Shown piece by piece: positions 1-64,000 of a stretch of 64,000 bases of DNA. The stretch lies in NCBI GenBank assembly GCA_023664265.1, contig JAMPFV010000011.1, forward strand, positions 1-64,000, given 5' to 3'. The position numbers and the translations under genes were made by a program. Source of the stretch: Roseburia sp. GTDB taxonomy: Bacteria; Bacillota; Clostridia; Lachnospirales; Lachnospiraceae. The notes under the pieces are model-generated. The model was not told the origin of the DNA. It made no database searches and saw nothing but the letters and a program-made list of their open reading frames with translations. Position 1 is the stretch's first letter. Every line of letters begins with the position of its first letter.

Positions 1-911
1 TTTGAGGTTGGGCATACCGCAAAGCCTTGAAAATAGGGGAAAGTTAAATCAGTTAATAGACAAACTGGAATTTGAATTGGAACCAGAGTCGCATAATTCT
101 TATGAGATATTGCATTTAAGACAGCTTCTCTTATCGCTTCTTTCGGATAAGGATAAGTTTCTACTCTGGTAATATTTTGATAAGAAATGATTCCTTTCAA
201 ATATTTTGTATAAATTAAATCTACGACCCTGTCTGCCTGCGACAGCAAAGAGCCGTGTACTTCGTCCTGATACAAAATATCAGATTCTGACTGAAAATAG
301 GCAATCTTAACATAAGAACCGGGAATCCATTTCTCCGGATTATGATGGAACAGCAAAATCGCCGCTCTTGTAAGTAATCCTTCATTGATAAGGTTTAAAC
401 GGTCAAGCAACTGCTCATTACTGACCTGAATATCAGGATCATCCATTCTCCCGCTTTTTACCGCCTGCTCTCTAAAAATATCAAAGCTGTCATTTCTTAA
501 ATCCCTTATTGCGGCATTCTGTATAGGCACGCTGTCCCATGTTATACCGGTCTTTTTCAAAAGGAACTGATTCAATGCCTGCCCTTTGAGCAATTGTCTT
601 GTGCTCCCGCTTCGATAATGATACTCACCTCTGTAATTCACAGGATAAGTATTCGGGCTGACACAAATTTCAATATATTCTTTACCGTCTTCACGCAACA
701 AATTCACATCTGCAACGATTCCCAAAACATCTCTTACCTTGTTCGGGATATCCTCCATAAGTTTCTTGCCGTTTCGGACTCCAATGACTGTTCCATCATC
801 ATTCGTACCAATATAAATCTTTCCACCCTGCGCATTGGCAAATCCGCATATCCATTTCAGATACTCGTCCCGCCACGTTTCTTTCCATTCAATATTCTGG
901 CTTTCTGCCAT
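1..911 (-). CDS. AlbA_2 (Schlafen-type) putative ATP-binding protein, partial
   Basis: The gene runs off the left edge, so only the N-terminal part (about 300 residues) is visible. It starts MAESQNIEWKE and continues with FANAQGGKIYIGTNDDG, the hallmark of the AlbA_2 DNA-binding domain (about residues 5-120). Further on, EAVLNAISHKNY marks the start of the GHKL-type ATPase part usual in this family. The ATG is preceded by GGGGGT. Such proteins are annotated as transcriptional regulators or putative helicases and are often accessory genes; the substrate is unknown. The last 20 or so residues at the edge do not look like the family, so a frameshift is possible. The gene is AT-richer than its neighbours. 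Confidence 0.75.
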   Translation of the reverse strand, partial: MAESQNIEWKETWRDEYLKWICGFANAQGGKIYIGTNDDGTVIGVRNGKKLMEDIPNKVRDVLGIVADVNLLREDGKEYIEICVSPNTYPVNYRGEYHYRSGSTRQLLKGQALNQFLLKKTGITWDSVPIQNAAIRDLRNDSFDIFREQAVKSGRMDDPDIQVSNEQLLDRLNLINEGLLTRAAILLFHHNPEKWIPGSYVKIAYFQSESDILYQDEVHGSLLSQADRVVDLIYTKYLKGIISYQNITRVETYPYPKEAIREAVLNAISHKNYATLVPIQIPVCLLTDLTFPYFQGFAVCPTS

Positions 912-1001
912 AAATGTACCCCCGAACTGAATTGGGCAGATAAAATCTACCTGATTTATATCATAACAAAATTTTCCTCAAAATACTATATTCTCAAAAG
1001 T

Positions 1002-2612
1002 CTATTTTGAATTTTCTGTTTGTCTTTCCGGTCGTGCGCTTCTTGTCTGTAGCGTCTCCATCCGAATCACCCTATCATACTTCGCAAGCGTCTCCTCGGA
1101 GGTATCATGCGTAATGATAATCACCGTCTTGTCCGCCATCTCCCTACCGTGCAGCAGATACTCCTGTATCTTTTCCGTATTGGCGGCATCCATCGCGGCA
1201 AACGGCTCGTCCAGCAAAATTATCGGCGTGTCCCGCGCAATCACCCGCAGAAAGGCGATAATCTGTTTTTCCCCGCCGCTCATGTTCCGGCAGTCTGTCT
1301 CCTGCTCCCGTCCACGGTTCCAGAAGGTATCCCAGAACACCCTTCCCACGTTGGGATAGGAGCCAAAGACCGTGACATTCTCCTCCAGCCCCGCCTGATA
1401 GATATACTCATTCTGGTCAATATAGGTGATGCAATCCACCGTATCCAGCGTGCCAATCGGATGCCCGTCCAGCAGTATTTCCCCTGAAGCCGGTTTCAAA
1501 TACTGCATGATCAGCTTGAGCAGTGTGGACTTTCCGGATCCGTTTGCGCCGATAACCGCGTATTTCTTTCCTTTCTCAAAAGCAAGCTCGGATATCTTCA
1601 GGGAGAACTCCCCATTTTGGAATGCAACGTCACGAAGCAAAAGTCCTGTCTCCACAGACTGCGGGGCAGAGCGCTCCCCACGCAGACCTGTCCCAATAAT
1701 ATCCAGGAACTTCCGGCGCACCTCCGCCGTGGACTGGATAGCGCTTACATCCTCCAAGATAGAATTGAGCGGGGATATAAAGCTGCTGACATAGCCAAAC
1801 GCAGCAACGCCCGCGCCGATACTGATTTCACCGCCTGCCAGCAGCACGCAGACACAGACAAAGGACACGATCTCTATGACCTTGATCGCGGCGTCATTGA
1901 TGCTCAGCGCCAGCGTCTTGCTCTTCCCGTAACGGTAACGCCTGTCAGCCGTTGTGTTCAACGCTGCTTCATGCACCCCCAGCAGATTTCCCCGTGTCCG
2001 GTTGTTCACAAGCTTATAGCCGCTTAGCAGATCCGTAATGCGGTTCACGTACCCCGCCATCCGGTTCTGATATTCGAGCCTCCGCTCGGACATCATTTTT
2101 CCTGTTATTTTAGGCCCCACGATCACAAGGAACGAGGACAGAATGATCGCCAGCGCAATCCGCCAGTCCACAAAGACGACAATCACCACCGCATAGATCA
2201 CAAACATATTCACAGAGCGGAAGACGTCCACCCATGGCTGCAGGTAATCCTGCTCGAGCGCGGTGATATCATTGCCCTGCAGAGATATGTAATCGCCCAC
2301 GGAATGCGCGTAAAAGTGCTGCTCATCCTTGTGCAGCAGCGCGCGGATAAATTCTTTCTTCAGACACGCCTCGAATTTAATCGCACCCTTCCAAGTATAC
2401 AGCATACAGAAATAAGTACAGAGACACGACAATCCCTGCAGCAGGATAAACGCCCCGATAATCCTCGGGATCGGGGACAGGCGCCCCGCGCTGACACTGT
2501 CAAACATTTCCTTCTGCAGCACAGGAATAAACGCCGCAAAAACCGTGCACAGAATATCCAACAGAATCTCCGCAAAAATATAACCTTTGATGCGCTTCAT
2601 GTACTTTTTCAT
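1002..2612 (-). CDS. ABC transporter, fused permease and ATPase
   Basis: A 536-residue half-transporter of the exporter type, expected to work as a dimer in the cell membrane. The N-terminal 300 residues hold about six hydrophobic segments (ABC_membrane domain). The nucleotide-binding domain follows, with Walker A GANGSGKST, Q-loop YIDQNEY, signature MSGGEKQ, Walker B IILLDEP and H-loop ITHD. The distance between Q-loop and signature is shorter than in most exporters, as in bacteriocin and peptide exporter relatives. The substrate cannot be read from the sequence. A GGGGGAACGG ribosome site precedes the ATG. It is separated from murA by a terminator, so it is its own transcription unit. Confidence 0.85.
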   Translation of the reverse strand: MKKYMKRIKGYIFAEILLDILCTVFAAFIPVLQKEMFDSVSAGRLSPIPRIIGAFILLQGLSCLCTYFCMLYTWKGAIKFEACLKKEFIRALLHKDEQHFYAHSVGDYISLQGNDITALEQDYLQPWVDVFRSVNMFVIYAVVIVVFVDWRIALAIILSSFLVIVGPKITGKMMSERRLEYQNRMAGYVNRITDLLSGYKLVNNRTRGNLLGVHEAALNTTADRRYRYGKSKTLALSINDAAIKVIEIVSFVCVCVLLAGGEISIGAGVAAFGYVSSFISPLNSILEDVSAIQSTAEVRRKFLDIIGTGLRGERSAPQSVETGLLLRDVAFQNGEFSLKISELAFEKGKKYAVIGANGSGKSTLLKLIMQYLKPASGEILLDGHPIGTLDTVDCITYIDQNEYIYQAGLEENVTVFGSYPNVGRVFWDTFWNRGREQETDCRNMSGGEKQIIAFLRVIARDTPIILLDEPFAAMDAANTEKIQEYLLHGREMADKTVIIITHDTSEETLAKYDRVIRMETLQTRSARPERQTENSK

Positions 2613-2629
2613 AACCGTTCCCCCACTTA

Positions 2630-2662
2630 CAAAAACAGGAAGCTGCCTCCACAGCAGCCTCC
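2630..2662 (-). terminator. Intrinsic terminator after murA
   Basis: A 9-bp stem (2638-2646 with 2654-2662, one G-T pair) and a 7-base loop are followed on the minus strand by TGTTTTTG. It lies 33 bases past the murA stop and just before the ABC transporter start. Confidence 0.8.
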
Positions 2663-2694
2663 CTCTACGTTTACCGGCTCTCTTTTCTTCTTAA

Positions 2695-3993
2695 TTACGA
2701 AACCACCCTGAGCTTAAACTTCGTAAGCTCCTTATCCGAATCCACTTTCTGGATAATCGCGCCCAGCTTCTGAAGCTTTAACTCAAAGTCCTCATAGCCG
2801 CGCTCGATATATTTGATATCCTCCACCGTGCTGAACCCCTCCGCCGCAAGGCAAGCCAAGACAAGCGCCGCGCCCGCGCGCAGATCCGGCGCGGTGAGGT
2901 TCGCGCTTGTAAAGCTCTCCACGCCCTGTATAATCGCGGTATTCCCGCCCTCTACCTTAATGTTCGCCCCCATCTTCGCCAGCTCATCCACATATTTAAA
3001 CCGATTGTCAAAAATGCTCTCCGTGACGATGCTGATTCCCTTCGACAGCGCCAGCGCCACCGCAATCTGCGGCTGCATATCCGTCGGAAAGCCGGGATAC
3101 GGCAAGGTCTTGACATGCGTGCTCTCAAGACGCTTGGAGGCCACCACGCGCACCGCGTCGTCGGACTCCTCAATCTCGCAGCCCATTTCCATCAGCTTCG
3201 CGGTCGTCGATTCCAGATGCTTGGGAATCACGTTCTTGACCGTCACATCCCCCTTCGTAATCGCGGCGGCAAACATAAATGTCCCCGCCTCAATCTGATC
3301 CGGGATAATCGAATACTCGGACGCATGAAGCTTCCTCACACCGGTAATGCGCACCACATCCGTGCCTGCGCCCTTGATATTGGCGCCCATAGAGCTCAAA
3401 AAGTTCGCCACGTCAACCACATGAGGCTCCTTGGCCGCGTTCTCAATCACGGTCTTGCCCTCGGCGAGCACCGCGGCCAGCATAATATTGATGGTCGCAC
3501 CCACAGAGACCGTGTCCAGATAAATATGCGCCCCTCGAAGCTGCTGCGCATCCACAATGATCAATCCATGCTCAATCTTGACCTGCGCGCCGAGCGCCTT
3601 AAAGCCCTTGATGTGAAGGTCTATCTTGCGGCTCCCGATATTGCAGCCGCCCGGCAGGGCAACCTCCGCATGCTTATATTTGCCAAGCAGCGCGCCGAGC
3701 AAATAGTAGGAAGCCCTGATTTTCTTGATATAGTCATCCTCAATCACAAGTCCTGAAATCATGGACGCGTTGATTCTGACCGCGTGTCTGTCCGTTCTAT
3801 ATACAATCACTCCGATACTTTCCATCGCTTGAAGAAGAACATTGATGTCCCTGACATCCGGTATGTTCTCTATCACTGCCATCTCATCAGTCATAATCGC
3901 CGCGGCCAGAATCCCCAGCGCCGCATTTTTAGCGCCACCAATCTCGACCTCGCCAACCAGAGAATTACCGCCCTTAATCGCGTACTGTTCCAT
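2695..3993 (-). CDS. murA: UDP-N-acetylglucosamine 1-carboxyvinyltransferase
   Basis: This 432-residue enzyme transfers enolpyruvate from PEP to UDP-GlcNAc, the first committed step of peptidoglycan synthesis, in the cytoplasm. The family Lys-Asn pair is seen in GGAKNAAL near residue 22, and the catalytic cysteine in PGGCNIGSR near residue 117. That cysteine is the fosfomycin target, and its presence predicts sensitivity. Length is normal. Many clostridia carry two murA copies; from this window I cannot say which this is. A clear promoter lies upstream and a terminator downstream, so it is probably monocistronic. Confidence 0.95.
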   Translation of the reverse strand: MEQYAIKGGNSLVGEVEIGGAKNAALGILAAAIMTDEMAVIENIPDVRDINVLLQAMESIGVIVYRTDRHAVRINASMISGLVIEDDYIKKIRASYYLLGALLGKYKHAEVALPGGCNIGSRKIDLHIKGFKALGAQVKIEHGLIIVDAQQLRGAHIYLDTVSVGATINIMLAAVLAEGKTVIENAAKEPHVVDVANFLSSMGANIKGAGTDVVRITGVRKLHASEYSIIPDQIEAGTFMFAAAITKGDVTVKNVIPKHLESTTAKLMEMGCEIEESDDAVRVVASKRLESTHVKTLPYPGFPTDMQPQIAVALALSKGISIVTESIFDNRFKYVDELAKMGANIKVEGGNTAIIQGVESFTSANLTAPDLRAGAALVLACLAAEGFSTVEDIKYIERGYEDFELKLQKLGAIIQKVDSDKELTKFKLRVVS

Positions 3994-4061
3994 CGCTCAC
4001 CTCATAATATCTTCCACAATCTATAATCAAAACACGCTTTCAAATTTCATAAGCTTACCCG

Positions 4062-4090
4062 ATTATATACCTTTTTCTTTCTTTTGTAAA
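4062..4090 (-). promoter_or_regulatory. Sigma-A-type promoter of murA
   Basis: On the minus strand, TTTACA (4085-4090) and TATAAT (4062-4067) are 17 bases apart. The murA start lies about 70 bases downstream. Confidence 0.75.
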
Positions 4091-4193
4091 CTGAAAGACT
4101 TGTTCGCAAAAAGTACCGAAATTATCTGTTTTCTTGTAAAATTAACGCAATTGCCGGTATAGCATCTCCAAATCCCGCAACGCCGCGCCGGTA

Positions 4194-5774
4194 TCAGTTC
4201 AGATATTTCAGCGGATTCACGGCATTGCCGTTAATGCGAATCTCAAAGTGCAGATGCGGTCCGGTGGTTCTGCCCGTATTTCCGCTGAGCGCGATTCGCT
4301 CGCCCTGCGATACGGTCTGCCCCGTCTTGACCAACACCTTGCTCAGATGCCCGTAGCGCGTCTGTCTGCCGTCCGCGTGATTGATGTAAACGGCATAGCC
4401 GTAACCGCTCGCCCATCCCGCAAAGGCCACCGTTCCGCCATTTGACGCGACAACCGTGGTGCCGACGGGAACCGCCCAGTCCACACCCTTATGGTAGGTG
4501 GAAGCCCCCTTGGTCGGCGCGCTTCTCGCCCCAAAGCCGGAGCTTAAACGTCCGCCTGAAATCGGCTTGATATAGGTCGGCGGTATCTTGGTGCCGCGCT
4601 CCACAATCTTAGGCACAGCCTCCGCATAAACCTGCTCCTTCAAAATCTCGCGATTGGTCTCCTGCCCGTTCTTATATTCTATCAGCGAAGCGACCTTGCG
4701 CCGGCCCGCGGAAGGCTCCTGCAGCGTGACCCGCTGCGTCGTATACCAGTCGTCGTTCGGCACATACTGTACCTCCGCCTCGTAATCCTCGACATATACC
4801 TGCTGCTCCGACCAGATAATGGACAAATCCGGCTCCGGTACCGTAATGACAAGCTCCTGGCCCACGCGAATCATCGTATTCTCGTCCTCCAGCGCGTCGT
4901 TGATCGCAATCAGCTCGTCCATCGGAATATTGTTCTCAAGGGAAATCTCCGAGAGCGTGTCACCCGCCACCACCTCATAAATAATCTGCGTCTCCTGCTC
5001 CTTGGTCACCAGATTCACGGCCTCCTCCACGGTGAGCAGCTCCTCCTCGAGAAGATACGCCTCCACAACCTCTATTTTCTCCGCATAGCGGATATCCGTA
5101 AGGCCTGTGTCATAGGCCTCGAAATCCATCTCCGTCACAGGCTCCGCGGGTGTAAACATCGCGTCAAAATCCGCCTCGACGCCCGCCGACAGCAGCAGCG
5201 GCTCCTCCTCCGGCATAAGCGCCTCCTGCGTGACCACCCGCGCCTCGAGCACGTTAATCTCGCGATTGCGGTTCAAAGCCAGTTCCACATCATAGATCCC
5301 CTTGGTGTCATACGGCTCAATCGCCTGCTTCAGGAGCGCGTGAACCTCCTCATAGGAGCCCAGATTCACCGCCGTTTCGCTTATCTTCACCGTGTAGGAG
5401 CGGTGCAGCGTCTCGCGGGTACTGTCCTTCATCACGCGCACCATATTTTCAATGATGGTCTTGTCGCTGTCTACCTTTCCCCACAGCTTCTCGCTCCCCG
5501 CCAGATCCAGCGACAGATCCATCAAAATCAAATCGCCGCTTCCCGACTCCGCGGCCACCTGCCGGCGCGCCTCCGCCATCAGCGCGTCAACGCGCTCCGG
5601 CGACTCCACGCTTCCGACCTCAACGCCGTTTATTGCCACGCGGAAGTAATTGTCCCCCGTGTGTCTGTAACGCTCCATGGAAGGCAGCAAAAAAAGACAC
5701 AAGAGCAAGGAAATCACTGCCGCCTCTATATAGCAAAGCCTGAATCTTCTATAATAATGCTGTACTCTTCTCAT
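4194..5774 (-). CDS. M23 metallopeptidase with LysM and G5-like domains
   Basis: A 526-residue membrane-anchored or exported cell-wall hydrolase. One hydrophobic segment lies at about residues 16-31. A LysM peptidoglycan-binding domain follows at about 262-312 (VAGDTLSEIS), then a G5-like segment (VYVEDYEAEVQYV onward), then the M23 peptidase domain. That domain has zinc ligands in YHKGVDW and GPHLHFEIR near the C-terminus. Such enzymes cut peptide cross-links in peptidoglycan; related clostridial proteins act in cell separation or sporulation. The ATG directly abuts the stop codon of the flavin reductase gene, so the two are likely translated from one message. Confidence 0.9.
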   Translation of the reverse strand: MRRVQHYYRRFRLCYIEAAVISLLLCLFLLPSMERYRHTGDNYFRVAINGVEVGSVESPERVDALMAEARRQVAAESGSGDLILMDLSLDLAGSEKLWGKVDSDKTIIENMVRVMKDSTRETLHRSYTVKISETAVNLGSYEEVHALLKQAIEPYDTKGIYDVELALNRNREINVLEARVVTQEALMPEEEPLLLSAGVEADFDAMFTPAEPVTEMDFEAYDTGLTDIRYAEKIEVVEAYLLEEELLTVEEAVNLVTKEQETQIIYEVVAGDTLSEISLENNIPMDELIAINDALEDENTMIRVGQELVITVPEPDLSIIWSEQQVYVEDYEAEVQYVPNDDWYTTQRVTLQEPSAGRRKVASLIEYKNGQETNREILKEQVYAEAVPKIVERGTKIPPTYIKPISGGRLSSGFGARSAPTKGASTYHKGVDWAVPVGTTVVASNGGTVAFAGWASGYGYAVYINHADGRQTRYGHLSKVLVKTGQTVSQGERIALSGNTGRTTGPHLHFEIRINGNAVNPLKYLN

Positions 5775-6356
5775 TTATTTTATATCCTTAACCCGGCTCT
5801 TCCGGATGCTGTATCCGAATTTCCCCAGATTCTCTCCCAAATCAAAATATTCCCCATGCGAATACACGATGGGCTTTGCCTCGGCAAGCCGAAAGCTGCC
5901 TTTCTCATCCATGTACGCATCCTCAACCTGCACTGCAACCACGCGGGCGATAAACATATCATGGGAGCCGAGCTGCTCCACCCGCTCCACCTTACACTCA
6001 ATGTTCACGGGGCTCTGTGCGATTCCCGGCGCGCAAACCTCCCGCGAAGGCGTCGGCGTCAGCTTCAAAGCCTCCCATTTGTCCACGTCCCGCCCGCTCT
6101 TAACGCCGCAATAATCCGCGGCCAATGCCAGCTCGCGCGTTGTCAGATTGATGACAAACGCCCCCGTCTCCATAATCATATGATGTGAATATCTGCTCGG
6201 GCGTACGGAAATACTGACCATAGGCGGATTCGTACAGATTGTCCCCGCCCATGCCACCGTGAAAATATTGGTCTTTCCCGCCTTGTCCGCCACACTCACG
6301 AGCACCGCCGGCAGCGGATAAAGCATATTGCCCGGCTTAAAGGATATCTTTGCCAT
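5775..6356 (-). CDS. Flavin reductase family protein
   Basis: A 193-residue cytoplasmic FMN-binding split-barrel protein. The N-terminal NMLYPLPAVLVSV and the TVAWAGTICTNPPMVSISVRP stretch (positions 33-53) are typical of the flavin reductase-like family, and SHDMFIARVVAV follows. Members bind FMN and reduce it with NAD(P)H or act as small flavoproteins; the partner is not known here. It lies between a coiled-coil membrane protein (5-base gap) and the M23 peptidase (no gap), so the three form an operon whose members have no obvious shared function. Confidence 0.85.
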   Translation of the reverse strand: MAKISFKPGNMLYPLPAVLVSVADKAGKTNIFTVAWAGTICTNPPMVSISVRPSRYSHHMIMETGAFVINLTTRELALAADYCGVKSGRDVDKWEALKLTPTPSREVCAPGIAQSPVNIECKVERVEQLGSHDMFIARVVAVQVEDAYMDEKGSFRLAEAKPIVYSHGEYFDLGENLGKFGYSIRKSRVKDIK

Positions 6357-6361
6357 CGCGC

Positions 6362-7249
6362 TCAGAACACGCCGAGCACGGTCAGCAGCAGCAGACTGAT
6401 TGCGAGTCCGGCCACGGAGGCCACCATGGAAATCACGCTCACCGTCATCACATTGCTCATCTTCGACCTGAGCCGGTTATTCTCCGCGGTCAGACCATCC
6501 GCATAGCGCTTCAGTTCTTCAACGACCACAGCCTGCACGTTCCTGTATACCTTAACGCTCTCCTTGTGCATGAAATCATCGGAATATTTGAACTTCTCCT
6601 CAATGATGTCCGCAATCGCATTGAAATCGTTTTCCTTCTGCTCCCCGTCCCCGTCTTCCCGAAGCGCCTCCTCAGCCTCCTGCATCGCGCGCTCACGCTC
6701 CAAGCGGGCCTCCTCTGCCACACGCTCACGCTCCTGACGCTCACGTTCCGCGCGCTCGCGCTCCTGACGAACCTCCTCCGTCATGCGTTCCCGCTCCTGA
6801 CGCTCGTGCTCTGCGCGCTCCTTCTCCATGCGCGCCTGCTCCAGCGCGCGCTCCTTCTCCATGCGCTCCTGCTCTAACGCACGCTCACCGGTCAGGCGCT
6901 CCTGCTCCGCCGCACGCTCGCGCTCCAGCAAAGCCCGCTCTCTCTGTGAGAGCTCCGCCTCGCGGGTTCTGGTCTGCTCGACCGCAATGTCGCGCATGGA
7001 CGCGACGAGCTTCTCCTGCTCCTCCTTCATGCCAAAGAGCTTCTTCGCGCCGTCTCCGATCATCTCATCAAGCTTCTCTGAAATCTCCGTATTCTTATAA
7101 TTCAGCCGGCGCATCTCCTGCAAAATCTTCTCATACTCCGATACCTGAAACTGAAGCCGCTTGATCTCCGCCGCCTCCGCCTGTGAATTTGCCTTTATCA
7201 TCTCCTGCGCGCTGAACTTCTGTGCCAGCCTGTCCATAAAGTTATCCAT
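6362..7249 (-). CDS. Coiled-coil protein with C-terminal membrane anchor
   Basis: A 295-residue protein without a family I recognise. Residues about 95-205 are highly charged Glu/Arg repeats (RERALLERERAAEQER and similar), giving a long predicted helix or coiled coil. The last 30 residues are hydrophobic (VMTVSVISMVASVAGLAISL onward), a tail anchor. A longer reading frame starts upstream at 7399, but ATG 7249 has GGAGA at the right distance and begins MDNFMDRLAQKF, so I chose it. It is first gene of the row with the flavin reductase and M23 peptidase. A structural role at the membrane is possible but unproven. Confidence 0.75.
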   Translation of the reverse strand: MDNFMDRLAQKFSAQEMIKANSQAEAAEIKRLQFQVSEYEKILQEMRRLNYKNTEISEKLDEMIGDGAKKLFGMKEEQEKLVASMRDIAVEQTRTREAELSQRERALLERERAAEQERLTGERALEQERMEKERALEQARMEKERAEHERQERERMTEEVRQERERAERERQERERVAEEARLERERAMQEAEEALREDGDGEQKENDFNAIADIIEEKFKYSDDFMHKESVKVYRNVQAVVVEELKRYADGLTAENNRLRSKMSNVMTVSVISMVASVAGLAISLLLLTVLGVF

Positions 7250-7700
7250 ACTTTTCTCCATTTCGAAATAATTTATCCATCGTATCTCTGTGTCCAAAGC
7301 CGTACCATACATATAAATATATATTAAAAAGTTTACCACTAAATTCAAGATATGACAACACCAAAAGCAATTTGCAGCACAAAAAGCAATTTGCGGCACA
7401 AAATACGTAACGGTTTTGCGCTGTAAACCAATGTCCTTCCATCATCGCTTCGTGTTTTTGCACAGAATATTTCTCTTTTCCCACCGATAAATGTGCACAT
7501 TTACAATAAAATTACATTTTGTTCATATTTTGTTCACACTCAGGTGATATTCTTTATTTATCAGGAACACAGATATATCGTACTTAAATTGATATCTGAC
7601 AGATAAATTTTTTCATAATAGCCTCGGCACAGAAATGTGTCGGGGCACTCCTCATTTTACAGGCGGATTTTACACAAAGCAATTCAAAACGGAGGGCAAA
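7250..7700. other. Intergenic region between divergent genes
   Basis: About 450 AT-rich bases without a convincing gene. It holds two 19-bp direct repeats (listed separately) and several TTTTGTTCA-like words around 7520-7550. Promoters for both flanking genes should be here, but I see no clear pair of boxes. Confidence 0.6.
7363..7400. repeat. Two tandem 19-bp repeats, possible operator
   Basis: The unit AAAAGCAATTTGC(A/G)GCACA occurs twice head to tail (7363-7381 and 7382-7400) with one difference. On the minus strand each unit contains TTTG-N5-CAAA. It lies about 115 bases upstream of the coiled-coil gene start, a plausible regulator site. Confidence 0.6.
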
Positions 7701-7967
7701 ATGTTCAGATTATGGGTAAAAACCTTTAAAGATAACCGCATGCTGCGCGACACCGTTATCTGCAACGACAGCGCGGATACGCGGACGCACAAGATTTTTG
7801 AGGCCTTGGAGCAGGCCTGCTATGAATTCGATCTCGGCAAGCCCATTTGGCTTGATTCCACGATTGCGGACTTCAAGAAGCACAGCCGGACGCGCTTTAC
7901 CGCGGACAACTTCATTGAGGCAATCAATTTCGATTATCTGGAGATACAGGTAATCGAGGAGGACTGA
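7701..7967 (+). CDS. Small protein of unknown function
   Basis: An 88-residue acidic, soluble protein starting MFRLWVKTFKDNRMLRDTV. The longer frame starts at 7635, but ATG 7701 has GGAGG at ideal spacing. No signal peptide, membrane segment or catalytic motif is visible. The composition and well-formed ribosome site support a real gene. I do not recognise its function. Confidence 0.7.
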   Translation: MFRLWVKTFKDNRMLRDTVICNDSADTRTHKIFEALEQACYEFDLGKPIWLDSTIADFKKHSRTRFTADNFIEAINFDYLEIQVIEED

Positions 7968-8028
7968 CAATCGTCTGTTTTATCCAAATTTTTACAAATC
8001 CGGTTCCAAACTCTGTGCATATTTATTC

Positions 8029-8057
8029 TTGACATTCCAAATAATAAGTCGTAGTAT
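8029..8057 (+). promoter_or_regulatory. Sigma-A-type promoter of trhA
   Basis: TTGACA (8029-8034), 17-base spacer and TAGTAT (8052-8057), about 70 bases before the trhA start. Confidence 0.65.
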
Positions 8058-8127
8058 TATATCAAGTATTAAGTAGTTTTCAAAACTATGTTATATTGTT
8101 TGGAAAACGTTAGAAAGGATGATTTAT

Positions 8128-8769
8128 ATGCAATTGACAATCAGAGAACCGGGAAGCGCAATCACACACTTTATCGCCTGCCTGATGACGGCAATCGCCG
8201 CTTCCCCGCTGTTAATCAAGGCTCAAGGAAAAGTTGCCGTGTTTGCGCTGACAGTCTTTGTCGCAAGCATGATTCTTTTATACGGGGCGAGCGCGCTCTA
8301 CCACACCGTCAATGCTTCCGGAAGAATCCTCCGTGTGTTCCGCAAGATTGACCACATGATGATTTTCGTGCTCATCGCCGGCTCTTACACGCCGGTGTGC
8401 TTAATCGTGCTGGGCGGCAGCATGGGATATTCGCTGTTGACGTTGGTATGGGGCGTCGCGATTGTGGGGATGCTGGTCAAGGCGCTGTGGATTACCTGTC
8501 CGAAGTGGTTTTCCTCGATGATTTATATCGCAATGGGATGGCTGTGCCTGCTCGTGTTCGGCACGCTCTGGGATACGCTTCCGCACGCGGCGTTCGGATG
8601 GCTGCTGGCCGGAGGCATTATCTACACCATCGGCGGCGTTATTTACGCGCTGAAACTGCCGGTGTTCAATGCGCTCCATAAGTATTTCGGCTCCCATGAG
8701 ATTTTTCATCTGTTTGTCATGGGGGGAAGCATCTGCCATTTTATCTTTATGTACTGTTATGTGGCGTAG
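8128..8769 (+). CDS. trhA: Hemolysin III family membrane protein (PAQR type)
   Basis: A 213-residue protein with about seven membrane segments. It carries the family motifs: an early His (PGSAITH), SALYHTVN near residue 60, DHMMIFVLIAGSYTP near 83 and a late HEIFH. These histidines and the aspartate form the metal site of PAQR/hemolysin III proteins. The family is tied to membrane lipid homeostasis in bacteria (TrhA); haemolysis is not a safe inference. ATG 8128 fits the AAAGGATGA ribosome site better than ATG 8119. It is monocistronic, with a promoter before it and a hairpin behind it. Confidence 0.9.
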   Translation: MQLTIREPGSAITHFIACLMTAIAASPLLIKAQGKVAVFALTVFVASMILLYGASALYHTVNASGRILRVFRKIDHMMIFVLIAGSYTPVCLIVLGGSMGYSLLTLVWGVAIVGMLVKALWITCPKWFSSMIYIAMGWLCLLVFGTLWDTLPHAAFGWLLAGGIIYTIGGVIYALKLPVFNALHKYFGSHEIFHLFVMGGSICHFIFMYCYVA

Positions 8770-8783
8770 GGGGATGGATGTGT

Positions 8784-8808
8784 GGGAAGGCCGCTTATTC
8801 GGCCTCCC
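8784..8808 (+). terminator. Hairpin after trhA
   Basis: GGGAAGGCCG and CGGCCTCCC pair around a 6-base loop. No T-run follows, so it may be a weak or bidirectional terminator. Confidence 0.5.
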
Positions 8809-8809
8809 T

Positions 8810-9084
8810 GACAATTGACCAACAAATACCTCACTCCTGTATTTTTTTACCAATTCACTTTCATTCGCCTTCCACTGTTTTTCAAACTCATGTTCATTCA
8901 TAACAGCAGTATATGGTTCACACAAAAAACTGTTTATACTTTGCAAAATAACCGGAAACTCATCCAATTGTGTCGGAATTTTACGTTTTTCCTGTTTTGG
9001 CACAATAACATCTCTCACACCAAAATCAGCACGGAATGGTGTACGTGCATTTTTAATTTTTGCACGGGAAATACTTCTTGGCAT
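8810..9084 (-). pseudogene. Probable truncated gene remnant, unknown family
   Basis: From ATG 9084 the frame encodes MPRSISRAKIKNARTPFRAD and then a plausible soluble protein up to KKYRSEVFVGQ (about 90 residues). It then passes through the trhA hairpin and continues antisense to trhA until 8401. The first part is AT-rich and protein-like; the remainder looks like the shadow of trhA. I therefore think the original 3' end was lost. The function is not recognised. It sits just downstream of the PIN toxin remnant. Confidence 0.4.
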
Positions 9085-9177
9085 GGCAATGGTTCACACT
9101 AAAGGTGTTTTATCACTATATCCATAATAAAACAAAGCAGATTCCGGCAGATGATATTATCTGCACCATCGACGGCG

Positions 9178-9582
9178 TTATACCGGCATTACACAATCCT
9201 CTTCATAAAATGAGATTTTAGAATCATGGGTAACAAACCTTAAACCCTCTGCTTTTGCCTGTGCAATCATAATCCGGTCAAATGGATTGTTATGCGTTTG
9301 GTATTCATTATGGTATACCAATGTTTCCAATAACTTTATGTGCTCATCAGTAATGGGCAACATTTGGTATCCCATTTTTCTGCATAACTCAGACATCTTA
9401 GAACCACTGATGCAAATTTTATCCGGCTTAGACATATATTTAATCGTTGTTTCTCAAACAGATGCCGAACTATAGTAAATATCGTTTTCCGCATCTATAA
9501 TTAAATTTCTGATTCGGCTTGTCAATTTAGGATTGTCGTCTAAAGTCCAAAGAATAATGTGTGTATCCAATAATAACTTCAT
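9178..9582 (-). pseudogene. PIN-domain toxin (VapC-like) with in-frame stop
   Basis: The frame begins MKLLLDTHIILWTLDDNPKL, a classical PIN start with the first metal-binding Asp. It continues to YYSSASV, meets TGA at about 9452-9454, then goes on with ETTIKYMSKPDK. Relatives have Trp at the stop position (SVWE motif), so TGG to TGA is the simplest explanation. The rest is intact, including NNPFDRIMIAQA and FVTHDSKI with the later acidic residues. PIN toxins are ribonucleases. The start overlaps the antitoxin stop (TAATG), showing translational coupling. The C-terminal part alone, from ATG 9435, would lack the first active-site residues. Confidence 0.8.
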
Positions 9583-9809
9583 TACACTTCTCCAAACATT
9601 CTTGCTATTTCAGGATTCATTTCGTCAAAATCATAATCATCATCATACAGTTTCTGCCCCTTTGCAATGCCAACCCTGCCCGGGATTACGGTTTTTTCTT
9701 TTTCTATTGGCTCAGGCTGCATAAACCGGTCTATCATCTCTAGCAGGAACCGCAAATTATCCTCTGATAATCCGTTTACTTTTTGCACCACTTTTTCTTG
9801 TAATGTCAA
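9582..9809 (-). CDS. Antitoxin partner of the PIN toxin (VapB-like)
   Basis: A 75-residue acidic protein starting at TTG 9809 with an AAGGGAAGGTG ribosome site. The N-terminal half (LQEKVVQKVNGLSEDNLRFL) is a short helical segment of the type seen in Firmicute antitoxins encoded before PIN toxins. The C-terminal half is rich in Asp and Glu (YDDDYDFDEMNPEIA), suited to wrap the toxin. It overlaps the toxin start by one base. As the toxin looks broken, the antitoxin may persist without its partner or act on related toxins. Confidence 0.75.
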   Translation of the reverse strand: MTLQEKVVQKVNGLSEDNLRFLLEMIDRFMQPEPIEKEKTVIPGRVGIAKGQKLYDDDYDFDEMNPEIARMFGEV

Positions 9810-10135
9810 CCTAAAAGCACCTTCCCTTCATCTCTATGGCTTCTTCTGTTTTATCCACTGCAATACAGCTCTTTTCCATGAAATATAAATTCATAATTGA
9901 GATAACAAAAGTCTTCTTTCCAAGCTTATTATATATTAAAAAGACTGTTTCCTCAATGAATTTCTATGTTTATCGATCATATTGGCTTCCGATACAGGCC
10001 TGTACTGTTCTGTTCTGATTCCAATTCCAAAATACCGACACCGTCTTTGCGCTGTCGCAATTTCCCATAACGTAACGGCAAAGTCCGGCTGTCCGCAATT
10101 TTGTGCAGACGGCCGGACTCTCATTCCCTTCACCC
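9810..10135. other. Intergenic stretch between spoVT and the antitoxin
   Basis: Both neighbours are on the minus strand. The part near spoVT holds a strong hairpin (10082-10119) and, at about 10059-10073, a GGGAAATTGCGACA word (minus strand) that also occurs in the tiny repeated ORFs near 42.8 and 48.7 kb. The remainder is AT-rich with no gene I can support. Confidence 0.5.
10082..10119 (-). terminator. Strong hairpin after spoVT
   Basis: AGTCCGGC (10082-10089) pairs with GCCGGACT (10112-10119), and further inner pairs extend the stem. Only a short T-run follows on the minus strand, so termination is likely but not certain. Confidence 0.55.
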
Positions 10136-10684
10136 TCACTGCTCCATCTGCTTCCCCAGAAATCCCGCCGCAGACTGCGCAAGCTTCATCTCAACCTCGT
10201 TCATCTCGTCGCCCGCCTTCGTGGACAGCAGCACCACCGCGCCGATGATGTCCCCCTGTGTGATGATCGGGATAATCACCTCATGCTGGTACTCCTCGAC
10301 CTCATTGTCCATCACGCCGATATAGCTGCTCTCTCCTCTGGACGCGCACACGGTCTCCCGCGAGTTCATCTTATCCTCAAGCTCCTTGCTCACGCTGCGC
10401 CCGAGGATTTGTTTGCTGTTGCTCCCCGACGCCGCGATAAACTGATCCCTGTCCGCGATCAGCGCCACATGCCCCGACACCTGCGACAGACTCTCCGCAT
10501 ACTGTTTTGCAAAGCTTCCGAGCTCCCCGATTGGGGAGTATTTCTTTAAAATAATTTCACCGTCATTATCCGTAAATATCTCAAGCGGGTCGCTCTCCCG
10601 TATCCGCAAGGTTCTCCTGATTTCCTTGGGAATGACAACGCGCCCCAAATCGTCAATACGACGCACGATCCCTGTTGCTTTCAT
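10136..10684 (-). CDS. spoVT: Stage V sporulation regulator SpoVT
   Basis: A 182-residue transcription factor. Residues 1-50 form an AbrB-type swapped-hairpin DNA-binding domain (GIVRRIDDLGRVVIPKEIRR). Residues about 55-180 form a GAF-like domain (HVALIADRDQFIAASG and IPIITQGDIIGAVVLLS). This architecture and length match SpoVT, which acts in the forespore under sigma-G in Bacillus. Clostridia often have relatives of this kind that also work outside sporulation. It has its own start site with GGAGG and no co-directional close neighbour. Confidence 0.9.
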   Translation of the reverse strand: MKATGIVRRIDDLGRVVIPKEIRRTLRIRESDPLEIFTDNDGEIILKKYSPIGELGSFAKQYAESLSQVSGHVALIADRDQFIAASGSNSKQILGRSVSKELEDKMNSRETVCASRGESSYIGVMDNEVEEYQHEVIIPIITQGDIIGAVVLLSTKAGDEMNEVEMKLAQSAAGFLGKQMEQ

Positions 10685-10780
10685 ATATCTCCTCCATCTT
10701 TACGTTTCTTTCAGCCCTCAGATATGGGGCTTTTCCGTATTTCTATTATTTGTAAATGGTGGGGAAATATGCATATCCGT

Positions 10781-12175
10781 TCATCCCAAATGCAAAACAT
10801 TTATCAGCAGAATCCATGCCACGCCATAGTACGTCACCACGCCCACAAGGTCGTTTACCGTCGTGATCAGCGGCCCTGATGCCACCGCGGGATCCACATG
10901 GATTTTCTTAAAAAACATCGGGACAATCGTGCCGACAAAGCTCGAAATCGTCATCGCCATCAGCAGCGCCGCGCCCGCGCAGCCCGAAATCGCAAAGGCG
11001 TACTGCAGCGTCCTGCCCTTGGCCAGACACAGATACCCGCCGATGATCACCAGCGCCAGAAGTCCCAATATCAGCCCGTTCGAGAAGCCTATCCGAATCT
11101 CGCGGAAAATCATCGCCGCCTTCTGGCGCGGCCCCAACTCCTCGTCCATCAGCAGCCGTATCGTAACCGCAAGCGACTGCGTGCCCACGTTGCCCGACAT
11201 GCCAAGGATAACCGACTGAAAGCTCACGATAATCGCAAGCTGCGCGATCACGCCCTCGAACAGCCCCGTCACCGTCGAGACGCACATGCTCAGCCCCAGC
11301 AGGACGACCAGCCACGGCAGACGCTTTTTGATGCTCTCCCGCAGCGGCTCCTCCAACTCGGCCTCCTCGATCATGCCGGCCAGCTTCGCATAATCCTCGC
11401 CCATCTCATCATCCACGACCTCCACGATGTCCTGCGCAGTGATAACGCCGATCAGCTCGCTGCGCTCATCCAGCACCGGAATGTAGTCCTCCGCGTAGTC
11501 CTTGAGGCGCTCGATACACTCGCTGATACGCTCGTGCGCGCGCACATACGGGAAAGAGCAGGTAATCAGGTCCTCCAGATCCATGTAATTTCTCGCGATG
11601 ATCAGATCCTTCAAGTCCAGCGCCCCGTAAAACGTGCCGTCCGTGTCCTTCACAAACAGCGTCGTGATATTGTCGTTGTCCTCCGCCTGCGCGATCAGCT
11701 CCCGCATCGCCTGTTTTATCGAGATGCCGCGCTCAATCTCTATGAAATTGGTCGTCATCACGCTGCCGATTTCATCCTCCTCGTAGGAGCAGATCAAATC
11801 GATGTCCTCCTTGGAGTCCGCGTCAATCAGCTCTATCAGCCGGCTGCGCGTCTCCTCGTCCACCTCCTCCAGAACGTCCACCGCGTCGTCCGCGTCCATG
11901 TTCTCGATGATGTCCGCCGCTTTCTCCGGCTCCAGCTCCCCGAGGTACTTCCCCGGGTCGTCAAGGTAGGCGAACACCTCCGACACGCGCTCAACGCCGA
12001 GCAGATGATAGAGTACATGCCGCTCGTCCCCGCTCAGCTCATCCAGCGCGGACGCAATGTCATTGTCGTGATAGCCAGTCACTTTGTCCGCGATTACAGC
12101 GTCCGCCTCGCCGCTTCTTATCAGCTCGACAAGCTCCCGAATGTAATCCGGTTCATTCAATATTTCATTTTCCAT
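10781..12175 (-). CDS. mgtE: Magnesium transporter MgtE
   Basis: A 464-residue Mg2+ channel of the cell membrane. Residues about 15-130 are the acidic N domain (DADDAVDVLEEVDEETRSRL), about 135-255 a CBS pair (IGSVMTTNFIEIERG and LIGVITAQDIVEVVDDE), and 285-464 the five-helix pore domain with the conserved GMSGNVGTQSLAV motif. The N and CBS domains sense Mg2+ and gate the pore. I looked for an M-box riboswitch upstream and did not find one. It stands alone, with noncoding sequence on both sides. Confidence 0.95.
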   Translation of the reverse strand: MENEILNEPDYIRELVELIRSGEADAVIADKVTGYHDNDIASALDELSGDERHVLYHLLGVERVSEVFAYLDDPGKYLGELEPEKAADIIENMDADDAVDVLEEVDEETRSRLIELIDADSKEDIDLICSYEEDEIGSVMTTNFIEIERGISIKQAMRELIAQAEDNDNITTLFVKDTDGTFYGALDLKDLIIARNYMDLEDLITCSFPYVRAHERISECIERLKDYAEDYIPVLDERSELIGVITAQDIVEVVDDEMGEDYAKLAGMIEEAELEEPLRESIKKRLPWLVVLLGLSMCVSTVTGLFEGVIAQLAIIVSFQSVILGMSGNVGTQSLAVTIRLLMDEELGPRQKAAMIFREIRIGFSNGLILGLLALVIIGGYLCLAKGRTLQYAFAISGCAGAALLMAMTISSFVGTIVPMFFKKIHVDPAVASGPLITTVNDLVGVVTYYGVAWILLINVLHLG

Positions 12176-12442
12176 TTTTCACCTCATTTCTGCGCTGTCT
12201 TAATGGCTCAGCTTTGCTGAGACTATGCGCATAACGAGTTTGTGGCAAGTGCAGCGCAGACACAAATCTCGTGATTGAAAATTTTAATTTTCAATCTTCG
12301 CCCTCCGCAATTCTTTCGGGCGTATCAACGGCATTGCGTTCTTCCATAATGCAGAAAGACCCAAGCGTCTTCGGTGTATACACCCTTATGATGTTTCCCG
12401 CTACTGTCACAACTGTCCATACACACCACTTCCCTTCGGTCT
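12176..12442. other. Leader of mgtE / 3' region of the HAD gene
   Basis: Contains a perfect 24-bp AT-rich palindrome at 12273-12296 (10-bp arms GATTGAAAAT), a CTCAGC/GCTGAG hairpin at about 12208-12222 and a CGCCC/GGGCG pair at about 12300-12330. No gene is visible. The palindrome could be an operator or a terminator of the HAD gene. Confidence 0.5.
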
Positions 12443-13096
12443 TCATTGATTGTTCTCAAGAACAGATATTATATCCGCCAGCGTCTCGGCCTCCGCGTAC
12501 AAAAGCGGCCGTATCTCCTCGTCCGGCGGCGTCAGATCCGGCACCATCACCGGCCTGCAGCCCGCCGCGTAGGCCGCCTTAATCCCATTGGGAGAATCCT
12601 CCACCGCGATACAGTCCTCGGGCCGCTCGCCGATCTGCTCGCACGCATACAGATACACGTCCGGCGCAGGCTTTCCATTGGCGACCTGCTTCGCGCTGAC
12701 AATCTTATCAAATTGATCCTTTATTCCTATCTTCTCCAAATGCTCCAGCGTCAATTCCGGCGGCGTCGCCGTCGCAACCGCCGCCTTGATGCCCTTTTCC
12801 TTCAAATAGCCGAGTATCTCGTCAATTCCGGGCTTGCGCTCAAGCCCGTATCGGGCAAGCCGCTCCGCCACCAGCCTGCGCCGCACCTCGCGGATCGCGT
12901 AATAGTCAAATCCCTCGCCGAATATCTCCTGCATCATGCGGCAGGCCGCGCGCGCGTCGCAGCTTCTCAGCATCAGCGCATGCTCCCTCGTAAAGTCAAA
13001 GCCCGCCGCCTGCGCCGCCTCGCACCACGCCGCATTGTAATGCTTCTCGGTGTCTATCAGCACCCCGTCCATATCAAAGATTACCGCTCTTATCAT
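12443..13096 (-). CDS. HAD-superfamily phosphatase, beta-phosphoglucomutase-like
   Basis: A 217-residue cytoplasmic hydrolase. The nucleophile motif DMDGVLIDTE sits at residues 8-17, the second motif as ATATP near residue 108, the Lys in GKPAPDVYL and the acidic fourth motif in VEDSPNGIKAA. An inserted helical cap after motif I puts it in subfamily I with beta-phosphoglucomutase and phosphoglycolate phosphatase relatives. The substrate is unknown, most likely a small phosphosugar. Its start is only 23 bases after the BrxD-like gene stop, so it is probably co-transcribed with that pair. Confidence 0.85.
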   Translation of the reverse strand: MIRAVIFDMDGVLIDTEKHYNAAWCEAAQAAGFDFTREHALMLRSCDARAACRMMQEIFGEGFDYYAIREVRRRLVAERLARYGLERKPGIDEILGYLKEKGIKAAVATATPPELTLEHLEKIGIKDQFDKIVSAKQVANGKPAPDVYLYACEQIGERPEDCIAVEDSPNGIKAAYAAGCRPVMVPDLTPPDEEIRPLLYAEAETLADIISVLENNQ

Positions 13097-13119
13097 TATC
13101 GCAACCGCATCCTTCCCGT

Positions 13120-14391
13120 CTATTTGCCCTGCGCCGCCTGAATATACAGGATATCCTCCTTGGGCAGGTTCTGATTCTGCTGCATCAGATTCAGCAGGGT
13201 GACATAGCTCCTGATCATCTCCCGCGGCGTGGTTGACCCGTTCTCCGCCGCCCGCGCATACTGCTGCTTGAGAAAATAGATATAGTCGTCATGCCCCAAG
13301 GCCGGCGTATAATCGTACAGGATCCCGTGAATTGCCGAGAGCTTTTCCAGAAGCACATACATCTCCCCCGGGTTCAGGGAATCCAGCTTGATGATCGGCG
13401 ATGCCATATCCCGCAGCTTCACACGCTCCTCCCGCTCATAGCTCGAGGACGCAAGGCGCGAGCGCAGCGGCTCAAAGCTGAACACTCCGCGCGTGGGATC
13501 CTCCATCGCCTCCCCGGTGATGCTCATAATAATCCCCAGATGCGACGCCTTCCCCTGCAGTGCGTCATTATAGATAGTGAGTATGCGATTGTAGTTGTAT
13601 TCTCTGCCGACACGGCTCGGAATCTCATACAGGCTCGCCAGCTCATCCATGCATACATACAGCCCCGCATATCCGGCCATCACCACAAAGTCCGAGAACA
13701 GCTTAACAAAATCATACCAGTTATCGTCATTGATGATCAGGTTCACCCCGAGGTCGTTCTTGGCCTCCGTCCGCGTGCGGTATTCCCCGTACAGCCAGCG
13801 CAGCGCCTTTTTCTGAAGCTCGACATCCCCCGACCGGTGCCCCTTGTAATACGCGGCCAGCACCTTTCCGAAATCAAAGCCGTTGACCCGCTCCTCCATG
13901 GAGGCCGTCAGCATGTAAATCTTCTGGCTCACCCGCACGTCAAAGGCCTCATGCCCGGGCACCATCCCCTCATGCTGCACCACTTCGTTCTCCAGAGAGC
14001 CGATCCATTTGTCGAGAATAAGCTGCAGCGCGCCGCAGTCCGGACAGGCATGAATCGCCATGTTGTGTATCAGCTCCCTGTACGCGGCAAGACCCTGTCC
14101 GCGGTTGCCGACAAAACGCTTCTCCACCGACAGCTCCACGTCCGTCACGACAAAATTCCGCTCCATCACGTGATTTCTCAGCGCGTGCATCAGGAAGGTC
14201 TTTCCGCTTCCATACTGCCCCTCGATAAACCGAAACGCCGCGCCGCCCTGCTCGATAAGAGAGACATCCTGCAAAAGCGCCTGTATCTCATTCCTGCGCC
14301 CTACCGTGATATACTCCAGTCCCACCCGCGGTACCACGCCGCTTTTCAGGGAATTGAGAATCGCGGCCGCCACCGCCCTTGACACGTCCAT
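13120..14391 (-). CDS. BrxD-like ATP-binding protein (DUF2791-type)
   Basis: A 423-residue P-loop ATPase. Walker A is GQYGSGKTF near residues 58-66 and Walker B lies in LYVCMDELASLYE. The layout (short N-terminal lead, AAA-like core, then FEPLRSRLASSSYE and a C-terminal helical region) matches the BREX-associated BrxD/DUF2791 ATPases. These act with partner helicases in phage defence, but orphan copies outside defence loci are common. ATG 14391 is chosen for its ideal GGAGG. It follows a DUF4391-like gene by 48 bases. No methylase, BrxC, PglZ or helicase is nearby. Confidence 0.7.
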   Translation of the reverse strand: MDVSRAVAAAILNSLKSGVVPRVGLEYITVGRRNEIQALLQDVSLIEQGGAAFRFIEGQYGSGKTFLMHALRNHVMERNFVVTDVELSVEKRFVGNRGQGLAAYRELIHNMAIHACPDCGALQLILDKWIGSLENEVVQHEGMVPGHEAFDVRVSQKIYMLTASMEERVNGFDFGKVLAAYYKGHRSGDVELQKKALRWLYGEYRTRTEAKNDLGVNLIINDDNWYDFVKLFSDFVVMAGYAGLYVCMDELASLYEIPSRVGREYNYNRILTIYNDALQGKASHLGIIMSITGEAMEDPTRGVFSFEPLRSRLASSSYEREERVKLRDMASPIIKLDSLNPGEMYVLLEKLSAIHGILYDYTPALGHDDYIYFLKQQYARAAENGSTTPREMIRSYVTLLNLMQQNQNLPKEDILYIQAAQGK

Positions 14392-14439
14392 ACAAAGTCC
14401 TCCATTCTTATTCATTCGCAGTCCCATCCGGGACATGCC

Positions 14440-15072
14440 TCAGACGACGCGCAGCTGCGCCTGCACAAACTCTGAGTCCTCTCTTATCTTATCCAGATTC
14501 TCAAGACTGAACTCAAACGCAAGAATTTCATCTTCCACTTTGTCATTAATCTGCTCATAGGCTTTCTCTATCATTATGGCCCGCTTCTGTCTGCGAAGCG
14601 TCGCCAGAAAACGCTCATGCATCTGCGCCACGGTCTTATCCTGATCCCGCTCATAGTCCATGATCTCAATCATGCGCTCCGTGTCGCGCGGGTAAAAATC
14701 CGTGGAACACATCCTGCCGGCCATCGTGTTCTCCGACGGAAGAAAGGTTCCCAGCGAGAACTCCTCCCCGCACAGGTACGCCAATATGATCGGCCGCTGG
14801 AATAAGCCGGCGAACACCTCCGTCAACAGCTCGGGACAGACCTGCCTTCTCAGGGAGACCTCCAGCACGGACAGGCCGCTCTCCCTGACAAGCTCCGCGA
14901 CATTGACGATTCCCTTCTTATCCACAATATGGTAGCACCATTTGACGCTCTCCACGCTCGACTCAATGATTCTGCGGCACTTGGCATTCTCCAGCTTGCC
15001 CAGCAGCGGCTCCAACGGCATTCCCTTATCCACCTTATACTGCTTTGGAATATTATATCTGCATTCGCTCAT
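14440..15072 (-). CDS. DUF4391-like protein
   Basis: A 210-residue soluble protein starting MSECRYNIPKQYKVDKGMPL. The opening (Ile-Pro-Lys, then a basic Asp-Lys stretch), the SVKWCYHIV segment and an ending rich in charged helices resemble DUF4391 proteins. Those usually lie next to SNF2-type or BREX-like helicases and ATPases. No catalytic motif is evident. ATG 15072 has AAAGGAG about 12 bases upstream; the longer frame from 15123 crosses a palindrome and is unlikely. It is the first gene of a unit with the BrxD-like ATPase and has its own promoter. The family call is moderate. Confidence 0.55.
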   Translation of the reverse strand: MSECRYNIPKQYKVDKGMPLEPLLGKLENAKCRRIIESSVESVKWCYHIVDKKGIVNVAELVRESGLSVLEVSLRRQVCPELLTEVFAGLFQRPIILAYLCGEEFSLGTFLPSENTMAGRMCSTDFYPRDTERMIEIMDYERDQDKTVAQMHERFLATLRRQKRAIMIEKAYEQINDKVEDEILAFEFSLENLDKIREDSEFVQAQLRVV

Positions 15073-15107
15073 CTCACAACCATGCTCCTTTCGCAGCGGC
15101 TCCCATC

Positions 15108-15185
15108 CGGTGCGCCGGCGCACCGACCCTGACTATCCGTATCGGTGCACCAGTTATTATACCCCCTGCGCGCCTATTGCGTCAA
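15108..15185 (-). promoter_or_regulatory. Promoter with operator-like palindromes for the DUF4391/BrxD-like pair
   Basis: On the minus strand TTGACG (15180-15185) and TATAAT (15156-15161) are 18 bases apart, overlapping the 3' end of the aldo/keto reductase gene. Just past the expected start point lies GGTGCACC (15144-15151), and further down a perfect 18-bp palindrome of the same theme, CGGTGCGCC and its complement (15108-15125). The shared half-site suggests one repressor binding twice. Confidence 0.7.
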
Positions 15186-16290
15186 GCTCCTGCTGCAGGC
15201 GTGTCAAGTCCTCCCGGATGGAAAGCTTCTGCGGGCAGACCTGCTCGCACTTGCCGCATTTGATACAGTTCTTCGCCTTCTCCGCCTCCGGAATCTCATC
15301 ACGCCAGCGCCGCTGCGCCTCCTGTGCATTTTCGTATATGTGATATGTATTCCAGATGTTGAAGCACCCCGGGATATTGACGCCCGCGGGGCACGGCATA
15401 CAATAGCGGCACGCCGTACAACCGTTCTGCACGCGGCTTCGCAGCGCCCCGGCGACGCGCGCCACCACCTGCCGCTGGGCCTCGCTCAGCGGCTCAAAGT
15501 TCTCAAAGGTATTCAGATTGTCCTCCACCTGCTCCATCGTGGACATCCCGCTCAGCACTACGCTGACATTGGGAAAGCTGCCCGCGTAGCGCAGCGCCCA
15601 CGACGACGCGGAGGCCTCCGGCTGCTCCGCCTCAAACAGCCCCATGACATCCTTGGGCAGGCGCGCCAGCGAGCCGCCCTTGACCGGCTCCATGATGATC
15701 ATCGGTATCCCGAGACGCTCCGCAAGCGCCACGCCCTTGAGGGTGGCCTGCGTGTCCTTATCCATGTAATTGAGCTGTATCTGGCAGAAGTCCCACGGAT
15801 AAGCGGTGAGTATCTCCTCAAACACCTCATAATCGTCATGGAACGAAAACCCGATGTGGCGCAGTTTCCCCTGCGCGCGCAGCTTCTCGCAGTACTCCAG
15901 TATTCCCAGACGCTTTACCAGCTCCCAGCGCTCCTTATTCAGCGCATGCAGCAGATAAAAATCGACGTAATCCTTTTGCAGGCGCTCCAACTGCTCGCCA
16001 AAGATGCGCGCCGCATCCTCCAATGTGTGCACCGCCCATATCGGCAGCTTCGTCGCCAGACAGTAGGATTCCCTCGGATAGCGTGCCAGCGCCCTTCCGG
16101 TAACGCCCTCGCTCTTCCCGCCATGGTAGGGATAGGCCGTGTCGAAATAGGTGACGCCCCCGCGATACGCCTTGTCTATCATCGCAAGCGTCTCCTCCTC
16201 GTCGATGCTGCCGTCCGGATTGGTCGGAAACCGCATACAGCCAAACCCCAGCAGGGATGTTTTCTGCTCCTTCATTGCTCTGTACTCCAT
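15157..16290 (-). CDS. Aldo/keto reductase with C-terminal 4Fe-4S ferredoxin domain
   Basis: A 377-residue oxidoreductase. The AKR barrel shows LGFGCMRFP at the N-terminus and the catalytic residues in DTAYPYHGG, ATKLPIW and YLLHALN. The last 100 residues hold cysteine groups CTACRYCMPCPAG and CIKCGKCEQVCP, enough for one or two 4Fe-4S clusters. Fusions like this are frequent in anaerobic Firmicutes and may couple carbonyl reduction to ferredoxin-type electron carriers; the substrate is not known. ATG 16290 is chosen for its GGAGGAG site. It follows mfd after 13 bases, so it is probably in the same operon. Confidence 0.9.
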   Translation of the reverse strand: MEYRAMKEQKTSLLGFGCMRFPTNPDGSIDEEETLAMIDKAYRGGVTYFDTAYPYHGGKSEGVTGRALARYPRESYCLATKLPIWAVHTLEDAARIFGEQLERLQKDYVDFYLLHALNKERWELVKRLGILEYCEKLRAQGKLRHIGFSFHDDYEVFEEILTAYPWDFCQIQLNYMDKDTQATLKGVALAERLGIPMIIMEPVKGGSLARLPKDVMGLFEAEQPEASASSWALRYAGSFPNVSVVLSGMSTMEQVEDNLNTFENFEPLSEAQRQVVARVAGALRSRVQNGCTACRYCMPCPAGVNIPGCFNIWNTYHIYENAQEAQRRWRDEIPEAEKAKNCIKCGKCEQVCPQKLSIREDLTRLQQELDAIGAQGV

Positions 16291-16303
16291 AGTGCTCCTC
16301 CTT

Positions 16304-19300
16304 TTACGCTTCATAAAGCTCTGCCATGTTTTCAAGTACCTGATTGGTATATTTTATCATAGGCTCGGCCTCCTTTTCCACCAAGCCGCATTTTTTATAT
16401 TTTAACACAAAATTCGGCGTCCCCTTCGCGGAGAATGCAAGCGCGCCCCGATACGGCTCCAGAAGCGCCGGAATCCGCTCCACATGCACGGGCGCCAGCG
16501 GCTCCATCAGAAAGGTGATACTTCCCGCCTTCCCCTTGATCTCCGTCACATACCGCCGATGCGCAAGCACCCGGATCAGGGAAATCTGTATCAGGTTTTC
16601 AACCGACTTGGGGATACTGCCGAAGCGGTCCTTTAGCTCCTTTCGCATATCCTCGCACTCGGCCGCGTTCTCAAGGCTCGCGATCCGCTTGTAGATATCC
16701 AGCTTCTGCACCTCGTTGACAATATAGGACGCGGGAATAAACGCGTCCACCTCCATATCGACACAGGTGGTGAAATCCTCCTCCACGCGCTTTGTCCCCT
16801 TGAGGGTCTTGACGGCCTCGTTGAGCATCTTGCAGTAGAGGTCATAGCCGACCGCCTCCATATGGCCGTGCTGGCGCTCTCCCAGGAGATTGCCCGCCCC
16901 TCTGATTTCCAAGTCGCGCATCGCAATCTTGAAGCCGCTCCCCAAATCGGTAAACTCCCGTATGGATTGCAGGCGCTTCTCCGCGACCTCCTTGAGCATC
17001 TTGTCCTTGCGGTACATCAGAAACGCGTAGGCGGTGCGGTTGGAGCGTCCCACGCGCCCACGAAGCTGGTAGAGCTGCGCAAGCCCCATATTGTCCGAAT
17101 CGTGGATGATCATCGTGTTGACGTTGGAGATGTCCAGCCCCGTCTCTATGATCGTGGTCGATACCAGCACGTCGATATCGCCGCTGATAAAGTCAAACAT
17201 AATCTTCTCCAGCTCGCGCTCCTTCATCTGCCCGTGGGCGAAGGCGACGGTCGCCTCCGGCACCAGCCGGGCGATTCGGCTTGTAACATCCGCAATACTG
17301 TTGACGCGGTTGTACACGTAATATACCTGACCGTTTCGGGAGAGTTCGCGGACGATTGCCTCCCGAATCATCTCCTCGTTGTACTCCATCACATAGGTCT
17401 GTATCGGCTGGCGCTCCCCTGGCGCCTCCTCCAGAACGCTCATGTCGCGGATTCCCACAAGGCTCATGTGAAGCGTCCGCGGTATCGGCGTCGCCGTCAG
17501 CGTCAGAACGTCCACCTCCTCCTTGACCTGCTTGATCTTCTCCTTGTGGCGCACCCCGAACCGCTGCTCCTCGTCAATGATCAGCAAGCCCAAATCCTTA
17601 TATCGGACGTCCTGCGAGAGCAGGCGGTGCGTGCCTATCACAATGTCCACCAATCCCTTGCGCAAATCCTCAACGGTCTTCTTCTGTTCCCCCGCCGTGC
17701 GAAACCGCGACAGCATTTCTATCCGGACGGGAAAATCCTTCATGCGCTGCACAAAGGTATTGTAGTGCTGCTGCGCGAGAATCGTCGTCGGCACCAGATA
17801 GGCGACCTGCTTGCCGTCCTGCACCGCCTTAAACGCCGCGCGAATCGCAATCTCCGTCTTGCCGTAGCCCACGTCCCCGCAAATCAGTCTGTCCATAATG
17901 CGCGGACTTTCCATATCCCGCTTGGTCGCCTCTATCGCAAGGAGCTGGTCCTCCGTCTCCTCAAACGGGAACATCTCCTCAAACTCCTGCTGCCAGACGG
18001 TGTCCCTGCCAAACCGGAAGCCCGTCGTCTGCCGCCGCACCGCGTAAAGCTCCACCAGATCCCGCGCCACCTCGTTTACCGCGCTCCTGACTCTGGCCTT
18101 TGTCTTTGTCCACTCCTGCGTCCCGAGATTGTTCAGCTTGGGCTTCTTCGCCGCGTCCGCGGAGGCGTACTTCTGAATCACGTCAAGGCCCGTCGCCGGC
18201 ACATAGAGATTCCCGCCGTTCCCGTAGGTAATCTTAATATAGTCCCGCACGACATTCTCCACCTCCACCTTCTCAATGCCCTGATAGATGCCCAGGCCGT
18301 GGTTCTCGTGGACAACGTAATCTCCCGGCTTCAAATCGGAGAAGTCCCGTATCTTCTGTCCCTCATAGGTCTTTTTCTTCTTTTTCGCGCGCTGACGCGC
18401 GCCAAAAATGTCAGTCTCCGAGATGACCACCAGCTTTAAAAGCGGGTATTCAAAGCCCTTGCGCACCGTCCCGTGGAAGGTCATAATCTCCCCCGCCTGA
18501 AGCTCCCTGTCGGCGTTCTCCGTATAGAAAGCCGTCAGCCCCTCGTCCATCAGGTCGTTCGCCAGACGCTTCGCCCTCGTCGCGGACGCGGAGAGCAGCA
18601 ACACGCGGCAGCCCCGCCGTTTGAACTCCTTCAGATCCCGAACCAGCTCCGGAAAGCTATTATTATAGGAAGAAACACTTCTCGCGTTGACCGTAAAGCG
18701 ATTCTCGAATTTAATCGGAAAGTGCTTGTATTCCATGGTTGAGAGCGCGAGCAGGCGCACCCTCTCCAGACGCGCCATCACCTCCTGCACGCCAAACAGC
18801 AACTCCATCTGCTTCGGCAGAATATAGCCTTTCCCGGCCCTCCCGGCCATGCTCTCGCGGAACTCCAGCTCGACCGCGTTCGCGTGCTCCTCAATGCGTG
18901 TCGGCTCATCCAGATAAAAGCAGCAGCTCCTGTCCCGAAACAAATCAATGAAGGATATGGTATCCTCGTAAAAATATCCCATGTAGCTCTCCAAACTCCC
19001 ATAGCCGCAAAGCTGCCGGGCCTGCTCCCGAAGTTCCTCGACCGCGCGCTCCAAGCGGTGCGCCTCCTCAGGCCGGGTATTTTCCCTGAAATACGCCGCA
19101 CGCTCCCTGCAGTCCGCCTCAATCGCGCGCAGTCCCTCCTCCAGAACGGACGGCGGCAGTATCAGCTCCGTCGCGGGATAAATCGACACCTCTGTCATAT
19201 TTTCCTCTATCGAGCGCTGACTCAGAATGTCAAACGAGCGGATGGACTCGACCGAATCGCCCCACAGCTCTATCCGCACGGGATTCTCCGCAGTGAGGTC

Positions 19301-19843
19301 AAAGATGTCAATGATTCCGCCGCGTACCGAGAACTGCCCCTGCGTCTCCACCTGATAAGTCTTCTCATAGCCCATGCTCACAAGCCTGCGCGCAAGCGCC
19401 TGCTCCTCCAGCACCGTCTCCCTGTCGATATGAATGACATTCTCCGCGATGACCCGGAGCGGGAGCTGATGCGCCATGAGCGCCGCGAAAGTCGTCACAA
19501 TCGTAATCGGATTGCCCTCAAGGATGCGGCGCAGCACCATGATTCGCTCCTTGGTCAGTTGATTCCCGTGAATATCCGCCTGATAGAAAATCAAATCCTT
19601 CGCGGGATAGAAATAGGATTCGCGGCAGTACAGGCGGCAGTCGTCCAGCAGCTCGCGCGCCTTCATGTCGCTGTAGGTCACAATCACTTTCACCTCATAA
19701 CCGCCGTCGATGCCAAATATCATGTGCAGCTTCTGTGAATCGACACAGCCGCTTATGCCTGCCCTTCCGCCGCTCCTCCTCAGGACTTCCATAATCTTAT
19801 CGTATTCGCCAAGCTCCCGCAATGGCGCCAGTAACGTGTTCAC
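16304..19843 (-). CDS. mfd: Transcription-repair coupling factor
   Basis: An 1179-residue DNA translocase that removes RNA polymerase stalled at DNA damage and recruits UvrA. The UvrB-like region occupies the first 350 residues. The CarD-like RNA polymerase-interaction domain lies near 500-560 (GDYVVHENHGLGIYQGIEKV). The helicase core has GDVGYGKTEIA (Walker A), IIDEEQRFG and QLRGRVGRS. The C-terminal TRCF domain is present. Length is standard. It lies 25 bases after pth, the usual pth-mfd arrangement of Firmicutes. Confidence 0.97.
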   Translation of the reverse strand: MNTLLAPLRELGEYDKIMEVLRRSGGRAGISGCVDSQKLHMIFGIDGGYEVKVIVTYSDMKARELLDDCRLYCRESYFYPAKDLIFYQADIHGNQLTKERIMVLRRILEGNPITIVTTFAALMAHQLPLRVIAENVIHIDRETVLEEQALARRLVSMGYEKTYQVETQGQFSVRGGIIDIFDLTAENPVRIELWGDSVESIRSFDILSQRSIEENMTEVSIYPATELILPPSVLEEGLRAIEADCRERAAYFRENTRPEEAHRLERAVEELREQARQLCGYGSLESYMGYFYEDTISFIDLFRDRSCCFYLDEPTRIEEHANAVELEFRESMAGRAGKGYILPKQMELLFGVQEVMARLERVRLLALSTMEYKHFPIKFENRFTVNARSVSSYNNSFPELVRDLKEFKRRGCRVLLLSASATRAKRLANDLMDEGLTAFYTENADRELQAGEIMTFHGTVRKGFEYPLLKLVVISETDIFGARQRAKKKKKTYEGQKIRDFSDLKPGDYVVHENHGLGIYQGIEKVEVENVVRDYIKITYGNGGNLYVPATGLDVIQKYASADAAKKPKLNNLGTQEWTKTKARVRSAVNEVARDLVELYAVRRQTTGFRFGRDTVWQQEFEEMFPFEETEDQLLAIEATKRDMESPRIMDRLICGDVGYGKTEIAIRAAFKAVQDGKQVAYLVPTTILAQQHYNTFVQRMKDFPVRIEMLSRFRTAGEQKKTVEDLRKGLVDIVIGTHRLLSQDVRYKDLGLLIIDEEQRFGVRHKEKIKQVKEEVDVLTLTATPIPRTLHMSLVGIRDMSVLEEAPGERQPIQTYVMEYNEEMIREAIVRELSRNGQVYYVYNRVNSIADVTSRIARLVPEATVAFAHGQMKERELEKIMFDFISGDIDVLVSTTIIETGLDISNVNTMIIHDSDNMGLAQLYQLRGRVGRSNRTAYAFLMYRKDKMLKEVAEKRLQSIREFTDLGSGFKIAMRDLEIRGAGNLLGERQHGHMEAVGYDLYCKMLNEAVKTLKGTKRVEEDFTTCVDMEVDAFIPASYIVNEVQKLDIYKRIASLENAAECEDMRKELKDRFGSIPKSVENLIQISLIRVLAHRRYVTEIKGKAGSITFLMEPLAPVHVERIPALLEPYRGALAFSAKGTPNFVLKYKKCGLVEKEAEPMIKYTNQVLENMAELYEA

Positions 19844-19868
19844 CCTGTCTCTCCTCCCTATCCCCGGA

Positions 19869-20441
19869 TTATGCCTTTTTCGCGTTATACGCGTTCATGG
19901 CGGCATCCACCTCCCCCTGAAGCATCAGGTTCACGGCGCCGTCCACCGCCTCAAGGCTGTCCGCCATCACGGCCAGCTCCTCCCTGCTGAAGCGCCCCAG
20001 CACATAATCGGCAAGGTCACAGCCCTTGGGCTTTTCGCCCACCCCTATTCTAATTCTATTAAAGGAGTCCTGTCCGAGATGCGCGATAATGCTTTTTATT
20101 CCGTTGTGTCCGCCGGCGCTGCCCTTCTTGCGGATTCGCAGCCGCCCCACATCCAGATTGACATCATCATAAATCACAATCAGCTCGCTCGCCGCGTCCA
20201 CCTTATAGTAATCCACAACGCTGCGAACCGCCTCGCCGCTCAGATTCATATAGGTCAGCGGCTTGACCAGCACCACCTTCGTGCCGTTTATCACCCCCCG
20301 CCCGATAAGCGACCGATGCCTGCATTCCATGACACCAATGTCATATTTGTCCGCCAGCGCGTCCACCGCCATAAATCCTATATTGTGTCTCGTATTCTCA
20401 TATTCTCTCGTCGGATTTCCCAACCCCGCTATAATAACCAT
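19869..20441 (-). CDS. pth: Peptidyl-tRNA hydrolase
   Basis: A 190-residue enzyme that frees tRNA from peptidyl-tRNA that has dropped off the ribosome. Conserved parts are GLGNP at the N-terminus, the catalytic His in TRHNIGF, KPLTYMNLSG, IYDDVNLDVG and GSAGGHNGIKSI. ATG 20441 follows GGGGAGG, whereas the longer frame crosses the spoVG terminator. It probably heads the pth-mfd operon. Confidence 0.95.
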   Translation of the reverse strand: MVIIAGLGNPTREYENTRHNIGFMAVDALADKYDIGVMECRHRSLIGRGVINGTKVVLVKPLTYMNLSGEAVRSVVDYYKVDAASELIVIYDDVNLDVGRLRIRKKGSAGGHNGIKSIIAHLGQDSFNRIRIGVGEKPKGCDLADYVLGRFSREELAVMADSLEAVDGAVNLMLQGEVDAAMNAYNAKKA

Positions 20442-20462
20442 GAAGCCTCCCCACATGTCAAA

Positions 20463-20494
20463 GAATAAAAAGGGACACCATATCATGGTGCCCC
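20463..20494 (-). terminator. Intrinsic terminator after spoVG
   Basis: On the minus strand GGGGCACCAT and TGGTGTCCC pair around a 3-4-base loop and are followed by TTTTTATT. Confidence 0.85.
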
Positions 20495-20538
20495 TGTGCC
20501 CACATTTTAATAAAACAAGTATTATTTGATTGATCTGC

Positions 20539-20814
20539 CTAAATTTCCTCATCCGGTTCCAAGAGCGCCTTCTCATAGCTGTCAAGGATGGTCTGCTGAA
20601 TCATCTCTCTCGTAGAAGAATTGATGGGATGCGCAATATCCCTGTACTCGCCATCAGCGGATTTCTTACTCGGCATGGCGATAAAAAGTCCTTTTTCCCC
20701 CTCAATCACCTTGATATCATGTACCACGAACTCATCGTCAAGGGTGATTGAAACGACCGCCTTCATTTTGCCTTCTTTTGTGATTTTGCGAACACGCACA
20801 TCTGTAATTCTCAT
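20539..20814 (-). CDS. spoVG: Septation / RNA-binding regulator SpoVG
   Basis: A 91-residue protein starting [20 protein letters not shown] and containing [20 protein letters not shown], the conserved SpoVG core. SpoVG binds RNA and DNA and affects asymmetric septation, virulence and envelope genes in Firmicutes. ATG 20814 follows GGAGG by five bases. The C-terminal tail is short and acidic. It has its own terminator, so it is likely monocistronic. Confidence 0.95.
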
Positions 20815-20939
20815 TTTTTCCTCCATTCCGAAGCATTCACGTGAAGAAATTTTAAACAAGAACAACTTGCTTCTGCTTCCTAATTCTTACGTCCTGATTT
20901 TATAATAACTCCTATATTATTTCATTTATTCCTTCTGTC

Positions 20940-22058
20940 TTACAACACATATCTCTCGTTCTTCTCTACCACTACCTTAATACCTGTTTCTCCTACATGA
21001 TGAGAGTTGGCCCGTATGGTGTCACGGCTCTCTACAATGCAGTTCTCAATGTGGGTGTTATCTCCTAAGTACACATCATTTAAAATTATGGAATTTTTGA
21101 TGGTACAGTTATTGCCGACGAATACCTCCTTAAACAGGACAGAGTTCTCGACGGTTCCGTTGATGATACAGCCGCTTGAAATCAGACTGTTGCGCACTCT
21201 CGAGCCGGGGTTGTACTTTGCCGGCGGCAGGTCGTCCACCTTGGAGTACACATCCGGATACTGCTTGAAAAAGTAATCGCTGATGTCCCGCCTGAGGAAG
21301 TCCATATTCGTGCCGTAGTAGTCCTCCACCGATGCGATATTGCGCCAATAGGAGTCAATCTTGTAGCCGTATATCCGCTTGAGATCCTTATAGCGTATCA
21401 ATATATCCTGCACGAAGTCGTAGCGCCCCTCCTCGGCGCTCTTCTCAATCAGCTCGATCAGCTGTCTGCGCCGGATGACGTAGATGCCGCACGATACCGT
21501 CCGCGACTTCGCAACCATCGGCTTCTCCTCAAACTGCTCAATGCGGCAGTCCTCATTCATCTTCACCACGCCGTAGCGGTCGATTTCCGCGTCCTCAGGC
21601 ATGTCCTTCACCACGATTGTGATGTCCGCCTTCTTGGCGATATGGTACTCGAGCACTTTATTGTAGTCGAGCTTATAAACGCAATCGCCGGTCGCGATCA
21701 CGACGTACGGCTCATGGCTGCGTTTTAAGAAAACAAGGTTCTGATAAATGCTGTCCGCCGTTCCCATGTACCAGTTGCTGTTGTCCGGCGTCACGGTCGG
21801 CGTGAACGTGTACAGGCCGCCCTGCTTGCGCCCGAAGTCCCACCATTTCGAGGAGCTCAAGTGCTCGTGCAGGCTTCTTGAATTGTACTGCGTAATGACC
21901 GCGACCTTCTGAATGTGTGAATTTGACATATTGCTCAGCACAAAGTCGATGCTTCTGTAGCTTCCCGCTATCGGCATGGCGGAAATCGCTCTCTTGTGGG
22001 AAAGCTCTCCCATCCTTCTGCTGTTTCCGCCCGCCAAAACAATTCCCAATGCTCTCAT
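20940..22058 (-). CDS. glgD: Glucose-1-phosphate adenylyltransferase regulatory subunit GlgD
   Basis: A 372-residue partner of GlgC in glycogen synthesis. It shows the nucleotidyltransferase fold (LGIVLAGGNSRRMGEL) and a C-terminal left-handed beta helix with repeated I-N-G and I-N-S hexads. The strict KPAVPFGG-type lysine motif of catalytic subunits is replaced by KRAISAMPIAGSYR, as in GlgD proteins, which have weak or no activity and modulate GlgC. The ATG begins one base after the glgC stop, so the pair is translationally coupled. A GTG at 22067 is an alternative start. Confidence 0.93.
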   Translation of the reverse strand: MRALGIVLAGGNSRRMGELSHKRAISAMPIAGSYRSIDFVLSNMSNSHIQKVAVITQYNSRSLHEHLSSSKWWDFGRKQGGLYTFTPTVTPDNSNWYMGTADSIYQNLVFLKRSHEPYVVIATGDCVYKLDYNKVLEYHIAKKADITIVVKDMPEDAEIDRYGVVKMNEDCRIEQFEEKPMVAKSRTVSCGIYVIRRRQLIELIEKSAEEGRYDFVQDILIRYKDLKRIYGYKIDSYWRNIASVEDYYGTNMDFLRRDISDYFFKQYPDVYSKVDDLPPAKYNPGSRVRNSLISSGCIINGTVENSVLFKEVFVGNNCTIKNSIILNDVYLGDNTHIENCIVESRDTIRANSHHVGETGIKVVVEKNERYVL

Positions 22059-22059
22059 A

Positions 22060-23328
22060 TCACTCACCCGCCTTTATCAGTGTCCTGCCGCTGTCCAAAA
22101 CGCCGTTCGGATAATCCTCAGAGGTTGTCTCCCCGAAAACCACGGCGTTCTTTCCGATCTTGATATGACTCGGAAGCACCGACCGCTCTCCAATCGTGAC
22201 CAACCCGCTGTTGTAAATATCCGGTCTGGTGTCGTTTTCTTTCTCGGGAAGCAGTCCAAGCTCCACATGATCCCCCACCACAGCATCCTCGTCAATAATG
22301 GCTTTCTCTATCGTACAATTCCTGCCAATCTTCGTCTGGTTCATAATAATCGAGTCGCGCACCACGGTGCCCTCCTCGATAACCACGCCGCACCCAATCA
22401 CGGAATTGTAGACCTGTCCGTAAATCTCTGTGCCCTCACCGATGATGCACCGCTCTATCACGCTGTCCGCCGCAACGTACTGGGGCGGCAGCACCTCGCT
22501 CTTGGTGTATATCTTCCAGTATTCCTCATAGAGGTTAAATTCCGGGACAATGTCGATAAGCTCCATGTTCGCCTCCCAGTAGGAGCTGAGCGTCCCCACG
22601 TCCTTCCAATAGCCGTTGAACTCATAGGAGTACATCGGCATTCCCTTCTCGTGGCAGTACGGAATGACATGCTTGCCAAAGTCCAGATTGGGCTGATCCG
22701 CCATTGAAATCAGCGCCTCGCGCAGCACCTTCCAATTAAAGATGTAAATGCCCATCGACGCGAGGTTGCTCCGCGGATTCTCCGGCTTCTCCTCAAAATC
22801 CACAATCTTCTTATTCTCATCCGTGATAACGATTCCGAAGCGCTTGGCCTCGTCAATCGGGACGGGCATGGATGCAATCGTGACCTCGGAGCCGCTCTCC
22901 TTATGGAAGTCCAGCATCACCTCATAATCCATCTTATAGATGTGATCCCCCGAGAGAATCAGCACATAGTCGGGATTGTAGCTCTCCATATATTCAAGGT
23001 TCTGGAAAATGGCGTTCGCCGTCCCCGTGTACCACTCGCTCTCGCCGCTCTTCTCATAGGGCGGCAGCACGGTCACGCCGCCGATATTCCTGTCCAGATC
23101 CCACGGAATGCCGATGCCGATATGCGTGTTCAGCTTCAGCGGCTGATACTGCGTCAGCACGCCGACGGTGTCAATGCCGGAGTTAATGCAGTTGCTCAGT
23201 GGAAAATCAATAATCCGGTACTTTCCGCCGAAGGCAACCGCCGGCTTGGCCATTTTAGAGGTCAGGATGCCCAGTCTCGAGCCCTGACCGCCTGCCAGAA
23301 GCATGGCAATCATCTCTTTCTTAATCAT
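22060..23328 (-). CDS. glgC: Glucose-1-phosphate adenylyltransferase GlgC
   Basis: A 422-residue enzyme that makes ADP-glucose from glucose-1-phosphate and ATP for glycogen. GGQGSRLG (nucleotide loop), [40 protein letters not shown] and FEEKP are all present, followed by a beta-helix domain. ATG 23328 has AGAGGTGA upstream; the longer frame lacks support. It heads the glgCD operon. Neither synthase nor branching enzyme is in this window. Confidence 0.95.
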
Positions 23329-23662
23329 GTCGTCACCTCTATTCGCGTCATTCAATATTGCTTTTTATCATTATAACATACAATTTCAATAAAAGAAACT
23401 CTTAAATCCGTTATCTTGCAAATTTTTCCGGCGTTTTGCCCAAAAAATATATTTTTTTGCGTCCTGTATCGTCATTTTTCCCGGTTGCGCGCCGTGGCGC
23501 TCCCTGTTTTGGTTATTTTTGCACGATAATTTTTCCCGCCCGCATATCCCTCGCGGCAATCCGCACAATACCCCGCGCAAATTTTAATTATTTGTGGAAA
23601 AATCTGCGGCATGGGTGTATTATGTAGGTAAAAGAATATCCTGAAAGGAAACGTTTTTCATT
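23329..23662. other. Divergent intergenic region glgC / murC
   Basis: AT-rich spacer carrying promoters in both directions. For glgC a TATAAT (minus, 23370-23375) is clear but its -35 is poor, suggesting activator dependence. On the plus strand TATTAT near 23618 could serve murC. No gene is convincing. Confidence 0.55.
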
Positions 23663-25042
23663 ATGTATCAGATAAATTTTGAGGAACCCATCCATGTACA
23701 TTTTATCGGCATCGGCGGCATCAGCATGTCGGGACTTGCGCAGATCCTCATCGGCGCGGGTTTTGCCGTCAGCGGCTCCGACGCGCGCCGCTCCCCGATA
23801 ACGGAGCATCTCTCCGCCATGGGCGCTCGTATAAACTACCCGCAGAGCGCCGGCAGCATCACGCCCGACATCGACCTGGTTGTCTACACCGCCGCGATCG
23901 CACAGGATAACCCTGAATACATGGCGGCTGTGGAGCGCGGCATCCCGCTTATGACGCGCGCGGACCTGCTCGGTCAGATTATGAAGAATTACCCGATACC
24001 GATTGCCGTCAGCGGCACGCACGGCAAGACCACCACCACGTCCATGCTCTCCGAGGTGCTTCTGGCGGCCGACATGGACCCGACGCTGTCCATCGGCGGC
24101 ATCCTCAAATCCATCGGCGGCAACATCCGCGTGGGCAAATCCGACTATTTCGTGACGGAGGCCTGCGAATATACCAACTCCTTTTTGAGCTTTTTCCCGC
24201 GCATCAGCATTATTTTGAATATCGAGGCGGATCACCTCGACTTTTTCAAGGATATCGACGATATCCGCCATTCCTTCCGGCGCTTTGCCCGGCTCCTGCC
24301 GAAGGACGGCTTTCTTATTATAAATAACGACATTGATAATATGCACGAACTGACAGACGGTCTCGACTGCACGGTCGTCACCTTCGGCCGGGACGCCTCC
24401 GCCGGCTACAGCTGCACGGACGTCTCCTACGACGCGCTCGGCCGGGGTACATACACGCTGTTGAAGAACGGCAGCCCCGACGGGACCGTCCGTCTCGGCG
24501 TTGTCGGCGAGCACAATATTCTCAACTCCCTGTCCGTCATCGCGCTGACGGATATTCTCGGCATTGACCGGACAGTGGCGCTGCGCGCGCTCGCCGGCTT
24601 CTCAGGCACGGACAGACGCTTTGAATTGAAGGGAACCGTCGGCGGTGTGACCATCCTGGACGACTACGCGCATCATCCCACCGAGATTACGGCGACCTTA
24701 AAGGCGGCCGCCAACTATCCGCACAAGACGCTCTGGTGTGTGTTCCAGCCTCACACCTACTCGCGGACGAAGGCGTTTCTGACCGACTTCGCGAAGGCGC
24801 TTACCTTGGCCGACAGAATCATCTTGACGGACATTTACGCGGCGCGGGAGAAAAACACCATCGGCATCACCTCCGCGGATTTGCAGCGCGAGGTGGAACG
24901 GCTCGGAAGAGAGTGCCTGTATTTTCGGACGTTTGACCAAATCGAAAATTTTTTGTTGGAAAATTGTATCGACGGTGATTTGTTGATAACCATGGGCGCG
25001 GGAGACGTCGTAAAAATCGGCGAAAATCTTCTCGGAGGCTGA
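23663..25042 (+). CDS. murC: UDP-N-acetylmuramate-L-alanine ligase
   Basis: A 459-residue ATP-dependent ligase that adds L-Ala to UDP-MurNAc. The N-terminal nucleotide-binding fold has HFIGIGGISMSGLAQ, the ATP loop is SGTHGKTTTTSM near residue 113, and DDYAHHPTEI marks the C-terminal domain. Length and order of domains are standard. It starts 21 bases after a possible ribosome site region with GAAAGGAAACG. It stands alone upstream of the DnaA-box region, without other mur genes. Confidence 0.96.
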   Translation: MYQINFEEPIHVHFIGIGGISMSGLAQILIGAGFAVSGSDARRSPITEHLSAMGARINYPQSAGSITPDIDLVVYTAAIAQDNPEYMAAVERGIPLMTRADLLGQIMKNYPIPIAVSGTHGKTTTTSMLSEVLLAADMDPTLSIGGILKSIGGNIRVGKSDYFVTEACEYTNSFLSFFPRISIILNIEADHLDFFKDIDDIRHSFRRFARLLPKDGFLIINNDIDNMHELTDGLDCTVVTFGRDASAGYSCTDVSYDALGRGTYTLLKNGSPDGTVRLGVVGEHNILNSLSVIALTDILGIDRTVALRALAGFSGTDRRFELKGTVGGVTILDDYAHHPTEITATLKAAANYPHKTLWCVFQPHTYSRTKAFLTDFAKALTLADRIILTDIYAAREKNTIGITSADLQREVERLGRECLYFRTFDQIENFLLENCIDGDLLITMGAGDVVKIGENLLGG

Positions 25043-25191
25043 TTATCCACCATATCCACATTTTTTTCGACCGCGGGCGGGCCGGAGAGATGTGGATATT
25101 TTTTGGTTTCGTCCACATTGGCGCACAGGCGGCCTCCTCTGTCATTTACGCATGTCGTCCGCGCTTATCCACACTTTCCACAGTTTCCACA
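25043..25191. promoter_or_regulatory. DnaA-box cluster upstream of dnaD
   Basis: One perfect TTATCCACA (25165-25173) and three one-mismatch copies: TTATCCACC (25043-25051), ATATCCACA (25052-25060) and its reverse complement (25091-25099). Two weaker TTTCCACA words follow at 25174-25191. The cluster lies between murC and the dnaD promoter. Confidence 0.65.
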
Positions 25192-25239
25192 AGGCTCCTG
25201 AACATTTGTTTGCTGCGGGCGTCCGGGCGGGTACGGGAC

Positions 25240-25267
25240 TTGCTTTTTTCCCCCGATATGTTACAAT
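25240..25267 (+). promoter_or_regulatory. Promoter of the dnaD-dnaC-prs unit
   Basis: TTGCTT (25240-25245), 16-base spacer and TACAAT (25262-25267). The dnaD start lies about 75 bases downstream. Confidence 0.6.
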
Positions 25268-25342
25268 ACAGATACCTTGTAGGGAGACACGCGCACGAAG
25301 TTCCCCTGTCGGAGGAATACTGAATAAAACGGGGGAATTACC

Positions 25343-26401
25343 ATGAATCGTGTCAACATCTACCGCAGTACGCCCAAGGAGCAGACTGCCATCCCCAATC
25401 TGTTTATCGACGAATACATGGCGGGGGCCAACGACGCACAGCTCAAAATCTATCTTTTTCTGATGCGGATGCTGAACGCGAATCTGCCGACGAGCATTGC
25501 GGATATCGCCGACAAATTTAATTATACGGAAAAGGATGTTCTGCGCGCGCTGACATACTGGGAGGATCGCCGGCTTCTCGTGCTCGACTGGGATGCCGCG
25601 CACAATCTGTCAGGGATTCAGGTGCGCTCTCTGGAACAGTCCTGTGAGCAGCCCAAGGCCGCGGCGCGTGTCACGCCGGTTCTGTCGCTTGTCCAGTCTC
25701 AGGAGGACAAGCCCGACGACAGGAACGCCAAGCCGGGGTATTCCCTCGACGACCTCAAGCGCTTCAAGAGCAGTGAGGAGGTCGCGCAGCTTCTGATGGT
25801 TGCGGAGCAGTATGTCGGACGGCAGCTGACGCGTTCCGATATGGAGACGGTTCTCTTCCTGTATGACCGACTGAGCTTCTCCGCCGATTTGATTGATTAT
25901 CTCATACAGCACTGTGTGGAGCGCGGCAAGAAGGACTTCCGCTATATAGAGAAGGTCGCCCTCTCGTGGCACGAGCAGGGAATCACCACTCCCAAGGACG
26001 CGCAGAGTTCATCGCGCAAATACGACAAGATTGTCTACACGATTATGAAATCCCTCGGGAAGACCGCCGCACCGGCGCCGAAGGAGCTGGAATACATCGA
26101 CAAATGGACAAAGGAATACGGATTTCTGCCGGACATTATCCAAGAAGCCTGCGACAAGACCGTGATGACCACGGACTCCCACCGCTTCGCCTACGCGGAC
26201 GGCATTCTCAGCAAATGGTATCAGGCGGGAGTGCGCTGCAAAGCCGACATCGCCCGCGCGGACGCCTCCCGCAGGCAATCCGCGCAGACCGGAAGCGGGA
26301 AAGTAAAAAGTGACACCAACGTCACAAAAAATAAATTCAACAATTTTTCACAAAACACATATGATTTCGACCGGCTGGAGCAGACTATTTTGAGCAATTA
26401 G
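25343..26401 (+). CDS. DnaD-domain replication protein
   Basis: A 352-residue protein of the DnaD/DnaB group that helps load the replicative helicase. The N-terminal 90 residues form a winged-helix-like part (IPNLFIDEYMAGANDAQLKIY). Two DnaD (DnaB_2) segments follow at about 135-205 (LLMVAEQYVGRQLTRSDMET) and 215-290 (YDKIVYTIMKSLGKTAAPAP onward, ending YADGILSKWYQAG). The C-terminal tail is polar. It precedes a DnaC-like loader, the same functional pairing as DnaB-DnaI in Bacillus. The exact orthology to dnaD or dnaB is open, so no symbol is given. Confidence 0.88.
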   Translation: MNRVNIYRSTPKEQTAIPNLFIDEYMAGANDAQLKIYLFLMRMLNANLPTSIADIADKFNYTEKDVLRALTYWEDRRLLVLDWDAAHNLSGIQVRSLEQSCEQPKAAARVTPVLSLVQSQEDKPDDRNAKPGYSLDDLKRFKSSEEVAQLLMVAEQYVGRQLTRSDMETVLFLYDRLSFSADLIDYLIQHCVERGKKDFRYIEKVALSWHEQGITTPKDAQSSSRKYDKIVYTIMKSLGKTAAPAPKELEYIDKWTKEYGFLPDIIQEACDKTVMTTDSHRFAYADGILSKWYQAGVRCKADIARADASRRQSAQTGSGKVKSDTNVTKNKFNNFSQNTYDFDRLEQTILSN

Positions 26402-26430
26402 ACGCCGAGGCCGGCAGGAACGAGGAAAAC

Positions 26431-27426
26431 ATGCCACTGACAAACAGTCAATACGATCAGATCATGCGCTCCTACGAGGAACGGCAGCGCGCCGCAAGGC
26501 GCCGGCTGGAGGAGCGCACAAGCCTTATATACCGGACCATTCCCACTTATGAGGAGCTGGACAGACAGGTTGCCGCCGTCTCCATCGAACAGGGGCGTAA
26601 GCTCCTTGGCGGCGATTCGGGCGCGCTGAACGCGCTCAAGGCCAAGCTGGGAGAGCTGTCCGCGCAGCGCGCATCCCTTCTGGCGGAAAACGGCTATCCG
26701 GCAGACTTTCTGTCGCCGGTGTACGAATGCGCCAAGTGCAGGGATACCGGCTACGCGGACGGCGTGAAATGCAGCTGCTTCCGCGCCGCGGAAACGGATC
26801 TTATCTATGAGCAGTCACACATCAAAAATTTACTCCGCACGGACAATTTTTCATCCCTTTCCTATGACTATTATGCAGGGGAAGACCTCGAAAAATTTAC
26901 AAAGGCTGTACAAATATGCCAAAATTTCATCGAAAGCTTTCATTTGGACTATCATAATCTGTTTTTTTATGGTACAGTAGGGACAGGGAAATCTTTTCTG
27001 TCCTGCTGCGTGGCCAAGGAGCTGATAGACCGCGGCAACATCGTGATTTATTTCAGCGCCTCACAGCTTTTCGACGCGCTCTCCAAGAGCACCTTCGACA
27101 GGGACAGCAGGGAAGCCGTATCCGGAATCTCCGGAGATATTTATGAGTGTGATTTACTGATCATTGATGATTTAGGAACAGAATTGACCAATGCATTTGT
27201 CTCCTCCCAACTTTTTTCGTGCCTGAACAACCGGCATCAGCGCAGGAAAGCGACAATTATCACGACAAATTTGTCTCTGGGAGAGCTGCGGGACAGATAC
27301 TCGGATCGGATATTTTCCCGCATCACGAGCAATTACGAGGTGTGCAAGCTGACAGGGGACGATATCCGCATGAGGAAGAAAACAGCAGCACAGAAAAAGG
27401 AGGATTCTCTCAATGCCAGTCCGTGA
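26431..27426 (+). CDS. dnaC: DnaC/DnaI-like helicase loader ATPase
   Basis: A 331-residue AAA+ protein. The N-terminal part is helical. A zinc-binding cluster CAKCRDTGYADGVKCSC lies at about residues 107-123, as in DnaI-type loaders. The ATPase core has GTVGTGKSF (Walker A), LLIIDDLG (Walker B), a TTNL sensor-1 motif and a SRI arginine-finger region. It loads the replicative helicase on DNA during initiation and restart. It starts 30 bases after the DnaD-domain gene and overlaps prs by 14 bases. Confidence 0.9.
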   Translation: MPLTNSQYDQIMRSYEERQRAARRRLEERTSLIYRTIPTYEELDRQVAAVSIEQGRKLLGGDSGALNALKAKLGELSAQRASLLAENGYPADFLSPVYECAKCRDTGYADGVKCSCFRAAETDLIYEQSHIKNLLRTDNFSSLSYDYYAGEDLEKFTKAVQICQNFIESFHLDYHNLFFYGTVGTGKSFLSCCVAKELIDRGNIVIYFSASQLFDALSKSTFDRDSREAVSGISGDIYECDLLIIDDLGTELTNAFVSSQLFSCLNNRHQRRKATIITTNLSLGELRDRYSDRIFSRITSNYEVCKLTGDDIRMRKKTAAQKKEDSLNASP

Positions 27427-28618
27427 AGAAAAAAGGAACTTAAATTCAATCCCCGTAGGGTCTTTAGGCATTATTCCGCTTCAGGGGTGTCAAGAGCTGG
27501 GGCGCAAGGTGGACAAATATCTCGTCAAATGGAGAACCGAGCGCGAGAACGAGCACAAGAACTCGCTCGCCTTCTCCGGCTACCAGCGCGATTCCTATAT
27601 TGTAGACGCGAAAGTTCCGCGCTTTGGCACCGGCGAGGCCAAGGGCGTTATCCTTCAGTCCGTGCGCGGCGACGACCTCTATATTCTGGTGGATGTCACC
27701 AACTACAGCCTGAGCTACTCGCTGTGCGGACATGAGAACCACATGTCGCCCGACGACCACTATCAGGATCTGAAGCGCATCATCGCCGCGGTCGGCGGAA
27801 AGGCCAGACGCATCACCGTCATCATGCCGTACCTGTACGAGAGCCGCCAGCACAAGCGCAGCGCAAGGGAGTCGCTGGACTGCGCGCTCGCCCTGCAGGA
27901 GATGGTTCGGATGGGCGTTGACAATATCATCACCTTTGACGCGCACGACCCGCGCGTGCAGAACGCGATTCCGCTGCACGGCTTTGAGACGGTCTCCCCC
28001 ACCTACCAGTTTATCAAGGGACTGCTGACGCACGTGCCGGATCTGACGATTGACGCGGAGCACATGATGATCATCAGCCCCGACGAGGGCGGCATGAGCC
28101 GCGCGATCTACATGGCGAACGTCATGGGCTTTGACATGGGGATGTTCTACAAGCGGCGCGACTACACGAAGGTCGTGGACGGGCGCAACCCGATTGTCGC
28201 CCATGAATTTCTCGGCAGCAATGTCGCGGGGAAGGACGTCATCATCGTTGACGATATGATTTCCTCGGGCGAGAGCGTGCTGGAAGTTGCAGCCAGCCTG
28301 AAGCGGCGGCGTGTGAACCGCATCTTCGTGGCGGCCACTTTCGGCCTGTTCACGGGCGGCTTGGAGCGCTTTGACAAGGCGTATGAGAGCGGTCAGATTT
28401 ACCGCATCCTCACGACCAACCTGATTTACCAGATGCCGGAGCTTCTCGAGAAGCCGTGGTACATCAGTTGCGATATGAGCAAATATGTCGCTTACATCAT
28501 TGATACGCTCAACCACGACTCCTCCATCAGCGATCTGCTCAATCCGAACGACAGAATCAACAACATTATCGAGCGCTACAAGAACGGCACGCTGGATGTG
28601 CCGGAGGCAAAACGATAA
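27413..28618 (+). CDS. prs: Ribose-phosphate pyrophosphokinase (PRPP synthetase)
   Basis: A 401-residue enzyme making PRPP from ribose-5-phosphate and ATP for nucleotide synthesis. The core shows YLYESRQHKR (flexible loop), TFDAHDPRVQNAIPL and the PRPP-binding DVIIVDDMISSGES. It is longer than the usual 315-320 residues: there are about 85 extra residues at the N-terminus and insertions. This longer form occurs in clostridia. The GGAGG site lies inside the end of dnaC, and the genes overlap by 14 bases, which suggests coupled translation. A bidirectional terminator follows. Confidence 0.92.
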   Translation: MPVREEKRNLNSIPVGSLGIIPLQGCQELGRKVDKYLVKWRTERENEHKNSLAFSGYQRDSYIVDAKVPRFGTGEAKGVILQSVRGDDLYILVDVTNYSLSYSLCGHENHMSPDDHYQDLKRIIAAVGGKARRITVIMPYLYESRQHKRSARESLDCALALQEMVRMGVDNIITFDAHDPRVQNAIPLHGFETVSPTYQFIKGLLTHVPDLTIDAEHMMIISPDEGGMSRAIYMANVMGFDMGMFYKRRDYTKVVDGRNPIVAHEFLGSNVAGKDVIIVDDMISSGESVLEVAASLKRRRVNRIFVAATFGLFTGGLERFDKAYESGQIYRILTTNLIYQMPELLEKPWYISCDMSKYVAYIIDTLNHDSSISDLLNPNDRINNIIERYKNGTLDVPEAKR

Positions 28619-28635
28619 CCGATACATCAGCCCTT

Positions 28636-28679
28636 AAAATACAGGAAGCTCCCCGATAGCGGGGAGCTTCCTGTATTTT
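28636..28679. terminator. Bidirectional terminator between prs and galE
   Basis: A perfect 20-bp stem (28636-28655 with 28660-28679) around ATAG. The arms end in A and T runs on both strands, suited to stop prs (plus) and galE (minus). Confidence 0.95.
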
Positions 28680-28696
28680 TATTCATAGTACCGGCA

Positions 28697-29713
28697 TCAG
28701 TCGCCGTAGCCGTTCGGGTTGTTGGACTGCCAGCGCCAGCTGTCCGCGCACATATCCTTGATGCCGTACTGCGCCGTCCAGCCGAGTTCCTTCTTCGCCT
28801 TGGAGGCGTCCGCATAGCAGGTCGCGATATCGCCCGCGCGTCTGGGCTTAATCTCATACGGGATCTTGACGCCCGTCGCCTCCTCAAAATTCTTGACAAT
28901 ATCAAGCACGCTGTAGCCTGTCCCTGTGCCGAGGTTGTAAATGCACAGTCCCGCATTCTCCTCAATCTTCTTCAGCGCCTTCACATGCCCGATTGCAAGG
29001 TCCACCACATGAATGTAGTCCCGCACACCTGTACCGTCATGCGTGTCATAATCGTTGCCGAATACACCGAGCTTCTCAAGCTTCCCTACCGCTACCTGTG
29101 TGATATACGGCATCAGGTTGTTCGGGATGCCGTTGGGATTCTCGCCCATCGTACCGCTCTTGTGCGCGCCAATCGGATTAAAGTAGCGCAGAAGGATGAC
29201 GTTCCACTCCGGATCCGCCTTCTGCATATCGGACAAAATCTGCTCCAGCATGGACTTTGTCCAGCCGTAAGGGTTCGTGCACTGTCCCTTGGGGCATTCC
29301 TCCGTAATCGGAATGAATGCAGGGTCGCCGTAAACCGTCGCGGAGGACGAGAAGATAATATTCTTGCAGTTGTGCTTTCTCATCACATCCACCAGCGTCA
29401 GCGTCCCCGCGATATTGTTATTGTAATACTCCCATGGCTTGGCGACAGACTCTCCCACCGCCTTCAATCCGGCGAAATGAATACAAGAGTCAATCGTCTC
29501 CTTTGTGAAAATCTCCTCCAATGCATCTCTGTCAAGAATGTCAGCCTTGTAGAAGGTGATGGGTTTTCCCGTAATCTTCTCCACGCGCTGCAGCGCCTTT
29601 GCGCTTGAATTGCACAAGTTGTCAACCACCACCACGTCATAGCCCGCTTCCTGAAGCTCCACCACCGTGTGGCTGCCGATAAATCCCGCTCCGCCTGTAA
29701 CTAAAATTGCCAT
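28697..29713 (-). CDS. galE: UDP-glucose 4-epimerase
   Basis: A 338-residue short-chain dehydrogenase-type enzyme that interconverts UDP-glucose and UDP-galactose. The NAD-binding [11 protein letters not shown] is at the N-terminus, the SSSATVYGD serine near residue 125 and the catalytic Tyr-Lys in [31 protein letters not shown] is the typical epimerase stretch. No other gal gene is adjacent; it has its own promoter and terminator, so it probably serves surface polysaccharide as well as galactose use. Confidence 0.96.
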
Positions 29714-29745
29714 AGCTGTTTACCTCCATAATTTTGTTATCTATA

Positions 29746-29774
29746 TCTTATCCCTTTTATGAAAATAAAACAAT
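29746..29774 (-). promoter_or_regulatory. Promoter of galE
   Basis: On the minus strand TTGTTT (29769-29774), 17-base spacer and TAAGAT (29746-29751), 33 bases before the ATG. Confidence 0.6.
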
Positions 29775-29869
29775 AGCTGAATCGTCCCTTTTTCATCCAA
29801 AAAAGCGCAGGCTCGGCAGTCCCATCCCCTGTCGAAAAAAACAGTTATCTTGTCAAAGCCTTTGACTTT

Positions 29870-29936
29870 TGTGGATAATGTGCATAAACATGTGGATATT
29901 GACTGACAATTTGCCGCTTCCTTGCGGTTATCCACA
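29870..29936. promoter_or_regulatory. Second DnaA-box cluster
   Basis: Three boxes in 67 bases: TGTGGATAA (29870-29878, perfect on minus), TGTGGATAT (29891-29899, one mismatch) and TTATCCACA (29928-29936, perfect on plus). It fills the gap between galE and the DUF6033-like gene, whose stop is five bases away. Confidence 0.65.
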
Positions 29937-29940
29937 CGAT

Positions 29941-30903
29941 TTACAGCGCTTTCTTGGATGCATAATATTCATCAAACATTTTGTTCGCCGCATTGATCGT
30001 CTGCTGACAGATTCCCGGAAGCTGCCCGCCCCAAGACTTTTGCGCCTTATCAAAGCCCTTCTGCATCGCGGCCTGCATCTCGCGCATCTTCTCAACATCA
30101 TCCCCCGCCAGCGCGCTCGCAAAGTCAAACAGCCGTTGGGAGGTCTGCTTCACGCCGTAATAGCCGTCCTCCGAAATATCCTTCTGCGCCTGCGCCTTCG
30201 TCGCCGCGTCCACCGTATAACTGCCGCTCGCAAGAAACTGCCACATGTTTGTCGCGTTCCCGTAGGCGTTCGCCTGCTTGGAGAGCATCTGCCGTACCAA
30301 ATCCGCCAGCTGCTGCTCGCGCGCCTCCTGCTCCTTCTTGAGCCGCTCCACAAGCGCCGCCCTGCCGTCGCTGCTCATCGTATTCACGGAGTAAGTGCCT
30401 GTCGTCTCCTTGTCCTCGTCGGACTTCTCATAGGAATCCTTGTCCTTCTCCTTCTTTTTGATGCGCATCTGCTCCAGCCAGCTGTCCTTCCTGCTCTTGT
30501 CCAGCGCAAATTTCTCGCGCTTGTCCGCGCCGCCGCTCTCCGATACGCTCCACGCGCTCAGGCCGCCGTCCGCGCCGATAATAAACCCAAAGGATTTGAT
30601 CGTGCTGCCATTCGCCGTCTTTGTCGGCATATTCCTGATAACCTCATTGCAGTCGTAGATCAGCGCCTCGTATTCCAGACGCTTCTCCGGATTCGACTCC
30701 ATCTCCCGCAGAATGTTCGGCGCAATCCCGATATTGTTCAGCCCCTCGCCCGAGAAGGGCTTTGTGCCTGTCGAAAACTTCAAATCCGGAAACTGTTCTG
30801 ACAGGCGTGCCATCTCACTGCCCTTCCCGCCGCTCTCTGCCTGCCGCTGCGCATACGCATATGCCGCCTCCGATACCCAACTGTCTCCTACCTTAACCGC
30901 CAT
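29941..30903 (-). CDS. DUF6033-like protein
   Basis: A 320-residue protein resembling the DUF6033 family of Lachnospiraceae. It begins MAVKVGDSWVSEAAYAYAQR. The middle (about 145-200) is highly charged (KKKEKDKDSYEKSDEDKETT). The C-terminal part has FDFASALAGDDVEKMREM and QKSWGGQLPGICQQTINAAN, a pattern seen in the related DUF5610-like surface and flagellar-type proteins. No signal peptide or membrane segment is seen. ATG 30903 has AGGGGAACC before it. The role is unknown. Confidence 0.6.
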   Translation of the reverse strand: MAVKVGDSWVSEAAYAYAQRQAESGGKGSEMARLSEQFPDLKFSTGTKPFSGEGLNNIGIAPNILREMESNPEKRLEYEALIYDCNEVIRNMPTKTANGSTIKSFGFIIGADGGLSAWSVSESGGADKREKFALDKSRKDSWLEQMRIKKKEKDKDSYEKSDEDKETTGTYSVNTMSSDGRAALVERLKKEQEAREQQLADLVRQMLSKQANAYGNATNMWQFLASGSYTVDAATKAQAQKDISEDGYYGVKQTSQRLFDFASALAGDDVEKMREMQAAMQKGFDKAQKSWGGQLPGICQQTINAANKMFDEYYASKKAL

Positions 30904-31182
30904 ATTGGTTCCCCTGCCTTTCCGCAATCTGCAAACTTTGCTTACTCTAAGGGAGCGCTTTAATCAGCGTTTCCCTATATATCCACTATATATTATATCG
31001 GCAGCTTCCCCGAAAACCTTAGCCTTGCGCCCCCTCATCCGGACTGACAGATTTTCATCAAAAAACAGTGGCATACTTTCCATGAAAAGGGTACAATAAA
31101 AAAGAATCAATCAGACGAATTGATTATCTATGCAGAAAAGCCACAGAGGAGTAAGATAAAATAGCGCAGAAATGAGGAAAAG

Positions 31183-32250
31183 ATGAAAAACATTATTTTG
31201 GTTGTAGACGACGACAAGACCAACCTGGCGCTTGCGCAGAAAATCCTTTTGCCGTACTACCGCATCGCGGCGTGCAATTCCGGCACAGCGGCTCTGAAAT
31301 ATTTGGAAAATAACCGGCCCGATTTGATCCTGCTGGACATCAATATGCCGGACCCGGACGGCTTCGCAGTGATGGAGCGGCTTCAGGCACAGGAAAAGAC
31401 AAAGGCGATTCCGGTCATCTTCCTGACTGCGGACAACTTGGCGGAAACGGAAATCAAATGCTTTCAGGTGGGCGCGATGGACTTCGTCGTCAAGCCCTTT
31501 ATTCCGGATATTCTGCTCAGCCGCGTCGGCAAGACCCTGGAGCTGTCACAGTACCGGAACAATCTGGAGAACATGGTGCGGGAGCAGGCCGAAAAGATTA
31601 CCGAGGACGCGCGGCGCATCAGCCTGATTCAGGATTCTGTCATTGTAGGGATGGCCAACCTTATCGAGAGTCGGGACGGCAGCACCGGAAAGCATGTCAA
31701 GAATACCCAGATGTATGTGCGGATGATTGCAGACGAGCTGCACAGCCGCGGACTGTTCGCGGCGGAGCTGACACCGGAATACATAGAGGATCTCTGCAAG
31801 GCGGCGCCCTTGCATGACGTCGGGAAAATCAAGGTGCCGGACGCGATTCTGCAAAAGCCCGGGAAGCTCACGCCGGAGGAATTTGACGCGATGAAGCTCC
31901 ACACCACCTACAGCCGCAAGATCATCCACACCATCATCGGCGATGTGGAGGACGCCCACTATGTGCAGATTGTGGAGGATATCGCCATGTATCACCATGA
32001 GCGCTGGGACGGCTCCGGATACCCAACGGGACTTGCGGGAGACAGCATCCCGCTGGCCGCGCGGATCATGTCCGTTGCGGACGTCTTTGACGCGCTGTAT
32101 GAGGAGCGCTGCTACAAGCCGCCGATTCGCCCGATTGAGCGGATCATGCAGATTATGTCCGAGGGGCGCGGCACGCAGTTTGACCCTGTGATCATCGACG
32201 TATTTATGGAAATGCTGCCCAAGCTCAAGGAGGTCCTTGGCATCGCCTGA
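31183..32250 (+). CDS. Response regulator with HD-GYP phosphodiesterase domain
   Basis: A 355-residue protein. Residues 3-120 are a receiver domain with the acidic DDD cluster, the phosphorylated Asp in LILLDINMPDPDG near residue 49 and the Lys in VVKPF. Residues about 150-350 are an HD-GYP domain with LHDVGKIKVPDAILQKPG, HHERWDGSGYP and RIMSVADVFDAL, all metal-binding residues kept. This predicts a phosphorylation-controlled c-di-GMP hydrolase. It is first in an operon with two hybrid kinases; the next frame begins 32 bases downstream. Confidence 0.93.
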   Translation: MKNIILVVDDDKTNLALAQKILLPYYRIAACNSGTAALKYLENNRPDLILLDINMPDPDGFAVMERLQAQEKTKAIPVIFLTADNLAETEIKCFQVGAMDFVVKPFIPDILLSRVGKTLELSQYRNNLENMVREQAEKITEDARRISLIQDSVIVGMANLIESRDGSTGKHVKNTQMYVRMIADELHSRGLFAAELTPEYIEDLCKAAPLHDVGKIKVPDAILQKPGKLTPEEFDAMKLHTTYSRKIIHTIIGDVEDAHYVQIVEDIAMYHHERWDGSGYPTGLAGDSIPLAARIMSVADVFDALYEERCYKPPIRPIERIMQIMSEGRGTQFDPVIIDVFMEMLPKLKEVLGIA

Positions 32251-32282
32251 TATACTATGGAGGAAAGGAACGGGAATTTACC

Positions 32283-35240
32283 TTGGAAGAAAAACAATTT
32301 CTAAACAATAAGACAAACCTCAAGCTGGAGCGGATTGTTCTGGGAATATTTACGATATTCTCACTCGCCATGTTTATATCGGCGTTTCTGCTGAATTGGA
32401 GCATTTACGCAAAGGAGACCATTCTCGCCATCATAGCGGCAGGCTGGTTCGTCGTCCTAAAGGGCTATCGCGACCACGCGTTTCGCGCGAAGCTCCTTTC
32501 AGTGCTGGCGTGGCTGAATTTTTCCATCTACGCCCTTCATTCGCAGAGCTTCACCTCCATGCTGTCCACAATGATGGCCCTGATTGTCCTGCTCGGCGCC
32601 TTCTGTATCTCGGATATTATTTTTCTCAGCATTTTTTTCAGCACGGCAATTTTTCTCTTCCATATAGCTCTCGCGGGGACTGTGGAGCTTGCGTCCGCCA
32701 ACGACATTCTGCGGCTGGTTCTGCATGTGCTCTCCGCCTACGCGATTCTGCTGGTCACTTGGATCACCCTGCGCATCCGGCAGGAGACGAGCGAAAAGCT
32801 GATAGCGAACATCCATGAATTGGAGATTGTAGAGCAGAGCAAGGACGACTTCATGGTCAATATTTCGCACGAAATCCGCACCCCCATCAACGCGGTCTGC
32901 GGCATGAGCGAGGCGATTCTGCAGGAAAATCTCCCCGCAAGCGTCCGCAGGGATATTGTCGATATCCAGACCGCCGGACGCAACCTGCTCTCGACGGTCA
33001 GCAATATTCTGGACTTCTCGGAGCTGGAAAGCGGCAAAATGGAGCTTGCGGAGGAGAGCTACAACATCACCTCCACCATCACGGACATCATCAACATGGC
33101 GCTGACCATGGAAAACGGCAAGCATCTCGAGCTGATTGTGGACTGCGATGCCAATCTGCCCAGCAATCTTGTCGGGGACGAACAAAAACTGCGCCGTATT
33201 GTAATGAACCTGTTGGAGAACGCGATCAAGTTCACCAAGGAGGGCGGTGTGGTGCTGCGCATCAAGAGCCGCAGGGAGCTGTACGGCATCAACCTGATGA
33301 TCAGCATTCGGGACTCCGGCATCGGCATGAAGCAGGCGGACATGGAGAAAATCTTCACCAGCTTCAGCCAGCTCAATTCCAAGCGCAACCGCGAGGAGGG
33401 CGGAATCGGCCTCGGTCTCTCCATCACGCAGGCCCTTGTCCAAAATATGGGCGGCTTTATCACCGTGGAAAGCTCCCCCGGGAACGGGACGGAATTCCGC
33501 CTTACCCTTCCGCAGAAGGTTCTGGACGAGACCCCGATTGTCTCCCTCCACAATAAGAGCCGGCTGTTCGCCGCGTGCTACATCAACATGGATAAATACA
33601 ACTATACCGTCGTGCGCGAGGGCTACGAGAAGTGCATCCGCCACATGGCGGATCAGTTCGGAATCCTGTTCCGCATCTGCAAAAACCTTGCGGAGCTGAA
33701 GCGGCGTATTGAGCGCGAAAACTTCTCTCATGTCTTCATCAGTTGGGATGAATACCGCGAGGACAGAGCGTTCTTCGAGCAGCTCGCCAATGAGCTTACC
33801 GTCGTGCTGATTCTGGATTATGACCAGGAACCGCTTGTCGGCAGCAACATGCTGCGCATCTACAAGCCTTTCACCGTGCTGTCCATCGCGGCAGTGTTTA
33901 ACGGCCGGAAGACGCTTCAGCGCGACGCGCAACACATCGACCTCAAGCGCCGTTTTGTCGCACCCGACGCAAAGGTGCTCGTCGTGGACGACAACGCCAT
34001 GAACCTGAAGGTGATGGCACGACTGCTGCTGCCCTATCAGATCAAGGTCTCCATGGCCAGCAGCGGGCAGGAGGCCTTAAACAAACTGGACTCCATGGAG
34101 TACGACTGCGTATTCCTCGACCATATGATGCCGGAGATGGACGGCGTGGAGACGCTCCACAGAATCCGGCAGAAGCCCGGAAACTATTTCCAGTCTCTGT
34201 CCGTCATTGCCTTCACCGCCAACGCCATCGGCGGCGCGCGAGAGATGTTTCTCGATGAGGGCTTCGACGACTTTATTGCCAAGCCGATCGAGCTGAGCGT
34301 CCTCGAGCGTATGCTGCGCCGCTATATTCCGGTGCGCAAGCAGCTTCCCGTCGCGGACGAAAATGACGAAGTTCCCGCAACAGCGGACACAACCGTGGAG
34401 GCAACCATGGTTACGACCATGGATATGCCCGCACCCCCTCCGATCTCTCCCGCTGCTGTCGCCATATCCGCCGACAGCAGTTCCGCTCCGGTCTCCAAGC
34501 CGCCCGCCCCTGCAGACGATACTGCCGCGCTTGACGCGCTCAAGCAGGCCGGCATCAACATCCGGCAGGGAATCGCTTACTGCGGCGACAAGGAGGGCTT
34601 CCGCGAGATTATCACGATTTACCACACGGAAGGGCAGCGGCGCAGCAGACAGCTTGCGCAGTTTTTCCAGGAGCAGGATTGGAAAAATTACGTCATCACG
34701 GTTCACGCCCTCAAGAGCAACTCCAAGGGCATCGGCGCCAACGAGCTTGCCGAGCTTGCTCTCAAGCTCGAGATGGCGGGCAAGGAAAACCGGGTGGACT
34801 ATATTCTGGCGCGCCATGAGGAGCTGTTGGAAAAACACAATGCGCTCCTGCACGCGCTCGGTCAAAGCGCGTTCCTCTATCCTGACAGAAGCCCTGACGG
34901 AAATCACGGCGACGACGGGCCGCCCGCTGAGAACGACACGGCCGCTCCGGAACGGACGCGGGAAACGGACGAAGCCGCATCCGTTCCACGGGAAGCGCTG
35001 CCTGAGGCGGACAGCGCCGCTTTCACGGCGCTGCTCACCGCCCTGCGCGAAAAGCTTGACAGCTTTGAGGGCGAAGGCATTGACGCGATTTTGGCGCAAT
35101 TGGAGCAGTACCGCTATCACGGAACAGACTTGTCCGAGCTGACTGCCGAAATCCGAAGCCGAATCGATGATTTCGACTTTCTCGGTGCGTCTGACGTGTT
35201 GGATTCATGGGAAGAAAAGCCGGTGGGAGGTACGATATGA
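32283..35240 (+). CDS. Membrane hybrid histidine kinase with REC and Hpt domains
   Basis: A 985-residue sensor. About six membrane segments occupy residues 15-165. A HisKA domain has NISHEIRTPINAV with His196, followed by a HATPase domain (NLLENAIKFT, GGIGLGLSITQ). A degenerate receiver-like segment lies at about 430-540, a true receiver at about 565-690 (VLVVDDNAMNLKVM, FLDHMMPEMDG), a proline-rich linker at 700-745, and an Hpt domain with VHALKSNSKGIG (His808). This makes a complete phosphorelay. The start is TTG with a distant GGAGGAAAGG, so it is uncertain. It overlaps the next kinase by four bases (ATGA). Confidence 0.9.
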   Translation: MEEKQFLNNKTNLKLERIVLGIFTIFSLAMFISAFLLNWSIYAKETILAIIAAGWFVVLKGYRDHAFRAKLLSVLAWLNFSIYALHSQSFTSMLSTMMALIVLLGAFCISDIIFLSIFFSTAIFLFHIALAGTVELASANDILRLVLHVLSAYAILLVTWITLRIRQETSEKLIANIHELEIVEQSKDDFMVNISHEIRTPINAVCGMSEAILQENLPASVRRDIVDIQTAGRNLLSTVSNILDFSELESGKMELAEESYNITSTITDIINMALTMENGKHLELIVDCDANLPSNLVGDEQKLRRIVMNLLENAIKFTKEGGVVLRIKSRRELYGINLMISIRDSGIGMKQADMEKIFTSFSQLNSKRNREEGGIGLGLSITQALVQNMGGFITVESSPGNGTEFRLTLPQKVLDETPIVSLHNKSRLFAACYINMDKYNYTVVREGYEKCIRHMADQFGILFRICKNLAELKRRIERENFSHVFISWDEYREDRAFFEQLANELTVVLILDYDQEPLVGSNMLRIYKPFTVLSIAAVFNGRKTLQRDAQHIDLKRRFVAPDAKVLVVDDNAMNLKVMARLLLPYQIKVSMASSGQEALNKLDSMEYDCVFLDHMMPEMDGVETLHRIRQKPGNYFQSLSVIAFTANAIGGAREMFLDEGFDDFIAKPIELSVLERMLRRYIPVRKQLPVADENDEVPATADTTVEATMVTTMDMPAPPPISPAAVAISADSSSAPVSKPPAPADDTAALDALKQAGINIRQGIAYCGDKEGFREIITIYHTEGQRRSRQLAQFFQEQDWKNYVITVHALKSNSKGIGANELAELALKLEMAGKENRVDYILARHEELLEKHNALLHALGQSAFLYPDRSPDGNHGDDGPPAENDTAAPERTRETDEAASVPREALPEADSAAFTALLTALREKLDSFEGEGIDAILAQLEQYRYHGTDLSELTAEIRSRIDDFDFLGASDVLDSWEEKPVGGTI

Positions 35241-37927
35241 GAAAGAAGCTGCATACATTTCTGAGAGCGCTCCTAAATGAACAGTTGGATTTTCAGGAAC
35301 GCCTGAACCGCATTGTCCTGATATTGGCGTTTGTCGCATCCCTGATCGGCATGGGGCGCATCCTGTTTGGCACCACCCCTGTCGTGCTGGCCGCGCTCAT
35401 TCCCATGTGCCTTGTCTCCGGCGCCGCGCTCTTTATTACGGTCAAATACAATAAGATCCGTCCGGCGGCATGGCTGCTGGTGCTGACCTCCAATATGCTC
35501 CTGTTTCCACTGGTCTTTTTCCTGAGCAGCGGTACGGACAGCGGCACGCCGGTATGGCTGGTGCTGGGGCTGGTGTATATCTTTGTGTTGTTTGAGGGGA
35601 AAGATTTCTTTATCGCGCTTTTCCTCTCCATAGCGTCCTTTTTTGCGACCTACACCCTCGCATATCACTATCCGCAGCTTTTGCCGGAGGCGCCCAGCCG
35701 CTTCTACAGCTTCGGGGACTCCTTCGTCACGCTGGTCGTCGTGAGCTGCTTTATCGGCTTCCTGCTGAGAATACAGTTCCTGACCTACGATAAGGAGCGG
35801 CGGCTTGCGGAGCAACAGCGGGAGGAAATTGAGCGGATTGCCCGCTCCAAGGATACCTTTTTCGCGAACATGAGCCACGAAATCCGCACCCCGATCAACA
35901 CCATCATCGGGCTGAACGAGATGATCCTGCGGGAGGACATCTCGGATGAGATTGCGGAGAACGCCATCAATATCCAGAACGCGAGCAAAATGCTGCTGAC
36001 CACCATCAACGACATTCTGGATCTGTCCAAGCTGGAATCCGGAAAGATGGAGATTGTCCCGGCGCAGTATGAAATCAGCTCCATGTTCAGCGACCTTGTA
36101 AACCTGATTTGGATTCGCGCGCATCAGAAGGAGTTGGAGTTTAAGGTTGACATCGATCACGATATCCCCTCCATGCTCTACGGCGACGAGGTGCGCATCA
36201 AGCAGGTTATCACGAATATGCTGACCAATGCGGTCAAATACACGGAGACCGGCTCCGTCACCCTCTCCGCAAAGGGGGAGCGCCTCAGCGCGGACGAGCT
36301 TCTGCTGCGCATTTCCGTGGAGGATACCGGAATCGGCATCCGCAAGGAAAGCCTTGACGACCTGTTCCAGTCCTTCAAGCGTGTGGACGAGACGAAGACC
36401 CGCAATATTGAGGGAACCGGGCTTGGACTCACCATCGCCAAGCAGCTTGTCGAGATGATGGGCGGCAAGATTTCCGTTGACAGCGTGTACCACAAGGGTT
36501 CCGTCTTTACCATCGAAATCCGACAGAAAATCGTCAATGCGCAACCCATCGGCATTATTGATTTCGCGGCGCAGAAGCAGTTGGATCAACGCACCAAATA
36601 CCGTCAGTGCTTTACCGCGCCGGACGCGCGGGTGCTTGTCGTGGACGACAACGATATGAACCGCATGGTTGCCGTCAAGCTGCTGCGCGGCACCAAGATT
36701 AAGGTGGAGACCGCCGAGAGCGGGCGGGAATGTCTCAGGCGCACTGCGGAAAGCTCTTATCATGTGATTCTGATGGATCACATGATGCCGGAGATGGACG
36801 GCGAGGCCACCCTGAAGGCCATCCGCGCCCAGACAAGGGGCTTCTGTCAGCGGGTGCCGGTTATCGCCCTGACGGCAAACGTTATGACCAACGCCGAGCA
36901 GGTCTATCAGGACATGGGCTTTGACGGCTATCTTGCCAAGCCTATCAACGCCGCGCTCTTGGAGGCGAGCCTGCTCAAATATCTGCCGTCCGAGCTGATT
37001 GAGTACGCCGTGGATCCGGACGAGGAGGATTCGGAGGAGACCGCCATCCGGCAGATTACCACCGCCCGCAAGCGAAAGGTCGCAATCACCGCGGACTGCA
37101 TCTGCGATTTGCCGCGGGATTTATTGGAGAAATATCGGATCCGCCTGATGTACTGCTATGTACACACCAAGGAGGGACGCTTCTGCGACCTCTTTGAGGT
37201 GTCCTCCGACAGCCTGCTCAACTACCTCAAGACGGAGGGCAATTACGCGCACTCCTCCACCGCGGAGCCTTCGGAGTATGAATACTTCTTTGCGGACACG
37301 CTCGAGACCGCGGAACATGTGATCCATATCACCGCGACAACAGCGCTGAGCGGCGCCTATCCGAACGCCCTGCAGGCGAGCAAGAGCTTTGATAACGTTA
37401 CGATATTCGACTCCACGCATATCAGCAGCGGCCACGGTCTGATGACGCTGTATGCCGCCGTCCTTGCGGAGGAGGGAAAGGATGTCGGGGAAATCTGTGC
37501 CGCCCTCGAAAAATTCAAGGATTCCGTGTGCTCCAATTTCCTTGTGCCGAGCACGGAGGCGCTCTACCGCAACGGAAAGGTCAGCGGACTTGTCCATAAG
37601 CTCTGTGCCGCGCTGAATCTGCATCCGGTGCTGCATATGTCGCGAAATGAGCTCAAGCTCTGGAAAATCGAGGTCGGCAACATGAAGCATGTGCGGCGCA
37701 GATATGTGAAAAGGCTGTTGAGCCACAGCAGACAGATTGACACCGATATCCTGTTTCTCACCTACGCGGGCTGCACCATGCGCCAGCTCGACGAGATACT
37801 GGAGGAAGTGGAAAAATATGTGAAGTTCGACAAGATTGTCCTGCAGAAGGCCTCCGCCACGGTCTCAAGCAACTGCGGCGTGGGCGTGTTCGGACTGATG
37901 TTTGTCAGGAGAAATGAGAAGGAATGA
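35237..37927 (+). CDS. Hybrid histidine kinase fused to a DegV fatty-acid-binding domain
   Basis: An 896-residue protein. About six membrane segments lie in residues 20-185. HisKA has NMSHEIRTPINTI (His214), then HATPase (NMLTNAVKYT, GTGLGLTIAKQ), then a receiver at about 464-580 (LVVDDNDMNRM, ILMDHMMPEMDGE). From about residue 614 to the end is a complete DegV/EDD domain: ITADCICDLP, HSSTAEPSEYEYF, ITATTALSGAYPNA, FDSTHISSGHGLM and a glycine-rich end. DegV proteins bind single fatty acids and act with fatty-acid kinase. The fusion suggests lipid-linked output or sensing. ATG 35237 has GGGAGG and overlaps the previous stop. Confidence 0.9.
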   Translation: MRKKLHTFLRALLNEQLDFQERLNRIVLILAFVASLIGMGRILFGTTPVVLAALIPMCLVSGAALFITVKYNKIRPAAWLLVLTSNMLLFPLVFFLSSGTDSGTPVWLVLGLVYIFVLFEGKDFFIALFLSIASFFATYTLAYHYPQLLPEAPSRFYSFGDSFVTLVVVSCFIGFLLRIQFLTYDKERRLAEQQREEIERIARSKDTFFANMSHEIRTPINTIIGLNEMILREDISDEIAENAINIQNASKMLLTTINDILDLSKLESGKMEIVPAQYEISSMFSDLVNLIWIRAHQKELEFKVDIDHDIPSMLYGDEVRIKQVITNMLTNAVKYTETGSVTLSAKGERLSADELLLRISVEDTGIGIRKESLDDLFQSFKRVDETKTRNIEGTGLGLTIAKQLVEMMGGKISVDSVYHKGSVFTIEIRQKIVNAQPIGIIDFAAQKQLDQRTKYRQCFTAPDARVLVVDDNDMNRMVAVKLLRGTKIKVETAESGRECLRRTAESSYHVILMDHMMPEMDGEATLKAIRAQTRGFCQRVPVIALTANVMTNAEQVYQDMGFDGYLAKPINAALLEASLLKYLPSELIEYAVDPDEEDSEETAIRQITTARKRKVAITADCICDLPRDLLEKYRIRLMYCYVHTKEGRFCDLFEVSSDSLLNYLKTEGNYAHSSTAEPSEYEYFFADTLETAEHVIHITATTALSGAYPNALQASKSFDNVTIFDSTHISSGHGLMTLYAAVLAEEGKDVGEICAALEKFKDSVCSNFLVPSTEALYRNGKVSGLVHKLCAALNLHPVLHMSRNELKLWKIEVGNMKHVRRRYVKRLLSHSRQIDTDILFLTYAGCTMRQLDEILEEVEKYVKFDKIVLQKASATVSSNCGVGVFGLMFVRRNEKE

Positions 37928-37930
37928 TAT

Positions 37931-37952
37931 GGGAGGGGCTACAGCCCCTCCC
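37931..37952 (+). terminator. Hairpin after the kinase-DegV gene
   Basis: GGGAGGGGCT and AGCCCCTCCC form a perfect 10-bp stem four bases past the stop. No T-run follows, so it may stabilise the 3' end instead of terminating. Confidence 0.5.
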
Positions 37953-37955
37953 ACT

Positions 37956-38032
37956 CTTATCCATCTGCAAGCCGCGCTTGATGCATTTTTATAATCTTTC
38001 TTAAACTGCCCTGAAGCCTTAACTTTTAACAT
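37956..38032 (-). pseudogene. Remnant of a YafQ/RelE-type toxin
   Basis: From ATG 38032 the frame encodes MLKVKASGQFKKDYK, the typical start of YafQ-family mRNA interferases. After one base of frameshift it continues as CIKRGLQMDK, again family-like, and then ends at the hairpin of the neighbouring kinase gene. The remaining two-thirds are missing. Its start lies one base beyond the antitoxin remnant stop (TGACATG). Confidence 0.65.
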
Positions 38033-38033
38033 G

Positions 38034-38369
38034 TCAGTCCTCCAGACTTTCCCACAATTCGCCTAATGTATCGAAGCATTCTCCGCCGCCTTCCTCTAGC
38101 TCTTTCATGGCGGCTATCGTTTCGGCGTTCGGTTTTTCCTCCCACCCCTGCTATAAATCCCCTGTAAGAACGCCACAACGCAGTCAACAACCCCGCTGCA
38201 AGCAACGGGGCATCAAACTTGCAACGCTGCAGAGCAGCGGGGTACGCGACCCTCGCGGCATTCGCCAAATGCTCATGCAAGCATGGCACTTGGCTCATTG
38301 CTCGCGGGAATCAATTTTAATTTCCGGCACAGCGTCCAACAACTGTATTGCCTGTTCTCTCCCGCTCAT
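38034..38369 (-). pseudogene. Interrupted antitoxin (DinJ/RelB-like)
   Basis: The start encodes MSGREQAIQLLDAVPEIKID and soon stops. The end of the region encodes PNAETIAAMKELEEGG then FDTLGELWESLED and a stop just before the toxin remnant. The two parts together resemble one antitoxin gene. Between them (about 38150-38285) lies foreign-looking GC-rich sequence with strong hairpins, apparently an inserted repeat element. Confidence 0.6.
38191..38242. repeat. Palindromic repeat element inside the antitoxin remnant
   Basis: CCCCGCTGC (38191-38199) pairs with GCAGCGGGG (38234-38242), with local hairpins between (CGCTGC and GCAGCG around AGA). It looks like the core of a small dispersed palindromic element; no second copy is in this window. 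Confidence 0.5.
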
Positions 38370-38476
38370 GCTCCGCCCTCTCTTCCCAACAATATATAAT
38401 TGTATTTATTTACGGCTTTCAAATTATAATCAGGTACTTTTCCCTTAATAACATCCTTCATTTTCAACTTATGCAT
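38366..38476 (-). CDS. Small ORF upstream of the antitoxin remnant
   Basis: A 36-codon frame (MHKLKMKDVIKGKVPDYNLK and further) whose TGA overlaps the antitoxin remnant ATG (ATGA). It may be the end of an older gene or a leader peptide. No function is recognised. Confidence 0.3.
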   Translation of the reverse strand: MHKLKMKDVIKGKVPDYNLKAVNKYNYILLGREGGA

Positions 38477-38625
38477 GCTCCTATCATATCAAAGCATTTT
38501 CAAAAAACCAATCTGATTCCTTATCATATGCTCTTTGTGTGTTATTTGAATGGGTACACCACTCTAAAAAATGTTTCAACCGGTATTTTGTGCAGACAAT
38601 ACGGACGACTAAAAAGGAGAACAAC

Positions 38626-38826
38626 ATGGCGCACGCTATCGATGCGGGACAGACTGCCAAAATATGGATCACATTCGATGAATGGGATAAGATAAGCAGC
38701 TTTGATTACTCTCTCCCTGTCGAAGGAGAAAAAAGTTATTCTCCGGTATATAATGACCTGTCCATTGATTACAGCACCACTGATACCGTCATTGTGGCAT
38801 CCGCCACATTTTCTTCGTTGTATTGA
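38626..38826 (+). CDS. Small protein of unknown function
   Basis: A 66-residue acidic protein starting MAHAIDAGQTAKIWITFDEW. ATG 38626 has AAAGGAGA at ideal spacing; the longer frame from 38539 is not needed. The C-terminal half is rich in Ser, Thr and Tyr. No signal peptide or known motif is seen. It lies between decayed type II and apparently intact type I toxin-antitoxin genes, in an AT-rich island. Confidence 0.5.
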   Translation: MAHAIDAGQTAKIWITFDEWDKISSFDYSLPVEGEKSYSPVYNDLSIDYSTTDTVIVASATFSSLY

Positions 38827-38884
38827 CAGTTATTTTGTGATAAAATCAAGGTTATGAGAAAGTAATCGTGTTACAAGGTGGTAA

Positions 38885-38912
38885 CCTCCCAAAACTTGCA
38901 AAAGAAGGGAGG
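38885..38912 (+). promoter_or_regulatory. Hairpin hiding the toxin ribosome site
   Basis: CCTCCC (38885-38890) can pair with the Shine-Dalgarno GGGAGG (38907-38912) of the small toxin. Such sequestration is normal in type I toxin messages. Confidence 0.6.
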
Positions 38913-38920
38913 TGGTGCGG

Positions 38921-39013
38921 ATGGAAATGTTTTCATTTCAGGATTTGATTCTGTTTGCTACATTTTTAATTACACTGCTTGCCTACATAGATAGGAATAA
39001 CAAGCGAAAATAA
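38921..39013 (+). CDS. Holin-like type I toxin (TxpA/Hol_Tox type)
   Basis: A 30-residue peptide, MEMFSFQDLILFATFLITLL then AYIDRNNKRK. One membrane helix and a short basic tail are the signature of putative holin-like (Hol_Tox) toxins that damage the cell membrane when over-made. The start has GGGAGGTGG eight bases upstream, within a hairpin. A stem-loop follows the stop, and an antisense promoter faces it, completing a type I toxin-antitoxin module. It is too short for normal gene finders. Confidence 0.8.
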   Translation: MEMFSFQDLILFATFLITLLAYIDRNNKRK

Positions 39014-39106
39014 ATAAGCCTACCTTGTTACTTAGCCGGTTCAAGGCAGGCTTATAAACTTGACTTAGAGGGGCTAACCACTTTGTGGGCGGTTGCTTTC
39101 TCTATG
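39005..39106 (-). ncRNA. Predicted antisense RNA antitoxin
   Basis: Transcript of about 100 bases expected from the promoter at 39113-39141. It would end at the hairpin 39016-39053 (AAGCCTACCTTG with CAAGGCAGGCTT, one mismatch) followed on the minus strand by TTATTTATTTT. It is complementary to the 3' end of the toxin message, the RatA-type arrangement. Confidence 0.65.
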
Positions 39107-39112
39107 TCTATA

Positions 39113-39141
39113 AATATAGCATACCGAAAGAGTGTTTTCAA
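39113..39141 (-). promoter_or_regulatory. Promoter of the antisense RNA
   Basis: TTGAAA (39136-39141), exactly 17 bases, TATATT (39113-39118) on the minus strand. It is a strong match and drives no protein gene nearby. Confidence 0.7.
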
Positions 39142-39221
39142 TACTTGACATTCACAAAATTAAAAAAAATAATTGGAAATTATATTTTTTGTTCCAAAAA
39201 CTCTCTTTTGGAGATTTTAAA

Positions 39222-39262
39222 GAAAAAAAACTCCCGCAACATCAGTGTTTACGGGAGTTTTC
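39222..39262 (-). terminator. Intrinsic terminator after gdhA
   Basis: On the minus strand AAAACTCCCG and CGGGAGTTTT pair around a 15-base loop and are followed by eight T residues. Confidence 0.9.
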
Positions 39263-39277
39263 CACTTCTTATTTTTC

Positions 39278-40792
<1,515 letters not shown>

Positions 40793-40844
40793 TTATAACG
40801 CACAATTTTTATACGGTTTCAGGTATTCCGCTCTCTTCTGACCG

Positions 40845-42620
40845 TCACTTGCCCGGCAGCTCGTACTTCTTCAGATAATTGTGATACCGCACGTCAAACT
40901 CGCTGCCCTCACCCTTTGGCAGCGTGTCCACATACTCGTGCGCATGAGTCTCATCCTCATAGAGCTGCAGCACGTTGATCGCGAGATTCGAGCAATGGTC
41001 GGCAATCCGCTCATAATTGTTCGTGATATCGGAGAGCACAAAGCCCATCTCCGCCGTGCACTTGCCCTTGCGCAGACGCTTCGTGTGGCGTTTCTTAATC
41101 TCCTTTTGGAGCGTGTCGATCGCCTCCTCAAACGGCTCCATCGCCCGCGCGCCCGCGATATTCTCCGTCTCCAACACCCACACGGCATTCTCGACAATAT
41201 CGACCACCGCCTGCGAAAATATCTCCAGCTCCTCCAAGGCCTTCGACGAGAAGCTCTGCTCCTTCTTGTGCATCTCACGCGCCGAGTCCGCGATATTGAT
41301 CGCATGGTCGGCAATCCGCTCCAAATCCCCGATGCTGTGCAGCAGCATCGCCAGCTTCCGCGAATCGCGAACACTCAGGTTTTTACTCGAAAGCTTTACC
41401 AGATAGCTGCTGATTTCATCATCATAGCGATCCACCAGATTTTCCTTATATTCGACCTCCGCCACGCCGTTCTTGTCATAAACCTGCAAGGTCACAACCG
41501 CCTCCCTGACGGCCTCCAGCGTGATGTGCCCCATCTCGATCACATGGGAATTGGCCTGCTCCAAGGCAAAGGACGGCGTGCTCAGGAACCGCTCGTCCAT
41601 CCGCACAAGCTTCGCGTGATCCTCCGCGCGCTTGGCCTCCTCCTCGTCCGGCTTGATGATCACAAGTGACAGCCGCTCCAACAGCCCCGAGAACGGAAGC
41701 AGCACCAGTGTCGCCAGAATATTGAACGCCGTGTGCACCAGCGCAATCCCCGCCTTATTTACGGGCATCGGCAGAAAATCAAAGTGGATAAACGCGTTGA
41801 GCAGATAAAAGGCGCTCATAAATATCGCCGTGCCCAGAAGGTTAAACAGCAGATGCACAATCGCCGCGCGCTTGGCGTTCTTGCTCGCCCCGACACCCGA
41901 CATCAGCGCGGTGATACAGGTACCGATATTCTGTCCCATGATAATCGGAACCGCCGCCGCATAGGTGACCGTCCCCGTATCGCACAGCGCCTGCAAAATA
42001 CCGACCGATGCCGAGGACGACTGGATGATCGCCGTAATCAGCGCGCCGACCGTCATTCCCAGCAGCGGGTTGGTAAACATCGTGAAAAGATTGGTGAACT
42101 GCGGCACATCCTTGAGCGGCTCCATCGCCGAGGACATCGAATCCATCCCGAACATCAGTATCGCAAAGCCGACGAGAATCGTCCCGATGTCCCGCTTTTT
42201 CCCGCTCTTCACAAACAGGATAAACACAATGCCGATCATGGCGAGAATCGGCGAGAAGGAGGTCGGCTTGAGCATCTGTATCAGAAAGCTGTCGCTCTCA
42301 ATCCCCGAAAGGCTCAGCACCCAAGAGGTGATGGTCGTACCGACATTCGCCCCCATGATAATGCCTATCGCCTGCGAGAGCTTCATGATCCCCGAATTGA
42401 CAAAGCCTACCACCATAACCGTCGTGGCCGAGGACGACTGAATCACCGCGGTGACGCCCGCGCCCAGAAGAACCGCCTTCCACTTGCTGCTGGTCAGGTT
42501 CTCAAGCACCCTCTCCAGACGCCCGCCCGACAGCTTTTCCAGGCCCTCGCTCAGAATATGCATTCCGTATAAAAACAGGGCCAGTCCCCCTATCATAGAC
42601 AACAAATCAAAAAAAGTCAT
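40845..42620 (-). CDS. Na+/phosphate cotransporter with C-terminal PhoU-like domain
   Basis: A 591-residue membrane protein of the NptA/PNaS family. Two inverted halves carry the QSSSA motif (VIQSSSATTVMVVG and IIQSSSASVGILQA), and about nine membrane segments fill residues 1-310. Residues about 345-560 form a PhoU-like helical domain (LAMLLHSIGDLERIADHAIN and YERIADHCSNLAI). It imports phosphate with sodium, possibly regulated by the PhoU part. It is a single gene with a long upstream noncoding region. Confidence 0.92.
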   Translation of the reverse strand: MTFFDLLSMIGGLALFLYGMHILSEGLEKLSGGRLERVLENLTSSKWKAVLLGAGVTAVIQSSSATTVMVVGFVNSGIMKLSQAIGIIMGANVGTTITSWVLSLSGIESDSFLIQMLKPTSFSPILAMIGIVFILFVKSGKKRDIGTILVGFAILMFGMDSMSSAMEPLKDVPQFTNLFTMFTNPLLGMTVGALITAIIQSSSASVGILQALCDTGTVTYAAAVPIIMGQNIGTCITALMSGVGASKNAKRAAIVHLLFNLLGTAIFMSAFYLLNAFIHFDFLPMPVNKAGIALVHTAFNILATLVLLPFSGLLERLSLVIIKPDEEEAKRAEDHAKLVRMDERFLSTPSFALEQANSHVIEMGHITLEAVREAVVTLQVYDKNGVAEVEYKENLVDRYDDEISSYLVKLSSKNLSVRDSRKLAMLLHSIGDLERIADHAINIADSAREMHKKEQSFSSKALEELEIFSQAVVDIVENAVWVLETENIAGARAMEPFEEAIDTLQKEIKKRHTKRLRKGKCTAEMGFVLSDITNNYERIADHCSNLAINVLQLYEDETHAHEYVDTLPKGEGSEFDVRYHNYLKKYELPGK

Positions 42621-42713
42621 AGGCCTGTATCTCCTTCAAAATTTCCACAACCGTTCCTCATACGCATTCACACATAGGTTAAGTATACGACACAATACCC
42701 TGTTTGTGCAAGG

Positions 42714-42740
42714 AAAAAAACGCAAGCTCGGCAGCTTGCG
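42714..42740 (-). terminator. Intrinsic terminator after the tiny ORF remnant
   Basis: CGCAAGCT and AGCTTGCG pair around a 4-base loop (42721-42740), followed on the minus strand by seven T residues. It starts one base past the ORF stop codon. Confidence 0.85.
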
Positions 42741-42741
42741 T

Positions 42742-42901
42742 TCAAAGAATTTCCCGCGCAAGCCTCGCTTGCGATGCAAATTCTTTCCTAACTTTCACTA
42801 CAACTGTCGCATTTCCCTACAGCCTAAAAGCGCAAGCTCAACAGCTTGTTTTGTCATTTCGCACTTTTCTCTCTGTTCATTAAAAACTTTGCTTTTGGTA
42901 T
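42742..42901 (-). pseudogene. Damaged tiny ORF, copy 1 of a small repeated family
   Basis: From ATG 42857, and with one missing T restored (GAAATGCGACA to GAAATTGCGACA), the frame encodes 38 residues: MTKQAVELALLGCREIATVV, then VKVRKEFASQARLAREIL, then TGA. A second missing A would join an upstream frame reading PKAKFLMNREKSAK from 42901, where an ATA now stands after GGGAGG. A second, shortened copy lies at 48646-48711. The family is not known to me; a damaged gene is more likely than an RNA because the two copies differ by an in-frame 9-base gap. Confidence 0.5.
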
Positions 42902-42982
42902 CCTCCCTTTAAAATGCAACTGATTTTCCGTTAGGATAAACCACTGCCATTAGATAAGCAGTAATGCAATACAGCTAAATAT

Positions 42983-43630
42983 TCAGCCAAAATATTCTTT
43001 AAGTGCATTTCGCATGGGTTCTCTTATGTCAATATTATCCTTTCCATACATTTTCTCCTCAAAGTAATAAACTTTATTGGATACGCCCCAAAAATTTTGA
43101 TTAAACCATTCTTCTTTATCTGCACCATATTGGATAAGCAAATCAAGAATTTCAAATAATCTCTTTTGGGCTATTTCCTGTATATCCGGATAAATTCCAC
43201 TGCACTTCAAAATACCTTCCGCCTTATTTACCGCCGTACCTATCGGAAGCATTTCTGATGATGTTTTCCGATTAGGATTGGCTCCATTCTCAAGCAACCT
43301 TTTAATCACCCTTATATATTTTCCGGACTGAACATACTGTTTATAACATAATGCATCAAAGCAGCATCCTATAGCAATATGCAAAACCGGCATACAAGTA
43401 CTATTTGGTGCAGGCTCTTCCATGAAATCAGCATCCGCGCCATTGTCAAGCAAAAGTTCTGTAATTGTAAATTCTCCGCATTTAATCGCTACCTGTAGCG
43501 GTGACTGACCTATATCCTTTTTAGGCGTTTTCGCATTGCAGACTTCATTTACAACAGCGGCGTTTTTTGATATTGCCGCCCGCACCGCTTCAATATCGCT
43601 ACGTCTTATATCTTTAAATAATTTATTCAT
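42983..43630 (-). CDS. Ankyrin-repeat protein
   Basis: A 215-residue soluble protein with about three ankyrin repeats. Diagnostic parts are GQSPLQVAIKCGEFTITELL, LLLDNGADADF, VIKRLLENGANPNRK and LLIQYGADKEE. Ankyrin repeats bind partner proteins; no enzyme domain is present. It is clearly AT-richer than the MATE gene upstream and may be acquired. It is the next gene after the MATE transporter (24-base gap) and may be co-transcribed with it. Partner and role are unknown. Confidence 0.85.
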   Translation of the reverse strand: MNKLFKDIRRSDIEAVRAAISKNAAVVNEVCNAKTPKKDIGQSPLQVAIKCGEFTITELLLDNGADADFMEEPAPNSTCMPVLHIAIGCCFDALCYKQYVQSGKYIRVIKRLLENGANPNRKTSSEMLPIGTAVNKAEGILKCSGIYPDIQEIAQKRLFEILDLLIQYGADKEEWFNQNFWGVSNKVYYFEEKMYGKDNIDIREPMRNALKEYFG

Positions 43631-43654
43631 CTCAAACCTCCCGAATTTGACTGC

Positions 43655-45046
43655 TTATTTCATGGAGCTGAACGTCCTCTCTCCCTTTCCGAGCCTCCGA
43701 AACAGCCGCGTCAGCACAATCACCGCCGTAACCGCCAGCACAAGCTCCGCGACAAACTGCGAATAGGCAAGCCCGTACAGCGGAAACAGCGCATTCAGCA
43801 CATAGAGCGCGGGAATCTCAAGAACCACCTTGCGCATAACGGCAAAGACCAGCGCGTGCTTTCCCATGCCGACCGCCTGAAAGACGCCGACTGCCAGAAA
43901 ATCCATACACAGAAACGGCAGCCCGATGCAAAAGCCCCGAAGAAACCGCGTCCCGTACGCGATAATCGCCTCATTATCCATAAACGCGCGCACGACAGCC
44001 CCCGCCCCGATATAATAGAACAGCACTGCCGCCGTGATAAAACCAAGGCTCACCTTCCCCGCAAACCAGAAGCCGCTCTTCATGCGCTTGTAGTTCCCGC
44101 TCGCGTAATTATAGCTGACCAGCGGCATAATCCCCTGTGAAATCCCCATGCTGATCTGCATCGGCACCATGTTGATCTTCTGGGTAATCCCCATCGCCGC
44201 AACTGCGTCCGCGCCAAAGTCCGCGGTAAAATTGTTGAGTATCGTCATCCCCGTCACATTCAGCAGATTCTGAATCGATGCGGGAATGCCCACCGCGCAG
44301 ACGCCGAACACAATCGCACCGCGCAGACAGAACTTGTCAGGGCGGATGCACACATAGGTATTTCCCCGCTTCCTGTACAGAAGCACAAAGAAATACGCGC
44401 AGGCCGCACAGTTCGACAGAAACGTCGCCAGCCCCGCGCCCGCCGCGCCCATATTGAAGAACTGCGGCAGAATGAAAATCGGATCCAGCACGATATTGAG
44501 CAGACAGCCGCTCATCGTGCCCACGCTCGCGTGGAAGGACGCCCCCTCGGAGCGCACCATGTAGGCCAGCACCACATTCAGGATTGCGGGCGCCGCGCCA
44601 AACGTCACCGTCCATTTCATATATTCCGCCGTTGCCGCCGCCGTCAGCTCATCCGCGCCAAGCAGCGCCAGCAGCGGCGTTTTCCCGACAGTGCACGCCA
44701 CGGAAAACAGGACGCCGCAGAAGAGCGCACAATAAAAGCCAAAGGCCGAGCTTCTGTATACCGTGTCGTAATCCCGCCGCCCGAGGGCGCGGCTCATCAT
44801 GCTTGAGCTGCCCACGCCGAACAGGTTGTTGACCGCGTTAAACGCCAACAGCACCGGCCCCGCCAGCGTCACCGCCGCATTCTGTATCGGGTCGTTGAGT
44901 ATCCCGACAAAATAGGTGTCCGCAAGATTGTAGAGCACCATGACTAACGAACTGATCACCGTGGGGACACACAGCGTCGCCACCGCCTTCGGGATTGCCG
45001 TCGTCTCAAAAAGCGCCGTTGAGTTCCCCTTTTTTGTCTCTCCCAT
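43655..45046 (-). CDS. MATE family efflux transporter
   Basis: A 463-residue membrane protein with twelve hydrophobic segments in two similar halves. The N-terminal half has VLYNLADTYFVGILNDP and VNNLFGVGSSSMMSRALG, typical of the DinF/NorM-like MATE group, and the second half repeats the pattern with MTILNNFTADFGADAVAAMG and MGISQGIMPLVSYNYASGN. These pumps export cationic drugs or metabolites using Na+ or H+ gradients. The substrate cannot be assigned. It follows the CPBP protease gene by 38 bases. Confidence 0.92.
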   Translation of the reverse strand: MGETKKGNSTALFETTAIPKAVATLCVPTVISSLVMVLYNLADTYFVGILNDPIQNAAVTLAGPVLLAFNAVNNLFGVGSSSMMSRALGRRDYDTVYRSSAFGFYCALFCGVLFSVACTVGKTPLLALLGADELTAAATAEYMKWTVTFGAAPAILNVVLAYMVRSEGASFHASVGTMSGCLLNIVLDPIFILPQFFNMGAAGAGLATFLSNCAACAYFFVLLYRKRGNTYVCIRPDKFCLRGAIVFGVCAVGIPASIQNLLNVTGMTILNNFTADFGADAVAAMGITQKINMVPMQISMGISQGIMPLVSYNYASGNYKRMKSGFWFAGKVSLGFITAAVLFYYIGAGAVVRAFMDNEAIIAYGTRFLRGFCIGLPFLCMDFLAVGVFQAVGMGKHALVFAVMRKVVLEIPALYVLNALFPLYGLAYSQFVAELVLAVTAVIVLTRLFRRLGKGERTFSSMK

Positions 45047-45084
45047 TCTCTACCATGCCTTTCTTATCCGCACTTATTTCACAC

Positions 45085-46116
45085 TCAATCCCGCACCTGT
45101 CCCTGCGCATCCAAGCGCTTCCGAACGTCTCCGCGCTTTCCCAGAAGCCATACCAGCCCCGCGCACAGCAGCGGCATCAGCACACAGCAAATCCCCGACT
45201 GAAAGAACGGGGGAAGCAGCGCCACCACCGAGGACATCAGGTTATAAAACATATGCATATAGATGCTTGGCAGCACCGAGCGGCACTTGACCGCCGTATA
45301 CCCCAGCGCCGCGCCCACAGGGAGCACATAAATCCCCTGCACCCAGTTCATATGAAAGACGCCAAACAAAACCGCCTGTATGATAATCACCGCGGGAACG
45401 GAAAAATACTTTTGCAGCCTGCGCAGTATCAGCCCTCTCATCAGACACTCCTCGCCGATTGGCGCGGCCAGCACCGTCGCAGCCAGAATGATGATCGTGT
45501 CTCCGCCCAGCGCGAGATCCATCATATCCTCATACTCCTGCATTGTATTCGGACTGACTGTGGAAATCGCCGCCGTTATGATTACCGCGAGATAATAAAG
45601 CCCAAACGCCGCGACGGATATCATCAGGAACACCCGCGCCCTGAGCGCCCTCTCCCGAAAGAAAGCCCTGTCCGCCGCCGTCCGCTTCCTTCCCCACAGC
45701 AGCCAATAAAAGAACGCTGCCGGAACCGCCGGAGCAATCACCGTAACCGCCGTCAACAGCGACATCATTTCCGAATCCGTGGCAACAGCCCGCATCGCAA
45801 ATATCATCGCGTCATTCAGATCCACGCCTCTCTCCTGCGCGATCCGCACGCACAGTCCCACCAGAAACACGACGCCGGCCGCAAGCTGCATCCCAAGATA
45901 CGCTGCAAGCAGCAGAACGCTCACCCCGACACCCGCAAAGATTTTCTTCGCCCACCCCGCGGGCCTTTTCGCCCCGTCCTTTTCTCCGATCTCCGCCACA
46001 GCGCGCTCCGTCTCTCCGAAAGTCTCCTGCGCTCCCAATTCATCCTGCAAATCCAAATTCTGCTGCGGTGTAGGGTTTTGCTGCCTGCGCCCGCTGAATA
46101 CACCTTCCTCTTCCAT
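45085..46116 (-). CDS. CPBP family intramembrane metalloprotease
   Basis: A 343-residue membrane protein. The first 60 residues are polar and cytoplasmic. About eight hydrophobic segments follow. The conserved EExxxR motif appears as GEECLMRG, the second motif as FGVFHMNWVQG and the third as MHMFYNLMSS, so the active site of ABI/CPBP (Rce1-like) proteases is complete. Members process peptides or give bacteriocin immunity in Firmicutes; the target is unknown. ATG 46116 fits the GGAGG site better than ATG 46122, which overlaps the upstream gene stop. Confidence 0.9.
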   Translation of the reverse strand: MEEEGVFSGRRQQNPTPQQNLDLQDELGAQETFGETERAVAEIGEKDGAKRPAGWAKKIFAGVGVSVLLLAAYLGMQLAAGVVFLVGLCVRIAQERGVDLNDAMIFAMRAVATDSEMMSLLTAVTVIAPAVPAAFFYWLLWGRKRTAADRAFFRERALRARVFLMISVAAFGLYYLAVIITAAISTVSPNTMQEYEDMMDLALGGDTIIILAATVLAAPIGEECLMRGLILRRLQKYFSVPAVIIIQAVLFGVFHMNWVQGIYVLPVGAALGYTAVKCRSVLPSIYMHMFYNLMSSVVALLPPFFQSGICCVLMPLLCAGLVWLLGKRGDVRKRLDAQGQVRD

Positions 46117-46118
46117 CC

Positions 46119-48488
46119 TCATCCTCCATTTTCACGGTTCTTTTCTCTGCTCTCCCTGTCCGCCCAATCCTGAAGCGCCTTGTAATAAAGCGCAAGCGGG
46201 ATAAAGCTCTGCGCGAAATTCTTCGTGCTTCCGCTTCCGACAACGACCGCATCCCCGCAGATCGTCTTTTTGCCAAGGCTTCCGCCCGCGGTATCGCGCA
46301 CCGCCCTTTGAAAGGTCTGCTCCCCATAGCGCAGATAGTTCCCGTCTCCGGTAAGCTCATAGGCAATTGCCAGCGCCTCCAGCAGGAGCGTATTCCCGCC
46401 AAGGCGGTTCAGGCTCGGCAGCTCCTTGTACTCAAACAGCCCCGTCCGCTCCATATAGCAGTTCTCGATCAGATCCTCCACCGCCCGCAGCATCATCTGT
46501 CGGATATCCTCGCTCGGGAACTCCCTGTAATAGCGCATCACGCTTCCCAGCGCCACCGATATCATAAAGCCCACGCGGATTACCGTGTTATCCGTATAGG
46601 GGGCCAGCCACTCCCCGTACTGCTGCGCCCACTGCCGGAAGTCCTCCAAAATCCGCGCCGATTTGGAAAGCCATTTCGCGTCCCGCGTCTCGACATAGAG
46701 CGCCGTCAGGGAGCGCAGCGCCCAGCCCGTCTCGCGCGCGTTCAGCTCTCCCACCTTGGAATACATCGGCGTGTCCAGCAGCCGCAGCACGTTCTCGCCA
46801 ATCCCCAGCGCCGTCTCAAGCCCGCGCTCGTCCCCCGTAAAATGATAGTAATCCAGAAGCCCCTCGACCCATTGGTGCGAGCAGACCATCAGCTTCTCCT
46901 GAGGGATGACGTTCCCCTTGCAATGCCCGTTGGTGTGCTCCCACTGGCCGCCGACAAAGAGCGGATTGGCGCTGTAATGGCACACATCCACATCCATCCA
47001 ATGGCTTGCGGCCGCGATGGCATAATCCAGAAACCGCCTGATCCCCGTCCGCGCGTAAAGCAGCGCACAGGCGTGGGGAAAATCATACTCGTTGTTCGTC
47101 CACACCAAGTCTCCGCCGCCCCTGCCCTGCGTGGTATAGTTCATATCCGGCACATCGCCGAAATGCAGCATCCCGTAGGCTCTCGTGTGGCCGTCCGCCT
47201 TGGCGATAAACGCCTGCTCCACCGCCGCGTCCCGACTGTCGGAAAAAATATCCACATAAACGCCGGACTCTCTGTGCACCTCCGGCTTGACATACGGCCT
47301 GTCGGGCATCTGGTAGATCAGGCTTCTGTTGTCAAGCGCCGCCAGCGGCTCCTGCGCGCCGTGGAAATGCAGTAAAAACCGCTGTTCCCGCGACATGCCC
47401 GACTCCATGACCACCCTGCCGACGCCCTCGGGCACCAGCATCACCGATACGCCGTCCCCGTCCGCGCGCACCGCCTTGGGGAAATTCTGATACGCCTGAA
47501 AGACCGTCGCGCACACGCCGCCCTCCGCGTCCGTGCAGTCCGCAAAAAACGTCCCGTAAAACACCTCCGCAAAGTGCTCGTTCGACTCCCCTACCAGCCA
47601 ATCCGCGTCAATCGCCCTGCCCACCTGTGTACCGTGCGCGCCGATTTCAAAGCTTGTCTTATAGTTGGATGTCGCAACGCAGGTCCTCACGTCCGACACA
47701 GATGTCATTTTCTCTATCCCTGCAAGCTCCGAGAGTCCCTCCGCCGTGTAGGTCTCTCCCGCATTATCGGCGTTCAATCTATTTGTGACACTTGCGTCGT
47801 TTTTTCGTTTCAAATCAAACACCAGAGACGCCAACTGCAATGCCTCGTCCGTCGTGTTGATAATGCGGTAGGATACCTCTACCCACGGCTTGTCGGCATA
47901 CGCCGTGAGCTTCAGCTCAAAGTCAATCCGCTTTTCCTTTTCCCCGCTTCCCCTGTTGGCGCCGTCCGCTTTCAGAATCGTGCAGACCTCGCCCGTCTCC
48001 ACGATTTTCCACTCATGGATAACCGGCTCGTACGCGTTTCCGCCGCCGTCTTGCAGCAGCGGCCCGACAAACTGCTCCGCCGCGTAGCGGCGTCCCTCCG
48101 TCTCCAGCCATGAGAAAATATGGCTGCTGCCGTTTTGCACTTCAAAGGCAAGCGCTCCCGTATCCACCTGTATCCCATTCCCATCCGATACCACGCGCAT
48201 CGGTTCCTTTGCGGACGTTTTCTCCGAATCCAACTCACATTGCAACACCGCGCCCCTGTTCGCCGGCAAATCTGCCGCAAACCGCAGAAACAGGAACCGC
48301 ACCGAGCCGTCCTTATGTCTGGAGGTCACCTTCCTCTGTATCGGAAGCGGCCGCCCCTCCTGCAGCACCGCCACCCTGTCAGGGTTCGCAAGCGCCCCCT
48401 CCTTCAGCGGAATCCCGATACAGCAGGGCTCCGCATTTCTCGGATACCGATACAGCTTGTCAAAACAGATTTCAATTGTCTTTCCCAT
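46119..48488 (-). CDS. PL26 / YetA-like rhamnogalacturonan exolyase family protein
   Basis: A 789-residue protein. The N-terminal part (CCIGIPLKEGALANPDRVAV, RHKDGSVRFLFLRF) is the RIFT-barrel domain of the PcRGLX/YetA family. The long C-terminal part has the (alpha/alpha) barrel features (RRFLDYAIAAASHWMDVDVC, VCSHQWVEGLLDYYHFTGDE, ARETGWALRSLTALYVETRD). No signal peptide is seen, so it would act in the cytoplasm on imported pectin fragments. No pectin-utilisation genes are adjacent. ATG 48488 follows AAGGAGGAG. The exact substrate is inferred from the family. Confidence 0.75.
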   Translation of the reverse strand: MGKTIEICFDKLYRYPRNAEPCCIGIPLKEGALANPDRVAVLQEGRPLPIQRKVTSRHKDGSVRFLFLRFAADLPANRGAVLQCELDSEKTSAKEPMRVVSDGNGIQVDTGALAFEVQNGSSHIFSWLETEGRRYAAEQFVGPLLQDGGGNAYEPVIHEWKIVETGEVCTILKADGANRGSGEKEKRIDFELKLTAYADKPWVEVSYRIINTTDEALQLASLVFDLKRKNDASVTNRLNADNAGETYTAEGLSELAGIEKMTSVSDVRTCVATSNYKTSFEIGAHGTQVGRAIDADWLVGESNEHFAEVFYGTFFADCTDAEGGVCATVFQAYQNFPKAVRADGDGVSVMLVPEGVGRVVMESGMSREQRFLLHFHGAQEPLAALDNRSLIYQMPDRPYVKPEVHRESGVYVDIFSDSRDAAVEQAFIAKADGHTRAYGMLHFGDVPDMNYTTQGRGGGDLVWTNNEYDFPHACALLYARTGIRRFLDYAIAAASHWMDVDVCHYSANPLFVGGQWEHTNGHCKGNVIPQEKLMVCSHQWVEGLLDYYHFTGDERGLETALGIGENVLRLLDTPMYSKVGELNARETGWALRSLTALYVETRDAKWLSKSARILEDFRQWAQQYGEWLAPYTDNTVIRVGFMISVALGSVMRYYREFPSEDIRQMMLRAVEDLIENCYMERTGLFEYKELPSLNRLGGNTLLLEALAIAYELTGDGNYLRYGEQTFQRAVRDTAGGSLGKKTICGDAVVVGSGSTKNFAQSFIPLALYYKALQDWADRESREKNRENGG

Positions 48489-48617
48489 AGGCTCCTCCTT
48501 TTTCATTCATCATATCATTAAATCTCATTTGTTGTATACCATTTTATAAATTCTTTTCCTGATTCATTATCAATCGCACCGAAAACAGCTCAAAGTATTT
48601 CTGCGACATGTCTACAT

Positions 48618-48645
48618 AAAAAAATCGTCGCTCGCCAGCGACGAT
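48618..48645 (-). terminator. Intrinsic terminator after the second tiny ORF remnant
   Basis: ATCGTCGCT and AGCGACGAT pair around a 4-base loop and are followed on the minus strand by T residues. Confidence 0.85.
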
Positions 48646-48711
48646 TCAAAGGATTTTCCACGCGAGCGTTGCAAATTCTTTCCTAACCGCCACTACGATT
48701 GTCGCAATTTC
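48646..48711 (-). pseudogene. Truncated tiny ORF, copy 2
   Basis: Encodes EIATIVVAVRKEFATLAWKI then Leu and TGA, matching the end of copy 1 at 16 of 21 positions, with a 3-codon gap. An in-frame TAG directly precedes Glu, and the N-terminal half is missing. The terminator follows the stop immediately, as in copy 1. Confidence 0.5.
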
Positions 48712-48720
48712 CTATGGAAC

Positions 48721-48765
48721 AAAAAAGAAGCTCATTTGTGAGCCATTGCTTCACAAATGAGCTTC
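48721..48765 (-). terminator. Intrinsic terminator after the 48.8-kb gene
   Basis: A perfect 15-bp stem (48727-48741 with 48751-48765), 9-base loop and six T residues on the minus strand, beginning four bases past the stop of the next gene. Confidence 0.92.
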
Positions 48766-48769
48766 AAGA

Positions 48770-49384
48770 CTATACAGCTTTCTTCCCAAAGAATTCCGTC
48801 AGCCGTTTTCCTTTTAAAAATAAATCTCGGGCATTGATATTGGGGATATTCTTTAAAATATCACACACCTGCATACACATAAGCGCCCAATCCTTTTTTG
48901 AGTTCATAAATTCATCCCACGCTGATACGCCATCGCTTACTGTTGGTGTAATTCCATTCGCATCCGCCGTTTCTTTAAGCACCCGCAGCGTATGGTAAGA
49001 GCCAAAGGTACTCTCCGTGCCTTCCCCTATATAATCCGCGTAACTGCACAGCGCAAACATCTCCATTTGCGTAGCGCTGCTTGGGTTAATTTTGTTAATC
49101 TCCACGTTGTATACCTTATCTTCTCCATGCAGATTCGAGATAATCTGTACAACCGGATTGTCCGCTGTGGATTCTTCCGAAAGTTTTGATACCATTCCGT
49201 ATACAATGCTCTCTCCCTGCTCAGGCACCATTGTAAGCCCTAGAAACTCCCCCTCTGTGGACTTCTCAGCCAATGACATACTCGGTGGAAGCCCGACAGC
49301 AAACGGCTCTGCAGCTTCCCCATTTCTGTCTGTCCTTCCTACTCCTCCAAAAAAAGATGCCGCTGCTACGTTTGTGATTTGCAT
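48770..49384 (-). CDS. Protein of unknown function
   Basis: A 204-residue acidic soluble protein starting MQITNVAAASFFGGVGRTDR. The low-complexity lead with scattered Gly and the C-terminal FMNSKKDWALMCMQVCDILK give no known motif. Short leads of this type are common in Lachnospiraceae proteins that resemble flagellar-hook or DUF6033-like families, but I cannot place it. It has its own strong terminator, and three 11-bp direct repeats lie about 80 bases upstream of its start, suggesting regulated expression. Confidence 0.65.
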   Translation of the reverse strand: MQITNVAAASFFGGVGRTDRNGEAAEPFAVGLPPSMSLAEKSTEGEFLGLTMVPEQGESIVYGMVSKLSEESTADNPVVQIISNLHGEDKVYNVEINKINPSSATQMEMFALCSYADYIGEGTESTFGSYHTLRVLKETADANGITPTVSDGVSAWDEFMNSKKDWALMCMQVCDILKNIPNINARDLFLKGKRLTEFFGKKAV

Positions 49385-49462
49385 GAAAATACCCCCATTT
49401 CAAATGATCTTCATCCTGCGCAGGACTTAGTTTAACTATACTCTTAGTATTCCCTCTTGGGA

Positions 49463-49495
49463 AGTGACAATAGAGTGACAGGAGAGTGACAATTT
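49463..49495. repeat. Three tandem 11-bp repeats, possible regulator site
   Basis: AGTGACA begins at 49463, 49474 and 49485, exactly one helical turn apart. A TTCCC-TCTT-GGGAA dyad (49450-49463) overlaps the first. The site lies upstream of the 48.8-kb gene. Confidence 0.6.
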
Positions 49496-49510
49496 AAATC
49501 TCGCGGTCAA

Positions 49511-49867
49511 TCACAGCAATGTCAATTCGGCAAGCACTCCCTCTGCCTCCTCAATAATATCCGCCAATTGTTTGATTGCTTTTTGCTGTATCCTTTTGTA
49601 TGTTCGTTCAGAATATCCTTGCATTTGTCCATGCTTTTCCTCGTATTTTGCAATCACCCTATGCCACGGATTGCCTTGAATCAAATGCATTTCAATAATT
49701 TCGCGCTCCTCATTACTCAGGCTGCCTAAAGCATACTCAACAGAATCTATAACGGCACACAGCTTATCGTATTCCTCATCCGTTTTCTTCAAAGCCTCTA
49801 AAACCTCTTTTTTCGCATTCAACTTCTTTATCGATTTCAGCAGTATTTTCATATCCTCATCTGTCAT
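49511..49867 (-). CDS. ArpU-like / sigma-70 region-4-like regulator
   Basis: A 118-residue protein. The N-terminal half is helical. The C-terminal half, LGSLSNEEREIIEMHLIQGN followed by YSERTYKRIQQKAIKQL, has the helix-turn-helix spacing of sigma-70 region 4 and of phage late regulators of the ArpU/RinA type. It likely binds DNA or RNA polymerase. It is the last gene of the row with the small secreted protein, M56 peptidase and BlaI-like repressor (41-base gap), though it may be a leftover of phage origin. Confidence 0.6.
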   Translation of the reverse strand: MTDEDMKILLKSIKKLNAKKEVLEALKKTDEEYDKLCAVIDSVEYALGSLSNEEREIIEMHLIQGNPWHRVIAKYEEKHGQMQGYSERTYKRIQQKAIKQLADIIEEAEGVLAELTLL

Positions 49868-49908
49868 TTATATTCAATCCCCTCCTGTTAGAAAATTTTA
49901 TGATATAA

Positions 49909-50145
49909 CTACATATCAATCCAGTCTCTGTCAATCCAGCATCCCTTGGAGATATTCCATCTGCGATACTGTACTTTACCTCCTGCAATACGATATTTAA
50001 CCTCAATATTATCCGAATATGGAACAATGCCGCTCTTTTCGTTTGCCACCTCTATATTATACTGTTGCCGCACATCAAATCCTTTTATATCCGCAGATAA
50101 CATCAAAATATTAAAAAAACTTAATACGACTATAACGATTTTCAT
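49909..50145 (-). CDS. Small secreted protein of unknown function
   Basis: A 78-residue protein with an N-terminal signal peptide (MKIVIVVLSFFNILMLSA). The remaining 60 residues form a Tyr- and Trp-rich segment (EVKYRIAGGKVQYRRWNISK). No cysteine lipobox is seen. It overlaps the M56 peptidase gene by four bases (ATGA), so the two products are made together. It may be a ligand, substrate or inhibitor of the peptidase sensor. Confidence 0.65.
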   Translation of the reverse strand: MKIVIVVLSFFNILMLSADIKGFDVRQQYNIEVANEKSGIVPYSDNIEVKYRIAGGKVQYRRWNISKGCWIDRDWIDM

Positions 50146-51317
50146 TTTACAAACTCCTCTTCCGTTTTAAATCCCAACTCCAGCATCCTCAATGCCACTG
50201 CCTCATCAATATTTCCAACACATTTTTCTTCTCGTATCACCTCATATCCTGTTTCTTTTTTTCTCAAGAACGTTGTATTTGGGTCTATCATATAAACGTC
50301 TTCCCCATCAACAACATCCTCTACGGATGGATGAAAACAAGGGTGCAGCACAACCGCATAAGATGCCAAAAATATTCCCGTAAATGTTGCAAGAATAGCC
50401 GTCATATACATTTTACAACGCCGCTGCCGTCTCTTTGTCATTTTTTCACATTCGGATATATAACGAAACCTTTTTACAATCTGAGCCTTCTTATCCGTTC
50501 TATATAAAGCAATCTCATTTTTATGCATCCGCCTCCTCGCATTTTTATTGTTCTTTTCATACCGCACTGCATCAAGCAATACCGTCAAATATTGCACTTT
50601 CTCTTCATTTCCCATTGTTCCCGCCATTGCAAGGTCACATCTCAATTCCAATGCATTTTCAATGCAGGATGCAATCAAATAGGTTATAGGATTCCACCAA
50701 AAAACACACCGCAGAAGATTCGCAAATAGCTTTACCTCCGCATCGTGATGCAAGATATGTATATATTCATGCTTCATGGTATAATATAAGCATTGTTCCG
50801 TATACGGTCTTTCCGGCAAAAGAATTATGGAATGAACAATCCCCATTTCCAAGGGATACAAAAAAGGCGTCCTATAAATCTGAATTTTTCGTTTGTCTTG
50901 GTATTCTTTTTGCAGCTTATCTAATATCTCACATGCCGTTCCCTCATTCTCAAGGAAAAAAACAGACAGCATCCGACCAGACTGCCGATAATCCCTTATC
51001 AGTAAACACAGCTTCACAAACGCAATTATTCCCCATACACATAGAAGTACATGTTTTAGCAAAATGGTCTTCCCGATTATCTCTATGCAAAGAAAACGGC
51101 TAATCATATTGTAGGGATTTTCCAGTGAAATTGTCTTTGTTATTGGCAACTCTATAGGGAGAAGCATCCTAAGTGCACAGAAAATGTACACAACTATCAT
51201 GCAACTAACTCCCCAATACTGCATCGTACCCTTACACCTTTGCACAATATAAGCAAAAAGCACCATAACTATAGCCCACATAACCGACATTAATATAGAA
51301 TAAATTGTTATCTGCAT
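50142..51317 (-). CDS. BlaR1-like M56 membrane peptidase
   Basis: A 391-residue protein. Three or four membrane segments lie in the first 125 residues. The zinc motif HEYIH is near residue 186, followed by VFWWNPITYLIASCIENALE with the third ligand. One further membrane segment (MTAILATFTGIFLASYAVVL) precedes a short outer tail of about 65 residues. Unlike BlaR1/MecR1 the penicillin-binding sensor domain is absent. The probable role is a membrane protease that destroys the BlaI-like repressor after a signal. It starts 14 bases past the BlaI gene. Confidence 0.85.
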   Translation of the reverse strand: MQITIYSILMSVMWAIVMVLFAYIVQRCKGTMQYWGVSCMIVVYIFCALRMLLPIELPITKTISLENPYNMISRFLCIEIIGKTILLKHVLLCVWGIIAFVKLCLLIRDYRQSGRMLSVFFLENEGTACEILDKLQKEYQDKRKIQIYRTPFLYPLEMGIVHSIILLPERPYTEQCLYYTMKHEYIHILHHDAEVKLFANLLRCVFWWNPITYLIASCIENALELRCDLAMAGTMGNEEKVQYLTVLLDAVRYEKNNKNARRRMHKNEIALYRTDKKAQIVKRFRYISECEKMTKRRQRRCKMYMTAILATFTGIFLASYAVVLHPCFHPSVEDVVDGEDVYMIDPNTTFLRKKETGYEVIREEKCVGNIDEAVALRMLELGFKTEEEFVK

Positions 51318-51331
51318 TTGTGCTTACTCCC

Positions 51332-51751
51332 CTATTTCTCAGGCTGCGCCCGCAACCTGTCTATAATTTCCTGCAATGTCTCGATTACCTCCTGCCTTTC
51401 CTCCCCCTTCCCGCATTCTGTTTCCTTTACCAGCGCCATCGCAAGCTTTCCTATTGATTTTGCCTGTATTCCCTGCTTTATCAGGCATTGTGCCGCGTAC
51501 TCCTCCCGCGTCATACAAGGAATAAAGCGTCTTGCATACTGCGTCCGATAACGGATACTTCCACACTCTTTTATCAGTCCGACCATAAGCAGCTTATTAA
51601 TTGCCCTATGAACATATGTCGCGTTTTCCACAACATCATGCAGCCGTTCCCCAATATCTACGCTTGTCAATGCCTCTTCACTACGCCAAAGCAAATCCAT
51701 AACAGCCTGTTCCCGTTCTGTCAACTGGTATTTATTCTTAACATGCCTCAC
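51332..51751 (-). CDS. BlaI/MecI/CopY-family repressor
   Basis: A 139-residue winged-helix repressor. The N-terminal YQLTEREQAVMDLLWRSEEA and the recognition segment NATYVHRAINKLLMVGLIKE match the Penicillinase_R family. The C-terminal half is a dimerisation region. Start GTG 51751 has GGGAGG. Two dyads of the family type lie directly upstream. It should repress its own operon and be cleaved in the presence of the signal sensed by the M56 peptidase. No beta-lactamase gene is near. Confidence 0.88.
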   Translation of the reverse strand: MRHVKNKYQLTEREQAVMDLLWRSEEALTSVDIGERLHDVVENATYVHRAINKLLMVGLIKECGSIRYRTQYARRFIPCMTREEYAAQCLIKQGIQAKSIGKLAMALVKETECGKGEERQEVIETLQEIIDRLRAQPEK

Positions 51752-51784
51752 GTCTATTCCTCCCTAAATATCTGTTATTTTAAT

Positions 51785-51845
51785 TATTTACTTTTATTGT
51801 AAATACTTGATTTTAAATTATCACTGTTTACTTATTTTGTAAATA
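51785..51845 (-). promoter_or_regulatory. Two BlaI-type operators
   Basis: Operator 1 (51785-51805) is a perfect dyad TATTTAC-N7-GTAAATA; operator 2 (51825-51845) has the same arms with one change. Their starts are 40 bases apart. They lie upstream of the BlaI-like gene, where its promoter must be. Confidence 0.75.
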
Positions 51846-51893
51846 CTCTTTTGATTTTTATTTCTACTTATCCGCAAGCCCGCTAAATTATAT

Positions 51894-51921
51894 AACACTT
51901 TTCCACAAAATGTGGTATAAT
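51894..51921 (+). promoter_or_regulatory. Likely promoter of the hydrolase gene
   Basis: TATAAT (51916-51921) with a weak -35 near 51894. A CCACA-AAA-TGTGG dyad (51903-51915) touches the -10 and may be an operator. Confidence 0.5.
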
Positions 51922-51952
51922 GTCCGTGAGCAAAAACATCAAGGAGGTTTCC

Positions 51953-53140
51953 ATGGAAATAAAAAATCAGACATTCACATGTGAACGAGACGGCCTGACC
52001 ATACGGGGCGCGCAGTATTTTCCCGCAGGCTTTACGGCGGACAAAACTTGGCCCGCCGTGATTGTGAGCCACGGCTTTGTCGGCAATTACGCCACTGTGA
52101 CAGAATATTGCGAGGAATTTGCCAAGATGGGGTATGCCGCCTTCTGCTTCAGCTTCTGCTGCGATGGCATACAGGGGGCAGACGAGTGTTACAGAAGCGA
52201 CGGCGCCTCCACGGACATGACCATTCAGAGCGAAGTAGCGGATCTGATCACCGTCAAAAATTATGTAAAAGGACTGCCCTACATTGACGCGGACCTGCTG
52301 ATTCTTGCCGGCGTCAGCCAAGGCGGCTTTGTCTCCGGCCTGACCGCCGCCAAATGCGGCAGCGAGATTGCAAAGCTGATTATGATTTATCCCGCGCTCT
52401 GCATCCCCGATCACGCCAGACGCGGATGTCTTGGCGGCTCCTGCTATGATCCGCACAAGGTTCCCGACACGATTGACTGCGGCCATACCCTGCTCGGGCG
52501 GGCCTTTCACGAGGAAGTCGTCGGGATGGACCCCTATCTCGAGCTTGCGGCCTATCAGGGCGACGTCCTGCTTCTGCAAGGGCTGTCGGACCAAATCGTG
52601 AATTATTCCTACGCCATCCGCGCCAAGGAAAGCTACCGCGAGGGACAGTGCCGCCTGCAGCTCATCCGAAATCTCGACCACGGCTTCGATGCTACGCAGC
52701 TTGAGAGCGCTTTCGCGTCCATACGGCAGTTTCTGGCAGGGCGCAGGGAGATTCTGACCATCCGCGTTATCATCACGCATACGGAGACGGCCACGGAGGG
52801 CGGTACGAGGAAGGTCCGCATTTTCTTTACGGGATACAGTGAGACGCCTTATTTTCAGGGCGCCATCCTGCCCGAGGGCTGCGACGCGCAGGAGTATCAG
52901 GACGGCGTGCAGACGAAAATGCAGGCAGAATACACGCTTGTCGGTCTGGACAGCGCAGGAGCGCAGTGCTCCATACATATCATAAACCGCAGAGACGGCG
53001 GGGAGTGGCGGCCTTCTGTGACAACCGACAGCGCCGTCCTCGCATGGATGAACCAAGCCGACCTGACTGCTGTGCTCGAGGGCGGGGACGGCGGCCCGAC
53101 GGTTCGGATATTCGCACAGGAGGACGCACTCCCTCAATAA
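51953..53140 (+). CDS. Alpha/beta hydrolase fused to a DUF3237-like domain
   Basis: A 395-residue protein. Residues 1-260 are an alpha/beta hydrolase: the oxyanion region VIVSHGFVGN, nucleophile GVSQGG near residue 127, an acidic residue in LQGLSDQIV and the His in NLDHGFDAT. Residues about 270-390 resemble DUF3237 (FQGAILPEGCDAQEYQDGVQ, then YTLVGLDSAG and AWMNQADLTAVLEGG). The hydrolase part is close to cinnamoyl-esterase-like enzymes. The fusion is unusual. ATG 51953 follows AAGGAGGTTTCC. No signal peptide is seen. Confidence 0.8.
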   Translation: MEIKNQTFTCERDGLTIRGAQYFPAGFTADKTWPAVIVSHGFVGNYATVTEYCEEFAKMGYAAFCFSFCCDGIQGADECYRSDGASTDMTIQSEVADLITVKNYVKGLPYIDADLLILAGVSQGGFVSGLTAAKCGSEIAKLIMIYPALCIPDHARRGCLGGSCYDPHKVPDTIDCGHTLLGRAFHEEVVGMDPYLELAAYQGDVLLLQGLSDQIVNYSYAIRAKESYREGQCRLQLIRNLDHGFDATQLESAFASIRQFLAGRREILTIRVIITHTETATEGGTRKVRIFFTGYSETPYFQGAILPEGCDAQEYQDGVQTKMQAEYTLVGLDSAGAQCSIHIINRRDGGEWRPSVTTDSAVLAWMNQADLTAVLEGGDGGPTVRIFAQEDALPQ

Positions 53141-53153
53141 ACACCCCTTCAGT

Positions 53154-53182
53154 CACCCTTTCCCTCAATTCGACATAATCTA
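53154..53182 (+). promoter_or_regulatory. Sigma-K-like promoter of the dpaAB operon
   Basis: An AC (53155-53156) at the -35 position, 17 bases, then CATAATCTA (53174-53182), matching the CATANNNTA -10 of mother-cell sigma-K. It lies 35 bases before dpaA. Confidence 0.65.
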
Positions 53183-53217
53183 TAAGGTATCCGTTGTCGT
53201 AGAAAAGGAGGACTGCA

Positions 53218-54090
53218 TTGATCAAATCTGACTTTTCCATTATCGGCGGTGACAGGCGCATCGCCCGCATGGCCCCCATCCTCGCCGACAAGGGGTATCA
53301 TGTATCCTGCTTTGCCACCGTCGGCCTTACGGAGGAGAAAAATCCGAAAATATACCACGCCGCCTCCGGCAGGGAAGCGCTTGAGGGCGCGCGGGTTCTC
53401 ATCACCGGCATTCCCATGACGAAGGGCGACTGCATTTTCTGCGAAGCGCAGGCCGTCGAAATCAGCCTCTCCGAGCTTCAGCGGCGCCTCAGAAAGCACC
53501 AGACGCTCTTTGGCGGCGTCATTCCCGAGGCGTTTCGGCAAACCTGCGAGGAGCGGGAGATCAACTGCTATGACTTCATGCGCGACGAGCCGCTGACCCT
53601 CTTCAACGCCATCGCCACCGCAGAGGGCGCCATTCTGGAGGCGCTTCTGCACAAGGCGTCCAATCTCCATCAAAGCGATACGCTCGTGCTCGGCTATGGA
53701 AGATGCGGCAAAGTTCTCGCCGACAAGCTCAGGGGGCTTTCCGCCCGCGTGACCGTCTGCACCAACGACAGACAGGAGCTTGCGCTCGCCGCCGCTCTCG
53801 GCCTTGACACACTCCGCCTCTCGGATCTCAGGCAGAATATCAGGCGCTTTGAATACATATTTAACACAATTCCCGTCTGCGTCCTCAAGAAATCCTGTCT
53901 GGCAAACGTGCAAAAGAACGCGATTATCATCGACATCGCCTCCAACCAAAGCGGCGCGGATTATGAGGCCGCGAGGCTGCTTCATACGGACATTCACTTC
54001 TGCCCCGGCCTCCCCGGGAAATACGCAAGTCAAAGCTGCGCGGAGCGCCTCGTGCAATACGTCCTGCAATGCTGCGGCAATTTCCTATGA
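53218..54090 (+). CDS. dpaA: Dipicolinate synthase subunit A
   Basis: A 290-residue protein (SpoVFA) that, with DpaB, makes dipicolinic acid from dihydrodipicolinate in the mother cell. It has an N-terminal domain (SIIGGDRRIARMAPILADKG) and a Rossmann domain (LVLGYGRCGKVLADKL). Start TTG 53218 has GGAGG at seven bases. It is followed by dpaB after 44 bases. A sigma-K-like promoter lies upstream, in line with late mother-cell expression in Bacillus. Confidence 0.93.
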   Translation: MIKSDFSIIGGDRRIARMAPILADKGYHVSCFATVGLTEEKNPKIYHAASGREALEGARVLITGIPMTKGDCIFCEAQAVEISLSELQRRLRKHQTLFGGVIPEAFRQTCEEREINCYDFMRDEPLTLFNAIATAEGAILEALLHKASNLHQSDTLVLGYGRCGKVLADKLRGLSARVTVCTNDRQELALAAALGLDTLRLSDLRQNIRRFEYIFNTIPVCVLKKSCLANVQKNAIIIDIASNQSGADYEAARLLHTDIHFCPGLPGKYASQSCAERLVQYVLQCCGNFL

Positions 54091-54134
54091 TAAGAAAAAC
54101 AAGCTCTCAAAACAACCATACAGGAGGTTCCACA

Positions 54135-54728
54135 ATGGATTTAAAGGAGAAAAAAATCGGCGTTGCCCTTACAGGCTCCTTCTGTACCTATGAGAAAGCG
54201 TTTACCGAACTCCAAAAGCTCACGGAAGCCGGAGCCGAGGTCTATCCCATCCTCTCCGAGGCCGCCCAGACCATCACGAGCCGCTTCGGAAAGCCGGAGC
54301 AGTATATTCAGCGGCTTATCGAGCTTACCGGAAAAAGCCCGATTACCTGCATTGAGGGCGCGGAGCCAATCGGCCCCAAGAGTTTTCTGGATATCCTCGT
54401 CATTCTCCCCTGCACCGGAAACACGGCCGCAAAGCTCGCAAACGGCATCACCGACACGCCCGTGCTGATGGCCGCAAAGGCCCATCTGAGAAACAACAAG
54501 CCGCTCGTCATCTCCATATCGACCAACGACGGGCTGGGCATGAACCTGAAAAACATCGGACTGCTCTGCAACAGCAAGAACATCTACTTCGTTCCCTTCG
54601 GACAGGATAACTACGAGAAAAAGCCAAACTCTCTGGTCGCGCACACCGCTCTTTTGATTCCCACCCTTGAAATGGCGCTGGAGCATCGGCAGTATCAACC
54701 AATATTAAAGGATTATGAAAGGCTATAA
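54135..54728 (+). CDS. dpaB: Dipicolinate synthase subunit B
   Basis: A 197-residue flavoprotein-like subunit (SpoVFB). Markers are KKIGVALTGSFCTYEKAFTE, the phosphate-binding PCTGNTAAKLANGITDTPV and the KAHLRNNKPLVI segment. It completes the DPA synthase, whose product is pumped into the forespore with calcium and gives the spore heat resistance. ATG 54135 has ACAGGAGG. The asparagine synthetase starts two bases after its stop. Confidence 0.94.
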   Translation: MDLKEKKIGVALTGSFCTYEKAFTELQKLTEAGAEVYPILSEAAQTITSRFGKPEQYIQRLIELTGKSPITCIEGAEPIGPKSFLDILVILPCTGNTAAKLANGITDTPVLMAAKAHLRNNKPLVISISTNDGLGMNLKNIGLLCNSKNIYFVPFGQDNYEKKPNSLVAHTALLIPTLEMALEHRQYQPILKDYERL

Positions 54729-54730
54729 TT

Positions 54731-56584
54731 ATGTGTGGAATCGCAGGCTTCAGCAATTTTAACGGAAATTATACCGAGGACGCCTCAAGCGGCTATGCCA
54801 TCCTGCAGCGCATGAACCGCGTTCAAAAGCACCGCGGCCCCGACGAGGAGGATGTGCTCCTGACACGCTTCTGCGGTCTGGCGCATGTCCGTCTCTCCAT
54901 TCTGGATCCGTCAAACGGGCATCAGCCCATGACAAGACAGCTCGGGAACCACTGCGCCTCCATCGTTTACAACGGCGAGATCTACAACATGCCCGCCCTG
55001 CGCCGCGCCTTGGAAAAGGAAGGCGTTATCTTCGAGACCGTCTCCGACACGGAAGTGCTTCTGATGGGCTACCTCTGTCACGGCGTTGACTATGTGAAGC
55101 AGCTCAACGGCATTTTTGCCTTCTGCATCTGGGACGAGAGCCTGAAAAGGCTGTACCTCTTCCGCGACCGCATGGGCGTGAAACCGCTGTTTTATACGCT
55201 TTTTCACGGGACACTTGTCTTTGCCTCAGAGCCAAAGGGGATTCTGGCCTATCCCGACTTTAAGGCGCAGGTGGATCGCGAAGGGCTGTGCGAGGTCTTT
55301 GGCTTAGGCCCCGCAAAGACCTACGGAAAAGGCGTGTTCAAAAACATTTGCGAGCTGCTGCCCGGACACTTCATGGAATTTGGCGGCTCCACGCTGACCA
55401 CGCGCCCCTACTGGACGCTGGAAAGCCGTCCGCACGAGGACAGTTGGGCGCAGACCGTCGAAAAGACGCGCTGGCTCGTATCCGACGCCATCCGCCTGCA
55501 AATGCTCTCCGACGTGCCAATCTGCACCTTTTTGTCGGGCGGCATTGACAGCAGCCTCGTCACCGCCATATGCAGTCAGGAGCTGCGCCAAAAAGGACTC
55601 CCGCTCGATACCTACTCCTTCGACTTTCGGGACAACGACCTTCATTTCAAGGCCAACGCCTTCCAGCCCTCTCAGGACCGCCCGTGGGTTGACAAAATGG
55701 TTGACTTTGCAGAGACGCGCCATCACTACCTCGAATGCGCCAACGACGCGCTGTACGACTATCTGTTCGCAGCCGTGGACGCGCGGGATCTGCCCTGCAT
55801 GGCGGACGTGGAAGCCTCCATGCTGTATTTCTGTGAAAAGGTCGCCGCAGCGCACAAGGTCACCCTGACCGGAGAATGCGCGGATGAAATCTTCGGCGGA
55901 TACCCGTGGTTCCACAAGAAGGAGTGCTTTGAAGCGGACTGCTTCCCATGGTCCATGGACTTCTCCCCGCGCACACTCCTTCTGAAGGATTCCGTGCTCG
56001 AAAAGCTGCCGTTGGAAGAATACGCGCACGCGGCCTACCGTAAAACCCTCTCCGAGACACCCGTGTTGGCAAGCGAAAACGCGGAGGAGAAACGGCGCAG
56101 GGAGATTTCTTATCTGAATCTGAGATGGTTTATGCAGACACTGCTTGACCGAATGGACCGCACCGGTATGCATGTGGGACTGGAGGCCCGCGTGCCATTT
56201 GCAGACCATCGGATTGTGGAATATCTGTGGAATGTGCCGTGGGACATGAAATGCAAGGACGGCGTTGTGAAGGGGCTGCTGCGCGCGGCTGCAAGGGATT
56301 ACCTCCCCGACGAGGTGCTCTACCGCCGCAAGAGCCCATACCCCAAGACCTATGATCCCGACTATGAGGCGCTGCTGCGGCGCGCGCTTTTGAACGTGCT
56401 GGCGGACAAACGCGCACCGCTCGGAATGCTGATTGATTCGGAGAAGGTTGCGGCCTTCCTGCAATGCCCCACCGATTACGGCAGGCCCTTCTACGGACAG
56501 TTGATGGCAGGGCCGCAGCTTCTGGCCTATCTGCTCCAAGTCAATTACTGGCTCACAAAATATGACATTGACGTCATATTATAA
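54731..56584 (+). CDS. asnB: Asparagine synthetase, glutamine-hydrolysing
   Basis: A 617-residue enzyme. The N-terminal Cys2 nucleophile (MCGIAGFSN) opens the glutaminase domain (HRGPDEE, YNGEIYN). The synthetase domain has the PP-loop SGGIDSS near residue 260 and GECADEIFGGYPW. It makes asparagine from aspartate with glutamine nitrogen. It starts two bases after dpaB and so belongs to the dipicolinate operon, resembling sporulation-linked AsnO of Bacillus rather than the vegetative enzyme. The order dpaA-dpaB-asn suggests mother-cell expression. Confidence 0.93.
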   Translation: MCGIAGFSNFNGNYTEDASSGYAILQRMNRVQKHRGPDEEDVLLTRFCGLAHVRLSILDPSNGHQPMTRQLGNHCASIVYNGEIYNMPALRRALEKEGVIFETVSDTEVLLMGYLCHGVDYVKQLNGIFAFCIWDESLKRLYLFRDRMGVKPLFYTLFHGTLVFASEPKGILAYPDFKAQVDREGLCEVFGLGPAKTYGKGVFKNICELLPGHFMEFGGSTLTTRPYWTLESRPHEDSWAQTVEKTRWLVSDAIRLQMLSDVPICTFLSGGIDSSLVTAICSQELRQKGLPLDTYSFDFRDNDLHFKANAFQPSQDRPWVDKMVDFAETRHHYLECANDALYDYLFAAVDARDLPCMADVEASMLYFCEKVAAAHKVTLTGECADEIFGGYPWFHKKECFEADCFPWSMDFSPRTLLLKDSVLEKLPLEEYAHAAYRKTLSETPVLASENAEEKRRREISYLNLRWFMQTLLDRMDRTGMHVGLEARVPFADHRIVEYLWNVPWDMKCKDGVVKGLLRAAARDYLPDEVLYRRKSPYPKTYDPDYEALLRRALLNVLADKRAPLGMLIDSEKVAAFLQCPTDYGRPFYGQLMAGPQLLAYLLQVNYWLTKYDIDVIL

Positions 56585-56595
56585 GCTGTGAATAA

Positions 56596-57885
56596 CTACA
56601 TGGCGTCTTCCGCCGGCTTGGGAAAAATCACGCTGAAGCGCGTGCCCAGCCCCTCGCGGCTGACAATATCGCAGTACCCCTGATGGCGGTCGATGATCCA
56701 TTTCGCGATGGAAAGCCCCAGCCCCGTGCCGCCGGTCTTACTGTTGCGGACCGCGTCCGCGCGGTAAAAGCGGTCAAACATATGCGCGACGTCCTGCGAC
56801 GCCATGCCGATTCCGTTGTCCTGAATGCCGTAAAAGGGCGAGCCGTCCTTCCACTCCCCCGCCCGAATCACGATTTCCTCTCCCTCCTCGGTGTACTTCG
56901 CGGCATTGTCAATCAGAATCCGCGCCGACTGCTTGAGCATGTCACAGTCCCCGATTACATAGACGCGGCCTGTCTCTTCATATTTATAATGATGCTTTTC
57001 GTCTATCATCAGGGACTCCTCACAGACCTCCTTCATCATGTCATTCAGGCAGAGCCGTTTCTTGTCAAGGCTCTGCCTGTTGGCGTCTCCCCGCGCCAGA
57101 AACAAAAGCTGCTCGACAAGCTTCTGCATATGATTTGCCTCATTCTTGATCGCCTCTATGGACTCGGTCAGAATCGCCTCGTCCTCCTTTCCCCAGCGGT
57201 CCAGCAGATTCACATAGCCCTGAATCACCGCAATCGGCGTCCGCAGCTCGTGTGAGGCGTCCGACACAAACTGCGTCTGCTGCTTATAGGAGGCCCGTAT
57301 CCGCTCCAGCAGACCGTTCAGCGCCGTCTCAATCCCCAGCAAATCCTTGTCATGCATGTGGATCCCCGCGTCCAGCGTCTCCACCCTGAAATTCGATATC
57401 GCGTCCTCGAGGCTGTGGTACTTCGCCTCGTCAAACGCCTGCTCACTCAAAGCCTGTGCCTGCGCCGCAATCTCGTTCAAGGGCTTCAGGTGCTTCCTGA
57501 CCTGCGCCGTCCCATGCACGGTCTCGTCGAGCACCTGTATCATCTGCACGGCACCGACACACAGCGCCGCCCAGCGGAGCCAATAAAGCCATTGTCCGAT
57601 GGCGACCGTGTAAAACATCTTCCCTTCGCCTGTCTCAACCCTGTAGACTGCATCCCTCAAGGTCTCTCCCCATATGACACTTCTGTCATAACGCATCGAG
57701 AAGGCACCCGCAAGCTGGATATCCATCCCGTAGAGAAACACCACCGCCAGCACGAGACAGACAAAAAAATCGAGAAACAAATAGGACGTCACTCTCAGCC
57801 ATATATTTTGTAAATTGATTTTCCATGCGATCGAGGTCACCTTCACGGACGCCGTTTTGTCATTCTCTGATTTCTTCCCCATCAC
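56596..57885 (-). CDS. Sensor histidine kinase
   Basis: A 429-residue membrane kinase. Two membrane segments flank an external stretch of about 60 residues (35-52 and about 112-130). HisKA has SDASHELRTPIAVIQGYVNL, and HATPase has RILIDNAAKYTEEG, GIQDNGIGMA and GGTGLGLSIAKWI. No HAMP box is obvious, but a helical linker is present. Its gene overlaps the response regulator by four bases (ATGA), giving an OmpR-type two-component system. It ends 11 bases from the convergent asparagine synthetase gene. The signal is unknown. Confidence 0.93.
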   Translation of the reverse strand: MMGKKSENDKTASVKVTSIAWKINLQNIWLRVTSYLFLDFFVCLVLAVVFLYGMDIQLAGAFSMRYDRSVIWGETLRDAVYRVETGEGKMFYTVAIGQWLYWLRWAALCVGAVQMIQVLDETVHGTAQVRKHLKPLNEIAAQAQALSEQAFDEAKYHSLEDAISNFRVETLDAGIHMHDKDLLGIETALNGLLERIRASYKQQTQFVSDASHELRTPIAVIQGYVNLLDRWGKEDEAILTESIEAIKNEANHMQKLVEQLLFLARGDANRQSLDKKRLCLNDMMKEVCEESLMIDEKHHYKYEETGRVYVIGDCDMLKQSARILIDNAAKYTEEGEEIVIRAGEWKDGSPFYGIQDNGIGMASQDVAHMFDRFYRADAVRNSKTGGTGLGLSIAKWIIDRHQGYCDIVSREGLGTRFSVIFPKPAEDAM

Positions 57886-58568
57886 TGCTCATCCTTTATA
57901 CAATATCCCACGCCGCGCACCGTCTGTATCAGCCTGACCCCGTAGACATCATCCAGCTTGCTGCGCAGATACCGCACATACACGTCGATAATGTTGGTCT
58001 CGCCCATATAGTCATATCCGCACACCTTCTCGAGCAGCGTGTCCCTCGAAATCACGATATTTTTATTTTCCAGCAGGACGCGCAGCAGCTCAAACTCCCT
58101 ATGCGTCAGCTCGACAAGCCTGCCGTCATAACGCACCTCATAGCGCGCGGCATCCAGCGCGAGCGCCCCGCAGGTCAGAAGATTCTTGTCTCCCACGGCG
58201 GCACCCGCACGCTTTTTCAGCGCAAGGCGGATGCGGGCAAGCAGCTCCTCGATGGCAAAGGGCTTGGTCATATAGTCGTCCGCCCCGCCGTCAAGCCCCG
58301 CCACCTTATCCATCACCTCGTCCCTCGCTGTCAGCATAATCACGGGCATGTCGGAGCTTTTTCGGAGCCTGCGCAGCACCTCAAAGCCGTTCAGCTCCGG
58401 CAGCATCACGTCCAGCACCATCAGATCGGCCTGTCCGCTCTCGGCCTTCTCCAGCCCCTCCCTGCCGTTTACAGCCTTCATCACCTGATAGCCCTCATGC
58501 ATCAGCTCCAGCTCCAGGAACCGCCCTATTTTCTCTTCATCCTCCACCACAAGAATCGTCGTCGCCAT
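57882..58568 (-). CDS. OmpR-family response regulator
   Basis: A 228-residue regulator. Receiver domain: ILVVEDEEKIGR, phosphorylated Asp in LMVLDVMLPELNG near residue 53 and Lys in YMTKPFAIEELLAR. Winged-helix DNA-binding domain: ELTHREFELLRVLLEN and VYVRYLRSKLDD. It pairs with the kinase encoded after it. ATG 58568 is preferred over 58577 for the AGAAAGG spacing. Targets cannot be read from the window. Confidence 0.94.
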   Translation of the reverse strand: MATTILVVEDEEKIGRFLELELMHEGYQVMKAVNGREGLEKAESGQADLMVLDVMLPELNGFEVLRRLRKSSDMPVIMLTARDEVMDKVAGLDGGADDYMTKPFAIEELLARIRLALKKRAGAAVGDKNLLTCGALALDAARYEVRYDGRLVELTHREFELLRVLLENKNIVISRDTLLEKVCGYDYMGETNIIDVYVRYLRSKLDDVYGVRLIQTVRGVGYCIKDEQ

Positions 58569-58620
58569 GCCGCACACGCCTTTCTCTGCCAGTCCTTATT
58601 GACTGCGCCTTTCTCTCTTA

Positions 58621-59163
58621 TCAGTCCTTGTTGACCGCGTTGTTAAACTCGTTCTTGATGTTCTCCGCCGCGGAAGCCGCGCCGTCCATCGCCTTGTTGA
58701 TATCAAGGTCCACGCTTCGGATATCCGGCCCCGCGAAGTGATACTGCATGTTGAAGAACAGGCCTATCACCATCAGCGGGAGCACTACCCAGAAGGCGAA
58801 GAACAGCAGTACCACCAACAGCGTTATCGGCACTCTGAAAATCTCCCTGCCCTGCCGCTCCACACAGAAGCTGTTTCTGTTGCCCTTCTCAATCCAGCGC
58901 ACGCACCATTTCCCGAAGCGTCTCAACAAATCGCCAAAGCCTGCCCTGTTCTCCTGCTCCTGCCGTGGCGCCGCACTGATTACGCACTGCTCGCTCTGCG
59001 TCGTGTAGCTCTCCCGCTCGGGGCCCTTAGCTTTCCCGTTCTGCTCCAGCCAGATCATCGCGTCGAGAATATCCCAATTGCTGTTCTCCAACGCCTGCTT
59101 TGCCTCCTCGTAAGAGACGTTTGCCCTTTCCCTCAATTTTTCAACCTTTTCAAAGTTATCCAT
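58621..59163 (-). CDS. UBA-like domain membrane protein (DUF4342-type)
   Basis: A 180-residue protein. Residues 1-45 form a UBA/TS-N-like helical bundle (LRERANVSYEEAKQALENSN, ILDAMIWLEQNG), as in DUF4342 proteins and EF-Ts. One strongly hydrophobic segment lies at about 113-138 (ITLLVVLLFFAFWVVLPLMV). The C-terminal part is polar. The UBA-like part may bind peptides or nascent chains. It is upstream of and possibly co-transcribed with the two-component genes (52-base gap). Function is unknown. Confidence 0.8.
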   Translation of the reverse strand: MDNFEKVEKLRERANVSYEEAKQALENSNWDILDAMIWLEQNGKAKGPERESYTTQSEQCVISAAPRQEQENRAGFGDLLRRFGKWCVRWIEKGNRNSFCVERQGREIFRVPITLLVVLLFFAFWVVLPLMVIGLFFNMQYHFAGPDIRSVDLDINKAMDGAASAAENIKNEFNNAVNKD

Positions 59164-59465
59164 CCTCTGAATCCTCCATTTCTTCCAAGCTCGAATTTAG
59201 GTACAAGCCCAAATCTCGATTTCTGTTGGCCCGTTATCTTGTTTACAGCTATATCCTACCGCGCCAATATTAAACGAAAATGGGAGAAAGATTAAAATCA
59301 GATTAAAGTTTGTTGTACTATTATGTTATCACAATCGCGGTGATATTGCCATCACAATTCCACGTTCGCTCAAATACCATTGCCCCCTTTCCCGACCTGT
59401 GTTACACTTAGGAAAACGCTGATGAGAGCGTTTTTCTAAAATACAGACCGAAAGTGAGAACCCCG
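59164..59465. other. Divergent intergenic region before dus
   Basis: About 300 bases. Near dus it holds a promoter and hairpin (listed separately). The side toward the UBA-like gene is AT-rich and must hold its promoter; I see no clear -35/-10 pair. Confidence 0.5.
59380..59437 (+). promoter_or_regulatory. Promoter of dus with an immediate hairpin
   Basis: TTGCCC (59380-59385), 17 bases, TACACT (59403-59408). The expected transcript starts at a hairpin with a T-run (59411-59437, AACGCT and AGCGTT arms), which looks like an attenuator or 5' stabiliser. Confidence 0.5.
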
Positions 59466-60410
59466 ATGATCACCTGTTACCTCGCCCCGATGGAGGGCAT
59501 CACCACCTATATCTACCGCAGCGCCTACAACCGCTATTTCGGCGGGATTGACAAGTATTTCACGCCGTTTATCGCAAGCAGGAAAATGAACAGCCGCGAG
59601 CGCAGCGAAATCCTGCCCGAGCACAACGAGGGCCTGCTTGTCGTGCCGCAGATACTCACCAACCGCGCGGAGGAGTTTCTACAGATTGCGGAGCAGATTA
59701 CCGCCTTCGGATACCGAACCGTCAATCTGAATCTCGGCTGTCCCTCGGGAACCGTGACCGCAAGAAAGCGCGGCGCCGGCTTTCTCGGCGTGCCGGAGCA
59801 GCTCGACGAATTTCTGTATGACATATTTGAGAAATCGCCGCTCAAAATCTCCATCAAGACCCGTATCGGCGTCTCCTCCGAGGAGGAGTGGGACAGGCTC
59901 CTTGCCATCTATCAAAAATATCCGATTGAGGAGCTGATCATCCACCCGCGCCTCCAACAGGAGCAGTACGGGGGAACGCCGCACAAAGGCGCATACCGAA
60001 AAGCGCAGGACAGGTTGCAGCAGATACCGCTCTGCTACAACGGCGACATTCACTCGCCCGACGATTTTATGACGCTTGCGTCAGAATTTCCCGATATTTC
60101 CCGCGTTATGCTGGAGCGCGGGATTCTCAAGGACCCGTACCTTGTCAGCAGACTGCGGCAGGATTCGGGCGCCATTTATGACAAAAGCGTCATAAAGGCT
60201 TTCCACGATGAGATTTTTGCGCGCTATGCGGAGGCGATGTCCGGCGAGACGCCTGTGTTATACAAAATGAAGGATTTGTGGACCTATCTGAGCCAAAGCT
60301 TCACCAATCCCGAAAAGTATCTGAAAAAAATCCGCAAAGCCAACAGCTTTGCGGATTATAAAACGGCCGTGAACGCTCTGCTGCGCGAGCAGGAGCTTTT
60401 ACTTCAATGA
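59466..60410 (+). CDS. dus: tRNA-dihydrouridine synthase
   Basis: A 314-residue FMN enzyme that reduces uridines in the tRNA D-loop. It starts ITCYLAPMEGITTYIYRSAY, has the NLNLGCPSG motif with the catalytic cysteine region near residue 96, KTRIG and the C-terminal helical domain. Note that the typical NxGCP cysteine is present, but the segment is slightly shorter than in DusB. ATG 59466 is preceded by GAAAGTGAGAA. It stands alone with its own promoter and terminator. Confidence 0.92.
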   Translation: MITCYLAPMEGITTYIYRSAYNRYFGGIDKYFTPFIASRKMNSRERSEILPEHNEGLLVVPQILTNRAEEFLQIAEQITAFGYRTVNLNLGCPSGTVTARKRGAGFLGVPEQLDEFLYDIFEKSPLKISIKTRIGVSSEEEWDRLLAIYQKYPIEELIIHPRLQQEQYGGTPHKGAYRKAQDRLQQIPLCYNGDIHSPDDFMTLASEFPDISRVMLERGILKDPYLVSRLRQDSGAIYDKSVIKAFHDEIFARYAEAMSGETPVLYKMKDLWTYLSQSFTNPEKYLKKIRKANSFADYKTAVNALLREQELLLQ

Positions 60411-60544
60411 TTCACGCTGACGGAATATTAAGAAAATCTCATTCGCCTTCGCAAGTGCAGCTTAGCAATTTTTGTGCAATCTGCCTCGTCGAAAATAAAA
60501 CAGTACCTTTTGACACCCTAATCCTATAGAATAAAAAATAAGGC

Positions 60545-60579
60545 AACGCCCCGCAACATATTCAGCATTGCAGGGCGTT
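60545..60579. terminator. Terminator between dus and the Amt-PII gene
   Basis: AACGCCCCGCAA pairs with TTGCAGGGCGTT (one mismatch). On the minus strand TTATTTTTT follows, and on the plus strand a weaker T-rich run, so it may serve both genes. Confidence 0.8.
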
Positions 60580-60611
60580 GTCTTCTATTTATAAATAATA
60601 ATCAGGGAGAG

Positions 60612-62360
60612 CTACTCAACATCGGCGAGCGCAAATCCATCCTCCTCACCGGTTCTTATTTTCACGACCTTATCCACATTGTATACGAAAATCTTGCCGT
60701 CGCCGATATGGCCCGTGTACAGCACCCGCTTCGCGGTCTCGATCACCTTGTCTACCGGAATGCTTGCCACCACGACCTCAACCTTCACCTTGGGCAGCAA
60801 GGTCGCGTCAACCTCCGCGCCGCGGTACTTCTCGCCCGCGCCCTTCTGGATGCCGCAGCCCATCACCTGCGTCACGGTCATTCCCGTCACGCCGATGTCG
60901 TTCATGGCCTTGCGCAGCACATCATACCGGGAGAGCTTCGCGATGATAACCACCTTGTAAATTCCCGAGGCCGCCGCAATCGGTGCCTGCGCAACCTTGA
61001 CCGCCGCGTTCTTCTGCGCCTCGGACGCCTTGTCATACTCGTCCGTGCCAAGCTGCGTATTTTCGTTCTCTTCCATAATCATGGTGTTTGAAATATCCAT
61101 CATGCTAAATCCGGCGTAAGCGGAGGGAAGCCCATGCTCCGTCGCGTCAAGGCCGATAATCTCCTCCTCCTCGGAAACACGAAGCCCGAAGATTGCCTTG
61201 ATAGCCAGAAATACCAGCGTGATTGTCACAGCCGTCCACGCGATAACCGCCACCATTCCGATGAGCTGTGTCCCCAGCAGCCCAAGGCCGCCGCCATAAA
61301 ACAGTCCGGTGTATGTATCGTTCCCGGGTGCGGACGTCGTCGCGAAAAGACCGACCGCTATCGTACCCCAGATACCGTTCATGCAGTGAACCGCGACCGC
61401 GCCGACGGGGTCGTCGATGCGCAGCTTATAATCGAGAAGCCATACGCCGAACACTACCAGCAGACCTGCAACCGCACCGATAATGATCGCGCCAAAGGCG
61501 TCGGTGACATCGCAGGGCGCCGTGATCGCTACCAGCCCCGCAAGGGACGCGTTCAGACACATCGAAATATCCGGCTTTCCGTATTTGATCCAGGTAAAGA
61601 CCATGCACACCACCGTCGCAATCGCGGGCGCAATCGTCGTCGTCACGAACACAGAGCCCAACTGCTCCACACTCGTGCAGGCCGCACCGTTAAAGCCATA
61701 CCAGCCAAGCCACAGGATAAACACGCCGAGCGCGCCGACCGTCAGATTATGCCCGGGAAAGGCGTTTACCTTTGTGATTTTTCCCGCCTTGTCTCTCGTA
61801 AATTTGCCGATACGCGGCCCGAGCAGCTTCGCGCCAATCAGCGCGGAGATCCCGCCGACCATATGTATCGCGCAGGAGCCCGCGAAATCATGGAAGCCCA
61901 TCTGCGCCAGCCAGCCGCCGCCCCAAATCCAGTGCGCCTCTATCGGATAGATTAACGCCGAAATCACACCCGAATACACACAGTACGAGAGGAACTTCGT
62001 CCGCTCTGCCATGGCGCCGGAAACGATGGTCGCCGTCGTCGCGCAGAATACCAGGTTAAACACGAAATTCGACCAGTCAAAATCCGCGTAGCTTGTGAAA
62101 ATGTCAAAGCCCGGCTTTCCGATAAAGCCCAACAGATCCTCCCCAAGCAGCAGGCTGAAGCCGATCAAAATAAAGGTACAGGTACCGATACAGAAATCCA
62201 TCAAATTCTTCATTATGATGTTTCCCGTATTCTTGGCTCTGGTAAAGCCGGCCTCCACCATGGCAAATCCGGCCTGCATCCAGAATACCAGCGCGGCGCC
62301 GATCAAGAACCACACGCCAAACACTTCTCCGTTGACAACACTCAAAATTTCTTCCGTCAT
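60612..62360 (-). CDS. Ammonium transporter fused to a PII regulator domain
   Basis: A 582-residue protein. Residues 1-430 are an Amt/Rh channel with eleven membrane segments (WMQAGFAMVEAGFTRAKN, GGGWLAQMGFHDFAGSCAIH, GWYGFNGAA, GLLVVFGVWLLDYKLRIDD). A linker of about 35 residues leads to a complete PII domain (about 467-577: IQKGAGEKYRGAE, TGHIGDGKIFV). The T-loop Tyr that is uridylylated in E. coli GlnK is Val here, so control must be through ATP, ADP and 2-oxoglutarate. Normally AmtB and GlnK are separate; the fusion would fix channel and plug together. ATG 62360 has GAGGAGG. Confidence 0.93.
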   Translation of the reverse strand: MTEEILSVVNGEVFGVWFLIGAALVFWMQAGFAMVEAGFTRAKNTGNIIMKNLMDFCIGTCTFILIGFSLLLGEDLLGFIGKPGFDIFTSYADFDWSNFVFNLVFCATTATIVSGAMAERTKFLSYCVYSGVISALIYPIEAHWIWGGGWLAQMGFHDFAGSCAIHMVGGISALIGAKLLGPRIGKFTRDKAGKITKVNAFPGHNLTVGALGVFILWLGWYGFNGAACTSVEQLGSVFVTTTIAPAIATVVCMVFTWIKYGKPDISMCLNASLAGLVAITAPCDVTDAFGAIIIGAVAGLLVVFGVWLLDYKLRIDDPVGAVAVHCMNGIWGTIAVGLFATTSAPGNDTYTGLFYGGGLGLLGTQLIGMVAVIAWTAVTITLVFLAIKAIFGLRVSEEEEIIGLDATEHGLPSAYAGFSMMDISNTMIMEENENTQLGTDEYDKASEAQKNAAVKVAQAPIAAASGIYKVVIIAKLSRYDVLRKAMNDIGVTGMTVTQVMGCGIQKGAGEKYRGAEVDATLLPKVKVEVVVASIPVDKVIETAKRVLYTGHIGDGKIFVYNVDKVVKIRTGEEDGFALADVE

Positions 62361-62393
62361 AACTTTTTCCTCCTCATTGCAGCATATAAACGC

Positions 62394-62427
62394 AAAAAAA
62401 GGCACTACGGGGATTCCCCATAGCGCC
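62394..62427 (-). terminator. Terminator hairpin in the Amt-PII leader
   Basis: GGCGCTATGGGGA and TCCCCGTAGTGCC form a near-perfect 13-bp stem, followed by seven T residues on the minus strand. It begins about 11 bases after the predicted transcript start and 34 bases before the ATG, the layout of a transcription attenuator. Confidence 0.8.
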
Positions 62428-62444
62428 TTCGCTTTACGTCACTT

Positions 62445-62473
62445 ATCATAGCACCTGACATTTCACTTGTCAA
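62445..62473 (-). promoter_or_regulatory. Promoter of the Amt-PII gene
   Basis: TTGACA (62468-62473), 17 bases, TATGAT (62445-62450) on the minus strand: nearly consensus. Confidence 0.85.
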
Positions 62474-62489
62474 ATACTTTTTTTAATTT

Positions 62490-62514
62490 CCGGAAAAACG
62501 CTTTCATCAGCGTT
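62490..62514 (-). terminator. Intrinsic terminator after the GNAT gene
   Basis: AACGCT and AGCGTT pair and are followed by TTTTC on the minus strand; it lies four bases past the stop. The same arm sequence occurs in the dus leader hairpin. Confidence 0.75.
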
Positions 62515-62517
62515 GCC

Positions 62518-63243
62518 CTAAAATTCCACGAAGCTGCGGTATTCCAGATATTCCCGCGGCACACTGCTCCCGGAGGGATCCGCCCCCTCCGCCCGCACCC
62601 GTCCCGTCTGCCGGAAACCGAGCCGCTCGCACAGCCGTCTCGAGGGACTGTTGTCCTCCGCCACGAGAGCGCGGTAATCGTATATCCCCAACGCCTCCAC
62701 ACCGTATTTTATCGCCGCACGGCACGCCTCATACGCATAACCCTTGTGCTGAAAGCTCTTTCCCAGCATGAAGCCCAGCTCCAAGCCCTCGAAATCCTCT
62801 TTCAGCTCAAAGCCGACGCGCCCGATAACCTTCTGAATCGCCTTCAGGACAATGACCCACATCCCATAGCCATAGAAGCCGTATATATTGCGGATATACT
62901 CCCTCGTATACTCCGTCTCCCGGTCGATATCCTCAAAAAGCGGCTCCATGTACCGCGTCACGGAGCTGTCAGCGTACAGCTCATAAAGCCGCGGCACATC
63001 CTCCACGGTAATCTCCCGTATCGTCAGCCGCTGCGTCTCGCAGATTTTCCACGGCAGTCCGTGCGCGCGCCGCCAGACCCTGTCGCGGTAATCCGCAGTA
63101 ATATCCTCAAGCCGCTCCACGCAAAAGGCTCCGCTCGGAAAACGCTCTTCCCAGTTCCCCTCATGCAGATGCACAATATACGGAATGTGCTGCGCCGCAT
63201 AGTATTCCGCTTCGGACGGCTTATCTGTAATCCTTATGTCCAT
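62518..63243 (-). CDS. GNAT family N-acetyltransferase
   Basis: A 241-residue protein. The N-terminal 75 residues are an extra segment (TDKPSEAEYYAAQHIPYIVH) of unknown fold. The GNAT domain follows (ETQRLTIREITVEDVPRLYE, GFMLGKSFQHKGYAYEACRA with the acetyl-CoA loop, LVAEDNSPSRRLCERLGF). The sequence is closest to the RimJ/RimL group, which acetylates ribosomal proteins or small molecules such as antibiotics. The target is unknown. It has its own terminator. Confidence 0.85.
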   Translation of the reverse strand: MDIRITDKPSEAEYYAAQHIPYIVHLHEGNWEERFPSGAFCVERLEDITADYRDRVWRRAHGLPWKICETQRLTIREITVEDVPRLYELYADSSVTRYMEPLFEDIDRETEYTREYIRNIYGFYGYGMWVIVLKAIQKVIGRVGFELKEDFEGLELGFMLGKSFQHKGYAYEACRAAIKYGVEALGIYDYRALVAEDNSPSRRLCERLGFRQTGRVRAEGADPSGSSVPREYLEYRSFVEF

Positions 63244-63308
63244 ACAAATCTCCTTTTATGACTTCCTGCTCCGGCATCTTCTGTAGTTCAGATTTGTCTC
63301 GTTTCTTC

Positions 63309-63337
63309 TTGTGCTATTTCCAAATAAAGGATATACT
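63309..63337 (+). promoter_or_regulatory. Promoter of the cyclophilin gene
   Basis: TTGTGC (63309-63314), 17 bases, TATACT (63332-63337), about 53 bases before the start. Confidence 0.6.
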
Positions 63338-63389
63338 ATATTTTAATATTACCAATATTTTTAAATAATGAAAAGGAGATTTTTTAATT

Positions 63390-63911
63390 ATGGCACAAAA
63401 TCCGATTGTCACATTTGAAATGAAAAACGGCGACACCATGAAGGCGGAGCTTTATCCGGAAATCGCACCCAACACCGTCAACAATTTTATCAGCCTTGTA
63501 AAAAGCGGCTTCTACAACGGATTGATCTTCCACCGGGTCATCAACGGCTTTATGATTCAGGGCGGCTGTCCCGAAGGGAACGGAATGGGCGGCCCGGGCT
63601 ATTCCATCAGGGGCGAGTTCGCGCAGAACGGCTTCGAGAATAACCTGAAACACACGGAGGGCGTTCTGTCCATGGCCAGAAGCATGATGCCGGACTCCGC
63701 GGGCAGCCAGTTCTTCATCATGCACAAGACAAGCCCACACCTCGACGGCGCTTACGCGGCGTTTGGAAAGGTTATCGAGGGACAGGATATCGTCAATAAG
63801 ATTGCGGAAACGCAGACGGATTACGGCGACAGACCGCTCGAGGATCAGGTGATGAAGAGCGTCACCGTGGATACCTTCGGCGTTGACTATCCGGAGCCGG
63901 AGAAGTGCTGA
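63390..63911 (+). CDS. Peptidyl-prolyl cis-trans isomerase, cyclophilin type
   Basis: A 173-residue cytoplasmic enzyme that speeds proline isomerisation in folding proteins. Catalytic and binding residues are seen in [13 protein letters not shown] (the Arg) and [35 protein letters not shown] is the conserved core. No signal peptide is present. Length is that of the bacterial PpiB-like class. ATG 63390 follows AAAAGGAG. A terminator hairpin overlaps its stop. Confidence 0.94.
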
Positions 63912-63933
63912 GGCGCTTCTCCGGTAATATTTT
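63897..63933 (+). terminator. Terminator of the cyclophilin gene
   Basis: CCGGAGAAG (63897-63905) and CTTCTCCGG (63916-63924) pair around a 10-base loop that contains the stop codon; TAATATTTTA follows. Confidence 0.75.
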
Positions 63934-64000
63934 ACTGTGCAGCCATATCTCCGCTCTATAGACGGACACAATCCGCAAAGCCACCGTTATGCATCCGCTC

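Follow-up and report, generated by a model that had tools for sequence, protein, structure and literature searches.

The window, which is the whole 64,000-nucleotide stretch of Roseburia sp. DNA analysed here, carries on its forward strand a phosphorelay operon of three genes (31183–37927). The first (31183–32250) encodes a REC-HD-GYP response regulator of 355 amino acids, assigned by Pfam and predicted to be a c-di-GMP phosphodiesterase. The second, HHK1 (32283–35240), encodes a hybrid kinase of 985 amino acids, and the third, HHK2 (35237–37927), a membrane hybrid histidine kinase of 896 amino acids that ends in a DegV domain. The ATG of HHK2 overlaps the stop codon of HHK1 (ATGA), which we take as a sign of translational coupling. 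A search for RNA elements in the window gave no Rfam match at gathering level.

HHK2 is read from a single uninterrupted open frame. Hydropathy places a six-helix membrane region at residues 26–182 (35312–35782), the least conserved domain of the protein, with a mean identity of 24%. Pfam then identifies HisKA (residues 205–269; 35849–36043), whose phospho-His in the SHEIRTP motif is conserved in 110/110, HATPase_c (residues 316–430; 36182–36526) with intact N and G boxes, and a receiver (Response_reg, residues 466–577; 36632–36967) in which the phospho-Asp and the Lys are each present in 111/111. With these three domains and the H, N, G and D residues intact, HHK2 qualifies as a hybrid histidine kinase. 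A disordered, fast-changing linker (37016–37063; pLDDT under 50, 19% identity) leads to a complete two-lobed DegV/EDD domain (37076–37909), recognized by Pfam, NCBIfam and AlphaFold. The DegV profile PF02645 matches residues 614–891 over positions 1–279 of 280 with 146.3 bits (1.5e-42) against a curated cut-off of 27 bits, and NCBIfam DegV TIGR00762, for which the cut-off is 99.7, scores 155.9 bits. All four Pfam domains, the receiver included, lie far above their cut-offs, and the four DegV motifs quoted in the original prediction are all present, so that its description of membrane, HisKA, HATPase, receiver and full DegV in one chain is borne out.

A chain of this kind could have arisen as an artefact, two genes having been joined in metagenome assembly or by annotation; the window comes from a genome in 100 contigs, and three or four relatives contain frame breaks. 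This explanation is refuted by the occurrence of the same full-length fused frame in about 110 other genomes, independent assemblies that include the named strain 1xD42-87 (L110), and it is further contradicted by the presence of one Hpt per kinase pair, described below, and by purifying selection on the fused DegV (dN/dS about 0.07–0.12 where dS is unsaturated). We give it virtually no weight, and the frame can be considered genuine; fission of the gene is likewise rejected.

The architecture is common within one family. Judged from open-frame lengths, roughly 35 of the 200 Lachnospiraceae genera sampled have a DegV match within a fused frame, a count that includes some frames truncated at the end of a contig. 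When GTDB genomes were scanned, 551 relatives were returned, and nearly all of the best 80 are labelled Lachnospiraceae. Outside this family the fusion was found in three genomes only, from one genus of another family in the same class, with strict search thresholds that may miss divergent cases; the other matches in the class, order and phylum are stand-alone proteins of about 280–330 amino acids. When 103 DegV domains were placed in a tree by a quick method, a single branch with SH-aLRT support of 100 separated the fused domains from the rest, and a single state change accounts for their distribution. Multiple independent fusions are rejected by the same tree, according to which the fusion has a single origin.

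Locus L145 carries two HK-REC-DegV genes in tandem (2448–7834) and is among the few loci keeping His at the position of FakB residue 270. In L189 (4632–7997) a PAS hybrid kinase gene is followed, 34 nt on, by an independent DegV gene of the canonical stand-alone type, and the tree places its product among the stand-alone domains. L192 (5117–6901) encodes Dak2, the FakA middle domain and DegV in one chain of 594 amino acids, which resembles a fatty acid kinase in a single chain or a FakA variant with a FakB-like C-terminus. An apparent fusion of 580 amino acids in G234 (L212) turned out to be a canonical stand-alone DegV whose open frame extends too far.

HHK1, the partner kinase, has about five membrane helices by hydropathy, followed by HisKA, HATPase, a stretch of about 140 amino acids, a receiver and an Hpt domain (34605–34799, Pfam), the only Hpt of the pair. 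Its Hpt His is conserved in 108/109. The stretch between the kinase and the receiver (33560–33975, residues about 425–560) has no Pfam match; its spacing is conserved in all partners, and it may represent a receiver that has degenerated.

A second membrane hybrid kinase lies directly upstream of the fusion in 20/20 of the first neighbourhoods, and in the wider set HHK1 is directly upstream in 109/109 intact fusions with room for it, at a median gap of 3 nt; in one further locus, L145, the tandem copy has another fusion before it. The Hpt is on HHK1, with none on the fusion, in 102 loci. In the seven loci where HHK1 lacks an Hpt (L054, L174, L175 and L177–L180), the domain is found on the fusion, behind DegV, in 7/7 cases, and six of these seven fusions group in one clade of the DegV tree. 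The locus counts (109, 102 and 7, as well as 77 below) do not represent independent events. Each pair thus has exactly one Hpt, located on the partner or, if absent there, on the fusion. Together with the near-invariance of the phospho-His, the phospho-Asp, the Hpt His and the metal-binding and GYP residues of HD-GYP, this suggests, as the simplest reading and by analogy with LadS, which uses the Hpt of GacS, that the fusion and HHK1 form one relay with two inputs. The swap of the single Hpt between two kinase genes can be seen as a natural demonstration of one relay. A recurring protein of 250 amino acids, with an unrecognized N-terminal half and a C-terminal receiver, is encoded downstream of the fusion in L174 (9396–10154) and also in L054, L177, L179, L180 and L184, mostly adjoining Hpt-carrying fusions.

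As in the window, the gene next upstream of the kinase pair encodes a REC-HD-GYP protein at 77 of about 110 loci, and the motif residues of this protein are all kept (81/81). About 10 loci have other REC, GGDEF or HD-GYP genes at this position; genes seen there in place of REC-HD-GYP encode a lone receiver or REC-GGDEF-REC with or without HD-GYP. Chemotaxis genes (CheY-CheA-CheW-MCP) lie upstream in four checked loci, CheB also being seen in the chemotaxis set, and GGDEF/EAL proteins adjoin some other fusion loci. Because some loci lack HD-GYP, one fixed output is not supported. Among the genes examined, the conserved neighbourhood contains no lipid genes. The proposal of an undescribed system built on the fusion protein holds in part: the fusion is real, but what is conserved as a unit is two kinases sharing one Hpt, to which a c-di-GMP or chemotaxis response regulator is usually added, and this operon had been overlooked when the protein was viewed singly.

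An AlphaFold model of the DegV domain, based on 25 aligned sequences of fused relatives, has the full two-lobed fold that had been anticipated (mean pLDDT 92.8, pTM 0.90). The top structural matches (Foldseek, VIA-align) are Thermus thermophilus DegV 2dt8 (Z 32.9 over 275 residues), the FakB proteins (Z 31–33 for FakB1/FakB2) and other lipid-loaded DegV structures. A fixed interface between the receiver and DegV was not seen, as the model has no confident mutual orientation of the two (pTM 0.66) and the linker is disordered; any intramolecular coupling is therefore not visible in the model.

In FakB1 of S. aureus, Thr62, Ser95, Ser171 and His270 bind the fatty-acid carboxylate, Arg173 acts as a latch and in catalysis and is needed for acyl phosphorylation, and Arg205 docks on FakA and the membrane (PMC8892158, PMC9136124). 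The joint alignment places Asn879 of HHK2 (37871–37873) at His270, Val813 (37673–37675) at Arg205 and Lys781 (37577–37579) at Arg173. Asn at position 270 is the hallmark of the fused clade: it occurs in 107/111 fused rows and 0/33 stand-alone rows, the latter having His (27/33) or Tyr (6/33). Five nominally stand-alone DegV with Asn270 proved to be fusions truncated by a frame break or at the end of a contig, and they are counted here among the fused rows. The window has Ser, Ser and Asn at the places of Thr62, Ser95 and His270, and the carboxylate network of FakB is thus not reproduced, Ser95 being kept in most fused DegV. The docking residue is likewise missing, with Arg at position 205 in 2/106 fused rows compared with 26/33 stand-alone rows. 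At position 173 the fused rows have Lys (74) or Arg (23), the stand-alone rows Arg throughout. Trp180, which inserts into the membrane in FakB, is mostly Lys or Arg in fused DegV. The tunnel and lid positions 162, 181, 185 and 191 (FakB1 numbering) remain hydrophobic, and the surface positions 52, 73, 75 and 78, variable in FakB, are conserved as Tyr, Phe, Ala and Leu in the fused clade, which suggests a new docking face; in HHK2 these residues are Y663, F684, A686 and L689. In short, the fused DegV has the whole-domain fold, the family profile and the tunnel hydrophobicity in common with FakB and T. thermophilus DegV, and differs from them in its position behind a receiver, its own branch in the tree and the four altered residues.

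If the fused DegV still served as a FakB, it would load a fatty acid at the membrane and pass it to FakA, and signalling would tap fatty-acid activation. The shared fold and the presence of a normal FakA gene in the genome are in line with such a function, but Arg205 is lost in 104/106 rows, Arg173 has mostly become Lys and His270 has become Asn, at positions that the stand-alone DegV proteins keep. We consider this function very improbable. The original prediction had pointed out that DegV proteins present fatty acids to a kinase; with these residues changed throughout the family, and with four stand-alone DegV proteins encoded in the genome besides FakA, such a role is not supported for the fused domain. 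As the changes are conserved and clade-wide, they indicate re-tasking and not decay, and the alignment suggests that the fused DegV is probably not a substrate of fatty acid kinase but a tethered ligand-binding module of the phosphorelay. The tunnel fold is kept, the head-group end is rebuilt (His to Asn) and FakA docking is lost, which makes a sensor for a fatty acid or another lipid-like ligand, rather than a carrier for FakA, the most likely function. With His270 and Arg205 missing, however, the domain might also bind no fatty acid at all.

Alternatively, DegV might bind no ligand and be a structural remnant or a scaffold that joins the two kinases by docking or dimerization. The new conserved hydrophobic surface positions, the flexible linker and the altered head-group residues would all fit a scaffold. 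However, the head-group end is conserved in a new form (Asn in 107/111 rows, within an NCGPG motif) and has not decayed, the tunnel positions are still hydrophobic and the whole domain is under purifying selection, so that we regard a ligand-free scaffold as unlikely.

Two degenerate relatives, L187 (4790–7378) and L191 (4951–7563), bear on the role of DegV within the chain. In both, the H-box of HisKA and every acceptor residue of the receiver are gone, yet the ATPase motifs and a whole DegV domain with NCG are retained; neither has an HHK1, and two GGDEF genes follow. The retention of DegV despite the lost phosphotransfer residues implies that it can be of use even when its own chain does not transfer phosphate. 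This agrees with a role in binding a ligand or a partner, and agrees poorly with DegV as a mere slave of the receiver. The same relatives, in which DegV is retained beside GGDEF genes, can also be cited in favour of DegV as an output, such that phosphorylation of the receiver would switch it on or off as a lipid carrier or partner-binding domain. Its location directly behind a receiver is where response regulators have their output domains, and the conserved new surface could bind a partner. Yet delivery to FakA is unlikely given the loss of Arg205 and His270 and the mostly Lys or Arg residue at Trp180, the Hpt follows DegV in seven loci and DegV is hence internal to the relay, the parallel with LadS would put the receiver on the path of the relay, and HD-GYP, GGDEF and CheY outputs are encoded next door. 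An output function therefore appears improbable, to a similar degree as the scaffold.

Our preferred interpretation, to which we assign a probability of about 55%, is that the operon encodes one multi-kinase phosphorelay in which DegV is a tethered module, most likely sensing a fatty acid or lipid-like ligand and biasing the balance between kinase and phosphatase activity. The domains, the intact catalytic residues, the operon and the one Hpt per pair are seen in the sequence, and from them we infer the route of the phosphate. Two membrane hybrid kinases would use a single Hpt in common: HHK2 would autophosphorylate on His and transfer the phosphate to the Asp of its own receiver and then to the Hpt of HHK1, which HHK1 itself would also feed. 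From this Hpt the phosphate would pass to the receiver of the REC-HD-GYP protein, setting the breakdown of c-di-GMP; in relatives, the targets would be GGDEF proteins or a chemotaxis receiver. DegV would act as a ligand-binding regulatory module on a floppy linker from the receiver, and ligand binding would bias the kinase/phosphatase balance of the HHK1–HHK2 pair with no acyl delivery to FakA.

These results describe a hybrid-kinase phosphorelay with a re-tasked DegV that is real, widespread, of single origin and, as far as searched, undescribed; no description of a DegV–receiver fusion was found in the open-access literature searched, in agreement with the expectation that the system is new. 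They suggest a relay through which lipids, or some similar ligand, would control signalling by second messengers or signalling for movement in many gut Lachnospiraceae, dominant gut anaerobes that are exposed to host and dietary fatty acids. If so, the DegV fold, which is familiar as the carrier of acyl groups for fatty acid kinase, would have a further role in signalling, and a candidate route would lead from lipids to the control of c-di-GMP or motility in this family. A more specific picture, a lipid-sensing phosphorelay widespread in gut Lachnospiraceae in which a DegV acyl carrier has turned receptor and free fatty acids set c-di-GMP or chemotaxis via the shared Hpt, is possible but rather doubtful.

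Among known systems, the BarA/TorS/ArcB-type hybrid kinases are the best NCBIfam matches of the kinase–receiver core, although the matches lie far under every equivalog cut-off and none of these kinases has DegV. The closest parallel for the pairing is Pseudomonas aeruginosa, where LadS uses the Hpt of GacS (PMC4866733). HHK2 and HHK1, like LadS and GacS, combine an Hpt-less hybrid kinase with an unorthodox REC-Hpt kinase, with H1, D1 and H2 intact, and this type of pairing is found in 102 loci, the 7 others having the Hpt on the fusion. Unlike LadS–GacS, the two kinases share an operon, either of them can carry the Hpt, and the kinase that lacks it has DegV; the outputs are c-di-GMP or chemotaxis receivers in place of the DNA-binding regulator of LadS–GacS/GacA. 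A second parallel is provided by Xanthomonas, where RpfC senses the fatty acid DSF, which it binds by its 22 N-terminal residues, and signals to RpfG, a REC-HD-GYP protein (PMC5391125). HHK1 and its REC-HD-GYP neighbour repeat this TM-HK-REC-Hpt plus REC-HD-GYP plan, with a fatty acid as the proposed signal here. RpfC has no DegV partner kinase, and the genes of the window that were examined do not include the DSF synthase gene rpfF; the genome has a single ECH_1 match, which is on another contig (C16); since the synthase is not next door, we claim likeness to RpfC/RpfG and not membership. Should the relay sense lipids, it may, as a tentative view, be analogous to DSF signalling without descending from it, responding to fatty acids that are the cell's own, dietary or derived from the host.
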